Shown here: positions 1 through 64,000 of the stretch, in pieces
Numbering within the stretch: the stretch's first letter is position 1
How the letters are laid out: each line of letters opens with the position of its first letter
Origin: an uncultured Pelagibacteraceae bacterium
GTDB taxonomy: Bacteria > Pseudomonadota > Alphaproteobacteria > Pelagibacterales > Pelagibacteraceae
DNA length: 64,000 nucleotides
NCBI GenBank assembly: GCA_902556505.1
Contig: CACDWM010000002.1
Span: forward strand, 90,451-154,450
Direction of reading: 5' to 3'
Translations under genes and position numbers: made by a program
Notes under the pieces: generated by a model
Database searches by the model: none
What the model was told of the DNA's origin: nothing
Seen by the model: only the letters and a program-made list of their open reading frames with translations

Positions 1-2623
1 AAGGTATTAAAGTTAGAGTAAAAAATAAATTTTCAGAAGGTTTCAAGTCGTTATCTTGATAAAATGTTTTGTTGTATTTGACTCCTGCTACTAAGCAGTC
101 ATTCTTATATTCATAACTGAAATTGTAGTATTCTGTGAGATCAATTTCTTTATTTCTTCTGGTTGAAAAAGATATAGAATTATTTTCATCAATTTCATAG
201 GAAGTATTGTTATAAAGTATATGACTATTTCCTATATTACCATTCTCTTCTAAATATGTGAATTCTGTTACGAAATTATTTATAGAAAATTTAGAACCTA
301 AAGAATGATAATCTACAGTTTCAAAATTGTTGTCTATTGAAAAATTATATAACAAATCAAAATTATCAAATAATTTATTGTTTAATGATCCAAATATATT
401 AGAGTTTTTTTTGTCTATAGTTGAGCTAGATGGTATTTTCGTTTCAACTTTGTCTCTTATTACTGTTGCTAATTTAAATTCAATATATTTGTCGGGATTT
501 AAAATTTTATAATTCTTTTTATTTTCTAAGACTTCAATATTATCTTTTTTATCTAGTTTGTAATTTATTCCCATTGTCAAAGACTTTCCTGCTTCAAAAG
601 TATCGCTTAAACCCAATCTATTAATTTCAAAAATATTATTTGCACTGATATTTTTATCTGACGTGCTGTAATCTTTCATATTATTTCCAGGATTAGCTCT
701 TATTGAAATTTTTGGGGTTAAAATTTCGTTATATGTATCACTGTTTTTAATCAGAGGGAAACTGCTTTGAATTTCAGCAATACCCATACCTTCTACCCTG
801 GGGGTTGATTTATAGGTTGGATCATTTTTTCCAAGGGAATTTAAATTTTTAAAATATAAATTATATTGATTTTTAAATCCATTTTCTGTGAAATAATTTA
901 TAGATTTGAATTCAATATCATTAACAACTGAAGTTCTTAAATTATTAGTATCTTTTAATTGATTACTTCCAGATGATATGAAATTAATTGATCCGTCAAT
1001 ATTTTCTATATTTAGATTTTTGTTAAAATTATATGATGGAAGAACATATTGATATCTATCACTTGATATTTTTCCCAAATCTTCAAAAACTTGAATATCT
1101 GCTGACAAATCATAATCTTGATGAGTTAATTCCAAATTTAATTCTGAGAGCATTATATCTTTATTTTTTGGTATAACCGGACTTTCAAATAGATTATTTT
1201 GAAAAACTTTTAAGTATGTATCATTATTTACTCTTTCAATCTTGGCTTCTAATTTGCTTTCGTTAAAATTAGGAAGATTTAACTCTTGCTCATAATTTAA
1301 GAAAAGATGATTAATATCTTTTTTCTTATCATTTACTGAAGATTGATAACCTTTTGTTAAACTAAAATCAGTTATTAAATACGAGTTATCCGTAATTTTT
1401 CTAAATTCATTTTGTAGAATGACTTTATCTTCAAAAATTGTTGGTTTAAAAGTGTAGTCTCTATCATCTCCTAAGGTTATAAAATACGGAATAAAAATTG
1501 AAGATCCTAAAGTCCTAGAACTATTTAATTGAGGCCTCAAAAATCCTGTCCTCCTATCTACAGTTGGATCAGGATGAAAAAACTTTGGGAAGTATAAAAC
1601 TGGGAAATCATAAATTTTTAATAATGCTTTTTCATAAATCATATCTTTCTTAATTTTATCATGGGTAATTTTTTCTGCTTCTATACTCCAAGGAGGGCAA
1701 TCTTCATTAATTTTGCAGCTGGTAAAAATTCCTTTATTTATTATTGTTTTGTTTTCATCACCCTTTGAAGATACACCATAGATTCTTGGATCTTGCTCAG
1801 AATTATTAAAAACTTCTTTGTGTATTTTTATTTTTGTTTCTTTTGATGCAAAACTTTTTTTATTAAAATCAAAAATCCCTTCTGAGAAAAAATATTTATC
1901 TTTATTTTTATTATCAACTTTTGAAAATACGTTTACATTTTTACCTGTTAGAATTTTATTATTTATTTTGTAAAGGAAATTTTCTAAATTATAAATATTA
2001 CCATTGTTGTCTTTGATTGAGGATCTCTCTAAAGATTCAAGAGTATCATCAATATTTGAATATTTTACATTTTTAGACTTAAATTCATATTTTTTTTCTA
2101 AAAATGCTGTAGTTTCACCTTCTGTAAAAATAATTTCATCGTTTTTTAAATATGTTGCATTATCAGAAAATATTAATGTTTCTTCTTTTATATCCTCAAA
2201 TTTAACATTTTTTTCTGCTTTCAAAATATTTTTGATTTTATCAAAATTAAATTTGTAGGCTGTAATCGTATTATTTTCACTTATTGCTTTAGAGTTTCCT
2301 TCAGTGAAGATAATCTCTTTATTCTTTAAATAAGTTGCTTTGTCTGAAAAAACTGTGATGTTATCATCAACACTAAATAATTTTACATTTCCAGAAACAT
2401 TCAAGATATTTGTAATTTTATTATAAACAAAATTCTCTCCTATTATTTCAAAACCATCATTAGTCACAGCTTTTCCACCCTTTGATCCAACAATTAGATT
2501 ACCATTCTCAGAAATGTTAATTTCGGTAACCTTAAAAACGAACTGCTCTTCAGCATTTAAATAACTAAAAAAATTTAAACATAAAAATAAATAAATGATG
2601 AATTTTGATAAATTATTTTTCAT
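1..2623 (-). CDS. lptD: LPS-assembly outer-membrane protein LptD (partial, last few residues off the left edge)
   Basis: I translated the reverse strand from the ATG at 2623; the frame stays open to the window edge, about 874 residues. It begins with a signal peptide (MKNNLSKFIIYLFLCLNFF, cleavage near LNA/EE). An OstA/LptA-like region follows, with the repeated unit ATYLKN(K/D)EIIFTEG near residues 95 and 155. Then comes the LptD signature GIFTSCKINEDCPPWSIEAE and the stretch FPVLYFPKFFHPDPTVDRR. The visible end (CLVAGVKYNKTFYQDNDLKP) is typical of the barrel C-terminus, so very little is missing. LptD with LptE inserts LPS into the outer leaflet. The start overlaps the end of lptG by 11 bases, so the order lptF-lptG-lptD on this strand forms one transport operon. 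Confidence 0.93.
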   Translation of the reverse strand, partial: MKNNLSKFIIYLFLCLNFFSYLNAEEQFVFKVTEINISENGNLIVGSKGGKAVTNDGFEIIGENFVYNKITNILNVSGNVKLFSVDDNITVFSDKATYLKNKEIIFTEGNSKAISENNTITAYKFNFDKIKNILKAEKNVKFEDIKEETLIFSDNATYLKNDEIIFTEGETTAFLEKKYEFKSKNVKYSNIDDTLESLERSSIKDNNGNIYNLENFLYKINNKILTGKNVNVFSKVDNKNKDKYFFSEGIFDFNKKSFASKETKIKIHKEVFNNSEQDPRIYGVSSKGDENKTIINKGIFTSCKINEDCPPWSIEAEKITHDKIKKDMIYEKALLKIYDFPVLYFPKFFHPDPTVDRRTGFLRPQLNSSRTLGSSIFIPYFITLGDDRDYTFKPTIFEDKVILQNEFRKITDNSYLITDFSLTKGYQSSVNDKKKDINHLFLNYEQELNLPNFNESKLEAKIERVNNDTYLKVFQNNLFESPVIPKNKDIMLSELNLELTHQDYDLSADIQVFEDLGKISSDRYQYVLPSYNFNKNLNIENIDGSINFISSGSNQLKDTNNLRTSVVNDIEFKSINYFTENGFKNQYNLYFKNLNSLGKNDPTYKSTPRVEGMGIAEIQSSFPLIKNSDTYNEILTPKISIRANPGNNMKDYSTSDKNISANNIFEINRLGLSDTFEAGKSLTMGINYKLDKKDNIEVLENKKNYKILNPDKYIEFKLATVIRDKVETKIPSSSTIDKKNSNIFGSLNNKLFDNFDLLYNFSIDNNFETVDYHSLGSKFSINNFVTEFTYLEENGNIGNSHILYNNTSYEIDENNSISFSTRRNKEIDLTEYYNFSYEYKNDCLVAGVKYNKTFYQDNDLKPSENLFFTLTLIP

Positions 2624-3686
2624 TAATTTTTAGTAGCATTGAAATATTAATTAAACTTAGCAATAATAAAGGTGTCCAAATTGCAAGTACCAATGGTATT
2701 TTTTCTGTATTTCCCATAACATTAAAAAAATTACTAATATAATAAATTATTACTGAAAAAAATAAGCCTATTACAATTTTTAAAGTGTTACTCTTAAAGT
2801 TCTTTGTATTAAACATAATTATTGCAGAAAATATAGTCATTAACATTAAGTATATAGGATAAGTTAAAATTTTATTTATTTGCATATTTACATCTACTAC
2901 TGAATAGTTAAGTGACTTATAATTATTTCGTAAATTAATTAATTTTAAGATCGATAGTGACGATAAGTTAGAGAACAAAGATCCTATAGTCTCTAAATTA
3001 AAATTAGTTTCAAATTCAAATAATTCAACGTTTTTATTAGTGTTATCTTCAATAATTGAAGCATCATAAATGAGCCATTTGTTTTTTTTTATATCAATTT
3101 TGTCACTTCTTATATTTCTTATTGGCTTAAAATTTTTGTCAAATGTAGTTATAAAAGTATCCTTTAAATACTCACCTTCCATTGTAGAGGAATTAATTAT
3201 ACTAATTTCTTCGTTTAAAATATCCTTAATCCACAACCCGTTTTTATTTATAACGGCTAAATAAGATTGATCATTTGAATATTGATTTTTTACCTCTAAA
3301 TAGTACTTCTGCAGATTTGAGGACAAATTATAAAATAAGGTAATTATTAGAATTCCTAATAAAAAGCTAAGAATACTAAGAAAAAATATAATTTTTATAT
3401 TTTTTAATCCAGAATATTTGAAAATGTTAATTTCGTTGTTGTTAAAAAGTTTAATAAAAAAAAATTGAGCTGATATTAAAAAAATAAATGGGAACATTTC
3501 AAAAATTACTGAAGGAGTATTCATAATCGACAAATAAATTGGATATAAAGTATTGACATCTTTATCATTAAAAAATTCAATTTCTTTAATAATATTTAAA
3601 ATTAAAACTAAACTTAACATTATTAAAAAAATATTAATAAAAGACTTAAAAAAACTAACGGTCAAAAATTTAATGTAAGTTTTCAT
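2613..3686 (-). CDS. lptG: LPS export ABC transporter permease LptG
   Basis: The protein has 357 residues, the usual length of YjgP/YjgQ permeases. It shows the family layout: three N-terminal membrane segments (about residues 8-30, 50-75, 97-120), a soluble beta-jellyroll-like periplasmic domain (about 125-260), and three C-terminal segments (about 270-350). LptF and LptG with ATPase LptB extract LPS from the inner membrane and pass it to LptC, A and D. The gene follows lptF with a 4-base overlap and precedes lptD. I call it LptG rather than LptF from its second position in the pair and sequence feel; the two paralogues are hard to separate by eye. Confidence 0.85.
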   Translation of the reverse strand: MKTYIKFLTVSFFKSFINIFLIMLSLVLILNIIKEIEFFNDKDVNTLYPIYLSIMNTPSVIFEMFPFIFLISAQFFFIKLFNNNEINIFKYSGLKNIKIIFFLSILSFLLGILIITLFYNLSSNLQKYYLEVKNQYSNDQSYLAVINKNGLWIKDILNEEISIINSSTMEGEYLKDTFITTFDKNFKPIRNIRSDKIDIKKNKWLIYDASIIEDNTNKNVELFEFETNFNLETIGSLFSNLSSLSILKLINLRNNYKSLNYSVVDVNMQINKILTYPIYLMLMTIFSAIIMFNTKNFKSNTLKIVIGLFFSVIIYYISNFFNVMGNTEKIPLVLAIWTPLLLLSLINISMLLKINEK

Positions 3687-4807
3687 GTTTGAATTCTAAA
3701 TTCTTTAAATTTAAATTTGAAGATTATAATCATGTACAGCAGCAAAATTATAATTATTGGAAAAGAAATTAAAAAAATATTTTTAGTAAAAGATTTTTGT
3801 ATATATCCAAGTGAACTTTCAGAAATAATTATTGCCGATAAACCAAGTGCAAATAGTGAAAACCTATATCTTAAATATCTAATATTTTCTTTTGATATAA
3901 AACAATTCATTGCAGAAATTAAAATTAATAAAGGAATATAAAAGGGTGTAATTAATCTTTTAAATAGTTCTTTGTATACGTTTCTTGGATTAGAAATATC
4001 GCAATTTAAAATTTTTTTTCCTTTTTGAAAATAAATATTTTCAATACAATCAATCAAACTTCTAGTAGACTGTTCTTGTAGTTTTCTATGAACTATCATG
4101 TGTGAGACCATATTTTCTAATCCAAAATCAGATTTCGAGAAATTGAATCTTGTTATTTTACCATCCTTACTGGTTAGATTTTGTCCATCGTATAGAACTA
4201 AAACTTTTCTGTTACCTTTATTTTTAAATATACCTTTCTTAGCAAAAGTAATCTGAAATTTATCCTTTGAAACTTTTTTAATATAAATATTTATAAATTC
4301 TTCTTTGTCATTTTTATCTTCTGCATATATTGTTAATCCTTTAACAGTATCATTAAATTTTTTTGGTTTAATGAGACCTTCAAAATAATCTACATCAGAA
4401 CTTCTTAACTGACTTCTTGCTATCTCTTGAGACTTAGGTACTAAAATTGTCAGAAGTAACATTTGAAAAAATAAAATTAATATTGAAAAAATAATAAAAA
4501 AATTAATTACACTTATTTTTTCTATTCCATGATTCCAAAAAATAATTAGCTCATTGTTCATCTCGTATTTAATAAAAATATATGAAAAGCTAAAAAAAAT
4601 ACAAAATGGGAGAACTTTACTTACAATTTTGGGTAGATTTAAAAGAGTATACCAAATATAAACATTATAATTTCTACCGTCCTCTATCATAATATCTAAA
4701 AAATTTACTGCCTGAAAGACCCATATAATTGAACTTATTCCTAGCAATGTAATTAAGAAGAAAATTACACAGTCAAATAAAAGCTTTCTAAAAATTATTT
4801 TTTTCAT
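3683..4807 (-). CDS. lptF: LPS export ABC transporter permease LptF
   Basis: The protein has 374 residues and the same YjgP/YjgQ architecture as its neighbour. Membrane helices lie near residues 12-33, 52-82 and 98-124. A periplasmic domain (about 130-280) follows, then three C-terminal helices (about 285-365). It is the first gene of the lptF-lptG-lptD run and is divergent from pepA across roughly 60 bases. The ATG at 4807 is the only good start. It works in the inner membrane as half of the LptFG channel. LptF versus LptG assignment rests mainly on gene order. Confidence 0.85.
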   Translation of the reverse strand: MKKIIFRKLLFDCVIFFLITLLGISSIIWVFQAVNFLDIMIEDGRNYNVYIWYTLLNLPKIVSKVLPFCIFFSFSYIFIKYEMNNELIIFWNHGIEKISVINFFIIFSILILFFQMLLLTILVPKSQEIARSQLRSSDVDYFEGLIKPKKFNDTVKGLTIYAEDKNDKEEFINIYIKKVSKDKFQITFAKKGIFKNKGNRKVLVLYDGQNLTSKDGKITRFNFSKSDFGLENMVSHMIVHRKLQEQSTRSLIDCIENIYFQKGKKILNCDISNPRNVYKELFKRLITPFYIPLLILISAMNCFISKENIRYLRYRFSLFALGLSAIIISESSLGYIQKSFTKNIFLISFPIIIILLLYMIIIFKFKFKEFRIQT

Positions 4808-4868
4808 TGAAATAAGGTATTTTTATCCATATATAGCACTCTACACTTCCAGAGTGTATTTAAAATTT

Positions 4869-6323
4869 ATGAGTATTCAAATTTATTATAAAAACAGAGT
4901 TTCAAAAAAAAATAAACCCAATTTGGTTTTATTTGTTGATGAAAAGTTCAATATTTCGATCTTAAAGAAACATATTTCAGCCTCTGAATATAATTTTATA
5001 TTAGACTTGATCAAAAAAAGAGATAAAAAAAGGAAGATAATACCTTTTGATATAAGTTCAAAAAAAAAAATAATATTAGTTTCATTAAAAACAAATATCA
5101 CTAATTCTGAAGCAGAAAATTTAGGTGCAAAATTTTATGATCAATTTAAAAGCAAAAAAATAAACGAATTTAACCTAGAATCAGAAACTCTATCAATTCA
5201 ACAAAATAATATTTTAGGATATTTTGTACATGGTATAAAATTGAAATCCTATACATTTGAAAAATATAAAACAAAAAAAGACAAAAAAAATATTTCAATA
5301 ATAATAAATGGTAAAAATCAACCATCTGTTAAGGATCAAATCAAATTTAAAGCTATAGAAAATGGAACTTTTTATACTAGAGATTTAGTTTCTGAACCTG
5401 GTAACATTTTACATCCTGATGAATATGCAAAAAGACTAAACTCACTTAAAAAATATGGTTTAAAAGTAACTGTATATGACGAAAAAAAATTAAAAAAACT
5501 AGGAATGAATACATTGCTTGGTGTTGGTCAGGGTAGTGTAAGAGGATCATATCTAGTAACAATGGAATGGAATGGATTAAAAGATAAATCAAAACCTTTA
5601 GCTTTTGTTGGTAAAGGAGTTTGCTTTGACACAGGTGGAATATCTTTAAAACCTGCAAAATTTATGGAAGATATGACTTATGATATGGCTGGATCTGCTG
5701 TAGTTGTTGGCTTAATGAAAAGTTTAGCTTTAAGAAAAGCAAAAGTAAATGCAGTAGGTGTGGTTGGGCTTGTTGAAAATATGCCTGGTGGTAATGCACA
5801 AAGACCTGGCGATATAGTGAAGTCGTACAGTGGAAAGACAGTTGAAATTTTAAATACAGACGCTGAAGGAAGATTAGTATTAGCTGATGCTTTAACTTAT
5901 ACAGAAGAGAAGTTTAAACCAAAATTTATAGTAGACTTAGCAACTCTAACAGGAGCAATTATTGTTTCTCTTGGATCAGAGTATGCTGGTCTATTTTCAA
6001 ATAATGATAAATTATCAAATCAATTGATTAAGGCAGGTGAAAATGTTGAAGAAAAAGTTTGGAGAATGCCTCTGAATAAAAATTTTGATAAGTTAATTGA
6101 CTCAAAAAATGCAGATATGCAAAATATTAATTATGTTGGGGGAGCAGGTTCAACAACGGCTGCTCAATTTTTGCAAAGATTTATTTTAAATAAAACACCT
6201 TGGGCACACTTAGATATAGCAGGAATGGCATTTTCTAAATATGGAGGAGCATTAAATTCTGGCGGTGCAACAGGTTACGGAGTGAGATTATTAAACAAAC
6301 TAATAGAGGATAATTATGAGTAA
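4869..6323 (+). CDS. pepA: leucyl aminopeptidase (M17 family)
   Basis: This is a cytosolic M17 metallo-aminopeptidase that removes N-terminal residues from peptides. The C-terminal catalytic domain carries the di-metal and active-site blocks GKGVCFDTGGISLKP (about residues 246-260), DMAGSAVVVG, and NTDAEGRLVLADAL (about 327-340). The N-terminal domain is Lys-rich and less conserved. I prefer the ATG at 4869 (MSIQIYYKN, 484 residues); an in-frame GTG at 4854 would add five residues. The gene overlaps ndk by 8 bases, so the two are probably cotranscribed. Confidence 0.93.
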   Translation: MSIQIYYKNRVSKKNKPNLVLFVDEKFNISILKKHISASEYNFILDLIKKRDKKRKIIPFDISSKKKIILVSLKTNITNSEAENLGAKFYDQFKSKKINEFNLESETLSIQQNNILGYFVHGIKLKSYTFEKYKTKKDKKNISIIINGKNQPSVKDQIKFKAIENGTFYTRDLVSEPGNILHPDEYAKRLNSLKKYGLKVTVYDEKKLKKLGMNTLLGVGQGSVRGSYLVTMEWNGLKDKSKPLAFVGKGVCFDTGGISLKPAKFMEDMTYDMAGSAVVVGLMKSLALRKAKVNAVGVVGLVENMPGGNAQRPGDIVKSYSGKTVEILNTDAEGRLVLADALTYTEEKFKPKFIVDLATLTGAIIVSLGSEYAGLFSNNDKLSNQLIKAGENVEEKVWRMPLNKNFDKLIDSKNADMQNINYVGGAGSTTAAQFLQRFILNKTPWAHLDIAGMAFSKYGGALNSGGATGYGVRLLNKLIEDNYE

Positions 6324-6726
6324 TTTAGAACAAACATTATCAATTATTAAACCAGATGCAGTGGAGAGAAATCTAGAGAACGAAATTAAAGAAATGTTTA
6401 AATCTAATGATTTTACAATTTTAAAAGAAAAAAAAATACAAATTGAAAAGTCAGAAGCTGAAAAGTTTTATAAAGTTCATGAAACCAAACCATTTTATAA
6501 TGATTTATGTGCCTATTTATCATCAGGTCCGATTGTTGTAATGGTTCTTGAAAAAGACAATGCAGTTTTAGGAAATAGAGAATTAATGGGTGCTACAAAT
6601 CCAGAAGATGCAGAAGAAGGCACTATTAGAAAAAAATACGGGATTTCAATAGACAAAAACTCTGTCCATGGATCAGATAGTGTTGAAAATGCTAAAATTG
6701 AAATAGATTTTTTCTTTAAAGATTAA
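6316..6726 (+). CDS. ndk: nucleoside diphosphate kinase
   Basis: The protein has 136 residues, near the usual 140. It transfers the gamma-phosphate between NTPs and NDPs in the cytosol. Diagnostic blocks are SIIKPDAVERN at the N-terminus and KNSVHGSDSVENA near the C-terminus, with the phospho-accepting histidine at residue 118. The start overlaps the pepA stop by 8 bases. Its 3' end overlaps that of the convergent purN by 11 bases, leaving no room for a conventional terminator. Confidence 0.96.
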   Translation: MSNLEQTLSIIKPDAVERNLENEIKEMFKSNDFTILKEKKIQIEKSEAEKFYKVHETKPFYNDLCAYLSSGPIVVMVLEKDNAVLGNRELMGATNPEDAEEGTIRKKYGISIDKNSVHGSDSVENAKIEIDFFFKD

Positions 6727-7297
6727 AAACTTTTAATATAGCTTTTGGGTAAAGTTTATGCTCTTCGACTAAAATTTTTTTAGCAAGAGAAGACTCAGTA
6801 TCTTTTTTTAAAATTTTTACTTTCTTTTGTAGAACAATCTTCCCTGAGTCTAATCTAGCATTTACAAAATGAACAGTGCATCCTGAGTATTTTTCCTTGT
6901 TTTTTAATACTCTTTGGTGAGTATTTAATCCTTTATATTTAGGTAGTAAAGAGGGGTGTATATTTAATATTTTTCCTTTAAATTTTTTTATAAAATTTTT
7001 TGACAAAATTTTCATAAATCCAGCTAGACAAATCATCTCAATATTATTTTTTTTTAAGATGGAAAGTAGCTTATTTTCACTTAATTTTTTATTTTTAAAA
7101 TTTAAAACTTTTTTTTTAATTTTAAATTTTTTGGCATAATTTAAACCTTTTGCCTTAGAGTTATTTGAAACAATAAAGTTAATTGATATAGGAGATATTT
7201 TAGTTTTAGAAAATTTAGCTAAAGATTTTAAATTACTACCTGTACCTGAAATAAATACAGCTGTTTTAATTCTATTGATACCAGTGGATAGAACCAT
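6716..7297 (-). CDS. purN: phosphoribosylglycinamide formyltransferase PurN
   Basis: The protein has 193 residues and is the formyl-THF-dependent GAR transformylase, third step of purine synthesis. It shows the N-terminal GAR loop GTGSNLKSL, the catalytic block HPSLLPKYKGLNTHQRVL, and SGCTVHFVNARLDSGKIVLQ, all typical of PurN. It follows purM with a 26-base overlap and is clearly cotranscribed with it. The sequence is unusually Lys- and Asn-rich, as expected for this genome. Confidence 0.95.
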   Translation of the reverse strand: MVLSTGINRIKTAVFISGTGSNLKSLAKFSKTKISPISINFIVSNNSKAKGLNYAKKFKIKKKVLNFKNKKLSENKLLSILKKNNIEMICLAGFMKILSKNFIKKFKGKILNIHPSLLPKYKGLNTHQRVLKNKEKYSGCTVHFVNARLDSGKIVLQKKVKILKKDTESSLAKKILVEEHKLYPKAILKVFNL

Positions 7298-8303
7298 TTA
7301 ACTTAACTTTATTTTTACCATTAGAAATTTTTCCAATAACATATGGTTTGTATTCTTTTGAAAAAAATTTACTTATTCTTTTTAAATTTTTACTTTCAAC
7401 AATAAGACAAAAACCAACTCCACAATTAAATGTTTTAAGCATTTCTTTATCAGAAATTCCATTATTTTTAAGCCAATTAAATATTTTAGAAGTTTCAATT
7501 TTATCTAAATTTATATGTGCTGAGAGTTTATCTGGTATAATTCTTTTAATATTATCAGACAAACCTCCTCCAGTTATATTCGCACAGCCATTGATTAAGT
7601 TGTTGTTTATTAAATTCATTATTTCTTTAACATATATTTTAGTTGGTTTTAGAAGCTCAGATTTTAAAAATTTATTTTTTTTAATATTTATTTTTTTTTG
7701 TTTTAATAAATATCTTACAAGAGAATAACCATTAGAATGTAAACCACTGGAAGGAATTGCAACTATAAGATTATTTTTTTTTATTTTATTTTTATTTAAA
7801 ATTCTATTCTTTCCTACAACTCCTACAGCAAAACCTGCAATATCAAATTTACCTTTTTCATACGTACCTGGCATTTCAGCAGTTTCTCCACCGACGAGCT
7901 CACATTCTGATTGATTACAGCCTTTGTTAATCCCTTTTATTATTGCTTTAAGTTTTTTAAGATCAATTTTATTTATTGATATATAGTCTAAAAAAAGCAA
8001 AGGCTTAGCTCCTTGTACGATTAAATCATTTACACTCATAGCAACCAAGTCAATTCCAATGGTATCAAATTTATTTAATGTATTAGCAATTTCAATTTTG
8101 GTTCCCACACCATCTGTGCAAGCTACGATTTTAGGTTGTTTAATGTTACTAGGTATATTTGTTATTGAGCCAAACCCACCTATATTTGAAAACTTTTTTT
8201 TGCCTCTTTTTTTTGCTGAAACTGTAGAAATGAAATCAACAAACTTGTCTGCAGCTTTGATATTAACTCCACTTTTTTTATAGGTAAATTTTTTTTTATT
8301 CAT
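7272..8303 (-). CDS. purM: phosphoribosylformylglycinamidine cyclo-ligase PurM
   Basis: The protein has 343 residues and is AIR synthetase of the purine pathway (ATP-dependent ring closure of FGAM). Recognisable blocks are the N-terminal TYKKSGVNIKAADKFV, ACTDGVGTKIEIA, GGETAEMPGTYEKG, VAIPSSGLHSNGYSLVR and NITGGGLSDNIKR. It heads the purM-purN pair. It is divergent from the DUF2066 gene with only 11 bases between the two start codons, so the promoters must lie inside the opposing genes or overlap. Confidence 0.96.
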   Translation of the reverse strand: MNKKKFTYKKSGVNIKAADKFVDFISTVSAKKRGKKKFSNIGGFGSITNIPSNIKQPKIVACTDGVGTKIEIANTLNKFDTIGIDLVAMSVNDLIVQGAKPLLFLDYISINKIDLKKLKAIIKGINKGCNQSECELVGGETAEMPGTYEKGKFDIAGFAVGVVGKNRILNKNKIKKNNLIVAIPSSGLHSNGYSLVRYLLKQKKINIKKNKFLKSELLKPTKIYVKEIMNLINNNLINGCANITGGGLSDNIKRIIPDKLSAHINLDKIETSKIFNWLKNNGISDKEMLKTFNCGVGFCLIVESKNLKRISKFFSKEYKPYVIGKISNGKNKVKLNGSIHWYQ

Positions 8304-8314
8304 TAATATGTTTT

Positions 8315-9403
8315 ATGAAATTTATTTCTCAACTTTATAAATTAAGGCTTTTATATAATTTTTTTTTATTTCTTGCTTTAATAAATATTTTCTTTTCCAC
8401 AGAAAATAGTCATGCAAAGACATTTTCTATAAATGATATTGAAATATCAACACCTTTTGAAATAAATTTTAATAAAAATGAAATTATTGATAAAGGATTT
8501 TTAAAGGCATTTAATGAACTAATTTTTTCAATTGTCCAAAGTAAAGATCAAATAAAATTAAAAAAAACGCCAATAAATCAAATAAAAGGAATGATAGAAA
8601 CTTTCTCTATTAAGGAGGAAAAGTTTATAGATGAAATTTATTATCTTACCCTTAATGTTTCATTTAATAAAAAAATTATATTTGATTTACTAGAGTCAAA
8701 AAATGTATTTCCGTCTTTACCTGTAAAAAAAGATTTCTTATTCATTCCAGTTTTTGTTGATCAGAATAAAAATCAAGTTTCAATGTTCTCTGAGGATAAA
8801 TTATTTTCCAGCTGGAATGTAAATAACAAAAAAAAAAATCTTTTAAATTATATCTTACCCACTCAAGATCTTGATGATTTTAGTTTAATAAAAAGAAATA
8901 TTAATAATTTAGAAACTTATGACTTCAAAGAAATTATAAACAAATACAATATAAATGATCACATAATTATGATTGTGTTTAAAGATGATAATAAAATAAG
9001 AGTATTTAATAAAATTTTTTTCAATAAAAAAAAAAATATAAAGAATTTAAATTATACTGAAGTTAATTTTGATGATGAAGAAGAGTTATTTGAATTAATT
9101 GATAATATAAAATTAGTCTACGAAGATTTTTGGAAATCACAAAATCAAATCAATACTTCTGTAAAGTTATCTTTAAATATTTCTATTGATAACTCTAATA
9201 ATATAAAAATTAATAAATTTGAAAAAATTTTATCTGATATGGATTTGATATATAATTTTTCAATTTATAAGTTCAATAATCGAAATAATTTTTATAAAGT
9301 TATTTTTAATGGAACACCTGATAAGTTTTTAGAAGTTATGAGTGATCAAAATTATGATTTTGAAATTAAAAATAAAATTTGGGTTTTAAATGACAGATCT
9401 TAA
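8315..9403 (+). CDS. DUF2066-like exported protein of unknown function
   Basis: The protein has 362 residues with a hydrophobic N-terminal segment (about residues 12-32, ending NSHAK) that looks like a signal peptide or anchor, so it is probably envelope-located. The rest is charged, low-complexity alpha/beta sequence without catalytic motifs. I assign it to DUF2066 mainly on general pattern and synteny: genes of that family sit between purM and hda in many Proteobacteria, and here it lies exactly between purM and an Hda-like gene. It overlaps the next gene by 14 bases. Its function is unknown. Confidence 0.6.
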   Translation: MKFISQLYKLRLLYNFFLFLALINIFFSTENSHAKTFSINDIEISTPFEINFNKNEIIDKGFLKAFNELIFSIVQSKDQIKLKKTPINQIKGMIETFSIKEEKFIDEIYYLTLNVSFNKKIIFDLLESKNVFPSLPVKKDFLFIPVFVDQNKNQVSMFSEDKLFSSWNVNNKKKNLLNYILPTQDLDDFSLIKRNINNLETYDFKEIINKYNINDHIIMIVFKDDNKIRVFNKIFFNKKKNIKNLNYTEVNFDDEEELFELIDNIKLVYEDFWKSQNQINTSVKLSLNISIDNSNNIKINKFEKILSDMDLIYNFSIYKFNNRNNFYKVIFNGTPDKFLEVMSDQNYDFEIKNKIWVLNDRS

Positions 9404-10052
9404 TCAGCAAATACTTAAATTTGATTATGATCAAAATTTTAAAGATCAGGATTTTTATGTTTCAAACAGCAACGAACACTCTTTTAGCCTTTTAAATAGC
9501 TGGCCAAAATGGGATAAAAATTTTATAAACTTAATAGGTGAAAAGTTTTCAGGAAAAAGTCATTTAATAAATATATTTTTAGAAAAGCACAGAGGAATTA
9601 AAATTAATGCAGAAGATATTAATAATGACTTTCTTCAAAAAATTAAAATATATGAAAATATTATTATTGAGGATTTAACTGAAAAAATAAATGAAAACTT
9701 ATTATTTACACTTATAAATATAATAGATCAGGATAATAAGTACTTAATTGTAACCTCAAAAATACCAATAGTTGACTTTAATTTTAAATTAAATGATCTT
9801 AATTCAAGATCTAATAATTTTATTTTATCTCAAATTGAAAAACCTGGTGACGATTTAATTTATGCGCTAATATTAAAAAATCTTTCTGATCGTCAAATAT
9901 CAATAGACCAAAAACTTATTGAATTTATAATTAAGAGAATTGATAGAACTTATGGCAAAATTTCTGATTTCATATATAAAATCGACGAAATTAGTTTAAA
10001 AAGAAAGAAACCAATCGATTTTAAAATTATAAAAGAAGCATTAGAGGTTTAA
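9390..10052 (+). CDS. hda: DnaA-like replication regulator (Hda/HdaA type)
   Basis: The protein has 220 residues and resembles the AAA+ core of DnaA without the DNA-binding domain. The P-loop is LIGEKFSGKSHLINIF (about residues 49-64). A Walker-B-like region IIIEDL follows, then the C-terminal lid with LIEFIIKRIDRTYGKISDFI. Hda with the beta clamp stimulates ATP hydrolysis by DnaA after initiation; in Caulobacter HdaA does this. Position between the DUF2066 gene and aspS, with overlap to the first, supports the call. DnaA itself would be about twice as long. Confidence 0.8.
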   Translation: MTDLNQQILKFDYDQNFKDQDFYVSNSNEHSFSLLNSWPKWDKNFINLIGEKFSGKSHLINIFLEKHRGIKINAEDINNDFLQKIKIYENIIIEDLTEKINENLLFTLINIIDQDNKYLIVTSKIPIVDFNFKLNDLNSRSNNFILSQIEKPGDDLIYALILKNLSDRQISIDQKLIEFIIKRIDRTYGKISDFIYKIDEISLKRKKPIDFKIIKEALEV

Positions 10053-11837
10053 TTGAATAAATACAGAACACACAAGTGTAATGAATTAAGAAAAGAGGAT
10101 GTAGATAAAAAAATTTCTCTCTCAGGCTGGATAAATAAAAAAAGAGACCATGGGAATTTATTATTTATTGATTTGAGAGATAATTATGGAATTACCCAAT
10201 GTATAATTGATAAAGATAATAAATATTTTTCTGATTTAGAAAAAATGCAATTAGAAACAGTAATTAAAGTTGAGGGGAAAGTTGTTAACAGATCCAAAGA
10301 AACAATTAATTCTGAAATTGACACTGGTGAAATTGAGGTTGTTATTGAGCAGCATGAAGTTTTAGGTATTTGTAAAGAGCTACCAATGCCAATCTTTAGC
10401 GATCAAGAATATGCAGAAGAAATAAGATTGAAATATAGATTCTTAGATTTAAGAAGAAAAAAAATTCATGAAAATATTATTTTAAGATCCAAGGTTATTT
10501 CATACATCCGAAATGAAATGACTAAATTAGGTTTTTTAGAATTTCAAACACCAATTTTAACCTCATCTAGTCCAGAGGGTGCTAGAGATTTTTTAGTACC
10601 AAGTCGCTTAAATCCAGGAAAATTTTATGCACTACCTCAAGCTCCTCAGCAATTTAAACAATTAATAATGGTTTCGGGCTTTGATAGATACTTTCAAATT
10701 GCACCTTGTTTCAGAGATGAAGATGCGAGAGCGGACAGAAGTCCTGGAGAATTTTATCAATTAGATTTAGAAATGTCATTTGTTGAGCAGGAAGATGTAT
10801 TTAATGTAGTTGAGAAATTAATGGTTAATACATTTAAAAATTTTTCAACTAAAAAACTGATGTTTGATAAATTTCCAAAGATTTCATACAAGGAAGCAAT
10901 GCTTAAATATGGTACAGATAAACCAGATTTAAGAAACCCACTCGTTATAAATGATATAACTGAAATTTTTACAAGGGAAGATGTTTCATTTGAAATATTT
11001 AAAAAATTAGTAAAATCTGGATCAAAAGTCAGATGTATTATTGCAAAAAATACAAAAGATAAACCTAGAAGTTTTTTTGATAATATTGATAAATGGGCAA
11101 AAGAAGAAGGTGCCTCTGGTTTAGCTTATTTTACTTTTGAAAAAGATAAAGATATTTCAGCAAAAGGCCCTATAGGAAAATTTTTTTCTCAGGATGCATT
11201 GGCTGAAATTATGAAAAAAACAAACTGTGAAATAGGGGATAGTATTTTCATGGCTTGTGGAAAACAAGACGAATTAGAAAAAATTACTGCATTAGCAAGG
11301 GATAAAATTGCAAAAGATCTAGATTTAATCGACGAAAATGTTTTCGCATTTTGCTGGATTGTAGACTATCCAATGTTTGAAAAAGATGAGTCAACAAACA
11401 AGATTGAATTTAGTCACAATCCATTTTCAATGCCCCAAGGTAATTTAAGTGAAAAAGATTTTGAAAACCCATTAGATATACTTGCTTATCAATACGACAT
11501 AGTTTGTAATGGTATAGAATTATCTTCAGGAGCAATTAGAAATCATAAACCAGAACTTATGTATAAACTGTTTTCGATCGCAGGATATGATAAAAATCAA
11601 GTAGATGAAAAATTTAGTGGTATGATTAACGCACTTAGTTATGGCGCACCACCACATGGAGGAATAGCACCTGGTATTGATAGAATAGTAATGTTACTTG
11701 CTAATGAGAAAAATATTAGGGAAGTTACTATGTTTCCAATGAACCAAAACGCACAAGATTTGATGATGAATGCACCATCTGAGGTAAATCCAGATCAATT
11801 GAAAGAATTAAATTTAGCTTTAAAAGCAAAAAAATAA
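10053..11837 (+). CDS. aspS: aspartyl-tRNA synthetase (bacterial type)
   Basis: The protein has 594 residues and is a class II synthetase. An N-terminal OB-fold anticodon-binding domain (about 1-110) is followed by the catalytic core with motif 2 FRDEDARADRSPGEFYQLD (about 219-237). A bacterial GAD insertion domain (about 290-420) precedes motif 3 GIAPGIDRIVMLL (about 549-561). The start is a TTG immediately after the hda TAA stop; no in-frame ATG fits the conserved N-terminus RTHKCNELR. Whether it also charges tRNA-Asn cannot be read from the sequence. Confidence 0.96.
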   Translation: MNKYRTHKCNELRKEDVDKKISLSGWINKKRDHGNLLFIDLRDNYGITQCIIDKDNKYFSDLEKMQLETVIKVEGKVVNRSKETINSEIDTGEIEVVIEQHEVLGICKELPMPIFSDQEYAEEIRLKYRFLDLRRKKIHENIILRSKVISYIRNEMTKLGFLEFQTPILTSSSPEGARDFLVPSRLNPGKFYALPQAPQQFKQLIMVSGFDRYFQIAPCFRDEDARADRSPGEFYQLDLEMSFVEQEDVFNVVEKLMVNTFKNFSTKKLMFDKFPKISYKEAMLKYGTDKPDLRNPLVINDITEIFTREDVSFEIFKKLVKSGSKVRCIIAKNTKDKPRSFFDNIDKWAKEEGASGLAYFTFEKDKDISAKGPIGKFFSQDALAEIMKKTNCEIGDSIFMACGKQDELEKITALARDKIAKDLDLIDENVFAFCWIVDYPMFEKDESTNKIEFSHNPFSMPQGNLSEKDFENPLDILAYQYDIVCNGIELSSGAIRNHKPELMYKLFSIAGYDKNQVDEKFSGMINALSYGAPPHGGIAPGIDRIVMLLANEKNIREVTMFPMNQNAQDLMMNAPSEVNPDQLKELNLALKAKK

Positions 11838-11838
11838 C

Positions 11839-12663
11839 TTATTTTTTACCTTTTAAACTTATTTTTACATCTGAAAGATCAACTAGATTTTTTTTATAAT
11901 TATTTCTAACAAAACCTTTACTGGTAATGTCTTTTACAATTTTCAATAATTGATTTTGATCTTCAGAGCTTTGATCTTCTGTATTTGTGGCATCATTTCC
12001 TCCAATAGCTGGAGTATGTGCTAGATCTTCTCTATTTTGATATGAAATAGCTAATTCTCTGAAAATATAATCCAAAATTGATGTAGCACTTAAAATTCTA
12101 TCATTACCATGTACTTTGCCTGATGGTTCAAATTTTGTGCCAACAAATGCACTTATAAACTCATCTAACGGAACACCGTATTGAAGGCCTAAAGAAACAG
12201 CAATTGCAAAGTTATTCATTAAGGCTTTAACAAGTTCACCTTCTTTACTGGTATCAATAAATATTTCTCCAATTTTTCCGTCTTCATATTCTCCAGTATG
12301 TAGGTAAACTTTGTGGTCACCAATAGTAGCTTTTTGAATATATCCTTTTCTTCTGTCAGGCATGCTAAACCTTTTACCTAACTTCTCGTTAGCCATGTTT
12401 ATACTTGTTATTACACTTTCTTTAATTATTGGGTTTTTTTTATCCGTTTCGGTAACTACATCCACTTTGTTGTTTTCAAGGACTTTATTGTTTTTAGGAT
12501 CTAAACTTTTTGTTTTTCTATTATCAAGTTTTACGTCTAAAACCTCAAATTTACCATCATCTCTTTTTTCTAAATTTTTTAACTCTGTCTCATTAATATC
12601 ATCTAAATAATGATTTACTTTAAAGGTACAGGTATAATAAGTTTCAACTAAATACTTTGCCAT
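11839..12663 (-). CDS. stand-alone TSCPD-domain protein, derived from the C-terminus of class II ribonucleotide reductase
   Basis: The protein has 274 residues. Residues about 95-215 ([20 protein letters not shown], then [40 protein letters not shown] and [20 protein letters not shown]) match what I know of the C-terminal region of alphaproteobacterial B12-dependent NrdJ. There is no room for the ten-stranded catalytic barrel, and the terminal cysteine pair of NrdJ is absent. An N-terminal segment (1-90) is charged, with one cysteine near residue 12. It is therefore not a reductase by itself; a regulatory or accessory role is a guess. It is convergent with aspS with a 1-base gap. Confidence 0.8.
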
Positions 12664-12777
12664 TTGACCTCAATTTAAATTTTAATTTGAATAATGAATC
12701 AATTAATTTATATACATATTCATATTTTAGTCTAATTTAAATTTTACAATTTTTAATTGAATAAATAAAAAAATATT

Positions 12778-13137
12778 ATGTTGACACTCTTAAAGAAAAT
12801 TTTCACTTGGTGGAATCAAGATACTTTTGGAACAAGATTAAAAACTATTTTTTTTGGAAAACTAGTTGGCGCTGATGAGCTAGGTAATAAATACTATGAA
12901 AGTAAAAACGGAAAAAGATGGGTTATCTATTCAAACACAATAGACGCATCTAAAATTCCTGTTGAATGGTATTCTTGGATACATTTTACACCAAATAAAA
13001 TTGAGAAAAAACATACCTTAGAAAAATATGAATGGCAAAAACCACATCAAGAAAATTTAACTGGGACTGACGCAGCATATTATCCAAATAAAAATAAAGA
13101 TGGTATTAAAAAGAAATACTCAAGTTGGAAAGAATAA
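12778..13137 (+). CDS. NDUFA12-family NADH:ubiquinone oxidoreductase accessory subunit
   Basis: The protein has 119 residues and matches the B17.2/NDUFA12 family. The core is TFGTRLKTIFFGKLVGADEL, then GNKYYESKNGKRWVIYS and VEWYSWIHFTPNK. This family is shared by mitochondria and Alphaproteobacteria and is a peripheral assembly or structural subunit of complex I. A 114-base AT-rich region upstream should hold the promoter. The DUF2155 gene starts inside its 3' end (38-base overlap), a pairing common in Alphaproteobacteria. Confidence 0.9.
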   Translation: MLTLLKKIFTWWNQDTFGTRLKTIFFGKLVGADELGNKYYESKNGKRWVIYSNTIDASKIPVEWYSWIHFTPNKIEKKHTLEKYEWQKPHQENLTGTDAAYYPNKNKDGIKKKYSSWKE

Positions 13138-13507
13138 TTTTAAATTAATCTATTTAGTTTTTTTATTTTATTTTTGTTTAGTTTTAAACTTAAACGCAAA
13201 AAATAATTTAGAGGGAACTTTTACTGATATCAAAATTTTGGATAAAATAAGTTCAAAAAACACTTTACTTAAACTTAAAAATGGAGAATTAGTAAAGTTT
13301 AAAGATTTATCAATTAAAAGTCTGAAATGTAAAAATTCAGAATTTGATGATAATCCAGAAATAACTGCTTATATCCAAGTTAGAGATTTGACTAATAAAA
13401 ATAACGATGAAGTTTTTATTTTTAATGGTTGGATGTTTTCATCAAGTCCATCAATTGCACCTTTTGACCATCCTGTTTATGATGTTTGGCTTGTAAACTG
13501 TTATTAA
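13100..13507 (+). CDS. DUF2155 exported protein
   Basis: The protein has 135 residues. A signal peptide (hydrophobic about 17-31, LIYLVFLFYFCLVLNL, cleavage after NAK) precedes a compact domain. This ends in EVFIFNGWMFSSSPSIAPFD and HPVYDVWLVNCY, the recognisable DUF2155 core with paired cysteines (about 71 and 134). Function is unknown; the family is periplasmic or lipoprotein-like. It overlaps the NDUFA12 gene by 38 bases and shares a TTAA stop with the convergent accC at 13504-13507. The ATG at 13100 is the only start that keeps the signal peptide. Confidence 0.8.
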   Translation: MVLKRNTQVGKNNFKLIYLVFLFYFCLVLNLNAKNNLEGTFTDIKILDKISSKNTLLKLKNGELVKFKDLSIKSLKCKNSEFDDNPEITAYIQVRDLTNKNNDEVFIFNGWMFSSSPSIAPFDHPVYDVWLVNCY

Positions 13508-14841
13508 ACAATTGAATCTTTATCTAGCCAACTAACGTTAAAATCTGAATTGATAAATTTTTTGTGGTTTAGTAATTTTTTATGTAGAGGTATTGTTGTA
13601 GTTATTCCTTCAATTACAAATTCATCTAAAGATCTATTCATTCTTTGAATAGCTTCTGTTCTGTTTCTACCATGACAAATTAACTTACAAACCATACTGT
13701 CGTAATAGGGTGTTACCTTATAACCTTGAAATATTGCGCCATCTACTCTAGTTCTAAAACCAGACGGTTGATGACACATGGTAATAACTCCAGGCGAAGG
13801 CTGAAAGTTTTTAGTAGCATCCTCAGCATTTATTCTACATTCAATTGCATGTCCTCTAGGATTTATATCACTTTGTTTTAAAGCTGTTTCTCCTGAAAAA
13901 GTAATCCAAATTTGCTCTTTAATAATATCAATCCCAGTAACCATCTCAGTTACAGGATGTTCAACTTGAACTCTTGTATTCATTTCAAGGAAATAAAATT
14001 TTCCATCTTCATATATAAACTCAACAGTGCCAGCTCCCATATAGCCTATTTTTGCTACCATTTTTACTGTTCTCTCAAATAAATCTTTTCTTATTTTATC
14101 ATTTAAAACCGGACTTGGTGTTTCTTCTATTAATTTTTGATGTCTTCTTTGAACTGAGCAATCTCTTTCATGAAGGTGAACTACTCTATTTTTTCCAGCT
14201 AATATTTGAACCTCAATATGTCTTGGATTTTGAAAAAATTTTTCAATATAAACTTCGTCATTACCAAAGTATTTTTGTGCTTCTGATTTTGCAGTTGAAA
14301 ACAACGTTTCAAATTCTTTTTCCTCATAAACTATTTTCATACCTTTACCTCCACCTCCACCTGAGGCTTTAATTAAGACAGGAAAACCAATTTTTTTACA
14401 AAGTTCTTTTGCTTCAGAAACGTCTTTTACTCCTCCTTCAGAACCTTCAATAACAGGTAATCCATTTTCCTCAGCTATTCTTTTTGCTTGGATTTTATCA
14501 CCCATCATTTCAATATGTTTTGATGAAGCTCCTATAAAATTAATTTTATTCTCTTCTAAAATTCTTGCAAAATTTGCATTTTCCGAAAGAAAACCATAGC
14601 CAGGATGAACAGCATCAGCATTTGTAAGTTCTATTGCTGACATTAAAGCTGGAATATTTAAATAACTATTTGCTGGTTGATGAGAACCAATACATACACT
14701 TTCATCAGCCATTCTAACATGCATACTTTCTCTATCTACATCAGAATGAACAGCTACAGTAGGAATTCCCCATTCTTTACATGCTCTAATAATTCTAACT
14801 GCAATTTCCCCACGGTTTGCAATTAAAATTTTTTTAAACAT
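13504..14841 (-). CDS. accC: acetyl-CoA carboxylase, biotin carboxylase subunit
   Basis: The protein has 445 residues, typical for AccC. It carboxylates biotin on AccB using ATP and bicarbonate in the first half of malonyl-CoA formation. It starts FKKILIANRGEIAVRIIRAC. The ATP-grasp loop is KASGGGGGKGMKIV (about 159-172). RDCSVQRRHQKLIEETPSP and EMNTRVQVEHPVTEMVTG (about 288-305) provide metal and bicarbonate residues. It lies 3 bases after accB in the aroQ-accB-accC operon. Confidence 0.97.
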   Translation of the reverse strand: MFKKILIANRGEIAVRIIRACKEWGIPTVAVHSDVDRESMHVRMADESVCIGSHQPANSYLNIPALMSAIELTNADAVHPGYGFLSENANFARILEENKINFIGASSKHIEMMGDKIQAKRIAEENGLPVIEGSEGGVKDVSEAKELCKKIGFPVLIKASGGGGGKGMKIVYEEKEFETLFSTAKSEAQKYFGNDEVYIEKFFQNPRHIEVQILAGKNRVVHLHERDCSVQRRHQKLIEETPSPVLNDKIRKDLFERTVKMVAKIGYMGAGTVEFIYEDGKFYFLEMNTRVQVEHPVTEMVTGIDIIKEQIWITFSGETALKQSDINPRGHAIECRINAEDATKNFQPSPGVITMCHQPSGFRTRVDGAIFQGYKVTPYYDSMVCKLICHGRNRTEAIQRMNRSLDEFVIEGITTTIPLHKKLLNHKKFINSDFNVSWLDKDSIV

Positions 14842-14844
14842 TAT

Positions 14845-15279
14845 TTATTCTAGGATAATAATAGTTTGACCAAATTCTACAGGTTGGCCATCTTCAACAC
14901 AAATTTCTTTTACTACACCATCTGCTGTTGAAGGAACATGATTCATTGTTTTCATTGCCTCAACAATCATTATTGTATCACCTTTTTTAATTTTTTTTCC
15001 AACCTCAACAAATTTTTTAGCACCGGGCTCTGGTGCATGATATGCTGTTCCAATTATAGGTGAAGTAATTTCAGTTCCTGATTTAGCATTTTGAGTTTGA
15101 ATAGGTGTTGAACTTGTTGCTGGTGATGAGGACGAAATAACTTGTGGTTGATTGCTAATTGAAACATTATTTTTTGATACTTTAATTTTTGTATCCTTTT
15201 CAGTTATCTCAATTTCAGTAAGATTAAATTCTTTTAAATAATCACTAAGTTCTTGAATTATTTTTTTATCTATTTTCAT
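14845..15279 (-). CDS. accB: biotin carboxyl carrier protein of acetyl-CoA carboxylase
   Basis: The protein has 144 residues. A short N-terminal helix-rich domain and a Ser/Thr/Pro/Gln linker (about 40-66) lead to the biotinyl domain TSPIIGTAYHAPEPGAKKFV. The biotinylated lysine is K110 in VEAMKTMN. It carries the carboxyl group between AccC and the carboxyltransferase. It overlaps the 3' end of aroQ by 14 bases and sits 3 bases before accC, so all three are cotranscribed. Confidence 0.96.
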   Translation of the reverse strand: MKIDKKIIQELSDYLKEFNLTEIEITEKDTKIKVSKNNVSISNQPQVISSSSPATSSTPIQTQNAKSGTEITSPIIGTAYHAPEPGAKKFVEVGKKIKKGDTIMIVEAMKTMNHVPSTADGVVKEICVEDGQPVEFGQTIIILE

Positions 15280-15715
15280 TTTGCAAAGTCTTTTGTAATG
15301 AAATTATGGCCAAAATATATCCTTCAGCACCTAATCCAAATATTCCTCCACTTACGACACCACTTATAAGTGATTTATGTCTAAATTCCTCTCTTTTGTA
15401 AATATTAGATAAATGTAGCTCGATAATTGGTTTTTTGAATAAATCTAGAGCATCTCTTATGGCCACAGAGGTATGAGTAAATGCAGCAGCATTTATAATC
15501 ATACCATCAAATTTTTTTCTAGCATCTTGAATTATATTAACGAGTTCTCCTTCAACATTAGATTGGGCAAATTCAACATCAAGACCAATTTCTTGCGCTT
15601 TTTTAGAACAATTTTCTTTAAGTTGGTCAAACGTAGTTGATCCATATTGTGATTGTTCTCTTTCTCCTAATAGATTAAGATTTGGACCATTAATAATAAT
15701 TATTTTATTATTCAT
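15266..15715 (-). CDS. aroQ: type II 3-dehydroquinate dehydratase
   Basis: The protein has 149 residues, the dodecameric type II enzyme of the shikimate pathway. Motifs are the N-terminal NGPNLNLLGEREQSQYG with the active-site tyrosine, NAAAFTHTSVAIRDAL with the conserved substrate-binding region, and IELHLSNIYKREEFRHKSLI with the catalytic histidine. It heads the aroQ-accB-accC operon, a standard alphaproteobacterial arrangement, and diverges from thiS with a 16-base gap. Confidence 0.96.
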   Translation of the reverse strand: MNNKIIIINGPNLNLLGEREQSQYGSTTFDQLKENCSKKAQEIGLDVEFAQSNVEGELVNIIQDARKKFDGMIINAAAFTHTSVAIRDALDLFKKPIIELHLSNIYKREEFRHKSLISGVVSGGIFGLGAEGYILAIISLQKTLQNENR

Positions 15716-15731
15716 TCAGCATTTATATACG

Positions 15732-15950
15732 ATGAAAAAAATAAAAAAAATAAAAATTAAAATAAATGGTAAAATCAAATCTATAACTCAAAATTCTAAC
15801 CTTTTTATGGTGTTAAAAAATCTAAAAATACCATTAAATAAAGTAGCAATTGAGCTTAACGAAGAAATAGTAGATAAAAAAAAAATTAATAAAATAAAAT
15901 TAAATAAAAATGATAAAATTGAAATAGTTCATTTTATTGGAGGCGGTTAA
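15732..15950 (+). CDS. thiS: sulfur carrier protein ThiS
   Basis: The protein has 72 residues: a Lys-rich start, a ubiquitin-like fold, and the required terminal diglycine (IGGG at the end). ThiS is adenylylated and thiocarboxylated at its last glycine and gives sulfur to ThiG for thiazole synthesis. Its final codons GGA GGC GGT also form the ribosome binding site of thiG. No TPP riboswitch fits in the 16-base gap upstream. Confidence 0.9.
   Translation: MKKIKKIKIKINGKIKSITQNSNLFMVLKNLKIPLNKVAIELNEEIVDKKKINKIKLNKNDKIEIVHFIGGG
15939..15943 (+). promoter_or_regulatory. thiG ribosome binding site made from the thiS diglycine codons
   Basis: The sequence GGAGGCGGT encodes the last three glycines of ThiS. 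Its first five bases are a perfect Shine-Dalgarno core 8 bases before the TTG start of thiG. This decides the thiG start and implies translational coupling. Confidence 0.8.
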
Positions 15951-15951
15951 T

Positions 15952-16725
15952 TTGAAAAAAGATAGTCTAATTATTGCAAATAAAAAATTTAATTCCAGAT
16001 TAATTGTTGGAACGGGAAAATATAAAAGTATGACTGAGTGTGCAAAAGCAATTAAACTGTCTGGGGCAGAAATCGTAACAGTCGCCGTAAGAAGGGTTAA
16101 TATTTCAGACAAAAACAAGCCTTTACTGATGGATTATATTGATCCAAATAAAATAACATATTTACCTAATACTGCCGGATGTTTTAATTCAAAAGAAGCT
16201 TTAAGAACTTTACGATTAGCTAGGGAAATAGGTGGTTGGAAGTTGGTTAAATTAGAAGTTTTGGGAGATAAAAAAAATTTATTTCCTGATATGATAGAAA
16301 CTTTAAAATCCACAGAAGTTCTTGCCAAAGAAGGTTTTAAGGTTATGGTTTATTGCAATGATGATCCTTTAATGGCTAAGCGTTTAGAGAATTCAGGTGC
16401 TGACGCTATTATGCCTTTAGCTGCACCTATAGGATCAGGGCTAGGTATTCAAAACAAAATCAATATTCAAATTATTAGAAAACAAACAAAACTTCCATTA
16501 ATTATTGATGCTGGCTTAGGTCAGGCGTCGGATGCAACAATTGCAATGGAGCTAGGATGTGACGGAGTACTTGTTAATACTGCAATTGCTAAAGCAAAAA
16601 AACCTTTTGAAATGGCGCTCGCATTTAAGAATGCAGTTATAGCAGGAAGACAATCATATAAATCTGGGAGAATAGATAAAGTTTTAATGGGTAATCCATC
16701 CTCTCCAACAAAAGGAATTATTTAG
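15952..16725 (+). CDS. thiG: thiazole synthase ThiG
   Basis: This TIM-barrel enzyme makes the thiazole phosphate moiety of thiamine from deoxyxylulose phosphate, dehydroglycine and the ThiS thiocarboxylate. Blocks are RLIVGTGKYKSMTECAKAI, VAVRRVN, LPNTAGCFNSKEA, the Schiff-base lysine in WKLVKLEVLGD (about residue 97), APIGSGLGIQ and VNTAIAKAKKPFEMA. I choose the TTG at 15952, 8 bases after a GGAGG; the alternative TTG at 15937 lies inside thiS. The product is about 257 residues. The end overlaps convergent rne by 8 bases. Confidence 0.93.
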   Translation: MKKDSLIIANKKFNSRLIVGTGKYKSMTECAKAIKLSGAEIVTVAVRRVNISDKNKPLLMDYIDPNKITYLPNTAGCFNSKEALRTLRLAREIGGWKLVKLEVLGDKKNLFPDMIETLKSTEVLAKEGFKVMVYCNDDPLMAKRLENSGADAIMPLAAPIGSGLGIQNKINIQIIRKQTKLPLIIDAGLGQASDATIAMELGCDGVLVNTAIAKAKKPFEMALAFKNAVIAGRQSYKSGRIDKVLMGNPSSPTKGII

Positions 16726-18535
16726 TTGTTTTAAAACGTCTTTTTTTCTTAAAAATTTTTTTATTAATTTTCTTCTTCTCTTTATTTTCTGCTAATTTAC
16801 TTTCTTTATTTTGTATTTCCAAATTTTTCAATTTTTCATAATATTCTATTAACTCAATTGTTTTTTTTGATTTATTTTTAATATCTATGATGTACTCAGG
16901 TATAATTAAAGAATTATCACTAATAATGTCTATTGTTATTTTATTTTTTTTTTCAAAATAAGTTAAATCATTGACAAAGTTTTCTTTAAGGAAATCAGAA
17001 ATTTTCTCGCATACTTTTAATTCAACAAATTTAGCTTTGTTTATTACAGCTTTTAATTCAACAATTTTTAAGAGTTTTTGAGCGAAAGATTCATCTGTTA
17101 ATGTAACTTTCCATTTTATAGCACTTTCTCTTAGTCTTTGTCTTGACATTTCCAAAAGACCGAAGTTGCTTATTCTACCAATTTGAATTCTAGCTCTATC
17201 TGTCCTGCATTTTTCTTTAAGTTTTCTCTCTACCAATCTTCTATTTCCGTAACTAAGCATATCTATAAAATCAATAATTATTAATCCAGATAAATCTCTT
17301 ATTTTAATTTGTCTTGCTATTTCTTCAGCAGCCTCGATATTTGTATCCAAAGCAGTGCTTTCAACATTTTTTCCTTTTATTGAACTTCCAGAATTTATAT
17401 CAATAGAAACCAAAGCCTCTGTTGGGTTGATAACCAAATATCCTCCTGATTTAAGTTTAATTTCAGAGTCAAATATTTGATTTAACTTTTGTTCAATATT
17501 TTCTTGAATGAATAGTGGAATTTTCCCTCTATATTTTTTTACTTTTTTCACACTTGATGGCATCATAGTTTTCATGAACGATTGAGCTTTTTTATAACCC
17601 TCGTTACCTTCTATAATTATATTTTGGGTATTTTCATCAAACATATCTCTTAAAGTTCTTTTAATAATTTCACTTTCTTGGTGAATTAAAGAAGGAGCAA
17701 TAGAATTTATTGCATTTTCTTTAATTTGACCCCAGGTATTAATTAAAGTTGTTAAATCATTATTTATTTCATTTTTTGTTTTATTGCTTCCAGCAGTTCT
17801 CACAATTAATCCCATCTCCTTAGGTATTTCAATTTCATTTAAAATAGTTCTTATTTTTTTTCTATCAGCAGGATTAAATATTTTTCTTGATATACCTCCA
17901 CCTTTAGGAGTGTTTGGCATTAATACTATATATTTACCAGCAATAGAAATAAAAGTGCTTAAAGCTGCACCTTTTTGACCTCTCTCGTCTTTAAGTACTT
18001 GTACAAGAATTACTTGGTTAGGTTTAATTACTTCCTGAATCTTATATCTTTTAAATTTAAATCTATGCTCTTTTTTTTTTTCTCTTACATCATCTAAATT
18101 TTCTTTTTCAGAAATATTGTCTTTATTATTTGAATCTTCTTCTATTTGTTCTTCTGATATCTTTTCTAAAGGATCATCAATTTCTAGTTTTCCTTCAGCA
18201 ATATTTTCCTCTTCTTTAGCCTCAACTTCTCTTGAAAGTTCTTCTCTAGCTTTTTCTTCCTCCTCTTTAATTTTTTCTAAATCTGCTTTCGGTATCTGAT
18301 AATAATCTGACTGAATGTCATTAAAAGACAAAAACCCATGCCTCTCTCTTCCAAAATCAACAAAAGCTGCTTGCAAAGAAGGTTCAATTCTACTTACTTT
18401 GCCTAAATAAATATTATTTTTAATTAAGTTATTTTTTAAACCTTCGTACTCGTAATCTTCAATATTTTCACCTGATTTAAGAACAACTCTAGTTTCGTTA
18501 GGATGCGAGGCATCGATATATAAATTTTTTTCCAT
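16718..18535 (-). CDS. rne: ribonuclease E/G family endoribonuclease, short form without zinc-link cysteines
   Basis: The protein has 605 residues. An S1 domain (about 35-80 and 160-215) is split by an acidic Glu/Lys-rich insert (about 84-166). The DNase-I-like catalytic part follows with VSIDINSG and GLIIIDFIDM, whose aspartates bind the catalytic magnesium. The tail after about 500 is small and Lys-rich. The long scaffold of gamma-proteobacterial RNase E is missing. The zinc-link CPxC expected right after LLEMSRQRLRESAIKW is also absent. It initiates mRNA decay and rRNA/tRNA processing. It is divergent from mrcA and convergent with thiG. Confidence 0.9.
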   Translation of the reverse strand: MEKNLYIDASHPNETRVVLKSGENIEDYEYEGLKNNLIKNNIYLGKVSRIEPSLQAAFVDFGRERHGFLSFNDIQSDYYQIPKADLEKIKEEEEKAREELSREVEAKEEENIAEGKLEIDDPLEKISEEQIEEDSNNKDNISEKENLDDVREKKKEHRFKFKRYKIQEVIKPNQVILVQVLKDERGQKGAALSTFISIAGKYIVLMPNTPKGGGISRKIFNPADRKKIRTILNEIEIPKEMGLIVRTAGSNKTKNEINNDLTTLINTWGQIKENAINSIAPSLIHQESEIIKRTLRDMFDENTQNIIIEGNEGYKKAQSFMKTMMPSSVKKVKKYRGKIPLFIQENIEQKLNQIFDSEIKLKSGGYLVINPTEALVSIDINSGSSIKGKNVESTALDTNIEAAEEIARQIKIRDLSGLIIIDFIDMLSYGNRRLVERKLKEKCRTDRARIQIGRISNFGLLEMSRQRLRESAIKWKVTLTDESFAQKLLKIVELKAVINKAKFVELKVCEKISDFLKENFVNDLTYFEKKNKITIDIISDNSLIIPEYIIDIKNKSKKTIELIEYYEKLKNLEIQNKESKLAENKEKKKINKKIFKKKRRFKTTK

Positions 18536-18620
18536 AATTTTGTAGATGTTAATTTCATTAGTAATTTAATTTTTAAAATTTTGTTTAATATTCTTGCCAT
18601 ATCTTTAACAAATTCCAAGA

Positions 18621-18626
18621 TATAAT
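18621..18626 (+). promoter_or_regulatory. candidate -10 element for mrcA
   Basis: A perfect TATAAT lies only 9 bases before the mrcA ATG at 18636. If used, transcription would start almost at the start codon, giving a near-leaderless mRNA. No good -35 hexamer is seen at 16-18 bases upstream, so this is weak. Confidence 0.3.
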
Positions 18627-18635
18627 GAAATTAAA

Positions 18636-20972
18636 ATGAATAAATTTTTAAGAAATATCTTTATTTTAATTACGTCTTTTATTCTATTATCAGCAATTTC
18701 GATAATAAGCATCTTATGGACTTATTCTAATGATTTACCAGATTATAAATTTCTTAAAAATTACAAACCTCCTGTTTCCAGTAAAGTTTACTCTGGTAAT
18801 GGTGATTTGGTGGCAGATTTCTCACAGGAAAAAAGAGTATTTGTTCCATTTAATTCAATTCCAAAAAATGTAATTAACGCATTTTTATCTGCTGAAGATA
18901 AAAATTTTTTTAAACATCCAGGTGTTGACGCTAAAGGCGTTATTAGAGCAGTAATAAACAATATTTCAAATATTTTATCTTCTAAAAGATTGGAGGGAGC
19001 ATCTACAATTACTCAGCAGGTGGCAAAAAACTTTCTACTAACAAATGAAGTAAGTTTAAATAGGAAAATTAAAGAGGCAATTCTAGCTTTTAGAATAGAA
19101 AGAGCTTTATCTAAAGAAAGAATTCTAGAACTTTATCTAAATCAAATTTATCTTGGAAGTGGAGCATATGGAGTAGCCGCCGCAAGCTTAGAATATTTTG
19201 ATAAATCCATTAAAGATTTGAATTATTCAGAAGCTGCTTTATTAGCAGCTTTACCAAAAGCACCTAGTAGATATAATCCTTATAGAGATCCAGATATAGC
19301 AAAATTTAGAAGAAATTTAGTTTTAAAAAATTTGTTAGATAATAATTATTTGACTTCACAGTGGTATGAAAAACTTTCACAAGAGGAAATAATTTTAAAA
19401 AAAAATAAAAAAATTTATTTAGAAAATGCTCAATATTTTATTGAGGATGTCAGAAAGGGTGTAATTGAAACTTTGGGATATGATAAAGTTTACAAACAAG
19501 GGTTTAATATCAATACTCCAATAGATTTAAATTTACAAACAATTGCTACAAAATCTCTACGAAATGGATTGATAAAATACGATAAAAGAAAGGGATGGAG
19601 AGGACCACTTACTAATAAGATTTATAATTCAGGATGGAAAAAAGATTTAGAAAAGTATAAATTAGAAAATTCAATCAATTGGAAATTAGCAATAGTTAAA
19701 AAAATAAATAAATTTTCAGCAGAAATAGAAACAGAAGATAATATTAAAGGTGTTATAGAATATCAGAGTATTTCTTGGACAAAGAAAGAATTTGATAAAT
19801 TATTAAAACCTGGTGATGTAATTTACGTTAAAAACGCTAAAGAAAATATTTTTAATTTACAACAACTGCCAAAAGTAAATGGTGGAATTGTTGTGATGGA
19901 TCCATATACTGGTAGAGTTTTAGCACTAAGTGGTGGTTTTAGTTTTAAGCAAAGTGAGTTTAACAGAGCTACTCAAGCTAAAAGACAGCCTGGATCAGCT
20001 TTCAAACCATTTGTTTATGCCTTAGCCTTAGAGAATAATTTTACACCAACATCATTAGTTCTAGATGCACCTCTGGTTTTAGATCAAGGAGATGATTTAA
20101 AAATGTGGAAACCAGAAAATTATGGAAAGAAATTTTATGGACCATCAACTTTAAGGGTGGGCTTGGAAAAATCTAGAAATTTAATGACAGTAAGAATAGC
20201 CCAAAATCTTGGTGTAGAGAAAATAGTTGATTTTTCAAAAGCATTAAAAATTTATGATAATCCAGAAGAGCTTTTATCTATATCTTTGGGATCTGCTGAA
20301 ACAACTTTATTAAAACTTACATCTGCCTATTCGGTTTTTGTTAATGGAGGAAAACTTGTTGAACCAATACTGATAGATAGAATTCAAGACAGTGAGGGAA
20401 ACACTATTTTTAATAATGATAAAAGAAAATGCATTAATTGTGATCAAATTTCTTATTTAACCAACGATTATCCAGAGATTAAAAATAACTACACTCAAAT
20501 TTTTTCTCCAGAAACAGCTTTTCAAATGACATCCATTTTAGAAGGAGTTGTTCAAAGAGGAACGGCTAAAAAACTAAAAGATTTAAATTTAAATATTGCA
20601 GGTAAAACTGGGACAACAAATAAAAATACAGATACTTGGTTTATAGGTTTTACCTCAAATGTACTAGTTGGTGTTTATGTTGGTTCAGATAATCCAACTC
20701 CATTAGGAAAATATGAAACGGGATCTAAAACAGCTTTGCCAATATTCAAAAGTTTTATAAGTGATTCTATAAACAAAAATGATGCAAGACCATTTAAGGC
20801 TGCTAAAGGCACAGTGATGATGGTTGTTGACCCTTTAACAGGTCAAAAAGCAAAATTTAACTCAAACAATACTATTATTGAGGTTTTTAAAAAAGAAAAT
20901 GTGGTTGATGGAAAAGTACTTTATACAAATTCAGATAGATTAGATTCAAATAATATATTAAAGTTTTATTAA
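18636..20972 (+). CDS. mrcA: penicillin-binding protein 1A (bifunctional transglycosylase/transpeptidase)
   Basis: The protein has 778 residues with an N-terminal membrane anchor (about 7-29). The GT51 transglycosylase domain shows SAEDKNFFKHPGVDAKG with catalytic E87, GASTITQQVAKNFLL and ELYLNQIYLGSGAYGVAAAS. An inserted OB-like region precedes the transpeptidase domain. This has the SxxK box SAFK (S454), the SxN box SRN in LEKSRNLMTVRIA, and the KTG box GKTGTTNKNTDTWF. It builds and cross-links peptidoglycan in the periplasm. The TAA stop overlaps the prfB start (TAATG). The rne/mrcA/prfB neighbourhood is typical of Alphaproteobacteria. Confidence 0.96.
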   Translation: MNKFLRNIFILITSFILLSAISIISILWTYSNDLPDYKFLKNYKPPVSSKVYSGNGDLVADFSQEKRVFVPFNSIPKNVINAFLSAEDKNFFKHPGVDAKGVIRAVINNISNILSSKRLEGASTITQQVAKNFLLTNEVSLNRKIKEAILAFRIERALSKERILELYLNQIYLGSGAYGVAAASLEYFDKSIKDLNYSEAALLAALPKAPSRYNPYRDPDIAKFRRNLVLKNLLDNNYLTSQWYEKLSQEEIILKKNKKIYLENAQYFIEDVRKGVIETLGYDKVYKQGFNINTPIDLNLQTIATKSLRNGLIKYDKRKGWRGPLTNKIYNSGWKKDLEKYKLENSINWKLAIVKKINKFSAEIETEDNIKGVIEYQSISWTKKEFDKLLKPGDVIYVKNAKENIFNLQQLPKVNGGIVVMDPYTGRVLALSGGFSFKQSEFNRATQAKRQPGSAFKPFVYALALENNFTPTSLVLDAPLVLDQGDDLKMWKPENYGKKFYGPSTLRVGLEKSRNLMTVRIAQNLGVEKIVDFSKALKIYDNPEELLSISLGSAETTLLKLTSAYSVFVNGGKLVEPILIDRIQDSEGNTIFNNDKRKCINCDQISYLTNDYPEIKNNYTQIFSPETAFQMTSILEGVVQRGTAKKLKDLNLNIAGKTGTTNKNTDTWFIGFTSNVLVGVYVGSDNPTPLGKYETGSKTALPIFKSFISDSINKNDARPFKAAKGTVMMVVDPLTGQKAKFNSNNTIIEVFKKENVVDGKVLYTNSDRLDSNNILKFY

Positions 20973-22073
20973 TGGATAATAATTATCAAAATTTAAAAGA
21001 AGAGATTAAAAAGATAAATCAAAAAATACAGGAGTATCTTTGAAAAAAACAATATCCACTCAAAACTTCAATCTTTAAATTCACAAATGCTTAGCGCCAA
21101 TTTTTGGCAAGATAAAAATAATTCTCAAAGAGTAATCAAAGAAAAGAAATTTTATGAAGATTTAACTAATTCTTTAAATAATAATATTGAAAAACTTAAA
21201 GATTTAGATGATTTGAATCAACTGGCGTTTGAAGAAGAGAATTTACAAGTTCAAAAAGAAGTTCTCCAAAATATAAAAGACTTAAGAAGTGAGGTTAAAA
21301 AAAATGAAATTAAATGTTTTTTATCTAATGAAGCAGACCCTTTAAATTGTTATATAGAAATACATGCTGGTGCTGGAGGCACAGAAAGTCAAGATTGGGC
21401 TGATATGCTGAGAAGAATGTATTTAAAATGGTCTGATAAAAAAAATTTTAAATCAAGTTTGATTAGTGAACATAGAGGTGACGAGGCTGGAATAAAGTCT
21501 GCAACAGTTAAAATAGATGGTGACTATGTTTTTGGATGGTTAAAAAAAGAATCAGGAATACATAGATTAGTTAGGATATCTCCATTTGACTCTGGAGCAA
21601 GAAGGCACACAAGTTTTGCAAGTGTTTGGATTTATCCAGTTGTAGATGAAAATATAAATATAGAAATTTTAGAAAAAGATTTAAGAATAGACACCTATCG
21701 TTCCAGTGGAGCAGGCGGCCAGCATGTTAACACTACTGATAGTGCAGTTAGAATAACGCATATTCCATCAAAAATTGTTGTTCAGTGTCAAAATGAAAGA
21801 TCTCAACATAAAAATAAAGAAACATGCATGAACATGTTGAGAGCGAGATTATATGATTATGAAATTAAAAAAAGAGAGGAAGAAAATCAAAATGTTGAAA
21901 GTTCTAAATCTGAAATAGGGTGGGGGCATCAAATTAGATCTTATGTTCTTCAACCTTACAGACTTGTAAAAGATAATAGAAGTAATTTTGAAAGCAGTAG
22001 TCCCGATAAAGTATTGGATGGGGATATTGACGAATTTTTGGAACAATCGCTTTATAAATTAAATGAAAAATAA
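20972..22073 (+). CDS. prfB: peptide chain release factor 2, expressed by programmed +1 frameshift
   Basis: The gene starts with ATG at 20972. It reads 23 codons ending CAG GAG TAT CTT and meets an in-frame TGA at 21041-21043. Shifting +1 continues at GAA (21042) and stays open to 22073, giving about 366 residues, close to the E. coli length of 365. The long second frame contains the peptidyl-hydrolysis loop SGAGGQHVNTTDSAVRITH and the domain-2 region. RF2 terminates at UGA and UAA, and low RF2 levels promote the shift. The gene begins in the mrcA stop codon and its end overlaps the next gene by 11 bases. Confidence 0.95.
21030..21044 (+). other. RF2 programmed +1 frameshift signal
   Basis: The site is an internal Shine-Dalgarno AGGAG, a 3-base spacer TAT, then CTT TGA followed by A. 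It has the same layout as the E. coli prfB site (SD, TAT, CTT TGA). Translation slips on CTT T and skips one base. The base after TGA is A rather than the usual C. Confidence 0.9.
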
Positions 22074-24492
22074 TATTTTAAAATATTTTATCCTGCTTCT
22101 GTCGGTGTTAGTTATTATAACAGTTTACCTTAGCTTTGTAGGTATAGAGACAAATAAATTTAACGATCAAATAAAAAAAAGAATTTCACTAATAAATAAA
22201 AATATAGATATAGATTTAAAAAAAATTAAATTAACTCTAGATCCTTTTAAACTAAAAATTTATGCAAAAACGATCGGTACCACATTATATTTTTCAAAAA
22301 GACCTTTAGAATTAGAAAGTATTAAAACGCAAGTTTCGCTAAGTTCTTTAATTAAAAATAAGATTTCATCATCGAATATAGAGATACAAACTAAGTCTAT
22401 ATTACTAAATGATTTAATTAAATTTATTCGAACCATAAATAACAAACCTCAATTATTTATATTAGAAAAAATTGTAAAAAAAGGTCATGTAATTATAGAT
22501 TTGAGTTTGAACATCGATGAAAATGGCAAATTTAAAAATGATTATAAAATTGAAGGTTTGATAAAAGATGCAAGTATAGATTTTTTAAATAAGGCTAATT
22601 TAAAGAATATAAATTTTAATTTTAATTTTCAAAAAGATAATTATCATTTTGATGAAATAAATTTTAACGTAGAAGAAGTAAATTTTATTTCAAAAACATT
22701 AAACATAAAAAAGAAAAAAAATAGTTTTTTAGTTGATGCTGTTATTGAAACCGATCAGTCAAGTTTAAATTTAAATATATTAAAATTATTAAATTTAAGT
22801 TTTGAAAATATAGTCATTGATGAAGCTAAATTTAAAACAAATAATGAATTTTCTTTAGAAATAGATGAAAAATTCAAAGTTAAAAATATTATATTAAGTT
22901 CTGATATAAATATTACCCAGTTAAAATATAAAAACTTAAAAATAATTAAAAACTATTTTCCAGAGGTCGATAACTTAATTTTACTTGATAATCACAAATT
23001 AAATTTAAATTATAAGGATAACAATTTGTCAATAAGCGGCGAGGGACAAATTAAGTTAAATGCTAACGAAGCAGATGAAATAAAATATTTAATTAATAAA
23101 AAAGATAAAGATTTAAGTATAGATTCAGAATTATTTGTAAAAAATATAGTTTTAGAACAACAAGATTCTTTAAAAATTTTCTTCCCTCAAATCAATAAAA
23201 AAATTGATTTTAATAATCAGAAATTAAGAATTAAATTTAAAAATAATAATCTTACTTTTTCAGGTTCTGGAAAATTTAAAATAGATAAAGATTTTGAAGA
23301 AATTGATTATATTATTGAGAAAAAAGAAAATAAAATAAACTTTAATACTAATTTAAATATAACAAATACAAAATTTACAATTGATAACATTAATTATCAA
23401 AAAAAAGATGGTAGTAACATGAATCTTCAAATTAATGGAGAATTAAAAAATAATAAAAATCTTAATATCAATAGCTTTGTTCTTAATGAAGAAGATAACA
23501 ATATTAAAATTAAGAATTTATCTCTAAACAATTTTAATCAATTAATTGAAATTGATCAGGTAAATTTTAATTATTTAGATACAGAAAATAAAAAAAATAA
23601 TTACAATATAAAAAAAATAGAAGGCCAAAAATATTTAATTGATGGCACCTCGTTTAATGCAAATTCTTTAATTTCGAATTTACTAGATGCTGATGATAAA
23701 AAAGAAAACAATTTCTTTGAAAACAACATAAGTATAGATCTAAATTTAGATGAAGTTTATTTTGATAAAATATATTTTGTTAAGGATTTAGATGGAAAGA
23801 TAAACATTAATAATAATAAAGTAGCAGAGGCAGATATTTTGGCTTCTTTTAAAAATTCACAAAATATAAAATTTACAATTAGAACAAATAATCAAGGTGA
23901 AAAAATTACTACTCTTACTTCATCTATGGCAAAACCCCTTGTTGACAGATATAAATTTATTAAAGGATTTAAAGATGGTAGGGAGGGATATTTAGATTTT
24001 TACTCGCTTAAAAAAAATGGAGTTTCAACTTCTAAATTAGTAATTGATAATTTTAAAGTTAAAGAAATTCCAGCGCTAGCCAAGTTGTTATCTCTTGCAT
24101 CTCTTCAAGGAATAGCAGATTTACTTACAGGAGAGGGTATTAGATTTACAGATTTTGAGATGAATTTTACTAATCAAGATAAGATTATGAAAATTGAAGA
24201 GCTATACGCAATTGGCCCAGCTATATCAATTTTATTGGAAGGTTACATTGAAGAGGATAAATTAATTAGTTTAAAAGGAACCCTGGTTCCAGCAACGACT
24301 ATTAACAGATCTATTGCCTCAATACCTTTGCTTGGAGATTTATTGATTGGAAAGAAAGTAGGTGATGGTGTTTTTGGAGTCAGTTTTAAAATAAAAGGTC
24401 CTCCTAAAGATTTAGAAACTACTGTAAATCCTATAAAAACTTTGACGCCTAGATTTATTACTAGAACTTTAGAGAAAATTAAAAAAAATTAA
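22063..24492 (+). CDS. large AsmA-like envelope protein
   Basis: The protein has 809 residues with one N-terminal membrane helix (about 7-26), then a very long, Asn/Lys/Ile-rich beta-repeat region. The C-terminal part, about 620-800, is better conserved (AKPLVDRYKFIKGFKDGREG, then SLASLQGIADLLTGEGIRFT and IPLLGDLLIGKKVGDGVFGV). It resembles the AsmA-like C-terminal domain of DUF3971/YhdP-type proteins. Such bridge-like proteins are linked to phospholipid transport to the outer membrane. It overlaps prfB by 11 bases and shares a TTAA stop with convergent tyrS. The exact subfamily is uncertain. Confidence 0.75.
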   Translation: MKNNILKYFILLLSVLVIITVYLSFVGIETNKFNDQIKKRISLINKNIDIDLKKIKLTLDPFKLKIYAKTIGTTLYFSKRPLELESIKTQVSLSSLIKNKISSSNIEIQTKSILLNDLIKFIRTINNKPQLFILEKIVKKGHVIIDLSLNIDENGKFKNDYKIEGLIKDASIDFLNKANLKNINFNFNFQKDNYHFDEINFNVEEVNFISKTLNIKKKKNSFLVDAVIETDQSSLNLNILKLLNLSFENIVIDEAKFKTNNEFSLEIDEKFKVKNIILSSDINITQLKYKNLKIIKNYFPEVDNLILLDNHKLNLNYKDNNLSISGEGQIKLNANEADEIKYLINKKDKDLSIDSELFVKNIVLEQQDSLKIFFPQINKKIDFNNQKLRIKFKNNNLTFSGSGKFKIDKDFEEIDYIIEKKENKINFNTNLNITNTKFTIDNINYQKKDGSNMNLQINGELKNNKNLNINSFVLNEEDNNIKIKNLSLNNFNQLIEIDQVNFNYLDTENKKNNYNIKKIEGQKYLIDGTSFNANSLISNLLDADDKKENNFFENNISIDLNLDEVYFDKIYFVKDLDGKININNNKVAEADILASFKNSQNIKFTIRTNNQGEKITTLTSSMAKPLVDRYKFIKGFKDGREGYLDFYSLKKNGVSTSKLVIDNFKVKEIPALAKLLSLASLQGIADLLTGEGIRFTDFEMNFTNQDKIMKIEELYAIGPAISILLEGYIEEDKLISLKGTLVPATTINRSIASIPLLGDLLIGKKVGDGVFGVSFKIKGPPKDLETTVNPIKTLTPRFITRTLEKIKKN

Positions 24493-25718
24493 TTTAATTC
24501 AATTTTAATATGTCTTTTTTTTCCAAGGGAAAGTTTAAGATAGTTATCTTTAAATAAATTTTTATTGATTTCGAATTTTTCATCTGAAATGACACTGTCA
24601 TTTATTTTAACCGCATTCCCTTTTAAAAGTCTTCTGATTTCGCTTTTAGAGTTTTCTAGTTTAGATAATAAAACAAGGTCTACTATATTTATTTTTTCTT
24701 TTAATTTATTTGATTGAACATTAACTTTAGGCAAGTTCGAACCCAGAGCGTTTCCGGAAAAAGCCTCTTTTGCTGCTTGCTCAGAATTTTTAGCTGCTTT
24801 CTTTCCATGTAACATTTCTGTAGTTTTATTCGCAAGGAGTATTTTTAATTCATTTATATCTTTATCTTTAATTGTTTCTATTTCCTTAATTTCGATTTCA
24901 GTGAACATTTTTAAAAATTTAATTACATCTCTATCATCTACATTTCTCCAAAACTGCCAATAATCATAAGGTGATAAATATTTTTCATCCAACCAAATGG
25001 CCCCACTTTCAGTTTTTCCCATTTTAGCTCCAGTTGCTAGCGTAATTAAGGGCGTTGTTAAACCATAGGTTTGATTATTAGAATATCTTTTTATTAGCTC
25101 AACACCATTAACAATATTTCCCCATTGATCAGAACCTCCAATTTGTAATACACAATTTTCTTTCTTATTTAATTCAAGAAAATCATATGCTTGTAAAATC
25201 ATATAGTTAAACTCCATGTAGCTTAGAGATTGTTCTCTATCTAATCTGAGTTTTACACTATCAAATGTTAGCATTCTATTTATCGTGAAGTGTTTTCCGA
25301 TATCTCTCAAAAATGAAATATAATTTAAATCTTTAAGCCAAGTATAATTGTTTACAAATATTGGCTTTGTATTCGGATCATCATTATCTAAAAATTTTTT
25401 TAAAATATTTTTGATATTTTTAATATTTTTTTCTATTTCTTCTTCACTTAATATTTTTCTAGTTTTGTCTTTACCAGACGGATCCCCAATTCTTGTAGTT
25501 CCTCCACCAAGTAAAACTATTGGTCGATGCCCATTTTTTTGAAGAAGTCGTAAACACATTATTTGCAGTAAGCTACCTACATGTAAGCTTTCAGCCGTAC
25601 AGTCAAAACCTATGTAACCTTTAATATTTTCTTGATCTAATTGTTTAGATAATTCATCTTCACTTGTGCATTGATAGAAAAAACCTCTATCTTTAAATTC
25701 TTTTAAAAATTTATTCAT
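24489..25718 (-). CDS. tyrS: tyrosyl-tRNA synthetase
   Basis: The protein has 409 residues, class I, TyrRS type 1. The HIGH-like motif is HVGS in TAESLHVGSLLQIM (about 44-47). The tyrosine pocket includes GGGTTRIGDPSGK and QIGGSDQWGNIVNG, and the KMSKS loop is KMGKT in ATGAKMGKTESGA (about 232-236). The C-terminal S4-like RNA-binding domain (about 340-409) includes SEIRRLLKGNAVKIND. It is divergent from anmK with 45 bases between starts. Confidence 0.96.
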   Translation of the reverse strand: MNKFLKEFKDRGFFYQCTSEDELSKQLDQENIKGYIGFDCTAESLHVGSLLQIMCLRLLQKNGHRPIVLLGGGTTRIGDPSGKDKTRKILSEEEIEKNIKNIKNILKKFLDNDDPNTKPIFVNNYTWLKDLNYISFLRDIGKHFTINRMLTFDSVKLRLDREQSLSYMEFNYMILQAYDFLELNKKENCVLQIGGSDQWGNIVNGVELIKRYSNNQTYGLTTPLITLATGAKMGKTESGAIWLDEKYLSPYDYWQFWRNVDDRDVIKFLKMFTEIEIKEIETIKDKDINELKILLANKTTEMLHGKKAAKNSEQAAKEAFSGNALGSNLPKVNVQSNKLKEKINIVDLVLLSKLENSKSEIRRLLKGNAVKINDSVISDEKFEINKNLFKDNYLKLSLGKKRHIKIELN

Positions 25719-25763
25719 AAGTTTATAGTTACAATATACAAATTTTTTTTAAAAAACATATCA

Positions 25764-26906
25764 ATGAAAAAAAAATTATATACTGCAATTGGATTAATGA
25801 GCGGAACATCTATGGATGGTATTGATCTATCTATAATTAAGTCAGATGGATATGATGAATTTTCAGATATTTTAGATGATTATTATGAATACGATAAAAA
25901 TCTTCAAGATCAGTTAGTTCGATTAAGAGATTTAGTCATAACTAAGAATGATCTTTTACAAAATTCGGAAAAATTAAGAGAATTAGAGCGTAATTTAACT
26001 CTTTTTCATGCAGATGCAGTAAACCAATCATTAAAAAAATATAGAGATCCAATTGATCTGATAGGTTTTCATGGTCAAACAATCTTCCATAACCCACATG
26101 AGAAAATTACTAATCAATTAGGAGATGGAAAATTATTGTCCCAAATAGTCAAAAAAAAAGTCATATACGATTTTAGACAAGCAGATATTCAAAATAATGG
26201 TCAAGGTGCACCTTTAACACCAATTTTTCATCATATTTTATCAAAAAAAATCAATCAAAATTTTAATATTAAATTTCCAATATGCTTCTTAAATATTGGT
26301 GGTATAGCAAATGTTACAAAAGTTATTAATGACTCAGATAATTTTCAAAATAACCTTTCTGCTTTTGATATAGGTCCTGGCAATTGTTTAATTGATGAAT
26401 GGGTAAGAAAGAATTCCAATAAAAAATTTGATAAAAATGGCGAAATAGCTAATGTAGGGAAAGTTGATCAATTAATTCTAAATCAGGCAATAGATAATTT
26501 TAAAATAAATTCTTACTCCCAGTCATTGGATATTAAAAATTTTGATGTATCATTTGCTAGAGGATTATCTTTAGAAGATGGTTGTGCTACTATAACAGAT
26601 TTTACATCATATTTGATTGCAGAAGGATTAAAACATGTTAGTCAAAAAAAAAGTATTACATTTTTGCTTTGTGGTGGTGGTAGAAAAAATACTAATTTAA
26701 TTAATTGTATAAAAAATTATATATCAAATGAAAATAATATTACTTTGGAAATTATAGATAATTATAATTTAAATGGTGATTATGTTGAATCTCAAGCATT
26801 TGCATTTTTAGCTATAAGGTCTTTTTTAAATTTACCAATTTCTTTTAGCACAACAACTGGATGTAAAGACTTTACAGTGGGTGGAAAACTTGTAGAAAAT
26901 TTTTAA
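25764..26906 (+). CDS. anmK: anhydro-N-acetylmuramic acid kinase
   Basis: The protein has 380 residues, typical for AnmK. It phosphorylates and opens 1,6-anhydro-MurNAc in peptidoglycan recycling. Motifs are the phosphate loop GLMSGTSMDGIDLSI at the N-terminus, GFHGQTIFHNP, QNNGQGAPLTPIFH with the catalytic-region residues, FLNIGGIANVT and FDIGPGNCLIDEWV. It ends in a TTAA shared with the stop of the convergent hydrolase gene. Confidence 0.95.
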   Translation: MKKKLYTAIGLMSGTSMDGIDLSIIKSDGYDEFSDILDDYYEYDKNLQDQLVRLRDLVITKNDLLQNSEKLRELERNLTLFHADAVNQSLKKYRDPIDLIGFHGQTIFHNPHEKITNQLGDGKLLSQIVKKKVIYDFRQADIQNNGQGAPLTPIFHHILSKKINQNFNIKFPICFLNIGGIANVTKVINDSDNFQNNLSAFDIGPGNCLIDEWVRKNSNKKFDKNGEIANVGKVDQLILNQAIDNFKINSYSQSLDIKNFDVSFARGLSLEDGCATITDFTSYLIAEGLKHVSQKKSITFLLCGGGRKNTNLINCIKNYISNENNITLEIIDNYNLNGDYVESQAFAFLAIRSFLNLPISFSTTTGCKDFTVGGKLVENF

Positions 26907-27559
26907 TATAGTGCAGTTTCTTTTTTTATATATTTATCAAGATGTTTAACTAAAGAGTCACTTGTTTTCGAAAAGAAATGATTAGCCTCTGATATTGCAT
27001 TAAATTCTACTTTAATTCCTTTTTGAGCACTTAATCTTTTATCTAATTCTGTAATGTATTCTACTGGTACTAATTCATCTTTTTTACCATAAGCAACTAA
27101 ACCAGAAGTTGGGCACGGAGATAAAAATGAAAAATCATAAACATTTGGTTGAGGTGAAATAGCTATAAATCTGTTTATTTCTGGTCTTCTCATTAATAAT
27201 TGCATTGCAATCAAAGATCCGAATGAAAATCCTGAAACCCAACATTGTGAATTGTCAAAATTTTCTCTTTCTAACCAATCTAAAGCCGCTGCAGCATCAG
27301 CAAGTTCGCCTTGACCATTATCAAATTCTCCATCGCTTTTACCAACACCTCTAAAATTTACTCTGCAAACAGAAAAATCGTTATCCATAAATGTATGGAA
27401 AGTATCTACTACAACTTTATTATTCATCGTTCCTCCATATTGAGGATGGGGTTGTAATACTAAAGCAATTGGTGAAGTATTTTTTTTACTTTTATAATAT
27501 TTAGCCTCAAGTCTTCCTGCAGGACCAGGTATAAATATTTCTAAAATTTTATTATCCAT
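26903..27559 (-). CDS. alpha/beta hydrolase (COG2945-like)
   Basis: The protein has 218 residues and is cytosolic with no signal peptide. It has the alpha/beta-hydrolase nucleophile elbow GFSFGS (S about residue 107), the opening LQPHPQYGGTMNNKVVD, an acidic residue in GKKDELVP, and a C-terminal histidine in SEANHFF. This completes a Ser-Asp-His triad. The pattern matches small uncharacterised hydrolases of COG2945. The substrate is unknown. It diverges from the suf regulator gene, with about 140 bases between them. Confidence 0.82.
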   Translation of the reverse strand: MDNKILEIFIPGPAGRLEAKYYKSKKNTSPIALVLQPHPQYGGTMNNKVVVDTFHTFMDNDFSVCRVNFRGVGKSDGEFDNGQGELADAAAALDWLERENFDNSQCWVSGFSFGSLIAMQLLMRRPEINRFIAISPQPNVYDFSFLSPCPTSGLVAYGKKDELVPVEYITELDKRLSAQKGIKVEFNAISEANHFFSKTSDSLVKHLDKYIKKETALY

Positions 27560-27643
27560 AAACGATATTGATTATTATTCTCAAAAAAAATGTACGTTTA
27601 TCACAAGTCAGCGACAATATGTTAGTTTTTTTTTATACTCTAA

Positions 27644-27664
27644 ACTTGACCATTTTGGTCAAGT
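27644..27664 (+). promoter_or_regulatory. IscR-type palindromic operator overlapping the suf promoter
   Basis: Perfect 8-base inverted repeats ACTTGACC and GGTCAAGT are separated by ATTTT and followed by AT. The layout matches the E. coli type 1 IscR box (YYGACT, RWWWY, AGTCRR), with one compensated change in each arm. The left arm contains a -35-like TTGACC (27646-27651), with a -10-like TATAAA at 27668-27673 after 16 bases. A bound regulator would therefore block RNA polymerase. Confidence 0.8.
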
Positions 27665-27696
27665 ATATATAAAAACCCACAATTTAAGGGTAAAAA

Positions 27697-28122
27697 ATGA
27701 AACTTACATCAAAAGGTAGATATGCCGTAATGGCTTTAGTTGATTTAGCTAGGTTTGATAACATCAATCCAGTATCACTAAGAGATATATCATTGAGACA
27801 AGGTATATCTTTAGATTATCTAGAGCAAATTTTTTCTAAATTAAAAAAAAACGAAATTGTTAAAAGTATTAGAGGAACTCAAGGAGGATATGTTCTCAAT
27901 AAAAATCCTAACGATATTAAATTAACAAATATTTTTAATGCTGTTGATGAAAAAGTAAAAACAGTTCAGTGTAAAAAAGAATCAAAAAGAGGATGTAACG
28001 GTAAAGCCACAAAATGTATAACTCACAATCTTTGGAATGAATTAGAAATTCACATAAATACATTTTTTGAAAATAAAAGCTTAAAAGATTTGTTAAATAA
28101 TAATAAAGAAACAAGAGTTTAG
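27697..28122 (+). CDS. iscR: Rrf2-family iron-sulfur regulator (IscR-like), first gene of the suf operon
   Basis: The protein has 141 residues. The N-terminal winged helix starts [18 protein letters not shown]. The dimerisation helix follows, and the Fe-S cysteines are C92, C100 and C107 with a ligand-like histidine in CITHNLW. This is the IscR pattern rather than NsrR or RirA, although spacing between the cysteines is slightly longer than in E. coli. It senses Fe-S status and probably represses its own operon through the palindrome just upstream. It lies 1 base before sufB. The IscR versus SufR name is tentative. Confidence 0.9.
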
Positions 28123-28123
28123 A

Positions 28124-29566
28124 ATGGATAAAAGACAAAAAGAGATAAATAATTTAAAAGACTATAAATATGGTTTTTCGACAGATATAGAAAATATTCA
28201 AGCCCCAAAGGGTTTGAATGAAGATGTTATTAAATTTATATCTAATATTAAAAAAGAACCTACATGGATGCTTGAGTTTAGACTAAAAGCTTTTGAAAGA
28301 TTTAAAGTATTAAAAGAACCAGATTGGCAGAAACCTAAATTTCCAAAAATAGATTATCAAGATTTATATTATTACTCTGCACCAAAAAGCATGAAAGATA
28401 AGCCAAAGAGCTTAGATGAACTGGATCCTAAACTTTTAGAAACTTATAAGAAACTTGGAATTCCTTTGCAAGAGCAAGCGAGATTAAATGGAATAGCTGT
28501 TGATGCTGTATTTGATTCAGTTTCTGTAGCTACTACTTTTAAAGATGAATTAACAAAACAAGGAATTATATTTTGTCCTATATCAGAGGCAATTCAAAAT
28601 CACCCTGAATTAGTCAAAAAATATTTAGGCTCTGTAATCCCAACAAGTGATCATTTTTTTGCAACATTAAATTCAGCAGTTTTCACAGATGGTTCTTTTG
28701 TATACATTCCAGAGGGTGTTAGATGCCCAATGGAACTATCAACTTATTTTAGAATTAATGCATCTAATACAGGTCAATTTGAAAGAACTTTAATTATTGC
28801 AGATAAAGGAAGTTATGTAAGTTACTTAGAGGGATGTACAGCTCCAATGAGAGATGAAAATCAATTACATGCTGCTAATGTAGAGCTAGTTGCTCTCGAT
28901 GATGCAGAAATAAAATATTCAACTGTTCAGAACTGGTATCCAGGTGATCAAGATGGCAAAGGTGGAATTTATAATTTCGTAACCAAAAGAGGTTTATGCA
29001 AAGGTAAAAATTCTAAGATTTCATGGACACAAGTTGAAACAGGTTCTGCAATTACCTGGAAGTATCCTAGTTGTATTCTTAAAGGAGATAACTCTGTTGG
29101 TGAGTTCTATTCAATAGCTATTACTAACAATCATCAAAAAGCAGATACAGGTACCAAAATGATCCATCTAGGTAAAAATACTAAAAGTAAAATAATTTCT
29201 AAAGGAATATCAGCAGGTAGTTCAGATATGACATATAGAGGTTTAGTTGATATTTCATCAAAAGCTAAAAATTCAACTAATTATACTCAGTGCGACTCTT
29301 TATTAATGGGTAACAAATGTGGAGCTCACACTGTTCCTTATATAAAAAATAAAAACTCCGAGTCCAATATTGCTCATGAGGCTACCACATCCAAGATTAG
29401 TGAAGAGCAGCTACATTATTGTCAACAAAGAGGATTAAATCCAGAGGAAGCTGTTGGCTTAATTGTTAACGGTTTTTGTAAGGAAGTATTGCAACAATTA
29501 CCTATGGAATTCGCTGTAGAAGCGCAAAAACTTGTAGGCATCAGTCTGGAAGGAAGTGTGGGTTAA
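28124..29566 (+). CDS. sufB: Fe-S cluster scaffold complex subunit SufB
   Basis: The protein has 480 residues. SufB with SufC and SufD is the main scaffold for building Fe-S clusters in the cytosol. The conserved core includes [42 protein letters not shown]-type and [20 protein letters not shown] blocks, and the C-terminal [12 protein letters not shown] with the essential cysteine. [16 protein letters not shown] follows. It is the second gene of the operon, one base after the regulator and one base before sufC. Confidence 0.97.
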
Positions 29567-29567
29567 T

Positions 29568-30302
29568 ATGCTTAAAATAAATAATTTAAATGCAACAATT
29601 GATAATAAGTCTATTTTAAACGGACTATCCTTAGATATAAATCCCGGTGAGGTTCATGCAATTATGGGTCCTAATGGATCTGGAAAAAGTACTTTGTCCA
29701 ATATTTTATCAGGAAAAAAAGGCTATGAAGTTTCAGGGGAAGTTCTTTTTGAAGAAAAAGATTTATTTGAACTTGAAACAGAGGAAAGAGCACACAAGGG
29801 TATATTTTTAGCTTTTCAATATCCTTTAGAAATTCCAGGTGTAAATACAAATATATTTTTAAAAACTTCTTTAAATGCTGTTAGAAAAGCTAGGGGTGAG
29901 AAAGAGCTTGATGCTATTGAGTTTCTAAAATTGGTAAAAGAAAAGTCTAAAGAATTAAAATTTGATGAGGAAAAATTAAACAGACAATTAAATGTTGGTT
30001 TTTCTGGAGGTGAAAAAAAGAAAAATGAAATTTTACAGATGTCGTTGCTAGCTCCAAAACTTTCAATTTTAGATGAAACAGATTCTGGTTTAGATATTGA
30101 TGCTTTAAAGATTGTTGCAGATGGAGTTAACACATTAAGAGATAAAAATAATTCATTTTTAATTATCACACATTACCAAAGATTACTTGATTATATAAAA
30201 CCTGACTTTGTTCATGTTTTGATGAATGGAAAAATTGTAAAATCTGGTGGTCCAGATTTAGCTTTAGAATTAGAGAAAAAAGGATATGAAAATTTTAATT
30301 AA
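29568..30302 (+). CDS. sufC: Fe-S assembly ATPase SufC
   Basis: The protein has about 244 residues and is an ABC-type ATPase. Walker A is GPNGSGKSTLSN (about 34-45). The Q-loop region is AFQYPLEIPG, the signature FSGGEKKKNEILQ, and Walker B LSILDETDSGLDIDA. It energises the SufBCD scaffold. I use the ATG at 29568, one base after the sufB stop; an upstream in-frame GTG at 29556 lies inside sufB. The sufD ATG follows directly after its TAA. Confidence 0.97.
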   Translation: MLKINNLNATIDNKSILNGLSLDINPGEVHAIMGPNGSGKSTLSNILSGKKGYEVSGEVLFEEKDLFELETEERAHKGIFLAFQYPLEIPGVNTNIFLKTSLNAVRKARGEKELDAIEFLKLVKEKSKELKFDEEKLNRQLNVGFSGGEKKKNEILQMSLLAPKLSILDETDSGLDIDALKIVADGVNTLRDKNNSFLIITHYQRLLDYIKPDFVHVLMNGKIVKSGGPDLALELEKKGYENFN

Positions 30303-31550
30303 ATGAAAGAACAATTACAAAAAGATTTTTATAATAGTATAAAAAATTTAAGTTTATCTCAAAAAGATATTGAGATAAAAAAATTTTGTTTAGATAATTT
30401 TATAGACAAAGGTTTTCCAAATAAAAAAGAAGAAGATTGGAAATTTTCAGATATTAATCAAATAATAAAAAATAATATTGGAGAACTTAGTTTTTATAAT
30501 GATCAAGCTTCTACTAATAAAGTTGATACCTCTGTATTTGTAGATGGATTAGAGCACAATAAAATAGTTTTTATAAATGGTAGAATTGAAAAAATTGATT
30601 TTGAATATGAAAAAAAAGATCAAATAGAAATAATTGATCAATCAGAAACTATAAATGAATTTGAAAATAGCAATTCATTATCTGATTTAAATAATGCCTT
30701 TACTAACAAATGTTTTAAAATATTGTTAAAAAAAGGTTATCAGTTAGCAAAACCTCTTATTATCTATCATACAACAAATTCAAAAATTTGGTCTAAAAAC
30801 ATTAATTTACGACTTAATTTTGAACTAGATAAAGATAGCTCATTAAGATTAATTGATTTGTTTAATGATGTATCTGAAAAGAATTTTTTAAATATATTTT
30901 ATAACTTTGAATTAAAGGAAAATGCTGTTTTAAAAAACTACAAAGTAGATAAATTAGAGAATAAAAATATTAAGTATTCTTTTAATAATATTGATCAAGA
31001 CAAGAACAGTATTTCTGAAACATTTATTTTATCTTCTGGATCAAATTTTTCTAAAAATGAGATAAACTGTAATTTAAACGGAGTTTATGCATCAGCTTTT
31101 GTTAATGGTGTTTTTTCATTAAGTAATGATAAACATCATGAAATTAGATCAATAATAAATCACTCAACTGAAAATACAAAAAGTTATCAATTAATTAAAA
31201 GTGTTTTAGAACAAAGCTCTAAAGCAGTTTATCAAGGCAAAATATTTGTAAATTCAGATGCTCAGAAAACTGATGGATACCAATTGAGTAAAGCAATATT
31301 GTTAAATAAAGAATCGGAGTTTAATGCCAAGCCAGAACTAGAAATTTATGCTGATGACGTTAAGTGTTCGCATGGTTCAGCATCAGGCAGTTTAAATGAA
31401 GACTCTATATTTTATTTAATGTCTAGAGGTTTAAATTATCAGCAGTCAAGGGAGTTATTGATTAATGGTTTTCTGCTTGACGTTGTGGAAAAAATTACTG
31501 ACTCAGAAATAAAAAACTTAATAAAAAATATGCTTGGAATTAAAGAATGA
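30303..31550 (+). CDS. sufD: Fe-S cluster assembly protein SufD
   Basis: The protein has 415 residues. The N-terminal part is divergent (KKEEDWKFSDINQIIK is recognisable). The beta-helix C-terminal half has NHSTENTKSYQLIKSVLEQS, then AVYQGKIFVNSDAQKTDGYQ and YADDVKCSHGSASGSL, with the conserved CSHG and QSRELLINGF. SufD partners SufB in the SufBC2D scaffold and is needed for iron entry. It overlaps sufS by 4 bases (ATGA type). Confidence 0.95.
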   Translation: MKEQLQKDFYNSIKNLSLSQKDIEIKKFCLDNFIDKGFPNKKEEDWKFSDINQIIKNNIGELSFYNDQASTNKVDTSVFVDGLEHNKIVFINGRIEKIDFEYEKKDQIEIIDQSETINEFENSNSLSDLNNAFTNKCFKILLKKGYQLAKPLIIYHTTNSKIWSKNINLRLNFELDKDSSLRLIDLFNDVSEKNFLNIFYNFELKENAVLKNYKVDKLENKNIKYSFNNIDQDKNSISETFILSSGSNFSKNEINCNLNGVYASAFVNGVFSLSNDKHHEIRSIINHSTENTKSYQLIKSVLEQSSKAVYQGKIFVNSDAQKTDGYQLSKAILLNKESEFNAKPELEIYADDVKCSHGSASGSLNEDSIFYLMSRGLNYQQSRELLINGFLLDVVEKITDSEIKNLIKNMLGIKE

Positions 31551-32764
31551 ATATTGATCAGATAAAAAAAGAATTTCCAATTTTTGATGAAAAAATTCAA
31601 AATAATGATCTAGTTTATTTAGATAGTGCAAATTCTTCACAAAAACCAAAAATAGTTGTGGATAGAATTAATGAATTTTATACCAAACAATTTTCTAACG
31701 TTGGAAGAAGTGTTCATTATCTTGCCGTAGCAGCAACAAATTTATACGAAAACACAAGATCATCAGTTCAAAAATATATCAACGCTAAAGATAAAAATGA
31801 AATTGTTTTTACAAAAGGTGCAACAGAAGCATTAAATTTAGTTGCTAATACATTAGGCCAAAGTTACCTAAAGGAGGGTGATGAAGTATTAATTACGGAA
31901 CTTGAGCATCATTCAAATTATGTGCCATGGCATTTCTTAAGAAAATCAAAAAATATAAAAATTAATTTTGCAGAAATAAATGAAGAAGGTGAAATTACAC
32001 TTGAAGAAATAGAAAAGAAAATAACTCCAAAAACAAAATTAATTTCTATTACTCATCTGTCGAATGTAACAGGTGCAATTTTACCCGTAAAAGAAATTAC
32101 CCAGCTTGCACATTCAAAAGGAATAATTGTTGTAGTCGATGGATGTCAGGGAGCACCACATTTAAAACTAGATATGCAAGATTTAGATTGTGATTTCTAT
32201 GCAATTTCATGTCACAAAATGTATGGACCTACAGGTTTGGGAGTTCTATATGGCAAAAAAAAATGGTTAGAAGAATTACCTCCATACCAAGGTGGTGGAG
32301 GAATGATAAATGAAGTTAAAAAAGATAGAATTTCCTATGGTGAACTACCTAATAAATATGAGGCTGGTACTATGGCTACAGCACAAGTAATTGCTTTTGA
32401 CCAATCAATAAAATTTTTAGAAAGCATTGGTATCGAAAATGTTATGAAACATGAAGCTGATTTAGTTGAATATGGGCAAGAACTATTACAAAAAAATAAC
32501 TCAGTTAAACTAATTGGAAATCCAAAAAATAAAGGAGGGGTTTTATCATTCACTATAGAAGGAGTTCACCCTCATGATATAGCAACTATCTTGGATGAAG
32601 ACGGGGTTGCAATAAGAGCAGGACATCATTGTTGTCAAATTCTACATGACAAATTAAATATTTCAGCTAGTGCTAGAGCATCGGTTGGTATTTATAATAC
32701 AAAAGAGGATTTAGATCAGTTGAATGAGTCAATTAACAACTGTAAAAAAATATTTAATTTATAA
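31547..32764 (+). CDS. sufS: group II cysteine desulfurase SufS
   Basis: The protein has 405 residues and is a PLP enzyme that takes sulfur from cysteine as a persulfide. The PLP lysine is K224 in ISCHKMYGPTGLGVLYG. Other blocks are TKGATEALNLVA, ITELEHHSNYVPWHFL and VDGCQGAPH. The catalytic cysteine is C362 in RAGHHCCQIL, directly followed by a second cysteine, C363, where many homologues have another residue. It overlaps both sufD (4 bases) and sufU (1 base). Confidence 0.96.
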   Translation: MNIDQIKKEFPIFDEKIQNNDLVYLDSANSSQKPKIVVDRINEFYTKQFSNVGRSVHYLAVAATNLYENTRSSVQKYINAKDKNEIVFTKGATEALNLVANTLGQSYLKEGDEVLITELEHHSNYVPWHFLRKSKNIKINFAEINEEGEITLEEIEKKITPKTKLISITHLSNVTGAILPVKEITQLAHSKGIIVVVDGCQGAPHLKLDMQDLDCDFYAISCHKMYGPTGLGVLYGKKKWLEELPPYQGGGGMINEVKKDRISYGELPNKYEAGTMATAQVIAFDQSIKFLESIGIENVMKHEADLVEYGQELLQKNNSVKLIGNPKNKGGVLSFTIEGVHPHDIATILDEDGVAIRAGHHCCQILHDKLNISASARASVGIYNTKEDLDQLNESINNCKKIFNL

Positions 32765-33228
32765 TGAATTTAAAAGAACTTTACCAAGAAATTATATTAG
32801 AACACGGTAAGAATCCTAGAAATCTTAGAAAGACAGAAGGTTTTAATAAAGACGCTAAAGGTAATAATCCACTTTGTGGTGATAATGTTCATGTTTATTT
32901 AAAACTAAATGGACAAAAAATTGTAGAAGATGCATCCTTCGAAGGGAGTGGTTGTGCAATTTCAATGGCTTCAGCTTCTATAATGACAGATTTAATTAAA
33001 GGAAAAAATGAGCATGAGGCTAAAGAGATAGTTGAGGATTTTTTAGGAATGATTAAGGAAAATCCTGAATTAAAATCTAAGTATTTGAGTGAAGATGAAA
33101 AAACTAAACTAATGTGTTTATCTGGTGTTAAGCAATATCCAATGAGAGTTAAGTGTGCAACTTTATCTTGGCATACAATGGTTTCTGCTTTTGATGAAAA
33201 AACAGAGGAAGTAAAAACGGAAAATTAA
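32764..33228 (+). CDS. sufU: SufU-type sulfur-transfer/scaffold protein
   Basis: The protein has 154 residues in the IscU/NifU-N fold. It has three conserved cysteines in NPLCGDNV, GSGCAISMASAS and VKCATLSWHTM, and the loop between the second and third is longer than in IscU, as in SufU. In Firmicutes, SufU is a zinc protein that accepts sulfur from SufS; here it would replace SufE, which is not in this operon. The ATG overlaps the last base of the sufS stop. Confidence 0.9.
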   Translation: MNLKELYQEIILEHGKNPRNLRKTEGFNKDAKGNNPLCGDNVHVYLKLNGQKIVEDASFEGSGCAISMASASIMTDLIKGKNEHEAKEIVEDFLGMIKENPELKSKYLSEDEKTKLMCLSGVKQYPMRVKCATLSWHTMVSAFDEKTEEVKTEN

Positions 33229-33231
33229 ATT

Positions 33232-33531
33232 ATGTCAAAAAAAGAGCAGATAATTGAAGAAATAAGAAAAATTTATGATCCTGAGTTACCTGTAAATATC
33301 TACGAATTAGGTTTGATTTATGATATTAAGGTTGAGGACGATAAGTTTGCTAAAATTAAAATGACTTTGACCACACCAAATTGCCCAGTAGCTGAAAGTT
33401 TACCTAAAGAAGTTAAAGATGGTGCAATGCAAGTTGAAGGTATAGAGGATGTTGATCTTAAGTTAGTTTGGGATCCACCGTGGAATAAAGATATGATGTC
33501 AGAAGCAGCAAAATTGGAATTGAATTTATAA
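33232..33531 (+). CDS. sufT: SufT-like DUF59/MIP18 family protein
   Basis: The protein has 99 residues and is a single DUF59 domain: IRKIYDPELPVNIYELGLIY, MTLTTPNCPVAESLP, and the C-terminal VWDPPWNKDMMSEAAKLEL. Such proteins help mature Fe-S enzymes. The cysteine in the TTPNCP motif is present. It lies between sufU and sufA, with the sufA ATG overlapping its stop by one base. Confidence 0.93.
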   Translation: MSKKEQIIEEIRKIYDPELPVNIYELGLIYDIKVEDDKFAKIKMTLTTPNCPVAESLPKEVKDGAMQVEGIEDVDLKLVWDPPWNKDMMSEAAKLELNL

Positions 33532-33866
33532 TGAACCCTATTATTAAATTAAGTGATAACGCAGCATTACGAATAAAAGAGATAATGTCTAATGCTGAAA
33601 AAGATTCTATCGGAGTTAGAGTATCAGTGAAATCTGGTGGTTGCGCAGGGATGTCATACGTGATGGAGTACACAAAAGAGTTAAATCCTAATGATGAGGT
33701 TATAGAAGATAAGGGCGTGAAAGTATTCGTTGATTCAGCCGCTATTATGTATCTGCTTGGCACTGAAATGGATTATAAAAAGGAGGAATTGTCCTCATCA
33801 TTTGTGTTCAATAATCCTAATGAAACTGAGCGTTGTGGCTGTGGAGAGTCTTTTAAAATATCATAA
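33531..33866 (+). CDS. sufA: A-type Fe-S carrier SufA (HesB/IscA family)
   Basis: The protein has 111 residues with the three carrier cysteines of the family, in SVKSGGCAGMSYVME (about 43) and ERCGCGESF near the C-terminus (C-x-C). It passes clusters from SufBCD to target enzymes. It is the last gene of the suf operon; about 66 bases later a separate small gene begins. Confidence 0.94.
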   Translation: MNPIIKLSDNAALRIKEIMSNAEKDSIGVRVSVKSGGCAGMSYVMEYTKELNPNDEVIEDKGVKVFVDSAAIMYLLGTEMDYKKEELSSSFVFNNPNETERCGCGESFKIS

Positions 33867-33886
33867 GTTGTATTATCCCAATAATT

Positions 33887-33926
33887 GCATATCTGTATTG
33901 CATTATATGCATATCTAGTATATAGA
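33887..33926 (+). promoter_or_regulatory. candidate promoter with direct repeats upstream of the 56-residue ORF
   Basis: The octamer GCATATCT occurs at 33887-33894 and again at 33909-33916, 22 bases apart (two helical turns). A -35-like TTGCAT at 33898-33903 is 17 bases from a -10-like TATAGA at 33921-33926. The predicted start falls at or next to the ATG at 33933, so the transcript could be leaderless. Confidence 0.4.
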
Positions 33927-33932
33927 TTCTTT

Positions 33933-34103
33933 ATGAACAAATTTGAGTTTAAAAATCTTGTTAAAAACTTAAAAGACTCTTTAAAGGAAAAAACATTCTT
34001 TAAAGAACTACGTAAAGAAGTTGAAACCGGTGCGAACGGCACACAAGATTACGTAGTTAAAAAAGGTGTTAACAAAGATACAATTGCAACAACTAGACAG
34101 TAA
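33933..34103 (+). CDS. small basic hypothetical protein (56 aa)
   Basis: I do not recognise the family. The product begins MNKFEFKNLVKNLKDSLKEK and has an amphipathic helical first half, then EVETGANGTQDYVVKKGVNK. It is Lys-rich, has no cysteine and no membrane segment. An upstream ATG at 33885 would add a hydrophobic 16-residue head, but that region carries promoter-like repeats, so I prefer 33933. It sits between sufA and the convergent glnA, 9 bases from the glnA stop. Coding status rests on the open frame and location. Confidence 0.55.
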   Translation: MNKFEFKNLVKNLKDSLKEKTFFKELRKEVETGANGTQDYVVKKGVNKDTIATTRQ

Positions 34104-34112
34104 TTAAATTTA

Positions 34113-35519
34113 TTAGCTACTGTAATACATCTCAAACTCTACAGGATGAGGTGCATGTTCAAATTTGTGAATTTCTTCAAACTTAAGAGCAATGTAAGCA
34201 TCAATCTGATCGTCAGTAAAGACACCGCCTTGAGTTAAAAACTCTCTGTCTTTATCTAAACTTTCCATTGCTTCTCTTAAAGAACCACAAACTGTTGGGA
34301 TAGCTTTAACTTCTTCAGGTGGTAATTCATATAAATCTTTATCAAAAGACTCACCAGGATGAATTTTATTTTTAATTCCATCAATTCCAGCCATCAACAT
34401 AGCTGCGAAAGTTAAATACGGGTTTCCGGCAGCATCAGGGAATCTAATCTCACATCTTGCACCTTTTTTGCTTAATGTGATCGGTATTCTACAAGAAGCA
34501 GATCTATTTCTTGCTGAATATGCAAGAAGAACTGGAGCTTCAAAGCCTGGAATCAATCTTTTGTAACTGTTTGTTGTAGAGTTAGCAAAAGCATTAATTG
34601 CTTTAGCGTGTTTTAGAATTCCACCAATATAATGTAATGCGGTTTCACTTAATCCAGAATACGCATCACCTGAAAACACTGGAGTATCACCTTTCCAAAT
34701 GGATTGATGGATGTGCATACCTGAACCATTGTCACCAGCAACTGGCTTTGGCATAAAAGTTGCAGTTTTTCCAAATGAATGTGTAACCATTTGAACAACA
34801 TATTTATATAATTGCACGTTGTCAGCTTGGTTTACTAAAGTTCCAAAATACATTCCAAGCTCGTGCTGACTAGGAGCAACTTCATGGTGATGTTTTTCAA
34901 CTTTAATACCAACTTCTTTCAAATTTTTAAGATATTCACCACGCATATCTTGTTCACTATCAACTGGTGGTACTGGGAAATATCCTCCTTTAATTTGAGG
35001 TCTATGACCCATATTTCCATTTTCATATTCTTTACCTGAATTGTAAGGACCTTCTTTACTATCTAATTTAAATCCACACTCATTCATATCATTTTTGATT
35101 CTTACATCGTCAAAAACAAAAAATTCGGGCTCAGGTCCAAAAAAAGCTTTATCACCTATACCTGAAGCTTTTAAATATTCTTCAGCTTTTTTAGCAACAC
35201 CTCTAGGATCTCTTTCATAAGGATCTTTTTTAATTGCATCTAGAATGTCACAAAACAAAACCACAGTATTATGAGACGTAAAAGGATCCATGAACATTCT
35301 TGCATTATCAGGTTTTAAAATCATGTCAGACTCATTAATTGCTTTCCAACCAGCAATAGACGAACCGTCAAAAAATACACCTTCATTCAACATACCTTCA
35401 TCAACTATTGAAGCATCCATTGTTAAGTGTTGAAGTTTTCCCCTTGGATCAGTGAATCTTAGATCCACAAATTCTGCCTCTTTTTCTTTGATAAATTTTA
35501 ATACGTTTGCTGCACTCAT
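34113..35519 (-). CDS. glnA: glutamine synthetase, type I
   Basis: The protein has 468 residues. It makes glutamine from glutamate, ammonia and ATP as a cytosolic dodecamer. Motifs are [47 protein letters not shown], and NRSASCRIP. The adenylylation loop LYELPPEE has tyrosine Y397, the same number as in E. coli, so control by GlnE adenylylation is possible. A strong ribosome site AGGAGAC lies just before the ATG. The 137-base divergent region toward the YbaK gene should hold its promoter; I see no clear sigma-54 site. Confidence 0.98.
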
Positions 35520-35656
35520 TTTGTCTCCTATGTAATTTTGTCTGGCCTAATTAGCAAAAAAATACTTAAAAATATTGCTTATTTAATAAATAACACCTAT
35601 GCAATTTTCACATAAGTAGTGTAATTAGTCACTAAAATAATAAATTAATTAAACTT

Positions 35657-36139
35657 GTGAATTCAATACTAAATAAAGAGCCAGTTATAAGGGCAGAAAA
35701 ATCTCTAAAACAATTTAACCCAGATCTTAAAGTGATTGTTTTGGAGCAAACTGCCAGAACAGCTAACGATGCAGCTACAGCTTTAGGTTGCAAAGTAGGA
35801 GCTATTGTCAAAAGCTTACTTTTTAAAGCAGGGGATAGTTTTGTTTTATGTTTAGTTTCTGGAGATAAAAGGTGTTCATTAAATAAATTAAAAAAAATTT
35901 TAGATGAAAAAGATGTTTCAATGGCGGATCCAGAAGATGTTAAAAAAATTACTGGATATACAATTGGCGGAGTATCTCCAACAGGACATTTAACAAAAAT
36001 AAATATTTTTATTGATGAAACTTTAAATAGATTTTCTTCAATTTTTGCAGCTGCAGGTCATCCTAATGCAGTATTCGAAATAAATTTTGAAAATTTAATT
36101 GCCTTAACCTCTGGTGAGATAAACGAAATAACAGAATGA
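35657..36139 (+). CDS. YbaK/ProX-like aminoacyl-tRNA deacylase domain protein
   Basis: The protein has 160 residues and starts with GTG. The fold is recognisable from TARTANDAATALGCKVGAIVKSL, LCLVSGDKRCSLNKLKK, and GYTIGGVSPTGH with FAAAGHPNAVFEI. These match the YbaK/EbsC family, which clears mischarged tRNAs (for example Cys-tRNA-Pro) in trans. The conserved lysine is in AIVKSL. Its end overlaps the EamA gene by 4 bases. Confidence 0.85.
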   Translation: MNSILNKEPVIRAEKSLKQFNPDLKVIVLEQTARTANDAATALGCKVGAIVKSLLFKAGDSFVLCLVSGDKRCSLNKLKKILDEKDVSMADPEDVKKITGYTIGGVSPTGHLTKINIFIDETLNRFSSIFAAAGHPNAVFEINFENLIALTSGEINEITE

Positions 36140-37023
36140 GAAAACCACAATTAGTTGATTATTTGTTGTTGACATTGTTGTCATTAATATGGGCGTCCGC
36201 TTTTTTTAATATAAAGATTGCGACATACTCATTTGGACCTATTACAATAGGTTTTTTAAGATCTTTTTTGGGTGCTATACCAGTTTTAATTTTATGTTTT
36301 TATAAAAATATAAAAATTGAAGCATTCTCAAAAGACTGGAAGTGGTTTGCAATCATTGGATTGGTAAATTTAGTTATTCCATTCATACTAATATCTTATG
36401 GAGTGAATTTTGTTCAAAGTAACTTAGCAGCTATCTTGATGTCCACAACACCATTAAGCTCAACAGTTCTAGCTCACTTTTTTTTAAAAGGAGAAAAATT
36501 TAACTTATTAAAAACAATTGGATTATTAATAGGATTTTCAGGAATAGTATTTTTGTTTTCAGATGACTTTTTAATTAATGAAAATAACTTTGTTGCTGCA
36601 CTTTTAATTCTACTTGGATCAACTTGTTATGTAATTGGAGGAGTAATAACCTTAAAAATAAGCAATAAAGAAAATGAAAATGTTACAGGTTCAATTTTAA
36701 TTTGGTCAACAATTATACTTCTTCCATTCACTTTAATTTTTGAAAAACCTTGGATGTTAAATCCTTCTATGGACTCAATTATATCCGTGATATATTTAGG
36801 AATTTTTCCTACCGGGATAGCATGGTTATTGAGATTCAGAATTTTAAAAACAAATGGTCTAATATTTCATTCACAGGTTTCATATATCATTCCAATATTT
36901 GGAATTATTTTAGGATACATATTTCTTAATGAAATAATTACCTCAAAAATTATTGTTGCATTAATTGCTGTATTTATTGGAATATATTTAGCAAGAAAAG
37001 CAGATTATAAAAACGTTACTTAA
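36136..37023 (+). CDS. EamA/DMT-family transporter
   Basis: The protein has 295 residues with about ten membrane helices in two EamA repeats. The first repeat starts LLTLLSLIWASAFFNIKIAT and the second follows near residue 150, with the typical FPTGIAWLLRFRIL and VSYIIPIFGIILGYIFLNE. It is an inner-membrane permease, probably exporting a metabolite; the substrate cannot be told. It is coupled to the YbaK-like gene and overlaps the convergent methyltransferase gene by 8 bases. Confidence 0.85.
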   Translation: MRKPQLVDYLLLTLLSLIWASAFFNIKIATYSFGPITIGFLRSFLGAIPVLILCFYKNIKIEAFSKDWKWFAIIGLVNLVIPFILISYGVNFVQSNLAAILMSTTPLSSTVLAHFFLKGEKFNLLKTIGLLIGFSGIVFLFSDDFLINENNFVAALLILLGSTCYVIGGVITLKISNKENENVTGSILIWSTIILLPFTLIFEKPWMLNPSMDSIISVIYLGIFPTGIAWLLRFRILKTNGLIFHSQVSYIIPIFGIILGYIFLNEIITSKIIVALIAVFIGIYLARKADYKNVT

Positions 37024-37921
37024 GGTTTGCGATTGCTTTTATGTGTGAAGGACTTGTTTCACAGCATCCTCCAAGAATAGTTGCTCCAGCGTCTTTAAAT
37101 TTTTTAGCAATTCCTTGAATTTTAATTGGTGTTAAATCTTGTCTTTTTCCTAAAATTTCATTTGGATTAGATTTTTTACCTAAAAAAACTGTTGTATAAC
37201 TTTGTTTTAGTTTAGTGGTAACAAAGCCATTCAATTTAAAACCAAAAGGTATGTTTAAACTTCTTAATTCTTCTAAATTTTTCTCAAAATTTTCAGGAGA
37301 CACGCACGACAACATTACTCCAAGAGCATGTTCATCAATTATATTTTTAATTTCTTTAATTTTTTCTCCACTTGGCAATTTTGTTCCTTTAGATATATGC
37401 AATCCAACTAAATAGGGTTTTTTAAACTCTTTTATTGCCTTAATACCACACTCAACTTCCTTAATACTGCTCCAGACATCAAAATAAAAAAAATCAACAT
37501 ATTGATTCAGAGCTTTTCCTTGAGAATAAATATTTTCAATGATTTCAGCTTTGTCTCTATCATCTGCTTCATATGTTGAATTTTGTGGCGGTATACCTCC
37601 AGCAACAAAAGTATTTGGATACTTTTTTTTTGCTAATTGAGCAATTTCTCCTGCTTTCTGATTTAAATATTCAAACTTATCTAAAAGATTGTTTTCTTTT
37701 AAACGTTTTTGCCGTGTTGCAAAAGTTGTAGTGACAATTATTTCTGCACCTGCCTCTATAAAATCAATGTGGGTATCCAAAACAAGCTGATGATAATTTT
37801 CATCTAGTATTGCATTAGCACTCCATAATGTTGAATTTGGCTTCATTCCTCTCGCAAGTAATTCTTGACCCATCCCACCATCTAAAATTCTAGTTTGTTT
37901 AAAATAATTTTTGTTAATCAT
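37016..37921 (-). CDS. homocysteine S-methyltransferase family protein
   Basis: The protein has 301 residues and is a zinc TIM-barrel methyltransferase. It opens RILDGGMGQELLARGM and carries the zinc cysteines in VMLSCVSPENF (about 206) and GGCCETSPSHIKAI (286-287). It should move a methyl group from a donor such as S-methylmethionine or a betaine/thetin to homocysteine. SAR11 cells lean on such enzymes for methionine, but the donor here cannot be read. Its start overlaps the stop of the upstream dioxygenase gene by one base. Confidence 0.87.
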   Translation of the reverse strand: MINKNYFKQTRILDGGMGQELLARGMKPNSTLWSANAILDENYHQLVLDTHIDFIEAGAEIIVTTTFATRQKRLKENNLLDKFEYLNQKAGEIAQLAKKKYPNTFVAGGIPPQNSTYEADDRDKAEIIENIYSQGKALNQYVDFFYFDVWSSIKEVECGIKAIKEFKKPYLVGLHISKGTKLPSGEKIKEIKNIIDEHALGVMLSCVSPENFEKNLEELRSLNIPFGFKLNGFVTTKLKQSYTTVFLGKKSNPNEILGKRQDLTPIKIQGIAKKFKDAGATILGGCCETSPSHIKAIANLK

Positions 37922-38511
37922 TACTTTTTAAAAATAATCCTTGCATTAAAAGAAAATGATCTTCTTTCAGCATTAATATTAAACGGGTATGCAGTATGCA
38001 TTAAATAGTTTGGAAAAATTAATAGATCTCTTTCTTTCGGCACAAAATTAAAAATACTTTTACTTAAAAAACTCCTTTGTCCATTTATGAAATCAATAGT
38101 ACCGTTAGTTTTATCTTTTTTATTTTTTAAAAACTTATTTTTAGTCATATCTTTTGGAACTTTTAAATAACCAACGCCTGATATATCTCCATCATGATAA
38201 TGTATTGGGTTGTATTCGTCTTTAAATTGACTAACGACCCACAAGCTTAATATCTTAATATCTTTGATCTTTTTAATTTTTTCATTTTTAAGAAAATCTT
38301 TTATATTTTTTTTAATTTCTCTCTCCAAATTTTTTTTTAAAAAATTACTTGAAATTTTGATCTCTTTTTTAATTTGGCTTGCAAGTTTAGAACTGTAATC
38401 GTTATTACTTGTTAAAACTTTATTATCAATTTCTTTATTTAATACATTATAAAATTTTTTTGAAATTTTAGATTTTCCTATAGATGGACCAAATGGTTTA
38501 ATATTTTTCAT
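37921..38511 (-). CDS. putative Fe(II)/2-oxoglutarate oxygenase (TIGR02466-like)
   Basis: The protein has 196 residues. The core is PIHYHDGDISGVGYLKVPKD with a possible H-x-D iron site, then LIFPNYLMHTAYPFNINAER and RRSFSFNARI, giving the distal histidine and the 2-oxoglutarate arginine. The pattern resembles small putative 2OG-Fe(II) oxygenases known from marine bacteria and phages. The substrate is unknown. It precedes the homocysteine methyltransferase with a one-base overlap. Confidence 0.72.
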   Translation of the reverse strand: MKNIKPFGPSIGKSKISKKFYNVLNKEIDNKVLTSNNDYSSKLASQIKKEIKISSNFLKKNLEREIKKNIKDFLKNEKIKKIKDIKILSLWVVSQFKDEYNPIHYHDGDISGVGYLKVPKDMTKNKFLKNKKDKTNGTIDFINGQRSFLSKSIFNFVPKERDLLIFPNYLMHTAYPFNINAERRSFSFNARIIFKK

Positions 38512-38548
38512 AAGACTTTAAATATATCAAAAAAAATTATTATCAATA

Positions 38549-39295
38549 TTAGGAAATTAATTTAAACCCAATTCTTATTGCTACAAAAATTACCAAAAAA
38601 GAAGTCATTAGAGCTAACACTTTATTTGATAAAAATTTTATATTAAGAAAACTTCCAATTTGTCCACCGATTAAAACAGCAATAAAAAAAGGCCAATAAT
38701 TTAAAAATTCATTTAAAACCATATCTTTTGTCAGTTGTCCTGCTACCCCAAAAACTGAATTGATCAATATAAATAAAGATGCTGTGCTTGTTATATGTTT
38801 TGGATAACCGGCTTTAAGAAGAAATAAAATTGGACTTAAAAATATTCCTCCACCTATTCCTACTAACCCAGATATAAACCCAATAACTGAACCAATAAAA
38901 ATAGAAATAATCTTTGAGACCTGTCTAATTACAATCTGATTTTTATTGAAGGATTTACTTTTAAATAATAAAAAAATTCCTGCTATTAATAAGATAAAGA
39001 ACAGTAAAATCTCAAATAAATCTTTATCAATCGAAATAGATGCTCCAAAAAAAGCAAAAGGTATAGATCCAATTAAATAAGGCGTGAGTAAATTAATATT
39101 GAAATTTTTTGTCCTTAAAAAATTTATTGAATTACCAGTAACAACAATAATATTACAAATTAATGCAATAATTGGAAAAATATAGTAAGGGATATCCCAA
39201 ATTAACATTAAAGCAAGGTAAGTAGATCCACCTCCAAAACCAATGCTAGAGTAAAAAATTGCTGTTATAAAAAAAAATATTGTTAGTATAATCAT
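38549..39295 (-). CDS. TauE/SafE-family membrane transporter
   Basis: The protein has 248 residues with about seven or eight membrane helices. It shows the duplicated family motif: FYSSIGFGGGSTYLALMLIW near the N-terminus, and IGFISGLVGIGGGIFLSPIL near residue 135. Members export sulfite or sulfoacetate or import sulfur and organic anions. A link to sulfur metabolism fits the nearby homocysteine methyltransferase but is only a guess. It diverges from moaB with 9 bases between start codons. Confidence 0.85.
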   Translation of the reverse strand: MIILTIFFFITAIFYSSIGFGGGSTYLALMLIWDIPYYIFPIIALICNIIVVTGNSINFLRTKNFNINLLTPYLIGSIPFAFFGASISIDKDLFEILLFFILLIAGIFLLFKSKSFNKNQIVIRQVSKIISIFIGSVIGFISGLVGIGGGIFLSPILFLLKAGYPKHITSTASLFILINSVFGVAGQLTKDMVLNEFLNYWPFFIAVLIGGQIGSFLNIKFLSNKVLALMTSFLVIFVAIRIGFKLIS

Positions 39296-39304
39296 TTGAA
39301 AATT

Positions 39305-39805
39305 ATGATTGTAAATATAGCTTTATTAACTGTAACAGATACAAGGACAATTGATAACGATAAATCAGGAGCAATTCTTGTAGATAAAATTGCTAAAGCT
39401 AATCATAAATTAATTGATAGAAAAATTTGCAAAGATAATAAAGATGACATTGTATTAATCTTAAAAGACTGGACAAATAACAAAAAGATTGATGTAATTA
39501 TTACGACCGGAGGTACAGGTTTAACTGGTAGAGATATTACTCCTGAAGCATTAGAGGAGATTGCTGATAAACATATACCTGGATTTGGTGAAGTTTTTAG
39601 AACAATTAGTTTAAAAACAGTTGGAACCTCATCAATTCAATCTAGAGCTTGTGCAATTTTATCCAATGGTAAATATATTTTTGCACTACCAGGTTCATCA
39701 GGTGGAGTAACTGATGCATGGGATGGTATTTTAAAACATCAATTAGATATTAATCACAAACCCTGTAATTTTGTAGAATTGTTTCCAAGACTAAAAGAAA
39801 AATAA
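39305..39805 (+). CDS. moaB: molybdopterin adenylyltransferase-like protein MoaB
   Basis: The product has about 166 residues in the MoaB/Mog fold. It contains LLTVTDTRTIDNDKSGAILV, TTGGTGLTGRDITPEAL, and FALPGSSGGVTDAWDGI. It adenylylates molybdopterin before metal insertion. I choose the ATG at 39305; a TTG at 39296 would add three residues. It lies 5-7 kb from the other moa genes on the opposite strand and directly abuts the DUF1244 gene. Confidence 0.93.
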   Translation: MIVNIALLTVTDTRTIDNDKSGAILVDKIAKANHKLIDRKICKDNKDDIVLILKDWTNNKKIDVIITTGGTGLTGRDITPEALEEIADKHIPGFGEVFRTISLKTVGTSSIQSRACAILSNGKYIFALPGSSGGVTDAWDGILKHQLDINHKPCNFVELFPRLKEK

Positions 39806-40051
39806 CTATTTTTGATATTTTTCTTTCCATTCAGAATAAGGCATTCCATATACATGTTCTCTAGCTTCTAAATCTGACATGCTTACACCATTTTTTTCAC
39901 CTTCTTCTCTAAACCACCTTGATAAACAATTTCTACAGAAACCAGCAAGGTTCATTAAATCAATATTTTGAACATCCTTTCTTTCATCCAAATGTTTTAA
40001 CAATCTTTCGAAGGCTGCTGATTGCAGTTCTTTTTTTTGATTATCATTCAT
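39806..40051 (-). CDS. DUF1244 family protein
   Basis: The product has 81 residues starting MNDNQKKELQSAAFERLLKH. It has the DUF1244 core LMNLAGFCRNCLSRWFREE, with the C-x-x-C pair, and ends YGMPYSEWKEKYQK. Function is unknown; the family is common in Proteobacteria. An ATG 33 bases upstream (40084) would add a hydrophobic start that the family lacks. Its stop abuts that of moaB. Confidence 0.87.
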   Translation of the reverse strand: MNDNQKKELQSAAFERLLKHLDERKDVQNIDLMNLAGFCRNCLSRWFREEGEKNGVSMSDLEAREHVYGMPYSEWKEKYQK

Positions 40052-40095
40052 TATCAAATTATTAATCACAAAATAGAGAAGCACAAGATGTAGTA

Positions 40096-40125
40096 TTGAT
40101 ACACTTATAAGTAGAAAGTTATATT
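40096..40125 (+). promoter_or_regulatory. candidate promoter of the aldehyde dehydrogenase gene
   Basis: A -35-like TTGATA at 40096-40101 is separated by 17-18 bases from TTATAT/TATATT at 40119-40125. This predicts a start near 40132 and a leader of about 36 bases before the ATG at 40168. Confidence 0.45.
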
Positions 40126-40167
40126 TTAATAAATGGACTTTATTAGTGTTTATTTGTTTAATTAATT

Positions 40168-41904
40168 ATGGCTATTAAAAAGAAGAAAATAGCAAAATCA
40201 AAGACCAAGAAAAAAAAATTTAACTTGGTTAAATCTTCTAGAAAAACAAAAAAGAAAAAAAAAGTTGTGACTAAGACGTCTGCGACTAAGAAGCGTTCTA
40301 AAAAATCTAGAAAAAATAATAAACTTAAAAATAAAACTAACAAGAGAAAGGTTAAAAAAATGAGTGCAGAAGCTATGAAAGTGTCTTCAGTACTAGATAC
40401 ATCTCACTTAAATGTTAAATTTCCATTTAAAGCTAAATATGGAAATTACATTAATGGAAAGTTTGTTGAGCCATTATCAGGTAAATACTTTGATAATCCA
40501 AGCCCAATTTCAAACGAGATAATCTGTTCTGTAGCACGATCAAATGAAAAAGATGTTGAAGCAGCATTAGATGCAGCTCACGCAGCTTTTAAAGAGTGGG
40601 GAAAAACTGATATAACTACAAGATCAAATATTTTAAATAAAATAGCTGACAAGCTTGAGGAAAACAAAGATATGTTGGCTGTTGCTGAATGTTTAGATAA
40701 TGGAAAGCCAATAAGAGAATGTATGGCTGCAGATTTAGCACTTGTAATAGATCATTGGAGATATTTTGCAGGTGTAATTAGAGCAGAAGAGGGATCGGTT
40801 GCTGAGATAAGCAATTCTCAATACTCTTATAATATTCCTGAGCCACTTGGTGTAGTTGGCCAAATAGTTCCTTGGAACTTTCCGTTACTGATGGCAACTT
40901 GGAAATTAGCTCCAGCACTTGCAGCAGGTAACTGTTCAGTTCTTAAACCAGCAGAACAAACACCAGCCTCTATTATGGTAATGATGGAATTAATTGGTGA
41001 TTTATTACCTCCTGGAGTTGTTAATATTGTAAGTGGTTTTGGATTAGAAGCAGGTAAACCATTAGCATCATCTAAAAGAGTTGCTAAAGTTGCTTTTACA
41101 GGTGAAACAACTACTGGAAGATTGATCATGCAGTATGCTGCTCAAAATATAATTCCTATAACTTTGGAATTAGGTGGAAAATCACCAAACATTTTCTTTG
41201 AAGATATCATGGATAAAGATGATGACTTTTTAGATAAATGTGTTGAAGGTTTTGTAATGTTTAATCTAAACCAAGGTGAAGTTTGTACTTGTCCTAGTAG
41301 AGCATTAGTTCAAGAATCTATCTACGATAAATTCATGGAAAAATGTATTGCTAGAACAAAGGCAGTTGTGCAAGACAATCCTTTGAAAATGGAAACAATG
41401 ATTGGTGCACAAGCTTCCATAGAACAGATGGAGAAAATAAAATCTTATCTAGATCTTGGAAAAAAAGAAGGTGCTAAAGTCCTTGCAGGTGGAAATACAG
41501 CTAAATTAAATAGTGGTCTTGAAAAAGGAAATTATATTGAGCCGACTATTTTTGAAGCAAACAACAATATGAGAATTTCTCAAGAAGAAATTTTTGGTCC
41601 AGTTGTTTCTGTGATTAAATTTAAAGATGAGGCTGAAGCTCTAGAAATTGCCAATGATACTCTTTACGGTTTAGGAGCAGGTGTATGGACAAGAAATGGA
41701 AATATTGCCTACAGAATGGGTAGAGCAATACAAGCAGGAATAGTATGGACAAATTGTTATCACGCTTATCCAGCACACTCACCGTTTGGGGGATATAAAC
41801 AATCTGGAGTTGGAAGAGAAACTCATAAAATGATGCTTAATCATTATCGTCAGAATAAGAATCTACATGTCTCTTATGCTGAGAAAAAATTAGGCTTCTT
41901 TTAA
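40168..41904 (+). CDS. aldehyde dehydrogenase (ExaC/AcoD-like) with a lysine-rich N-terminal extension
   Basis: The long frame has 578 residues. From residue 65 ([13 protein letters not shown]) it is a full NAD aldehyde dehydrogenase: [34 protein letters not shown], the catalytic cysteine in [27 protein letters not shown], and the ending [16 protein letters not shown]. This matches acetaldehyde dehydrogenases of the AcoD/ExaC group. Residues 1-64 contain about 30 Lys and 4 Arg and resemble a histone-like tail. An ATG at 40360 could be the true enzyme start. A DUF779 gene follows, its usual partner. Confidence 0.92.
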
Positions 41905-41925
41905 TATAACATACAATAATATATA

Positions 41926-41954
41926 CTGGCCCATGATTCTAATTCATGGGCCGG
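41926..41954 (+). repeat. strong GC-rich hairpin between the aldehyde dehydrogenase and DUF779 genes
   Basis: Arms CTGGCCCATGA and TCATGGGCCGG pair over 11 positions (one G-T) around the 7-base loop TTCTAAT. The stem is far richer in G+C than its surroundings. No T-run follows, so it is not a classic terminator; it ends about 10 bases before the preferred ATG of the next gene and could control its translation or mark an mRNA end. Confidence 0.85.
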
Positions 41955-41963
41955 ACATTAAAA

Positions 41964-42317
41964 ATGAAAGTATCTGCAACAAAATCAGCCTTAAATCTTT
42001 TATCTGAACTTCAAGCAAGATATGGGGAAAAATTAATGTTCCATCAGTCTGGAGGTTGTTGTGATGGAAGTGCACCAATGTGTTTTCCAGAGGGTGAATT
42101 TCCACTTGGAGATAATGATGTAAAACTGGGTGAAATTGGAGGAGTGCCTTTTTATATGAATGGTGATCAATATGAAAAATGGAAACATACAGATTTAACT
42201 ATAGATGCTGTGAGTGGTATTGGAGGAATGTTTTCATTAGATAATGGAACAGGAAAAAGATTTTTAACAAAATCTGAAATTTGCTTAGTAGTAGATAACG
42301 ATCAAGAAAATAAATAA
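41964..42317 (+). CDS. DUF779 family protein, aldehyde dehydrogenase partner
   Basis: The product has about 117 residues. The family core KLMFHQSGGCCDGSAPMCFP lies near residues 24-43, followed by a compact beta domain ending RFLTKSEICLVV. DUF779 genes are regularly found beside AcoD/ExaC-type aldehyde dehydrogenases, as here, but their role is unknown; the clustered cysteines suggest metal binding. I prefer the ATG at 41964 because the in-frame ATG at 41946 lies inside a hairpin arm. Confidence 0.88.
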   Translation: MKVSATKSALNLLSELQARYGEKLMFHQSGGCCDGSAPMCFPEGEFPLGDNDVKLGEIGGVPFYMNGDQYEKWKHTDLTIDAVSGIGGMFSLDNGTGKRFLTKSEICLVVDNDQENK

Positions 42318-42319
42318 AT

Positions 42320-43006
42320 TTATACTTTATTTTTATATTTTTCAGAAACAATTTGTGAAATAATAGATAATGCTATTTCAGATGGAGATTTTCCTCCTAA
42401 TTTAATACCAATTGGTCCATTAATTCTCTCTATATCTGTCTTTTTAAATTTAGCATCTATTAATCTTAAGCATCTTTTTTCGTGTGTTTTTTTACTTCCC
42501 AAAGCACCAATATAAAAAAATTTATTTTTTAATGCATAGTGTAAGGCGTCATCATCAATTTTTGGGTCATGAGTTAAAGCAACCAAAGCAGTCTTTGAAT
42601 TAGTTTCTATTTCATTAAAAGCTTCATTGGGCCATTTATTTATAACTTTTGTATTTGGAAACCTTTCTTTCGATGCAAAATATCCCCTAGGATCAATAAT
42701 AATAATCTCAAAATTTAAATTTTTTGCAAAATCAATTAAATGCATTGAAATATCGACTGCTCCTACAATGATTACTTTAATTGGATTTTTAAACGTTTGA
42801 ACAAATATTTCTGAATTTTCTATTATACAATTTTTGTTTGAATTAAATGTTTTTTCTATTTCATTAAAATATTTTGAAAATATTCCAGTAAGATTTATTC
42901 CAGGAATAAATATTTCACTATCCCCATTAATTAAATTTGTAATAAGTGCAAATTCTTTTTTTAAAGATTTATTTTTTAAAGTTTCTCTAATTATTTCTAT
43001 TTTCAT
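42320..43006 (-). CDS. XdhC-family maturation protein, Rossmann (C-terminal) half
   Basis: The protein has 228 residues. The second half is the XdhC NAD-binding-like domain: PIKVIIVGAVDISMHLIDFA, FEIIIIDPRGYFASKERFP, VALTHDPKIDDDALHYAL, FYIGALGSKKTHEKR, and INGPIGIKLGGKSPSEIALSI. XdhC-type proteins help sulfurate and insert the molybdenum cofactor into xanthine dehydrogenase or CoxL-type enzymes. It begins within the TAATG junction after the gene for the other half, so the two are translationally coupled. Confidence 0.88.
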   Translation of the reverse strand: MKIEIIRETLKNKSLKKEFALITNLINGDSEIFIPGINLTGIFSKYFNEIEKTFNSNKNCIIENSEIFVQTFKNPIKVIIVGAVDISMHLIDFAKNLNFEIIIIDPRGYFASKERFPNTKVINKWPNEAFNEIETNSKTALVALTHDPKIDDDALHYALKNKFFYIGALGSKKTHEKRCLRLIDAKFKKTDIERINGPIGIKLGGKSPSEIALSIISQIVSEKYKNKV

Positions 43007-43335
43007 TATTTAATTTCTTCAATATAAATTGAAATATCACCACCACAGGCCAAACCTATTTCCCATGCATTTTCATTGGAAACTTTAAAATCAATTTTTT
43101 TACAAACTTTTTTATTTTTCATTAATGATATACATTCTTCAATAACTTTAGCCTCTACACATCCCCCAGATACAGATCCTAAAAAATTTCCATCTTCACA
43201 TATTATCATCCTACTCCCTACTCCTAATGGTGATGAACCCCATGTTTGAATAACTGTTGCTAATGAAACTTTTTTATTATCTTTAATCCAATTATCAGCT
43301 TCTTCGAAAATTTTTTTTTCATTAAAATTAATCAT
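43006..43335 (-). CDS. XdhC/CoxI-family protein, N-terminal half
   Basis: The protein has 109 residues and consists only of the XdhC_CoxI domain: VSLATVIQTWGSSPLGVGSR, FLGSVSGGCVEAKVIEECI, and NAWEIGLACGGDISIYIEE. In most XdhC proteins this is fused to the Rossmann domain that here forms the next gene. The two halves are separate genes with overlapping stop and start. Its own start overlaps the msrQ stop by 4 bases, putting it in the msrP-msrQ-xdhC run. Confidence 0.87.
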   Translation of the reverse strand: MINFNEKKIFEEADNWIKDNKKVSLATVIQTWGSSPLGVGSRMIICEDGNFLGSVSGGCVEAKVIEECISLMKNKKVCKKIDFKVSNENAWEIGLACGGDISIYIEEIK

Positions 43336-43913
43336 TTATTAAATATTCTTTTAAAGTTTATTCTTAAAACTAGTAAAACTGATATCAAAAGAAAATAAAT
43401 TAATGGTTTAAAGTATATAGTTTTTGATAACCAAATAAAATGCAAAGAACCTAAAATTGCAATTACATATATTAATCTGTGTAATTTTTTCCAATTTTGC
43501 TTAAGTAACAGCATCATTTTTTGAGATGATGTTAATGTGAGTGGTATTAATAACATCCAAGCTGCAAATCCAACAAAAATATATTTTTTTTTAACAACAT
43601 CATCAAATATTGGCTGCCAGCTAAATCTATAATCTATGCCCACATAAGTTAATAAATGTACTGATGCATAAAAAAAAACAAATAATCCTAACATTCTTCT
43701 TACTTTTATCCAAAAATTAAAATTAGTTAATTTTTTTAAGGGACTCATTGATAAAGTTAGGAAGATAAAAATTAAAGTCCACTCTCCTGTAAAATGAGTT
43801 ATTTCTTTAACTGGTTCAGGGCCTAATTTCTTAAAAAAAATTTTATAAGTTATAATTAAAAATGGTATTGTGCTTAATATAAAAACACTTGGCTTAAAAT
43901 ACTTTATCATCAA
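43332..43913 (-). CDS. msrQ: heme-binding membrane subunit MsrQ
   Basis: The protein has 193 residues with about five or six membrane helices and the ferric-reductase-like core. ITHFTGEWTLIFIFLTLSMS, LGLFVFFYASVHLLTYVGID and WKKLHRLIYVIAILGSLHFI carry the heme-ligand histidines. MsrQ passes electrons from the quinone pool to MsrP. It overlaps msrP by 4 bases. Confidence 0.92.
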   Translation of the reverse strand: MMIKYFKPSVFILSTIPFLIITYKIFFKKLGPEPVKEITHFTGEWTLIFIFLTLSMSPLKKLTNFNFWIKVRRMLGLFVFFYASVHLLTYVGIDYRFSWQPIFDDVVKKKYIFVGFAAWMLLIPLTLTSSQKMMLLLKQNWKKLHRLIYVIAILGSLHFIWLSKTIYFKPLIYFLLISVLLVLRINFKRIFNK

Positions 43914-44815
43914 AAGTGCTTTTTTAAATCCATACCAGTATATAAATTTGCTACTTCATCACCATAGCCATTAAACATTAAAGTTTTAACCCTTGGAGCC
44001 CAAATACCTTCTCCAATTATTCTCTCTGTAGCTTGGGACCATCTTGGATGATCTACATTTGGATTTACGTTTGAGTAAAAACCATACTCTCTAGGTGAAG
44101 CCCACATCCATGAAGAGGTAGGCATATTTTCAACAAATTTTATTTTAACAATTGCCTTTGCACTTTTAAAACCATATTTCCATGGAATAAAAATTCGTAA
44201 CGGAGCCCCATTTTGATTTGGAAGTTTTTTACCATATAATCCAGTCACAACAGTTGTTAAAGGATGCATGGCCTCATCAATTCTTAAACCTTCATTATAT
44301 GGCCAGTTTAAAACAGGGTATCTTTGTCCTTTCATTTGAGCAGGATCATATACACTCTCAAATTCAACAAATTTTGCTTTATTTGTTGGATTTACTTTCA
44401 ATAGTAATTTGCTTAAAGAAAAACCCATCCAAGGAATAACCATTGACCAACCTTCAACACACCTTAATCGATATATTCTTTCTTCAGAAACAAACATTTC
44501 TGAGATTTCCTCCATAGATAATTTAATTGGTTTTTCAACTTCTCCCTCGATATCTATTTCCCATGGAGTTGTTTTAAATAATTGAGAATTTCTATAAGGA
44601 TCACCCTTTGATGTTCCAAACTCATAATAATTATTATAAGTCGTTATATCTTTATAACTTGTTAATTTATCTCTCTCACTTGCTAAAGATTTATTTACAA
44701 AAGGTATAGTGGACATAGCTAGTGAGCTTGCTCCAAGACCTATAGATTTAATGAAAGATCTTCTTTTTTTATAAATATTTTCTGGTGTAATTTCTGAATT
44801 TTTAAATTTTATCAT
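43910..44815 (-). CDS. msrP: periplasmic methionine sulfoxide reductase catalytic subunit MsrP
   Basis: The protein has 301 residues. A Tat signal (RRSFIK, residues 18-23, then a hydrophobic segment ending NKSLAS) shows export of a folded protein. The molybdopterin domain has the metal-ligand cysteine C119 in YRLRCVEGWSMVIPWMGFSL, plus GLYGKKLPNQNGAPLRIFIP. It repairs oxidised methionines in periplasmic proteins. It lies directly after the moa genes that make its cofactor, followed by msrQ. Confidence 0.95.
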   Translation of the reverse strand: MIKFKNSEITPENIYKKRRSFIKSIGLGASSLAMSTIPFVNKSLASERDKLTSYKDITTYNNYYEFGTSKGDPYRNSQLFKTTPWEIDIEGEVEKPIKLSMEEISEMFVSEERIYRLRCVEGWSMVIPWMGFSLSKLLLKVNPTNKAKFVEFESVYDPAQMKGQRYPVLNWPYNEGLRIDEAMHPLTTVVTGLYGKKLPNQNGAPLRIFIPWKYGFKSAKAIVKIKFVENMPTSSWMWASPREYGFYSNVNPNVDHPRWSQATERIIGEGIWAPRVKTLMFNGYGDEVANLYTGMDLKKHF

Positions 44816-44816
44816 T

Positions 44817-45263
44817 TTAATTATTTAGAGATACTCCTTTCAACCACTGACTATCCTCATTTTCATAATGTTCTTTTTTCCAAATCGGAGATCTTTTTTT
44901 AATTTCTTCAATTATATATCTAGATAATACAAAAGCTTGATCCCTATGTTTGCAAGCTACACCAATAATGATGCTTTTTTCTTTTAAACCCACATATCCT
45001 TTAACATGCTCAATAAATACTGCTTTTTCTTTAATATTTAGCTTGTTATCAGCTTCTTTATAAATTTCTTCAAAACTTTTTATAACCATACTTTCTTTGG
45101 CATCATAGGTAATACCAGTAACTGTTTTATTTTCATTTAATTCTCTTACAGTCCCAACAAAATATATTACAGCACCAAATTTCGATTGATTTAAAAAATT
45201 TTCTGCTTTTGAAATTTCTATCTTCTCATTTTTTGAAGCATCAATAATTTTAGTATGTAGCAT
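44817..45263 (-). CDS. moaE: molybdopterin synthase large subunit MoaE
   Basis: The protein has 148 residues. Family blocks are GAVIYFVGTVRELNENKTVT, MVIKSFEEIYKEA, HVKGYVGLKEKSIIIGVACK, and IIEEIKKRSPIWKKEHYEN with the catalytic lysine region. MoaE with thiocarboxylated MoaD converts precursor Z to molybdopterin. The ATG overlaps the moaD stop (TAATG). Confidence 0.95.
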   Translation of the reverse strand: MLHTKIIDASKNEKIEISKAENFLNQSKFGAVIYFVGTVRELNENKTVTGITYDAKESMVIKSFEEIYKEADNKLNIKEKAVFIEHVKGYVGLKEKSIIIGVACKHRDQAFVLSRYIIEEIKKRSPIWKKEHYENEDSQWLKGVSLNN

Positions 45264-45532
45264 TAACCGCCTCCTATAGGAGGTATAATGCTAAAGTTTT
45301 GTTTTTTAACTATTTTATAATTGTCTGAGACAATTTTATCATCAGACGAACAAAAAGCAGATGATTTTATAATTTTTTTGAAAGTTTCATTCCCTTTAAA
45401 TTTAATATCAATAAACTCTATCATTTGGTTTCTAAGATCTTTTATTGAGGAATTTTCAATCAATTCAAAGTCTAAATGAGATTTTGTACTAAATTCTCTA
45501 GCTGCGCCAAATAGTTCAACTGATATTTTCAT
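45263..45532 (-). CDS. moaD: molybdopterin synthase sulfur carrier subunit MoaD
   Basis: The protein has 89 residues, ubiquitin-like, starting MKISVELFGAAREF and ending IPPIGGG; the terminal glycine carries the sulfur. It works with MoaE. The final codons GGA GGC GGT also serve as the ribosome binding site for moaE, the same arrangement as in thiS-thiG here. The start shares a base with the moaC stop. Confidence 0.93.
   Translation of the reverse strand: MKISVELFGAAREFSTKSHLDFELIENSSIKDLRNQMIEFIDIKFKGNETFKKIIKSSAFCSSDDKIVSDNYKIVKKQNFSIIPPIGGG
45270..45283 (-). promoter_or_regulatory. perfect palindrome containing the moaE ribosome binding site
   Basis: CCTCCTATAGGAGG is perfectly self-complementary. 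The GGAGG arm lies 6 bases before the moaE ATG and is within the MoaD glycine codons. The CCTCC arm could pair with it around a TATA loop and hide it until a ribosome finishes moaD. Confidence 0.7.
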
Positions 45533-46077
45533 TAAAAAATATTTTTTAAAAAATCTGGGAGACCATCAGGGTTTTTCCATAATCCACTTTTTCCACCTTC
45601 TTTAATTAATAATTTTACGTTACTAATTTTAAGATGTGGATTTACTATTTTGCTTAAATCATAAATTGTGATTAAGGCAGAGTTAACTCCCATTATAGCT
45701 TCCATTTCAACACCTGTTTTTGCTACTGCAGAAACTACGCAAAAAACTTCTAATGAACTGTCTAATTCATTCATAATTATTTTAGTAGCCGTGTGGTCAA
45801 TTGGAAGTGGGTGACATAGGGGAATAAGTTCACTTGTTTTTTTTACTCCCAACACAGCTGATACCTCGGCTAAAGTAATAGGATCTCCTTTGGGCATCTT
45901 CTTATTTCTAATTAGATCAAAAACCTCTTTTCCAACATAAATTTTACCTGAAGCAAGTGCTCTTCTAAAAGTTTCTTTTTTTGAAGAAACATCAACCATA
46001 TTGAAAGAGTTTTTTTGAAATATTTCTTTCGCCCAATCTTTAAGTTCTTCTTGATTTATAATTTTTAATTTTGACAT
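45532..46077 (-). CDS. moaC: cyclic pyranopterin monophosphate synthase MoaC
   Basis: The protein has 181 residues. The core NMVDVSSKKETFRRALASGK, ELIPLCHPLPIDHTATKI, VVSAVAKTGVEMEAIMGV, and SALITIYDLSK include the active-site histidine and lysine regions. It forms cPMP from the MoaA product. About 25 residues precede the usual family start. It shares overlapping stop/start bases with moaA and moaD. Confidence 0.95.
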   Translation of the reverse strand: MSKLKIINQEELKDWAKEIFQKNSFNMVDVSSKKETFRRALASGKIYVGKEVFDLIRNKKMPKGDPITLAEVSAVLGVKKTSELIPLCHPLPIDHTATKIIMNELDSSLEVFCVVSAVAKTGVEMEAIMGVNSALITIYDLSKIVNPHLKISNVKLLIKEGGKSGLWKNPDGLPDFLKNIF

Positions 46078-47069
46078 TAGCCACCTGTGGTAGATAAATT
46101 TTTAGTTAAACCAGTTTCACCAAGTTCCAAATGGTGAGATTCTTTTTTAAATTTCATTTGACCCATTATAAGATCTTGCAATTCTTCAATTTGATCATCC
46201 TTTTGTAATAAATGTCTTATACTTATTCCAGTATTTCCAAATAGGCATAACCTTAAATCTCCTCTTGATGTAATTCTTAATCTATTACAGCTTCTACAAA
46301 AATTTTTAGAGTAGGGTGCTATGATTCCAAACTTTCCTTTATATTCTGGATTGATATAATTTAGTGATGGTCCTGCATCTTTACCTAGGGTTTGATAAAT
46401 CCAATTATTTTTATTTAAGTATTCTTTGAAGATTTTTGAAGATATATGGTATTTTTTAAAATAATCTAGGTTATCACCTGTTTGCATTAGTTCTATATAT
46501 CGAAAATCTACTTTATTCTTTTTTATAAATTCTCCCCAAGACTCAAAATCTTTTTCTGATGCATTTATTCCATTTAAAAGTACAGCGTTAATCTTAATAT
46601 TTTCAAAATATAAATCTTGAAGAATTTTAATTCCTCTCAAGATTCCAAGTAATCGATCATGACCTGTAACACTTTTGAATATATTTCTATCTAGACTATC
46701 AATGCTTATATTAATGCCATTTAAGCCACTTTCCACTAACTTCTTTGCTTTTTCATCTAAATGATAACCGTTTGTGGTAATTACAACTTTTTTTATTCCA
46801 GCCTCATTTTTTAAAATCTTAATTATATCAAAAAAATCTTTTCTTACTGTAGGTTCGCCACCAGTAAGTCTAATTTTACATACATTCAATCTTGAAAAAA
46901 CTTTTGCTAGACGTCTAATTTCCTCTAAGTGAAGAAATTTTCTATTATCGCTCTTATCAACTTGATAACCATTAGGTAAACAATACCCACACTTAAAATT
47001 ACATACATCAGTAATTGAAAGTCTTATATAGGGAAAAGTTCTACCAAAACTATCTCTTAACATTTTCAT
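46077..47069 (-). CDS. moaA: GTP 3',8-cyclase MoaA (radical SAM)
   Basis: The protein has 330 residues. The N-terminal radical-SAM cluster is CNFKCGYC (about 23-30), followed by CKIRLTGGEPTVRKDF. The second cluster is in the C-terminal part (NFCRSCNRLRITSRGDLRLC), and the family GG tail ends the protein (STTGG). It starts molybdopterin synthesis from GTP. It heads moaA-C-D-E-msrP-msrQ-xdhC. A second Met codon at 47063 is an alternative start. A long inverted repeat begins at its ATG. Confidence 0.95.
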   Translation of the reverse strand: MKMLRDSFGRTFPYIRLSITDVCNFKCGYCLPNGYQVDKSDNRKFLHLEEIRRLAKVFSRLNVCKIRLTGGEPTVRKDFFDIIKILKNEAGIKKVVITTNGYHLDEKAKKLVESGLNGINISIDSLDRNIFKSVTGHDRLLGILRGIKILQDLYFENIKINAVLLNGINASEKDFESWGEFIKKNKVDFRYIELMQTGDNLDYFKKYHISSKIFKEYLNKNNWIYQTLGKDAGPSLNYINPEYKGKFGIIAPYSKNFCRSCNRLRITSRGDLRLCLFGNTGISIRHLLQKDDQIEELQDLIMGQMKFKKESHHLELGETGLTKNLSTTGG

Positions 47070-47123
47070 TTAAGTTAAAGCTATCATAATTAATAAAATT
47101 AATCATGATAGAATTAACTTAAA
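47069..47123 (-). repeat. long imperfect inverted repeat at the moaA start
   Basis: Bases 47069-47094 and 47098-47123 pair in blocks of 10, 7 and 6 with only three mismatches around the loop AAA. Its foot touches the moaA ATG and its other side ends 8 bases from the stop of the upstream GYD gene. It is AT-rich with no T-run after it. Confidence 0.8.
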
Positions 47124-47131
47124 ATCTAGCT

Positions 47132-47458
47132 TTAACCTGCTGGTTTATAATTAGCCATAGCTTTTGATGCCATGCCAGCAGCTTTACCCATATCCATTTC
47201 CTCTAATATGGTAAAATTTGTTATAGCTCCAGAAGCTTCAACTGCTAGCTTAACTGCTGCTGCACCTTCAAATCCAATACTACCACTCACAACTCCTACA
47301 AAATCATAAGCTCCTCTTGTGATCATAAAAGATTCCATCTTTCCTCCTACTGCCTCTGATAAAGCAGTAGCAGCTGCAGCTCTGTCTTGGTCTGGATTAC
47401 CTATAAATCCTTTAAAAGCTTGAGCTGTATAATTGCCCATTACTATAAATTTAGCCAT
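47132..47458 (-). CDS. GYD-domain protein
   Basis: The product has 108 residues starting MAKFIVMGNYTAQAFKGF. It holds the GYD-like turn RGAYDFVGVV and a regular alpha/beta dimer-type fold. Function of the family is unknown. I choose this ATG because a strong GGAGGT lies just upstream; the upstream in-frame start at 47485 is less likely. A TATAAT on this strand at 47484-47489 may be its -10 element. It is richer in Ala and Gly than its neighbours, suggesting high expression. Confidence 0.83.
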   Translation of the reverse strand: MAKFIVMGNYTAQAFKGFIGNPDQDRAAAATALSEAVGGKMESFMITRGAYDFVGVVSGSIGFEGAAAVKLAVEASGAITNFTILEEMDMGKAAGMASKAMANYKPAG

Positions 47459-47667
47459 AGTTACCTCCTTTTTATAAATTAACATTATAGAAGAAAAACA
47501 ATTAATGAAAAAATTAAATATTAGTTATGTTGATTTTAAATATATTAATTTCAACTATTACTAGACACTTTAGTGCATTAAAATACTATAAAACTTAACT
47601 TCTATAAAAATAGCGATCCTGTTAAAGGTAAAATATTTTCAACTTTGTTTGAAAGAATTTAATTTAA
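47459..47667. other. longest intergenic stretch, no gene seen
   Basis: About 210 AT-rich bases separate the GYD gene from the iolG-like gene. I see a reverse-strand TATAAT (47484-47489) and a ribosome site for the GYD gene near the right-strand end, but no tRNA-like or strongly paired structure. It marks the boundary between the core region and the catabolic region. Confidence 0.6.
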
Positions 47668-48681
47668 TTAAAATATAACTTTTTCAAATTTTTTAGATTT
47701 TAAAGACCTTTTTGCACTTTCTGCTAGTATAAGAGATTTTCTACCATCTTCAAAATTAGCTAAAGGTTTAGAATTTTTTTTACAAATTTTTACTAAGTCA
47801 TCCAGTTGAATTTTGTAGGCTTTAGAATATCTTTCAATAAAAAAGTTTTTTAATTGAGTTTTTTTGTCAGTTGAATTTTTTGAATACAAAACTGTTTCCA
47901 AATCTCTTTGATTATCTGAAATGATCATTCCTTTAGATCCAAAAAGCTCTATTCTTTGATCATAACCAAAACTACAATGCCTAGAATTAGTAATAATACA
48001 CTGCACTCCTTTTTTAGTTTTCATAATTACAGTAGCTAAATCTAAATCATTTATTTTTTTTAGTTTTCTATCCGAGAAACGTTGCCCGGTAGCAAATATG
48101 GACTCAAATTCATCATTTCCAGCATAAAATCTTGCTAAATCAAAATCATGAATCATCATATCTTTAAATATACCTCCAGATGTCTTTAAATAGTTTATTG
48201 GTGGAGGCTCCGGGTCTCTGCTAGTAATAATTATTTTTTCTAATTTACCGATTCTACCCTTGAGTAAATTATGATTTAAAGAATTATGCGCTGGGTCGTA
48301 CCTTCTATTAAATCCGAGTTGAATTTTAGGTTTATATTTAGAAATTCTTTTTTTACACTTGTTAATTTTATTTAAATCAAGGTCTAAAGGTTTTTCACAA
48401 AATACAACTTTCTTATTTACAACTGCTTCTTCAATAAATTTTAAGTGTGTGTTTGTGCTTGATGCAATAAATATACATTTAATATTTTTATCTTTAAATG
48501 CAATTTTTGGATTTTGAATATCAATAGAGTTATACTTTTTGGATAGTTTTTTTGATAATTTTTGATCTTTATCAAAAATATATTTCAGATTAAAATCTTT
48601 ATGATTTATCAGGTTATTGGCGTGCATTTGACCAATTCTTCCAAGTCCAAATAGTGCAATATTAATTATATTTTTACCCAT
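47668..48681 (-). CDS. iolG: inositol 2-dehydrogenase (IolG-like, Gfo/Idh/MocA family)
   Basis: The protein has 337 residues with an N-terminal Rossmann motif ALFGLGRIGQMHANNL. The family lysine motif is VFCEKPLD. ITSRDPEPPPINYLKTSGGI and FKDMMIHDFDLARF are hallmark IolG sequence. It should oxidise myo-inositol to scyllo-inosose with NAD. It overlaps the second oxidoreductase gene by 16 bases. Presence of iolE and iolD nearby supports inositol use. Confidence 0.85.
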   Translation of the reverse strand: MGKNIINIALFGLGRIGQMHANNLINHKDFNLKYIFDKDQKLSKKLSKKYNSIDIQNPKIAFKDKNIKCIFIASSTNTHLKFIEEAVVNKKVVFCEKPLDLDLNKINKCKKRISKYKPKIQLGFNRRYDPAHNSLNHNLLKGRIGKLEKIIITSRDPEPPPINYLKTSGGIFKDMMIHDFDLARFYAGNDEFESIFATGQRFSDRKLKKINDLDLATVIMKTKKGVQCIITNSRHCSFGYDQRIELFGSKGMIISDNQRDLETVLYSKNSTDKKTQLKNFFIERYSKAYKIQLDDLVKICKKNSKPLANFEDGRKSLILAESAKRSLKSKKFEKVIF

Positions 48682-49811
48682 CTTTTTCTTCTTGAGGAAA
48701 TTTTACACGCACTAATAAATTTTGCTGTTTCTAAACCCTCATCTTCATTTGGATAAAAGTATCTTTTTTTTGTTTTGTTCTTCAAAGAATCGGCAAACTC
48801 TTTATAAATATTAGCAAACGCATCAAGGTATCCCTCTGGATGACCAAATTTTATTCTAGAGAATTGCTTTGAAAATTCTGAATTATAAAATCCTCTTTCT
48901 AATAATTTTACAGCACCTTTTTCTGGATTTAATTTAAGATAATTTGGATCATTTTGAACCCACTCTAAACTACCTTTAGCACCAAATATTCTAATTCTTA
49001 AACCATAAACACCACCTTTGGCCATTACACTTGTCCAAAACATTCCTTTTGCACCATTGTTAAAATTGATCATGACCTGCGCATTATCATCCATTTTAAT
49101 TTTTTTTGATATTTGCTTTATATCTGCAAAAACTGTTTGTCCTTTCAAACCTGAAATATAAGAGGCTAGATGGTACGCATGAGTTCCAATTTCATTTAAA
49201 ACAGCGGATACTCCAACTATTTTATTATCAATTTTCCATTTAAGTTTTCTTTTTGCATTTTTTGAATTAATTTTTGTTCCACCAGACCAATCTTGAATAT
49301 ATTCAACGTTAATATATTCAACTTTACCAATTTTACCCTTTTCAACTAATTTTTTTGCTTCTCTCACCATTGGATAAGCGGAATAATTATGAGTTAGCGC
49401 ATATTTTATTTTTTTATTTTTTTTAATTGATTTGAAAAGTTTTTTTGCTTGATCTAAATTTCCTGCAAAAGGTTTATCAGAAATTATATTTATATTTTTT
49501 GAAATAAATTTTTCAGCAATAATTTGATGACTTGATGGTGGTGTCATTATAGCAACTACATTAATTCCATCTTTTCTCTTAGCTTCTTTCTCAGCCATAT
49601 CTTTATAATTTGAGTAACATCTATCAGATGAAATCCCTATACTTTTTCCAAACTTAGTAGAAATTTTTACATTTCTTGAAAAAACTCCTGCTACTATTTC
49701 ATATTGATCATCAAATCTAGATGAGATTCTGTGAACATGACCAATCCATGATCCAGGACCACCCCCAACTATTCCTAAACTTAATTTTTTAGTTTTATTT
49801 GATTTAAACAT
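48666..49811 (-). CDS. Gfo/Idh/MocA-family oxidoreductase of the inositol region
   Basis: The product has about 381 residues from the ATG at 49811. The nucleotide motif is LGIVGGGPGSWIGHVHRIS, the lysine motif NIISDKPFAGNL, and the catalytic-region histidine lies in LNEIGTHAYHLASYISG. The pattern fits sugar or inositol dehydrogenases often found with iol genes (possibly acting on scyllo-inositol or an inositol derivative), but the substrate is unknown. Starts further upstream would run into iolE, which diverges 28 bases away. Confidence 0.8.
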   Translation of the reverse strand: MFKSNKTKKLSLGIVGGGPGSWIGHVHRISSRFDDQYEIVAGVFSRNVKISTKFGKSIGISSDRCYSNYKDMAEKEAKRKDGINVVAIMTPPSSHQIIAEKFISKNINIISDKPFAGNLDQAKKLFKSIKKNKKIKYALTHNYSAYPMVREAKKLVEKGKIGKVEYINVEYIQDWSGGTKINSKNAKRKLKWKIDNKIVGVSAVLNEIGTHAYHLASYISGLKGQTVFADIKQISKKIKMDDNAQVMINFNNGAKGMFWTSVMAKGGVYGLRIRIFGAKGSLEWVQNDPNYLKLNPEKGAVKLLERGFYNSEFSKQFSRIKFGHPEGYLDAFANIYKEFADSLKNKTKKRYFYPNEDEGLETAKFISACKISSRRKRWVKI

Positions 49812-49839
49812 TGAATATATCTTAGCAAAAAAAATATTT

Positions 49840-50742
49840 ATGTCAGTAAAATTAGGAATAGCACCAATTGCATGGAGTAATGATGACATGCCAGAACTTG
49901 GGGGTGATACACCTTTGGAACAATGTTTGTTAGAAGCAAGTCAGGCAGGATTTATAGGTATAGAGTCGGGTGGAAAATTTCCAAATAAGTCAGAGGAATT
50001 AATTCCTAAATTAAATGAGTTTAACTTAAACCTTTGTTCTGGTTGGTATGGTGCAAATTTAAGAAAAAATACAGTAGAAGAGGAAAAAAAAGCTATACAA
50101 GATCAATTGAAATTATTTAAAGATTGTAATGCACCTTGCATTGTTTTTGCAGAAGTTGCTGGATCGATTCAAGGAGATCCAGACAAAAAGCTTTCGACTA
50201 GACCAAAAATGGATGAAGAAGAGTCTAAAAATTACTATAAAAAAATTTCAGAAGTGGGCAAATATTTACAAGATCAAGGCATGCCACTTGCTTACCATCA
50301 TCACATGGGGACAGTTATAGAAACCGAAGAAGATACTATAAAATTGCTAGAGAATACTGATGATAGTGTAAAACTTACTTTAGACACTGGTCATATGCTC
50401 TTTGCTCAAGGTAACTCTCTTGAAATATTAAAAAATTTTAGTGATAGGGTTATTCATATGCATTGCAAAGATATTAGAAAAAATGTTTTAGATAAATCAT
50501 TAAAAGAAGATTTGAGCTTTAGAGGTGCATTTTTAGAGGGTGCTTTTACCGTACCTGGAGATGGCTGTATTGATTACAAACCTTTATTTGATGTGTTAAA
50601 AGAAAAAAATTATTCAGGTTGGTTGGTTGTTGAAGCAGAGCAAGACCCAGCAAAAGCAAATCCTTTTGAATATGCAAAGATTGGTTATAAATATCTATCT
50701 GAAACTTTAAGTAGAAGTAATATCCAGATCTATAAAAATTAA
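49840..50742 (+). CDS. iolE: myo-inosose-2 dehydratase IolE
   Basis: The protein has 300 residues in the xylose-isomerase-like TIM barrel. It opens KLGIAPIAWSNDDMPELGGD, a distinctive IolE block, and has metal-binding regions PLAYHHHMGTVIETEED and TLDTGHMLFAQG with HMHCKDIR. It dehydrates scyllo-inosose to 3D-trihydroxycyclohexanedione, the substrate of IolD. It diverges from the oxidoreductase gene and is followed by a possible terminator. Confidence 0.9.
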   Translation: MSVKLGIAPIAWSNDDMPELGGDTPLEQCLLEASQAGFIGIESGGKFPNKSEELIPKLNEFNLNLCSGWYGANLRKNTVEEEKKAIQDQLKLFKDCNAPCIVFAEVAGSIQGDPDKKLSTRPKMDEEESKNYYKKISEVGKYLQDQGMPLAYHHHMGTVIETEEDTIKLLENTDDSVKLTLDTGHMLFAQGNSLEILKNFSDRVIHMHCKDIRKNVLDKSLKEDLSFRGAFLEGAFTVPGDGCIDYKPLFDVLKEKNYSGWLVVEAEQDPAKANPFEYAKIGYKYLSETLSRSNIQIYKN

Positions 50743-50750
50743 ATAACTAA

Positions 50751-50783
50751 AAACATAAGAAAGTTTTTAATTTCCTAATGTTT
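50751..50783. terminator. possible bidirectional terminator between convergent genes
   Basis: AAACATAAGAAAG and TTTCCTAATGTTT pair with two mismatches around a short T-rich loop, flanked by T-rich sequence on the + side. It is in the only convergent gap of the window wide enough for a hairpin. Confidence 0.4.
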
Positions 50784-51738
50784 ATAATTTTACTATTTTA
50801 GATTTTTCTAATTTTTCTTCAAAAAAATCAATAATATTTTGAATTGTTTCTTTTCCCATCCTAGTCATACATTCTTCTGTGAATGCAGCAGTATGTGGAC
50901 TTAAAAATACCTTATTATTTTTTAATAAAGGATTATTTGGTTCAGGTGGCTCAATCTCAAAAACATCTAAACCAGCTCCAAGAATTAAATTCTCATTTAA
51001 AGCTTTATCTAGATCAATTTCATTTATCACACCACCTCTTGAAGCATTAATCATAATGCAATTTTTTTTCATATTTTTTAGCAAGTCATAATTGATAATA
51101 TTTTTTGTTTTTTCATTAAGTGGAACATGAAGAGATATTGCGTCCATAACTTTTGAGGCTTCCTCTAAACTATCGACTTTTATACCACCGTGCTTTTCAA
51201 TTATTTCTTTAGATACAAATGGATCATACACAAAAACTTTCATTTCAAATCCCTGACATCTTTTTATTAAAGCCTGTCCAATACGACCAAATCCAGCAAT
51301 CAATATATTTTTATTCCACAATTCAACAGTTTTGGGCAATTTATTTCGGTCATTGAATTTACCACTTTTAACAGTTTCATCGTACATATTTCCTTTTTTG
51401 GAAATATTTAGCAGCATAAACATTACATGCTCAGCTACAGCTACTGCATTTGCGGTTGCCGTTATTGCAAGAGTAATGTCATTTTTTTTTGTGCTTTCTA
51501 AGTCTATATTGTCATAACCAACACCATGTCTTGAAATAATTTTAAGTTTATTTGCGCTATCAATTACTTCTTCAGCTAGTTTTGCAGTTCTAATTGAAAC
51601 GCCATCACAGTCTTTTATTTTTGTTTTAAGAAATTCAATATCTGTATTTTCTATAACCTCAAATTCGTAATCTGGATTATTTTTAATAAGCTCTATTCCA
51701 GCTTCATGTATAGGTTGGATTACTAATATTTTTTTCAT
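50782..51738 (-). CDS. D-isomer-specific 2-hydroxyacid dehydrogenase (SerA-like)
   Basis: The product has about 318 residues. It shows the NAD motif ILIAGFGRIGQALIKRCQGF, the catalytic arginine in NASRGGVINEIDL, and the glutamate and histidine in EPPEPNNPLL and FLSPHTAAFTEE. It oxidises a D-2-hydroxyacid or reduces a 2-keto acid; the substrate is unknown and no ACT domain is present, so it is not a full-length SerA. I prefer ATG 51738 over GTG 51744. It follows the phytanoyl-CoA-dioxygenase-like gene after a 42-base gap. Confidence 0.85.
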   Translation of the reverse strand: MKKILVIQPIHEAGIELIKNNPDYEFEVIENTDIEFLKTKIKDCDGVSIRTAKLAEEVIDSANKLKIISRHGVGYDNIDLESTKKNDITLAITATANAVAVAEHVMFMLLNISKKGNMYDETVKSGKFNDRNKLPKTVELWNKNILIAGFGRIGQALIKRCQGFEMKVFVYDPFVSKEIIEKHGGIKVDSLEEASKVMDAISLHVPLNEKTKNIINYDLLKNMKKNCIMINASRGGVINEIDLDKALNENLILGAGLDVFEIEPPEPNNPLLKNNKVFLSPHTAAFTEECMTRMGKETIQNIIDFFEEKLEKSKIVKL

Positions 51739-51742
51739 AAGC

Positions 51743-51762
51743 ACTTATACACAAATATAAGT
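51743..51762 (-). repeat. small inverted repeat before the hydroxyacid dehydrogenase gene
   Basis: ACTTATA and TATAAGT pair around the 6-base loop CACAAA (plus-strand view), only 5 bases before the ATG at 51738. It could mask the ribosome site or bind a repressor. Being AT-only with 7-base arms, it could also be chance. Confidence 0.4.
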
Positions 51763-51780
51763 TTTATAAAATATTTATTA

Positions 51781-52767
51781 TTAAATTAAATTAGATAAAT
51801 CTCTTTTATTATTTTTGAAAGTAGGCAGAGGATATTTAAAAGCAAATTTTCTTGGAATACATTTTTCTTTAGCTTTTTCCCAAAGAGCCAGCCATTGTTT
51901 AAAATTTTTAATTTTAAGATTTTTTTTATTTTTACTTCTAACGTAAAAATTGGGAAGGGGCTCTCGTCCTGATGGCTGTCCAGCAACATTATACCTTAAA
52001 TCAGCACTTATTCTAAAATCATTTGATCTATTTGGTAAAGAACAATGTATTGAATGTTTGTGCAGAAGTATCACATCGCCAATGTTAGCCTCTAAATAAA
52101 CATGTTTCATGTCATCTAACAATTCACTGTTTTTTAATTCTACTTGTCCTCTGTATCCTGAAACGTGATTTAGTAATCCTATTTTATTGATCTTTTTAAC
52201 AGTAATCATACATCCATTTTTTTTAGTAGTTCTAGTAAAAGGAATCCACACAGTAACCATGTCAGTTAATTTTTGCCCTTTTGTATTTAATACAGCCGCA
52301 TCCTGATGCCAAGGCGTTCTTCCACTTAGACCATCATGAATTGAACCCTTTGGTAATTTTTTTTCAGGCTGTTTAATTCTAGTATTTTGAACAGGGTTAG
52401 ACATTATTTCTTTTCCCAAAATATTTTCTACAACATCTAAAATATTTTTATTTGTAATTAAATTCCATAATGATTGAGTAGCAAAATAATCACTATCTTT
52501 TTTTACGTGGTCTCTTGGTAATCGTGTATTAAAATATTGATCCAAATCATAAATATTAAGTTTGGAAATATAAGAGTATTTTTTTTTAAAATCGAAATTA
52601 AGAACTTTTTTAATGTCTCTCTTTTTTGCATATTTTTGGATGAGACAATCCATAACAAATTCCATATCATTTAGAATTGGTTTTAAGTCTCTTCTAAAAT
52701 TAAGTACATTTTTAACAATCAAGTACCCATTCTCATATAATTTTTTTTGAAGACTATTTGTCATCAT
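51781..52767 (-). CDS. phytanoyl-CoA dioxygenase (PhyH) family protein
   Basis: The protein has 328 residues and is an Fe(II)/2-oxoglutarate oxygenase. The iron site is H-x-D in RTPWHQDAAVL (about 155-157) with the distal histidine in LLHKHSIHCSLPNRS. The 2-oxoglutarate arginine region is DFRISADLRYN. PhyH proteins hydroxylate varied small molecules; this one has no clear substrate. It follows a second oxygenase gene after 28 bases and may be cotranscribed with it. Confidence 0.82.
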   Translation of the reverse strand: MMTNSLQKKLYENGYLIVKNVLNFRRDLKPILNDMEFVMDCLIQKYAKKRDIKKVLNFDFKKKYSYISKLNIYDLDQYFNTRLPRDHVKKDSDYFATQSLWNLITNKNILDVVENILGKEIMSNPVQNTRIKQPEKKLPKGSIHDGLSGRTPWHQDAAVLNTKGQKLTDMVTVWIPFTRTTKKNGCMITVKKINKIGLLNHVSGYRGQVELKNSELLDDMKHVYLEANIGDVILLHKHSIHCSLPNRSNDFRISADLRYNVAGQPSGREPLPNFYVRSKNKKNLKIKNFKQWLALWEKAKEKCIPRKFAFKYPLPTFKNNKRDLSNLI

Positions 52768-52795
52768 TAAAATTTATTTTATCATTCACAATATT

Positions 52796-53665
52796 TCAAT
52801 GTTTTGGTGCTGCGGTTAAATAGTTCGCATCATGAAAAGAGGTTAACATTCTTTTTTTGGTATTAATTATGTGAGGATAATACGAGATACCTTTGTAATT
52901 CCATATAACTGGTTTATTTAATGCATAACTTCCATAAATAAAAAAACGCTTTGGACAGTTTTTTTCTACAAAGCGCTTCACTCCATGATAAGAATTTGGA
53001 GTAGATTGGAAAAAAACAACAGTTCCTTTTTTGGGTGTAAAAGATTTGACTATTTCAAGCTCAGTTATTTTTGGAAATCTTCTAAAACTTTTTCTTAAAT
53101 TTTTTTTTGCTTTTTTTCTATAGATAGTAAGAGAGCCGCCATTCTTTTTTGGAATGTCTGTTAAATAAATTAAGAAATTATATAATCTAGTTATATCATC
53201 TCGATGAGGTCTTAATCTATACCCTCCCTTTGATACTGAAAAGTCTATATCTAAATTTACTTTAGGATTAGTATAATTGTTACCCAACATTTTTTTTAAT
53301 TCACTAGAATTTAATTTTTTTTTAATAGTGAACTTTTTAGGATTAAATGATTTTGGTTTATGTAAATTTATCCACGATCCATCCCTAAAATTTTTTGTAA
53401 AAAGATTTTCAATTTTTTTATAAAAAGACTTGCTATTAAAAAGCTTAAAAAGTTTTGCAGAGTTAATTGAATTTTTAATATATAAATTAAAATTTTTAGA
53501 ACCTTTATTAATCCTGCTTCTACCCCCCATAATCATATCATCAAATGATTTTGAGTTACTTATTTCTTTAATTAATAAATTACAGATATTTTTTGAAACA
53601 ACGTTATCTCCAACTAAAACAGGAAAGTTACTTTTAATTTTTTTTAATTTATTTGTACTGAGCAT
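52796..53665 (-). CDS. 2OG-Fe(II) oxygenase (prolyl-4-hydroxylase-like fold)
   Basis: The protein has 289 residues. The iron ligands are visible in GYRLRPHRDDITRLYNFLIY (H-x-D) and FFQSTPNSYHGVKRFVEKN (histidine), with the 2OG-binding arginine in CPKRFFIYG. LTDIPKKNGGSLTIYRK lies between. The family acts on proteins or small molecules; the substrate is unknown. It begins directly after the stop of the ketopantoate-reductase-like gene and precedes the PhyH-type gene. Confidence 0.8.
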   Translation of the reverse strand: MLSTNKLKKIKSNFPVLVGDNVVSKNICNLLIKEISNSKSFDDMIMGGRSRINKGSKNFNLYIKNSINSAKLFKLFNSKSFYKKIENLFTKNFRDGSWINLHKPKSFNPKKFTIKKKLNSSELKKMLGNNYTNPKVNLDIDFSVSKGGYRLRPHRDDITRLYNFLIYLTDIPKKNGGSLTIYRKKAKKNLRKSFRRFPKITELEIVKSFTPKKGTVVFFQSTPNSYHGVKRFVEKNCPKRFFIYGSYALNKPVIWNYKGISYYPHIINTKKRMLTSFHDANYLTAAPKH

Positions 53666-54610
53666 TTAGCTGTACATTCCTTCTTTCACTTTAATCATTT
53701 TATACATTAGATCGTTTAAAGGTGTTTTAATCCCATGTTTTTTACCTATTTTTGAAACAGCGCCACTAATAAAGTCTATTTCAGTCTTTCTCTTATATTG
53801 AACATCAAAAGCCATAGACGACTTGTTAGTTTGCATTGAGTCTACAATTTTATTAAACATAAATAAGCACTCATCTTCTGAAACATTAACTCCATCTGCA
53901 AGCGCCACTTCTCTCGTCTCTAAAATTATTTCTTTACCCAAACCTCTAGATACTTCGTTTGCTTTATTGTTTATGTATAAATCAGTATGATGAAGATCAA
54001 AAATTGCAGATAATGGTCCAATTGCTGTTAAAGCAAAAAGTTTCATCCATTTTCTTTTCTTTACATCTTCTGCAGCAATCATTTCAAGATTATGTGCTGT
54101 AAAAGTATCTGCTATTTCTTTAATTCTATCAGTAATTCCCCCCTCGTACTCACCAATCCAAGATGGTAACGAACCATGATTCATTATATGACCCGGTCCT
54201 AAAATGTTTGAAGCTTGAGTAGTTGTTCCACCTATTACTTTTTCATTACCCACAATACCTTGAATAATTGCTTCATGACCAATACCATTTTGAAAAGACA
54301 TGAATACTGTTTTGTCTCCAATGATATTTTTAATACTATTTAATGCCGGTTCTAAAGCTGTAGCTTTACACATAACTATTACAGCATCTACTTTATCCAA
54401 CGAGGATGGATCTGAAGTAGCTTTAACTTTGATTATACGATCTCCGCCATGACCATCCATTTTCAAACCATCTTTATTAATTGCATCTACATGTTCTTTC
54501 CAAACATCAATTAAAATTACATTTAAACCTTTTTCAGCAAGCAAACCGCCAAACAAGCAACCCATTGCTCCTGCACCAAGAACAGTTACTTTCAAATCTT
54601 TATTAATCAT
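53666..54610 (-). CDS. 2-dehydropantoate 2-reductase family protein
   Basis: The protein has 314 residues in the ApbA/PanE fold. The NADP motif is VLGAGAMGCLFGGLLAEKGL at the N-terminus. VIVMCKATALEPAL, FQNGIGHE and GGTTTQASNILGPGHIMNHG follow, and the catalytic lysine region is KKRKWMKLFALTAIGPL. Family members reduce ketopantoate or related 2-keto acids. Because it sits in a catabolic cluster with a PanB-like gene, a degradative role is as likely as pantothenate synthesis. Confidence 0.85.
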   Translation of the reverse strand: MINKDLKVTVLGAGAMGCLFGGLLAEKGLNVILIDVWKEHVDAINKDGLKMDGHGGDRIIKVKATSDPSSLDKVDAVIVMCKATALEPALNSIKNIIGDKTVFMSFQNGIGHEAIIQGIVGNEKVIGGTTTQASNILGPGHIMNHGSLPSWIGEYEGGITDRIKEIADTFTAHNLEMIAAEDVKKRKWMKLFALTAIGPLSAIFDLHHTDLYINNKANEVSRGLGKEIILETREVALADGVNVSEDECLFMFNKIVDSMQTNKSSMAFDVQYKRKTEIDFISGAVSKIGKKHGIKTPLNDLMYKMIKVKEGMYS

Positions 54611-54636
54611 CGTTACCTTATTTAAAATTATTTATG

Positions 54637-54662
54637 TATAGAAATTATATATATTATCTATA
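54637..54662. promoter_or_regulatory. candidate operator palindrome between the reductase and DUF1907 genes
   Basis: TATAGA and TCTATA bracket a near-palindromic AT core of 14 bases in an 88-base divergent gap. The partial string ATAGAA plus TTATATATA recurs at 59215-59229 before iolD. A regulator of the nearby MarR-like type could bind here. Confidence 0.35.
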
Positions 54663-54698
54663 GACATTATGCAAAATAAATTATAGCTTATTAACATC

Positions 54699-55676
54699 AT
54701 GCAATTAAAAATAGAAAAAGGAACTTTTAAAAATTACTCACTAGAAGATATTTCAGATGCATTAAGAAGAGGCTTGTCTGAAAATTTCAAAAATGTTGAA
54801 GTAGAAGTGGTAGAGTGCCCTAATCTTAGAGATTGGGATTGTCCATCAGAAGGAATAAGTGGAAATCAAAAAATAATAGACGTTGGTGGAGAGCCTTATA
54901 TGCATGATCCAAAATTTATTGGTGTAGAGTTTGACTATCAAGAAATATCTAAAATGATTGACTCTGAAAAATCTTATGCTTTAGGAGCTGGATCAGGTGC
55001 AATGACATGTTTAAATGGTCATTGTGGAGAATTAGTTATAAATGAAAATTTAATTACGGATGAGTCAAAGTCAATAATAGCAAGAGTAAGCCCAGACAAA
55101 AAATGTATTGTTGAAAAGTATTCTGCAAAAAAACATGGTGGACTTGGAAACATTTATTACACAGATGGTAAACAAGGAAAAGTTATTAAAATAAAAATCA
55201 AAGGTAGAAATGGAGAACAAGGTTCTTTGCCCCAAGCAATAAGGTCTTCTTTATCAAAAAATTTAAAAATTAAAGATAATGAACACTTGTCACTTGCGGG
55301 AGTATTTAGAGTACTAAATGGAAAAATAAGATCACACGTGCAACCTGATTATAAAGATATTAAACATGAGTATTATGATCCAAAACAAATGAAATGTGTA
55401 AAAGATTTTCTTCAATTTTATGAACCTGTTGGACCAAAATTACAATGCTATACTGTTCTTTGGACTGGTGATCCTACTGGCGGAGAATTAAATCTAAGAG
55501 AGTCCGGTGAACATACTCACTTTCATTCTTATGAACATGAAAGAGATGCAGGACATTATCATTTTGACGTAACACCTGAAGAAATAGAATATGAAGGTTA
55601 TTTTAATACTGCTTTAGAAGTACATAGAGTAAATAACATTTATAAAGAGCTACTAAGTAAAAATAGTATTGAATAG
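54699..55676 (+). CDS. DUF1907 ester hydrolase (C11orf54 homologue)
   Basis: The protein has 325 residues. The N-terminal part has VVECPNLRDWDCPSEGISGN and GGEPYMHDPKF, and the middle ALGAGSGAMTCLNGHCGEL. The C-terminal zinc region HTHFHSYEHERDAGHYHFD (272-290) supplies the histidines. This matches human C11orf54/PTD012, a zinc-binding protein with reported ester hydrolase activity. The bacterial substrate is unknown. It heads a rightward run with a MarR-like regulator and a PanB-like gene. Confidence 0.87.
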   Translation: MQLKIEKGTFKNYSLEDISDALRRGLSENFKNVEVEVVECPNLRDWDCPSEGISGNQKIIDVGGEPYMHDPKFIGVEFDYQEISKMIDSEKSYALGAGSGAMTCLNGHCGELVINENLITDESKSIIARVSPDKKCIVEKYSAKKHGGLGNIYYTDGKQGKVIKIKIKGRNGEQGSLPQAIRSSLSKNLKIKDNEHLSLAGVFRVLNGKIRSHVQPDYKDIKHEYYDPKQMKCVKDFLQFYEPVGPKLQCYTVLWTGDPTGGELNLRESGEHTHFHSYEHERDAGHYHFDVTPEEIEYEGYFNTALEVHRVNNIYKELLSKNSIE

Positions 55677-55704
55677 AAAACTCAATAAGTTTAAATTTAA
55701 TTAA

Positions 55705-56121
55705 ATGAAAAGACAGTTCAAGTACCCTAAGCACTTTGAAGAACAAAAAAAAATACCAAAACTTACTCAAAAAAGAATTCAATTAGCAGAAATATCACTT
55801 GGCGATTTTGAAGGAAGATTAGCCAATGAATTATTGAATTGGTTTTCTTTAACTCCACAACATTGGATAATGTTGCATATGGTTATGCTTGCTTATTACA
55901 AAAATAAATCAATTACTAAAAATCAATTACTTAAAGTGATTGAGAAATCATATTTAACCTCAAATGTTTATATCGATACTGCAATTAAAAAAGGATATTT
56001 TAGAATTATAAGAAATGAGCGAGATAAAAGATCTATATTTATATTACCTTCAGTAATTACCATTAAAACCTTTGAGGAATTTATTGATAGGAGAGATATT
56101 CTTTATAAAGGTGTTAAATAA
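55705..56121 (+). CDS. MarR-like winged-helix regulator
   Basis: The protein has 138 residues. A recognition-helix region SITKNQLLKVIEKSYLTSNV is followed by a wing-like GYFRIIRNERDKRSIFILPS, as in MarR/PaaX-type winged helices. An N-terminal charged segment and a helix NELLNWFSLTPQHWIMLHMV precede it. It probably controls the surrounding catabolic genes. It lies 28 bases after the DUF1907 gene and its stop overlaps the PanB-like start by one base. Confidence 0.75.
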   Translation: MKRQFKYPKHFEEQKKIPKLTQKRIQLAEISLGDFEGRLANELLNWFSLTPQHWIMLHMVMLAYYKNKSITKNQLLKVIEKSYLTSNVYIDTAIKKGYFRIIRNERDKRSIFILPSVITIKTFEEFIDRRDILYKGVK

Positions 56122-56936
56122 TGAAAAATATCTATACTTGGGCTGCTAAACCGGCAAAACGAACTTTGACTGTTGGGGATTTAAAAGCAGCAAAAGGAAA
56201 AAGAAAATTTACACAAGTTACAGCGAATAGTGTTGAAGAAGCCGAGGCAGCTGAAAAGGCAGGATTTGATATGATTATATCAAATGCAAAAAATGTAATT
56301 CCTGTAAGAGAAGGTTCAAAAAATTTATTTTTAACAGCTGCTTTAGTTTTAAATGAGTTTGTAACTGCAGAGGATGTTATGCGTGGAGCTTTTAAAGCGT
56401 TGGAGAATGGTGCAGACGCAGTTATGACACCAAGAAGTATGGATATAGTTGAAATGCTGGCTAAGGAAGATGTTCCAGTAATGGGGCATTTAGGTTTAGT
56501 TCCAAGAAAATCTACTTGGATTGGTGGCTTAAGAGCCGTAGGTAAAACTGCTGATGAAGCGTACGAACTTTTTCAAAAGTTTAAAAGATTAGAAGATGCA
56601 GGTGCTTTTTCGGCTGAGTGTGAAGTAATACCCGAAAATGTAATGGGTGAAATTTCAAAGCGTACAGACATAGTTACTGTTTCATTAGGTTCAGGTAAAA
56701 ACGCTGATGTAATGTATTTATTTATGGAAGATATCTGTGGCGATACAGAAAATCTCCCAAGACATTCAAAAGCGTATGGAAATTTATTGAAACTTAAAAA
56801 TGAAATAAAACTAGAAAGAGTAAAAGCTCTTAAGGCTTTTAAAAAAGATTCAATGAATGGAAAATTTCCAGGAAAAAAACAATCTTCAAATTTAGAAAAA
56901 AAACAATTTGAAGAATTTATAAATCAACTAGATTAA
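56121..56936 (+). CDS. PanB-like (ketopantoate hydroxymethyltransferase family) protein, divergent
   Basis: The protein has 271 residues in the PEP-mutase/PanB TIM barrel. PanB-like parts are GHLGLVPRKSTWIGG (about 118-132) and DAGAFSAECEVIPENVMG with the catalytic-type glutamate. However, the usual GDSLG motif is replaced by SNAKN, and the VKLEGG-type motif by MTPRS, so the normal magnesium aspartates are missing. It may catalyse a different C-C bond reaction. It ends in a TTAA shared with the convergent aldolase gene. Confidence 0.8.
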   Translation: MKNIYTWAAKPAKRTLTVGDLKAAKGKRKFTQVTANSVEEAEAAEKAGFDMIISNAKNVIPVREGSKNLFLTAALVLNEFVTAEDVMRGAFKALENGADAVMTPRSMDIVEMLAKEDVPVMGHLGLVPRKSTWIGGLRAVGKTADEAYELFQKFKRLEDAGAFSAECEVIPENVMGEISKRTDIVTVSLGSGKNADVMYLFMEDICGDTENLPRHSKAYGNLLKLKNEIKLERVKALKAFKKDSMNGKFPGKKQSSNLEKKQFEEFINQLD

Positions 56937-57724
56937 TAAGCTTTAGACTCTTCTTTTTTTGAAGAACCTTTCATTTTTTCTACAACTGCTTTTGCACCAG
57001 CACTTAAAGCTCTCTGATCAGCTCCAATAGTAACGAAATTAAAACCTTTACCTATCATTTTTTGTGCATATTCAGGTGTACCATTATGAATACCTGCAAA
57101 TATATTGTTCTTCTTTGCATGCTCTAATATTCTTAATATTTCCGAATAAGCCTTTGTGTTTTCTGCTCTATCAAAACCAGGCTCCTCACCTATTGCTAAA
57201 CTTAAATCAGCTGGTCCAATATAAATTCCATCAACGCCAGGTGTTGACATAATTTCATCTAGCTTTTCTAAAGATTCTTTTGTTTCTATCATTGCTAGTT
57301 TAAGCATTTCATCATTTGCATGTTTTGCATAATCTGAACCTCCATAGATTAATCCTCTAACCGGACCAAAACTTCTATAACCATGAGTAGGGTACATGCA
57401 AGCTTGAACAAATCTTTCTGCTTCTTCTTTATTACTTACCATTGGACATATAATTCCATAACAACCCGCATCTAGAATTTTCATTATTTGACCTGGCTCA
57501 TTCCAGTTTACTCTAGCTAAAGGAGTTACATCTGTTGTTGAAATTGTTTGAAGCATTGGGAGTGCATTAGTGTAATCAACTAAGCCATGTTGCATATCTA
57601 TTGTTAGAGAATCCCAACCTTGATGGGCCATTACTTCAGCTGAAACGGTACTAGGTATTTGAAGCCAACCATTAATAACAGGTTTCCCTGCCTTCATCAT
57701 TTCTTTAACTTTATTTTTTCTCAT
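56933..57724 (-). CDS. HpcH/HpaI-family aldolase
   Basis: The protein has 263 residues in the class II pyruvate aldolase fold. It has TIDMQHGLVDYTNALPMLQT, ARVNWNEPGQIMKILDAGCY, ICPMVSNKEEAERFVQAC, MIETKESLEKLDEI with the metal-binding glutamate, and IYIGPADLSLAIGE with the aspartate. These enzymes cleave 2-keto-4-hydroxy acids to pyruvate plus an aldehyde. It follows the semialdehyde dehydrogenase gene by 2 bases, suggesting aldolase plus aldehyde oxidation in one operon. Confidence 0.88.
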   Translation of the reverse strand: MRKNKVKEMMKAGKPVINGWLQIPSTVSAEVMAHQGWDSLTIDMQHGLVDYTNALPMLQTISTTDVTPLARVNWNEPGQIMKILDAGCYGIICPMVSNKEEAERFVQACMYPTHGYRSFGPVRGLIYGGSDYAKHANDEMLKLAMIETKESLEKLDEIMSTPGVDGIYIGPADLSLAIGEEPGFDRAENTKAYSEILRILEHAKKNNIFAGIHNGTPEYAQKMIGKGFNFVTIGADQRALSAGAKAVVEKMKGSSKKEESKAY

Positions 57725-57726
57725 TT

Positions 57727-59169
57727 TTAGATTTTTAAGCCCATGTGAGTATATTTCACATTTAGATAATCTTTGATTGCACCTGACCCACCTTCACGAC
57801 CATAACCAGTTTGTTTTATTCCTCCAAAAGGTGCTTCAGCAATAGCAACAACTCCAGTATTAACCGCAACACAACCAGACTCTAGTTTTTCAGATCCAAT
57901 ATGAGCTTTATCCATAGAATTTGTATAAAGGTAACTGCACAAACCTAAGTCGTTATCATTTGCTCTTTCAATTACCTCATCAAAGGTTTTAAAAGTTAAT
58001 ATTGGAACTAGTGGACCAAAAGGTTCTTCTTTCATTATCGTAAAATTATCTTTTACATCATCAAAAACAGTTGGTTCGTAATAATATCCTTTATTAAAAC
58101 CAGAAGGTCTTTGTCCACCCATTAATACTTTTGCTCCTTCTTTTTTAGTAGTTTCAACTAGTTTTTCTATTTCTTCCAATCTTTTAGCGGTAGTTAAAGG
58201 TCCAAGATCTACACCTTCGTCCATACCGTTTCCAATTTTTAATTTTTTTGCTCTTTCAATAAAAGCATTAACAAAATCCTCTTTTCTGTTTTCTTGGATA
58301 TAAAATCTATTAGGTGAGATACAGACCTGACCGTTATTTCTAAATTTACCAGTTATTGCTATATCAGCTACTTTGTTCATATCTACATCTTCACACACAA
58401 TAAAAGGCGAGTGTCCACTAAGTTCCATAGTAACTCTTTGAACTTTATCAGCTGCTTTTTTTAAAATTATTTTACCAACTCTAGTTGATCCAGTAACTGA
58501 AACTTTTTTAATTATATCCGACTCCATTAATTCATTTGATATTTCAGCAGGATCGCCTGACAAAAGACTAACGACACCATCTGGTACACCTGCTTCTTTG
58601 CAAATATTTACTAATTCCATTACAGCGCCAGGAGTAATTACATCTGGTTTACAAATTACTGAACATCCTGCAGCTAGGGCAGTAGAAATTTTTCTAGATG
58701 CTAAAACTATTGGGAAATTCCAAGGAACTAAAGCCGCAACAACACCAACAGGCTGATAATAAACATGAACTCTAGTATCTGGAAATCTACTTTGTTGTGT
58801 TTGACCATAAATTCTTTTTGTTTCTTCAGCATTCCACTCAAAAATATCTGCTCCACCACCAACTTCACCAACAGCTTCTGCAAGAGGCTTTCCAACTTCA
58901 AGAGTTAACCATTTTGCTATAACATCTTTTTTCTCTCTCATCATGTCTGCAATTTTTCTAAGCACGTAAGCTCTTTGCCATGGTGCAGTGTTTTTCCAAA
59001 CTTCCAAACCTTTTTCTGCAGACTTTAATGCTTTTTGTACTTCAATAGATGAAGCTTTTGATGCTTTTCCAATAACTTCTTCTGTTGCAGGGTTGATTAC
59101 GTCGTAAGTTTCTTTTTTTTCTGCTTGTTGCCACTTACCATCAATGAATTGTCCAAATTTTTCGTACAT
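57727..59169 (-). CDS. NAD(P)-dependent aldehyde dehydrogenase, succinate-semialdehyde type
   Basis: The protein has 480 residues, standard ALDH length. Motifs are VVAALVPWNFPIVLASRKIS, VTMELSGHSPFIV with the general-base glutamate, and FRNNGQVCISPNRFYI with the catalytic cysteine (about 281). EPFGPLVPILTF and GVVAIAEAPFGGIKQTGYGR follow. The pattern fits GabD-like succinate- or glycolaldehyde-type dehydrogenases. It may oxidise the aldehyde released by the adjacent aldolase. It diverges from iolD across about 92 bases. Confidence 0.87.
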   Translation of the reverse strand: MYEKFGQFIDGKWQQAEKKETYDVINPATEEVIGKASKASSIEVQKALKSAEKGLEVWKNTAPWQRAYVLRKIADMMREKKDVIAKWLTLEVGKPLAEAVGEVGGGADIFEWNAEETKRIYGQTQQSRFPDTRVHVYYQPVGVVAALVPWNFPIVLASRKISTALAAGCSVICKPDVITPGAVMELVNICKEAGVPDGVVSLLSGDPAEISNELMESDIIKKVSVTGSTRVGKIILKKAADKVQRVTMELSGHSPFIVCEDVDMNKVADIAITGKFRNNGQVCISPNRFYIQENRKEDFVNAFIERAKKLKIGNGMDEGVDLGPLTTAKRLEEIEKLVETTKKEGAKVLMGGQRPSGFNKGYYYEPTVFDDVKDNFTIMKEEPFGPLVPILTFKTFDEVIERANDNDLGLCSYLYTNSMDKAHIGSEKLESGCVAVNTGVVAIAEAPFGGIKQTGYGREGGSGAIKDYLNVKYTHMGLKI

Positions 59170-59261
59170 AGAATTTATTTTTAAGTTTACTTAGTTAGGT
59201 TTTTTATTTTATAAATAGAATTATATATAAACACTATACATATTAAAAGATAAACATATTA

Positions 59262-61106
59262 ATGAAAAAAATTACTCTCACATGTGCGCACGCGATAGTA
59301 AAATATTTGATTGCTCAGAAAATATTAATTAATGGTAAAAAAGAACCGTTATTTCCAGGTGTCTTTGGGATCTTTGGACATGGAAATGTAGCGTGTCTAG
59401 GTCAAGCACTAGAGGAAAATCAAAAAGAACTTCCAACTTATAGAGGGCACCATGAACAAAATATGGCTCTTACAGGAATTGGTTATGCCAGAGCAAAAAG
59501 AAGACAACAAATTTTTGTAGCAACATCCTCTGTTGGACCTGGGGCAACAAATATGGTTACAGCTGCTGCAGTTGCTATGAGTAACAGATTACCAATTTTA
59601 TTTTTACCTGGAGACACTTATGCAAATAGAATGCCGGACCCAGTATTGCAACAAGTTGAGCATTTTAATAACCCTGGAATTACAGCTAATGATGCATTTA
59701 AACCAGTTACAAGATATTTTGATCGAATAACAAGACCAGAGCAAATTATTCAATCATTCCCGGCAGCAGTTCAAACAATGTTAGATCCTGCAGATTGTGG
59801 TCCTGCATGTATCGCTTTAAGTCAAGATATACAAGGTCAAACTTTTGATTATCCTGAAGAATTTTTTAAGGAAAGAGTCCACGCGATCAGAAGACCAAGA
59901 CCAGATGAATTTCAAATCAAAGAGGCAGCAGAAAAAATTAAGTCATCAAAAAATCCAATTATAATTTCTGGTGGTGGAGTTTTTTACTCAGATGCAATGG
60001 ATGAGTTAAGTCAATTTGCGATTAAACATAATATACCAGTCACTCAAACTGTAATGGGATATTCTACAATGAAAAGAAATCATTCTCATTTTGCAGGCCA
60101 GATTGGTGGTTTAGGTGGAAAAAATACAAATACATTAGCAAAAGAAACAGATTTAGCAATTGCAGTTGGAACTAAACTTGCAGATTTTACAACTGGATCA
60201 TGGGCAAATTTTGAAAACAAAGATTTTAAACTAGTTTCAATAAATGTATCAAGATTTGATGCTAACAAACATTTAGCACAAGCTGTCATTGGAGATGCTA
60301 AAGTTTCATTAACAGAGCTTTCACAAGTATTAGGTAGTTGGAAAGCTGGGGAAGAATGGAATAAAAAATCTCAAATTGAACTCAAATCATGGAATGAACA
60401 TATAGATAAAGAGAGTGCGCCGACAAATCAAGAAGTTCCAAGTTATGTTCAGGTAATTGGTGCAATTTATAGAAACTCTGACCCAACAGATATTGCAGTT
60501 ACCGCAGCAGGAGGCTTAGTTGGTGAGGTTGTTCAAGTTTGGAGACCTAGAGAATTAAATACTCATGAAACAGAGTGGGGCTTTAGTTGTATGAGTTATG
60601 AAATTTCAGGAGCACTTGGAATAAAAATGGCAAATCCAGATAAAGAAGTAATTTCTTTTGTAGGAGATGGTTCTTATCTTCTAAATAATACAGATATTTA
60701 TTCTTCAGTTATTACAAAAAACAAATTAATAATTATAGTTTGTGATAATGGTGGGTTTGCAGTTATCAATCGACTTCAACTATTTAAAGGCGGTAAAGAA
60801 TATAATAACTTATTAAAGAGCTCTAATACTCCTGGATTGGTTGATGTTGATTTTGCAAAACATGCAGAAAGTATGGGAGCTAAATCTGAACATGTTAATT
60901 CAATTTCAGATCTTGAAGCTGCATTTAAGAGAGCAAAAGCATCTGATGTAACATACGTTATTTCAATTAAAACTCATGCTTATAAGTGGGTTGAGGGCTC
61001 TGCTTTTTGGGATAGTCCAACACTTGAAATTCCTAAAACTAAAGAAAATGAAGAGGCTTTAAAACTTTATAAAGAAGGAAAAGATAAACAAAGACAAGGC
61101 GTATAA
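59262..61106 (+). CDS. iolD: 3D-(3,5/4)-trihydroxycyclohexane-1,2-dione acylhydrolase IolD
   Basis: The protein has 614 residues and is a thiamine-diphosphate enzyme. The N-terminal Pyr domain has GIFGHGNVACLGQALEEN, the glutamate motif YRGHHEQNMALTGIGYARA, and ATSSVGPGATNMVTAAAVAM. The C-terminal PP domain has FVGDGSYLLNNTDIYSSV, with the GDG-N metal and diphosphate motif. It opens the cyclohexane ring in inositol catabolism. Its need for ThDP links it to the thiazole genes. It is followed 6 bases later by another Gfo/Idh/MocA gene. Confidence 0.94.
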   Translation: MKKITLTCAHAIVKYLIAQKILINGKKEPLFPGVFGIFGHGNVACLGQALEENQKELPTYRGHHEQNMALTGIGYARAKRRQQIFVATSSVGPGATNMVTAAAVAMSNRLPILFLPGDTYANRMPDPVLQQVEHFNNPGITANDAFKPVTRYFDRITRPEQIIQSFPAAVQTMLDPADCGPACIALSQDIQGQTFDYPEEFFKERVHAIRRPRPDEFQIKEAAEKIKSSKNPIIISGGGVFYSDAMDELSQFAIKHNIPVTQTVMGYSTMKRNHSHFAGQIGGLGGKNTNTLAKETDLAIAVGTKLADFTTGSWANFENKDFKLVSINVSRFDANKHLAQAVIGDAKVSLTELSQVLGSWKAGEEWNKKSQIELKSWNEHIDKESAPTNQEVPSYVQVIGAIYRNSDPTDIAVTAAGGLVGEVVQVWRPRELNTHETEWGFSCMSYEISGALGIKMANPDKEVISFVGDGSYLLNNTDIYSSVITKNKLIIIVCDNGGFAVINRLQLFKGGKEYNNLLKSSNTPGLVDVDFAKHAESMGAKSEHVNSISDLEAAFKRAKASDVTYVISIKTHAYKWVEGSAFWDSPTLEIPKTKENEEALKLYKEGKDKQRQGV

Positions 61107-61112
61107 ACCTTT

Positions 61113-62267
61113 ATGAATAAAATTTTTAAGGTCGGTCTTATAGGCTGTGGTCACATCGCCGAGACATACTTTAGAGGGCAACAATATTTTAATAATTTTA
61201 AAATAATTGCTTGTGCAGATATTGATCAAAAAGCAGCTGATAAATGTGCAAAATTATACAATATTAAATCTAAAACAGTATCAGAAATTTTAAAAGACAA
61301 CGAAATAGAAGTTATTTTAAATTTAACAATTCCACAATCTCATTATTCAGTATCAAAAAAAGTTTTGAACTCAGGTAAACATGTTTATTCAGAAAAACCA
61401 CTAGCAACTTATTTTGCAAAAGGTAAAGAACTCGTCTCACTAGCAAAAAAAAATAAACTTTATCTTGGAAATGCTCCAGATACATTTTTAGGTGGAGGAA
61501 TTCAAAAAGCCAGAGAATTAATTGATTCAGATTTGATTGGAGAGATTAAACTTGGTAATGCAATTTTCGCATTTCCTGGAGTAGAGTCTTTTCATCCAAA
61601 ACCTGAGTCTTGGTATAAAAAAGAAGGAGGTCCAGTAATAGATATGGGACCATATTTTTTTACAACCTTAGTAAATTTACTTGGACCTGCAAAACAAGTT
61701 CAAGGAAGAACATTAACTGCTTTTAAAAAGAGGATTTATGGAGTCGGACCTAAAAAAAACAAATCATTTAAAGTGGAGACACCTACAACATATTTAGCAA
61801 CTATTCAATTTCACAGTGGTGCTATAATTCAGGTAACACTCTCATTTGATGTAATTAATCATCAAAGAAACCATATGGAGCTTTATGGTACAAAAGGATC
61901 GATTATTGTTCCAGATCCTAATATGTTTGGGGGTTCTGTTTTTATTTCTGTTACAGAAGGTGGAAAATGGGGTGAACATAAAACAGACAAGATGCATTTA
62001 GGAAAAATTAATATAACTTCATCTAGTGGAAGATCAAATGAAGCTGCTACAAATGCAAATTATCGGAGTGTTGGTTTATCTGAAATGTTATATTCTATTC
62101 AGAAAAACAAAAAACATAGGTGTTCAGGTGATTTATCTTTACATGTATTAGATATAATCGAGTCAACCATGAGGGCAGCTAACACAGGAACTCCTCAAAA
62201 AATACAAACAAAATGTGATAGACCAAAAAAATTTACTGAAGAAGAAGTAAAAAAAATTTTAATTTAG
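61113..62267 (+). CDS. Gfo/Idh/MocA-family oxidoreductase
   Basis: The protein has 384 residues. The Rossmann motif is KVGLIGCGHIAETYFRG, the lysine motif HVYSEKPLATY, and the substrate domain includes GGPVIDMGPYFFTTLVNLLG and VINHQRNHMELYGTKGS. It is a sugar/inositol-type dehydrogenase of unknown substrate, distinct from the two members at 47.7-49.8 kb. It lies between iolD and the next dehydrogenase with almost no gaps, so it is part of the same operon. Confidence 0.85.
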   Translation: MNKIFKVGLIGCGHIAETYFRGQQYFNNFKIIACADIDQKAADKCAKLYNIKSKTVSEILKDNEIEVILNLTIPQSHYSVSKKVLNSGKHVYSEKPLATYFAKGKELVSLAKKNKLYLGNAPDTFLGGGIQKARELIDSDLIGEIKLGNAIFAFPGVESFHPKPESWYKKEGGPVIDMGPYFFTTLVNLLGPAKQVQGRTLTAFKKRIYGVGPKKNKSFKVETPTTYLATIQFHSGAIIQVTLSFDVINHQRNHMELYGTKGSIIVPDPNMFGGSVFISVTEGGKWGEHKTDKMHLGKINITSSSGRSNEAATNANYRSVGLSEMLYSIQKNKKHRCSGDLSLHVLDIIESTMRAANTGTPQKIQTKCDRPKKFTEEEVKKILI

Positions 62268-63290
62268 ATGTCAAAACCAATTGTTATATCTGATCCTTTT
62301 CCAAGAACATTGGATCTGATTTTTACAAAAAAAAAATTAAAAGAATTAAAAATAAAATATAAAGTTTTAATAGCACCTAATAAAAAAAAAAGACAATTTT
62401 ATGAAAAATATATTAATAAAGCTACTTTCATTATGGGTCAGCCAGACTTAGATAAAACAATTTTGTCAAAAGCAAAAAAATTAAAAGCAATAATAAATGT
62501 TGAAAGTAATTTTATGAATAATGTTGATTATACTTATTGTTCTCAAAAAGGAATCCATGTAATTGCAACCTCTCCAGTATTTTCAAAGCCTGTAGCAGAA
62601 ATTGCATTAGGAATGACACTTTCTTTATTAAGAAATATTCATAATGCTCATTTTGATTTTGTAAAAGGTAAAGAGAAATATGGATTAGAAAGTAATTTAA
62701 AATCATCACTTTTATCAGGAAAAAAAATTGGATTATTAGGATTTGGCGATCTAGCAAAATCTTTATATCCAATGTTGCTGCCTTTTACTAAAGATATAAA
62801 TGTTTATGACCCTTGGTTGTCTAAGAAAAAAATAAAAAGCTTTGGATTTAATCCAGTTAGCTTAAATAATATGTTTAAAACATGCGAAATTATTTATGTA
62901 TTAGCAGCAGTAACAACTAAAAATAAAAATTTAGTAAATAAACGTTTAATTAATAAAATGAAAACAAACTCGTTATTTATATTGATGAGTCGAGCAGCAG
63001 TTGTAAATTTTAAAGACTTGATCACTAGAGTTAAAAAGGGGGATATTTATGTAGCTACAGACGTATTTCCTGAGGAGCCAGTGAGAAAAAATGACCCAAT
63101 CAGAAAAATTAAAAATATTTTGTTTTCAGCACACAGAGCTGGAGCTTTGACAGAGGCTTTTTTTGCTATGGGGGACATAGTTTTAAAGGACATGCATTTA
63201 ATATCAAAAAATTTAAAACCTAAATTTTGTAAAAAGGCTGAATTAAAGACAGTAGGATTATTAGCTTCAAAACCAGTTGCAATTAATTGA
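62268..63290 (+). CDS. D-isomer-specific 2-hydroxyacid dehydrogenase
   Basis: The protein has 340 residues and is more divergent than the other copy in this window. It has KPVAEIALGMTLSLLRNIHN, the nucleotide motif KIGLLGFGDLAKSLYPMLLP, SRAAVVNFKDLI in place of the usual R-G-G block, and VFPEEPVRKNDPI with LFSAHRAGALTEAF. The catalytic residues R, E and H appear present. It directly follows the oxidoreductase gene and precedes the ABC ATPase. The substrate is unknown. Confidence 0.82.
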   Translation: MSKPIVISDPFPRTLDLIFTKKKLKELKIKYKVLIAPNKKKRQFYEKYINKATFIMGQPDLDKTILSKAKKLKAIINVESNFMNNVDYTYCSQKGIHVIATSPVFSKPVAEIALGMTLSLLRNIHNAHFDFVKGKEKYGLESNLKSSLLSGKKIGLLGFGDLAKSLYPMLLPFTKDINVYDPWLSKKKIKSFGFNPVSLNNMFKTCEIIYVLAAVTTKNKNLVNKRLINKMKTNSLFILMSRAAVVNFKDLITRVKKGDIYVATDVFPEEPVRKNDPIRKIKNILFSAHRAGALTEAFFAMGDIVLKDMHLISKNLKPKFCKKAELKTVGLLASKPVAIN

Positions 63291-63312
63291 TATTTTAATA
63301 ATTTTATAATTT

Positions 63313-64000
63313 ATGTCATCAACTAGCAATCCACTACTTGAAGCAAAAGGAATAACAAAATATTTTGGAACCATAACAGCATTGGAGAACGTAAACTTAA
63401 AAGTTCATGCAGGAGAATGCTTAGGAGTTGTTGGAGATAATGGAGCTGGGAAATCAACTTTGATGAAAGTATTATCTGGTCTTTATAAACCTAGTGCAGG
63501 CTCATTATTCTTTCAAGGTAAAGAGGAAATTTTAGAAAGTCCAAGAGACTCTCAAAACTTAGGATTAGAAATGGTTTATCAAGATCTTGCGCTAGCAGGT
63601 AATTTACCAATAGGAGAAAATATATTTCTTGGAAGAGAACCCACTAAAAATTTAGGATTTATAAAATTATTAGACTTTAATAAAATAAAAGAATTAACGA
63701 ATGCTCATCTAGATAAATTAAAAATAAATGTAAAAAGTGCAGATCAAAAAGTAGAGGAACTTTCGGGTGGTCAAAGACAAGCAGTTGCAATTGCAAGATC
63801 TACAGCTTTTAATGCTAAAGTAGTAATTATGGATGAACCAACTGCTGCATTAGCAATCAAAGAAGTGGGCAAAGTATTAGATTTAATTAATAGTTTAAAA
63901 AAAACAGGTGTTGGAGTGATTGTAATAAGTCATAGAATGGATGATATATTTACAGTATGTGACAGGGTGATGGCTTTGTTTCAGGGAACAAATTTTGCAG
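63313..64000 (+). CDS. sugar-type ABC transporter ATP-binding protein (partial, runs off the right edge)
   Basis: About 229 residues are visible from the ATG at 63313. Walker A is GVVGDNGAGKSTLMKVLSGL, the signature is VEELSGGQRQAVAIARSTAF, and Walker B VVIMDEPTAALAI. NLPIGENIFLGREP resembles RbsA/FrcA-type carbohydrate importers. Position at the end of the iolD run suggests uptake of inositol or a related polyol. Permease and binding protein would be outside the window. Confidence 0.88.
   Translation, partial: MSSTSNPLLEAKGITKYFGTITALENVNLKVHAGECLGVVGDNGAGKSTLMKVLSGLYKPSAGSLFFQGKEEILESPRDSQNLGLEMVYQDLALAGNLPIGENIFLGREPTKNLGFIKLLDFNKIKELTNAHLDKLKINVKSADQKVEELSGGQRQAVAIARSTAFNAKVVIMDEPTAALAIKEVGKVLDLINSLKKTGVGVIVISHRMDDIFTVCDRVMALFQGTNFA

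Follow-up and report, generated by a model that had tools for sequence, protein, structure and literature searches.

Overlapping gene pairs are known to be coupled in translation through termination-reinitiation (Huber et al., 2019, PMC6728339; Huber et al., 2023, PMC10666635). In one of the two models proposed for coupling, a structure hiding the downstream ribosome-binding site (RBS) is opened by the upstream ribosome (PMC12548453), and phage f1 genes VII-IX represent an example of such RNA unfolding (reviewed in PMC12548453). Ribosome standby sites located beside a sequestered RBS have also been reported, e.g., in tisB (PMC7708055). Coupling need not mean 1:1 synthesis of the two products, as the rplJ-rplL coupling leads to a fivefold excess (cited in PMC10666635). 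Overlap coupling, RBS-hiding structures, and standby sites are all established, and the moaD-moaE junction analyzed here is at best another member. A literature search for moaD-moaE coupling retrieved no paper.

The junction is located in a 64-kb stretch of DNA, analyzed as a whole (hereinafter referred to as the window), from a SAR11 bacterium whose nearest named relatives are Pelagibacteraceae single-cell genomes. The genes on its minus strand include moaA, moaC, moaD, moaE, msrP, msrQ, and an xdhC-like pair. The moaD gene (45263..45532, minus strand), encoding the small sulfur-carrier subunit of molybdopterin synthase, was assigned on the basis of its open reading frame (89 aa, C-terminus ...SIIPPIGGG), its place between moaC and moaE, and the C-terminal PP-x-GG. 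The protein showed a weak match to Pfam ThiS/MoaD (PF02597; E 0.0037, under the cut-off), whereas aligned MoaD orthologues belonging to two further genera within the family passed this cut-off; SAR11 MoaD is divergent in this respect. The moaE gene (44817..45263, minus strand; 148 aa) matched Pfam MoaE (PF02391, E 8.5e-27). Its start codon (45263-45261) shares one base with the moaD stop codon, forming TAATG at 45265-45261, and this overlap was present in nearly all junctions of the genus, as is typical of termination-reinitiation pairs.

Several other features of this gene region were recorded. The moaA gene also ends in Gly-Gly codons, with a TAATG overlap into moaC. An XdhC-like maturation factor (42320-43335, minus strand) is split between two overlapping genes (228 and 109 aa), with matches to the C-terminal and N-terminal portions of NF045664. 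A moaE match was found in 34 of 101 genomes of the genus, and in 4 of the 16 that were at least 90% complete, so that molybdenum cofactor synthesis appears to be patchy in this SAR11 genus. In one close relative (L117, G291:C6:24070-24512), moaE was apparently broken near its 3' end, the match being split in two, with an in-frame stop in one of the parts.

The 3' codons of moaD read ...ATA CCT CCT ATA GGA GGC GGT TAA. The GGAGG formed by the Gly87-Gly88 codons (45270..45274, minus strand) lies 6 nt before the ATG and corresponds to the moaE Shine-Dalgarno (SD). It also constitutes the second arm of a perfect 14-base palindrome, CCTCCTATAGGAGG (45270..45283), which spans moaD codons 84-88; the first arm, CCTCC of Pro84-Pro85 (45279..45283, minus strand), pairs with the SD in predicted folds. 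The preliminary description had placed a palindrome in the last moaD codons, with the moaE SD as its second arm, and had stated that the thiS-thiG junction lacks the CCTCC arm. All three statements were borne out: thiS (15732-15950, plus strand) carries GGAGG at 15939-15943 and no CCTCC arm. In E. coli (L217), GGAGG is likewise found in the moaD Gly-Gly codons directly before moaE (GGAGGTTAAGATGG). An identical run of 13 bases, GGAGGCGGTTAAT, ends both thiS (15939-15951, plus strand) and moaD (45262-45274, minus strand), and in each of these two genes for sulfur carriers, the Gly-Gly-Gly codons serve as the ribosome site for the gene that follows.

The palindrome itself is weak evidence, and its significance depends on the null chosen. 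Against shuffled DNA, CCTCCTATAGGAGG was conspicuous, being the sole match in the window at up to 2 mismatches with 0.04 expected by chance. Since proline codons are CCN and glycine codons GGN, Pro-Pro-x-Gly-Gly by itself determines four of the five pairs in the stem. Given PPIGG and the codon use of the genome (a table derived from the 64-kb window of this one genome), the probability of a perfect 14-nt palindrome was 0.17 and that of a 5-bp stem 0.40. Pairing of the SD was similar to that in synonymous recodings with the three glycine codons held (percentile about 0.5), the natural level being reached in approximately 50% of them. The CCTCC/GGAGG palindrome is thus largely a by-product of Pro-Pro-Ile-Gly-Gly.

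Comparison among relatives led to the same view of the CCTCC arm. The preliminary description had named synonymous changes in relatives that break the pairing as evidence against its hairpin. No such changes were found in the close clade (63 genomes), where every hairpin pair was kept: the four synonymous changes at Pro85 fell on a wobble base in the loop, the two at Gly88 on an unpaired wobble base, and the single change at Gly87 yielded a U-G pair. Such changes did occur elsewhere, with CCA, CCC, and CCG all seen opposite GGA in the rest of the genus. Of the 71 distinct junctions of the genus outside the close clade, 31 retained the Pro84-Gly87 wobble pair, near the expectation from codon use, as did 1 of 24 junctions from other genera. 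A tree of 81 genomes, from which the close clade was excluded, gave 24 synonymous changes at Pro84 (15.2 expected) and only 7 at Gly87 (15.3 expected), under half the expected number. Some genomes were present in two collections, which is harmless for such tree counts. GGA was the Gly87 codon in 64 of the 71 distinct junctions, compared with a codon use of 43%. The depletion at Gly87 and the enrichment at Pro84 indicate that outside the close clade the SD is under selection and the CCTCC arm is not. As a selected hairpin, the palindrome was ruled out there by the codon-use null and the Pro84 changes; Pro-Pro dictates its first arm, and the device suggested in the preliminary description was not supported in this form. 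No usable compensatory changes were found among the relatives, and the stems have no compensatory support because the paired bases hardly vary. In a neighboring genus (g3; L177, L182, L190, L193, L194, and L196), the TAATG overlap was kept and the first glycine codon was GGC, meaning that the strong GGAGG site has been lost or shifted there.

An outer stem, absent from the preliminary description, was identified around the palindrome. Its 5' arm, TAGCATTA (45286..45293, minus strand), extends from the wobble base of moaD Phe80 to the first base of Ile83, and its 3' arm, TAATGCTA (45258..45265, minus strand), consists of the moaD stop and the moaE ATG-CTA, so that the start codon is buried. The two arms are complementary at 8 of 8 bases. 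Folding predicted at 37°C, for an organism that lives in cold water, joins them with the inner stem into one two-part hairpin (-15.6 kcal/mol) in which the SD and the AUG are both hidden. The predicted hairpin persisted in a 200-nt folding context, and the folding check suggested in the preliminary description gave a structure over the moaE ribosome site. The predicted unpaired probability of the moaE AUG was 0.004, the lowest of the 64 gene starts called in the window by a simple script, and that of the SD was 0.13, consistent with an RBS-hiding structure of the kind invoked in unfolding-dependent coupling.

Burial of the AUG to this level was reached by 1.4% of synonymous recodings. Genus-wide, it exceeded that of recodings (mean percentile 0.35, p 0.006, 30 clusters; 0.38, p 0.03, 30 clusters, in a longer context), while no excess of SD burial was observed over the genus (percentile 0.50) and no AUG burial beyond recodings in other genera of the family (mean percentile 0.47). 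The larger outer-stem structure, unlike the bare palindrome, is above chance. The p-values for the outer stem and for the silent conservation described below serve as guides only, because these features were found by looking and several windows and groupings were examined.

One possible reading, which we hold to be doubtful, is that the protein code and a good SD suffice, that the overlap acts by plain termination-reinitiation, and that the inner and outer hairpins are both incidental. It would explain much of the structure: the inner stem is expected from PPIGG, SD pairing is typical of recodings, and the outer-stem core AUUA/UAAU, present in most relatives, follows from the Ile-Ile codons and the TAATG overlap; coupling is also known at junctions without structure (PMC12548453). 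It accounts less well for AUG burial, which is rare among recodings and skewed in the genus, and for AGC and CTA, two codons that contribute to the stem, account for 5% of Ser and 10% of Leu codons, respectively, and were unchanged throughout the close clade.

Synonymous change was depleted at the 3' end of moaD, in a block of codons 63-82 (45287..45346, minus strand) that was recognized in the close clade, the sister clade, and the rest of the genus. Among the 63 close relatives, codons 71-84 showed 0 synonymous changes, although about 29 were expected by amino acid. The lowest of about 1,490 windows of the close clade fell here, with a value matched by 0/1000 permutations when pooled and by 1/1000 when permuted within genes. 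The preliminary description had not mentioned this conservation. In the sister clade (22 genomes), codons 69-82 formed the lowest window, with 5 synonymous changes against 27.5, and Ile83, Pro84, and Gly87 varied freely. The same codons were again lowest in the rest of the genus (ratio 0.58-0.61; permutation 65/2000, or 38/2000 with a 20-codon window), and with the close clade excluded, codons 80-82 of the genus had 20 synonymous changes against 39.1. The milder depletion in the sister clade and the genus does not extend to the CCTCC arm. When the sister clade was first grouped broadly, no depletion was seen over the last codons, whereas tighter grouping and a window that stopped short of the CCTCC arm revealed one, and the result thus depends on grouping and window. 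The position of the lowest windows in the sister clade and the genus places the center of the constraint just upstream of the palindrome, with the 5' arm of the outer stem included. The start of moaE was also low in synonymous change. This conservation pattern indicates that the moaD end carries some nucleotide-level function beyond the protein.

SAR11 bacteria recombine often, and a recent sweep or local gene conversion across the close clade could lower synonymous change with no functional constraint; the nonsynonymous change in the block was likewise low. We regard this explanation as improbable, given that the same block was lowest again both in the separate sister clade and across the remainder of the genus.

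The depletion reaches about 40-50 nt upstream of the hairpin, so that the hairpin alone does not account for it. The block may instead represent a separate cis element beside the hairpin, such as a protein-binding site, a small-RNA target, an RNA processing site, or a promoter of moaE-msrP-msrQ. We consider this unlikely, though its location, which in two clades and the rest of the genus is for the most part 5' to the palindrome, would be consistent with it, as would the 7-bp inverted repeat AATTGTC-TGA-GACAATT (45319..45335) found inside the block in the close clade. Against it, an Rfam covariance-model search of 44900-45700 gave no match up to E 1, no internal sigma-70-like promoter was identified on that strand within the block, and the inverted repeat was missing from the sister clades and from the rest of the window.

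Other candidates were considered for this region. The AATTGTC-N3-GACAATT repeat was rejected as an operator-like element, as it occurs in a single copy in the window, and an upstream GTCTGA/TCAGAC hairpin was rejected as part of the element, as changes occur freely in its first arm (7 at codon 62). Besides moaD, no long open frame was found over the block that could represent an overlapping reading frame.

Within the block, an A-rich stretch at moaD codons 72-79 (45296..45319, minus strand) was predicted to be single-stranded and is a candidate standby site. Genus-wide, it was predicted to be more unpaired than in recodings (mean percentile 0.69, p 0.0016, 30 clusters), and it was slightly A-richer (p 0.014). 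In the prediction, a single-stranded stretch is thus present near a sequestered RBS, as in tisB. Unlike the tisB site, located at a distance of 100 nt, it is embedded in a gene that is itself translated, some 33-56 nt upstream of the AUG.

The reading that we consider fairly probable is that of ordinary translational coupling at an overlapping junction, which in this clade would be reinforced by a hairpin over the start codon, preceded by an open A-rich stretch. With the moaE ribosome site written in the essential Gly-Gly codons of the moaD end, most translation of moaE is probably carried out by ribosomes coming straight from moaD, via termination-reinitiation or unfolding. The 8-bp outer stem would probably lower independent initiation at moaE and so tighten the coupling, and the open A-rich stretch may aid ribosome landing. 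The junction resembles termination-reinitiation pairs in its one-base stop-start overlap, in encoding subunits of one complex, and in having the SD within the upstream gene; it differs from that model in the predicted start-codon hairpin, and the coupling is read from sequence here. As in RNA-unfolding coupling, the predicted hairpin covers the SD and AUG and is built from the end of the upstream gene. In this case the structure is a predicted one, and the moaD stop lies inside the stem, so that a ribosome halted at the TAA would itself cover the hairpin. Equal MoaD and MoaE output, as proposed in the preliminary description, does not follow from coupling alone.

More tentatively, the last 60-80 nt of SAR11 moaD may form a selected cis-acting RNA element that sets the subunit ratio of molybdopterin synthase. 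Such an element could possibly combine an open, A-rich stretch for landing with a downstream stem over the moaE start, the hairpin part being strongest in one clade; we put this proposal forward with reserve.

These results show that the essential C-terminal Gly-Gly of a protein can double as the ribosome site of the next gene, and they also serve as a warning that Pro-Pro-x-Gly-Gly, as a protein sequence, already leads one to expect a palindrome in its codons. What was not expected is that part of moaD is nearly without silent change, in genomes that have been little studied for coupling or RNA control. This stretch offers a precisely defined target for reporters and for probing of RNA structure.
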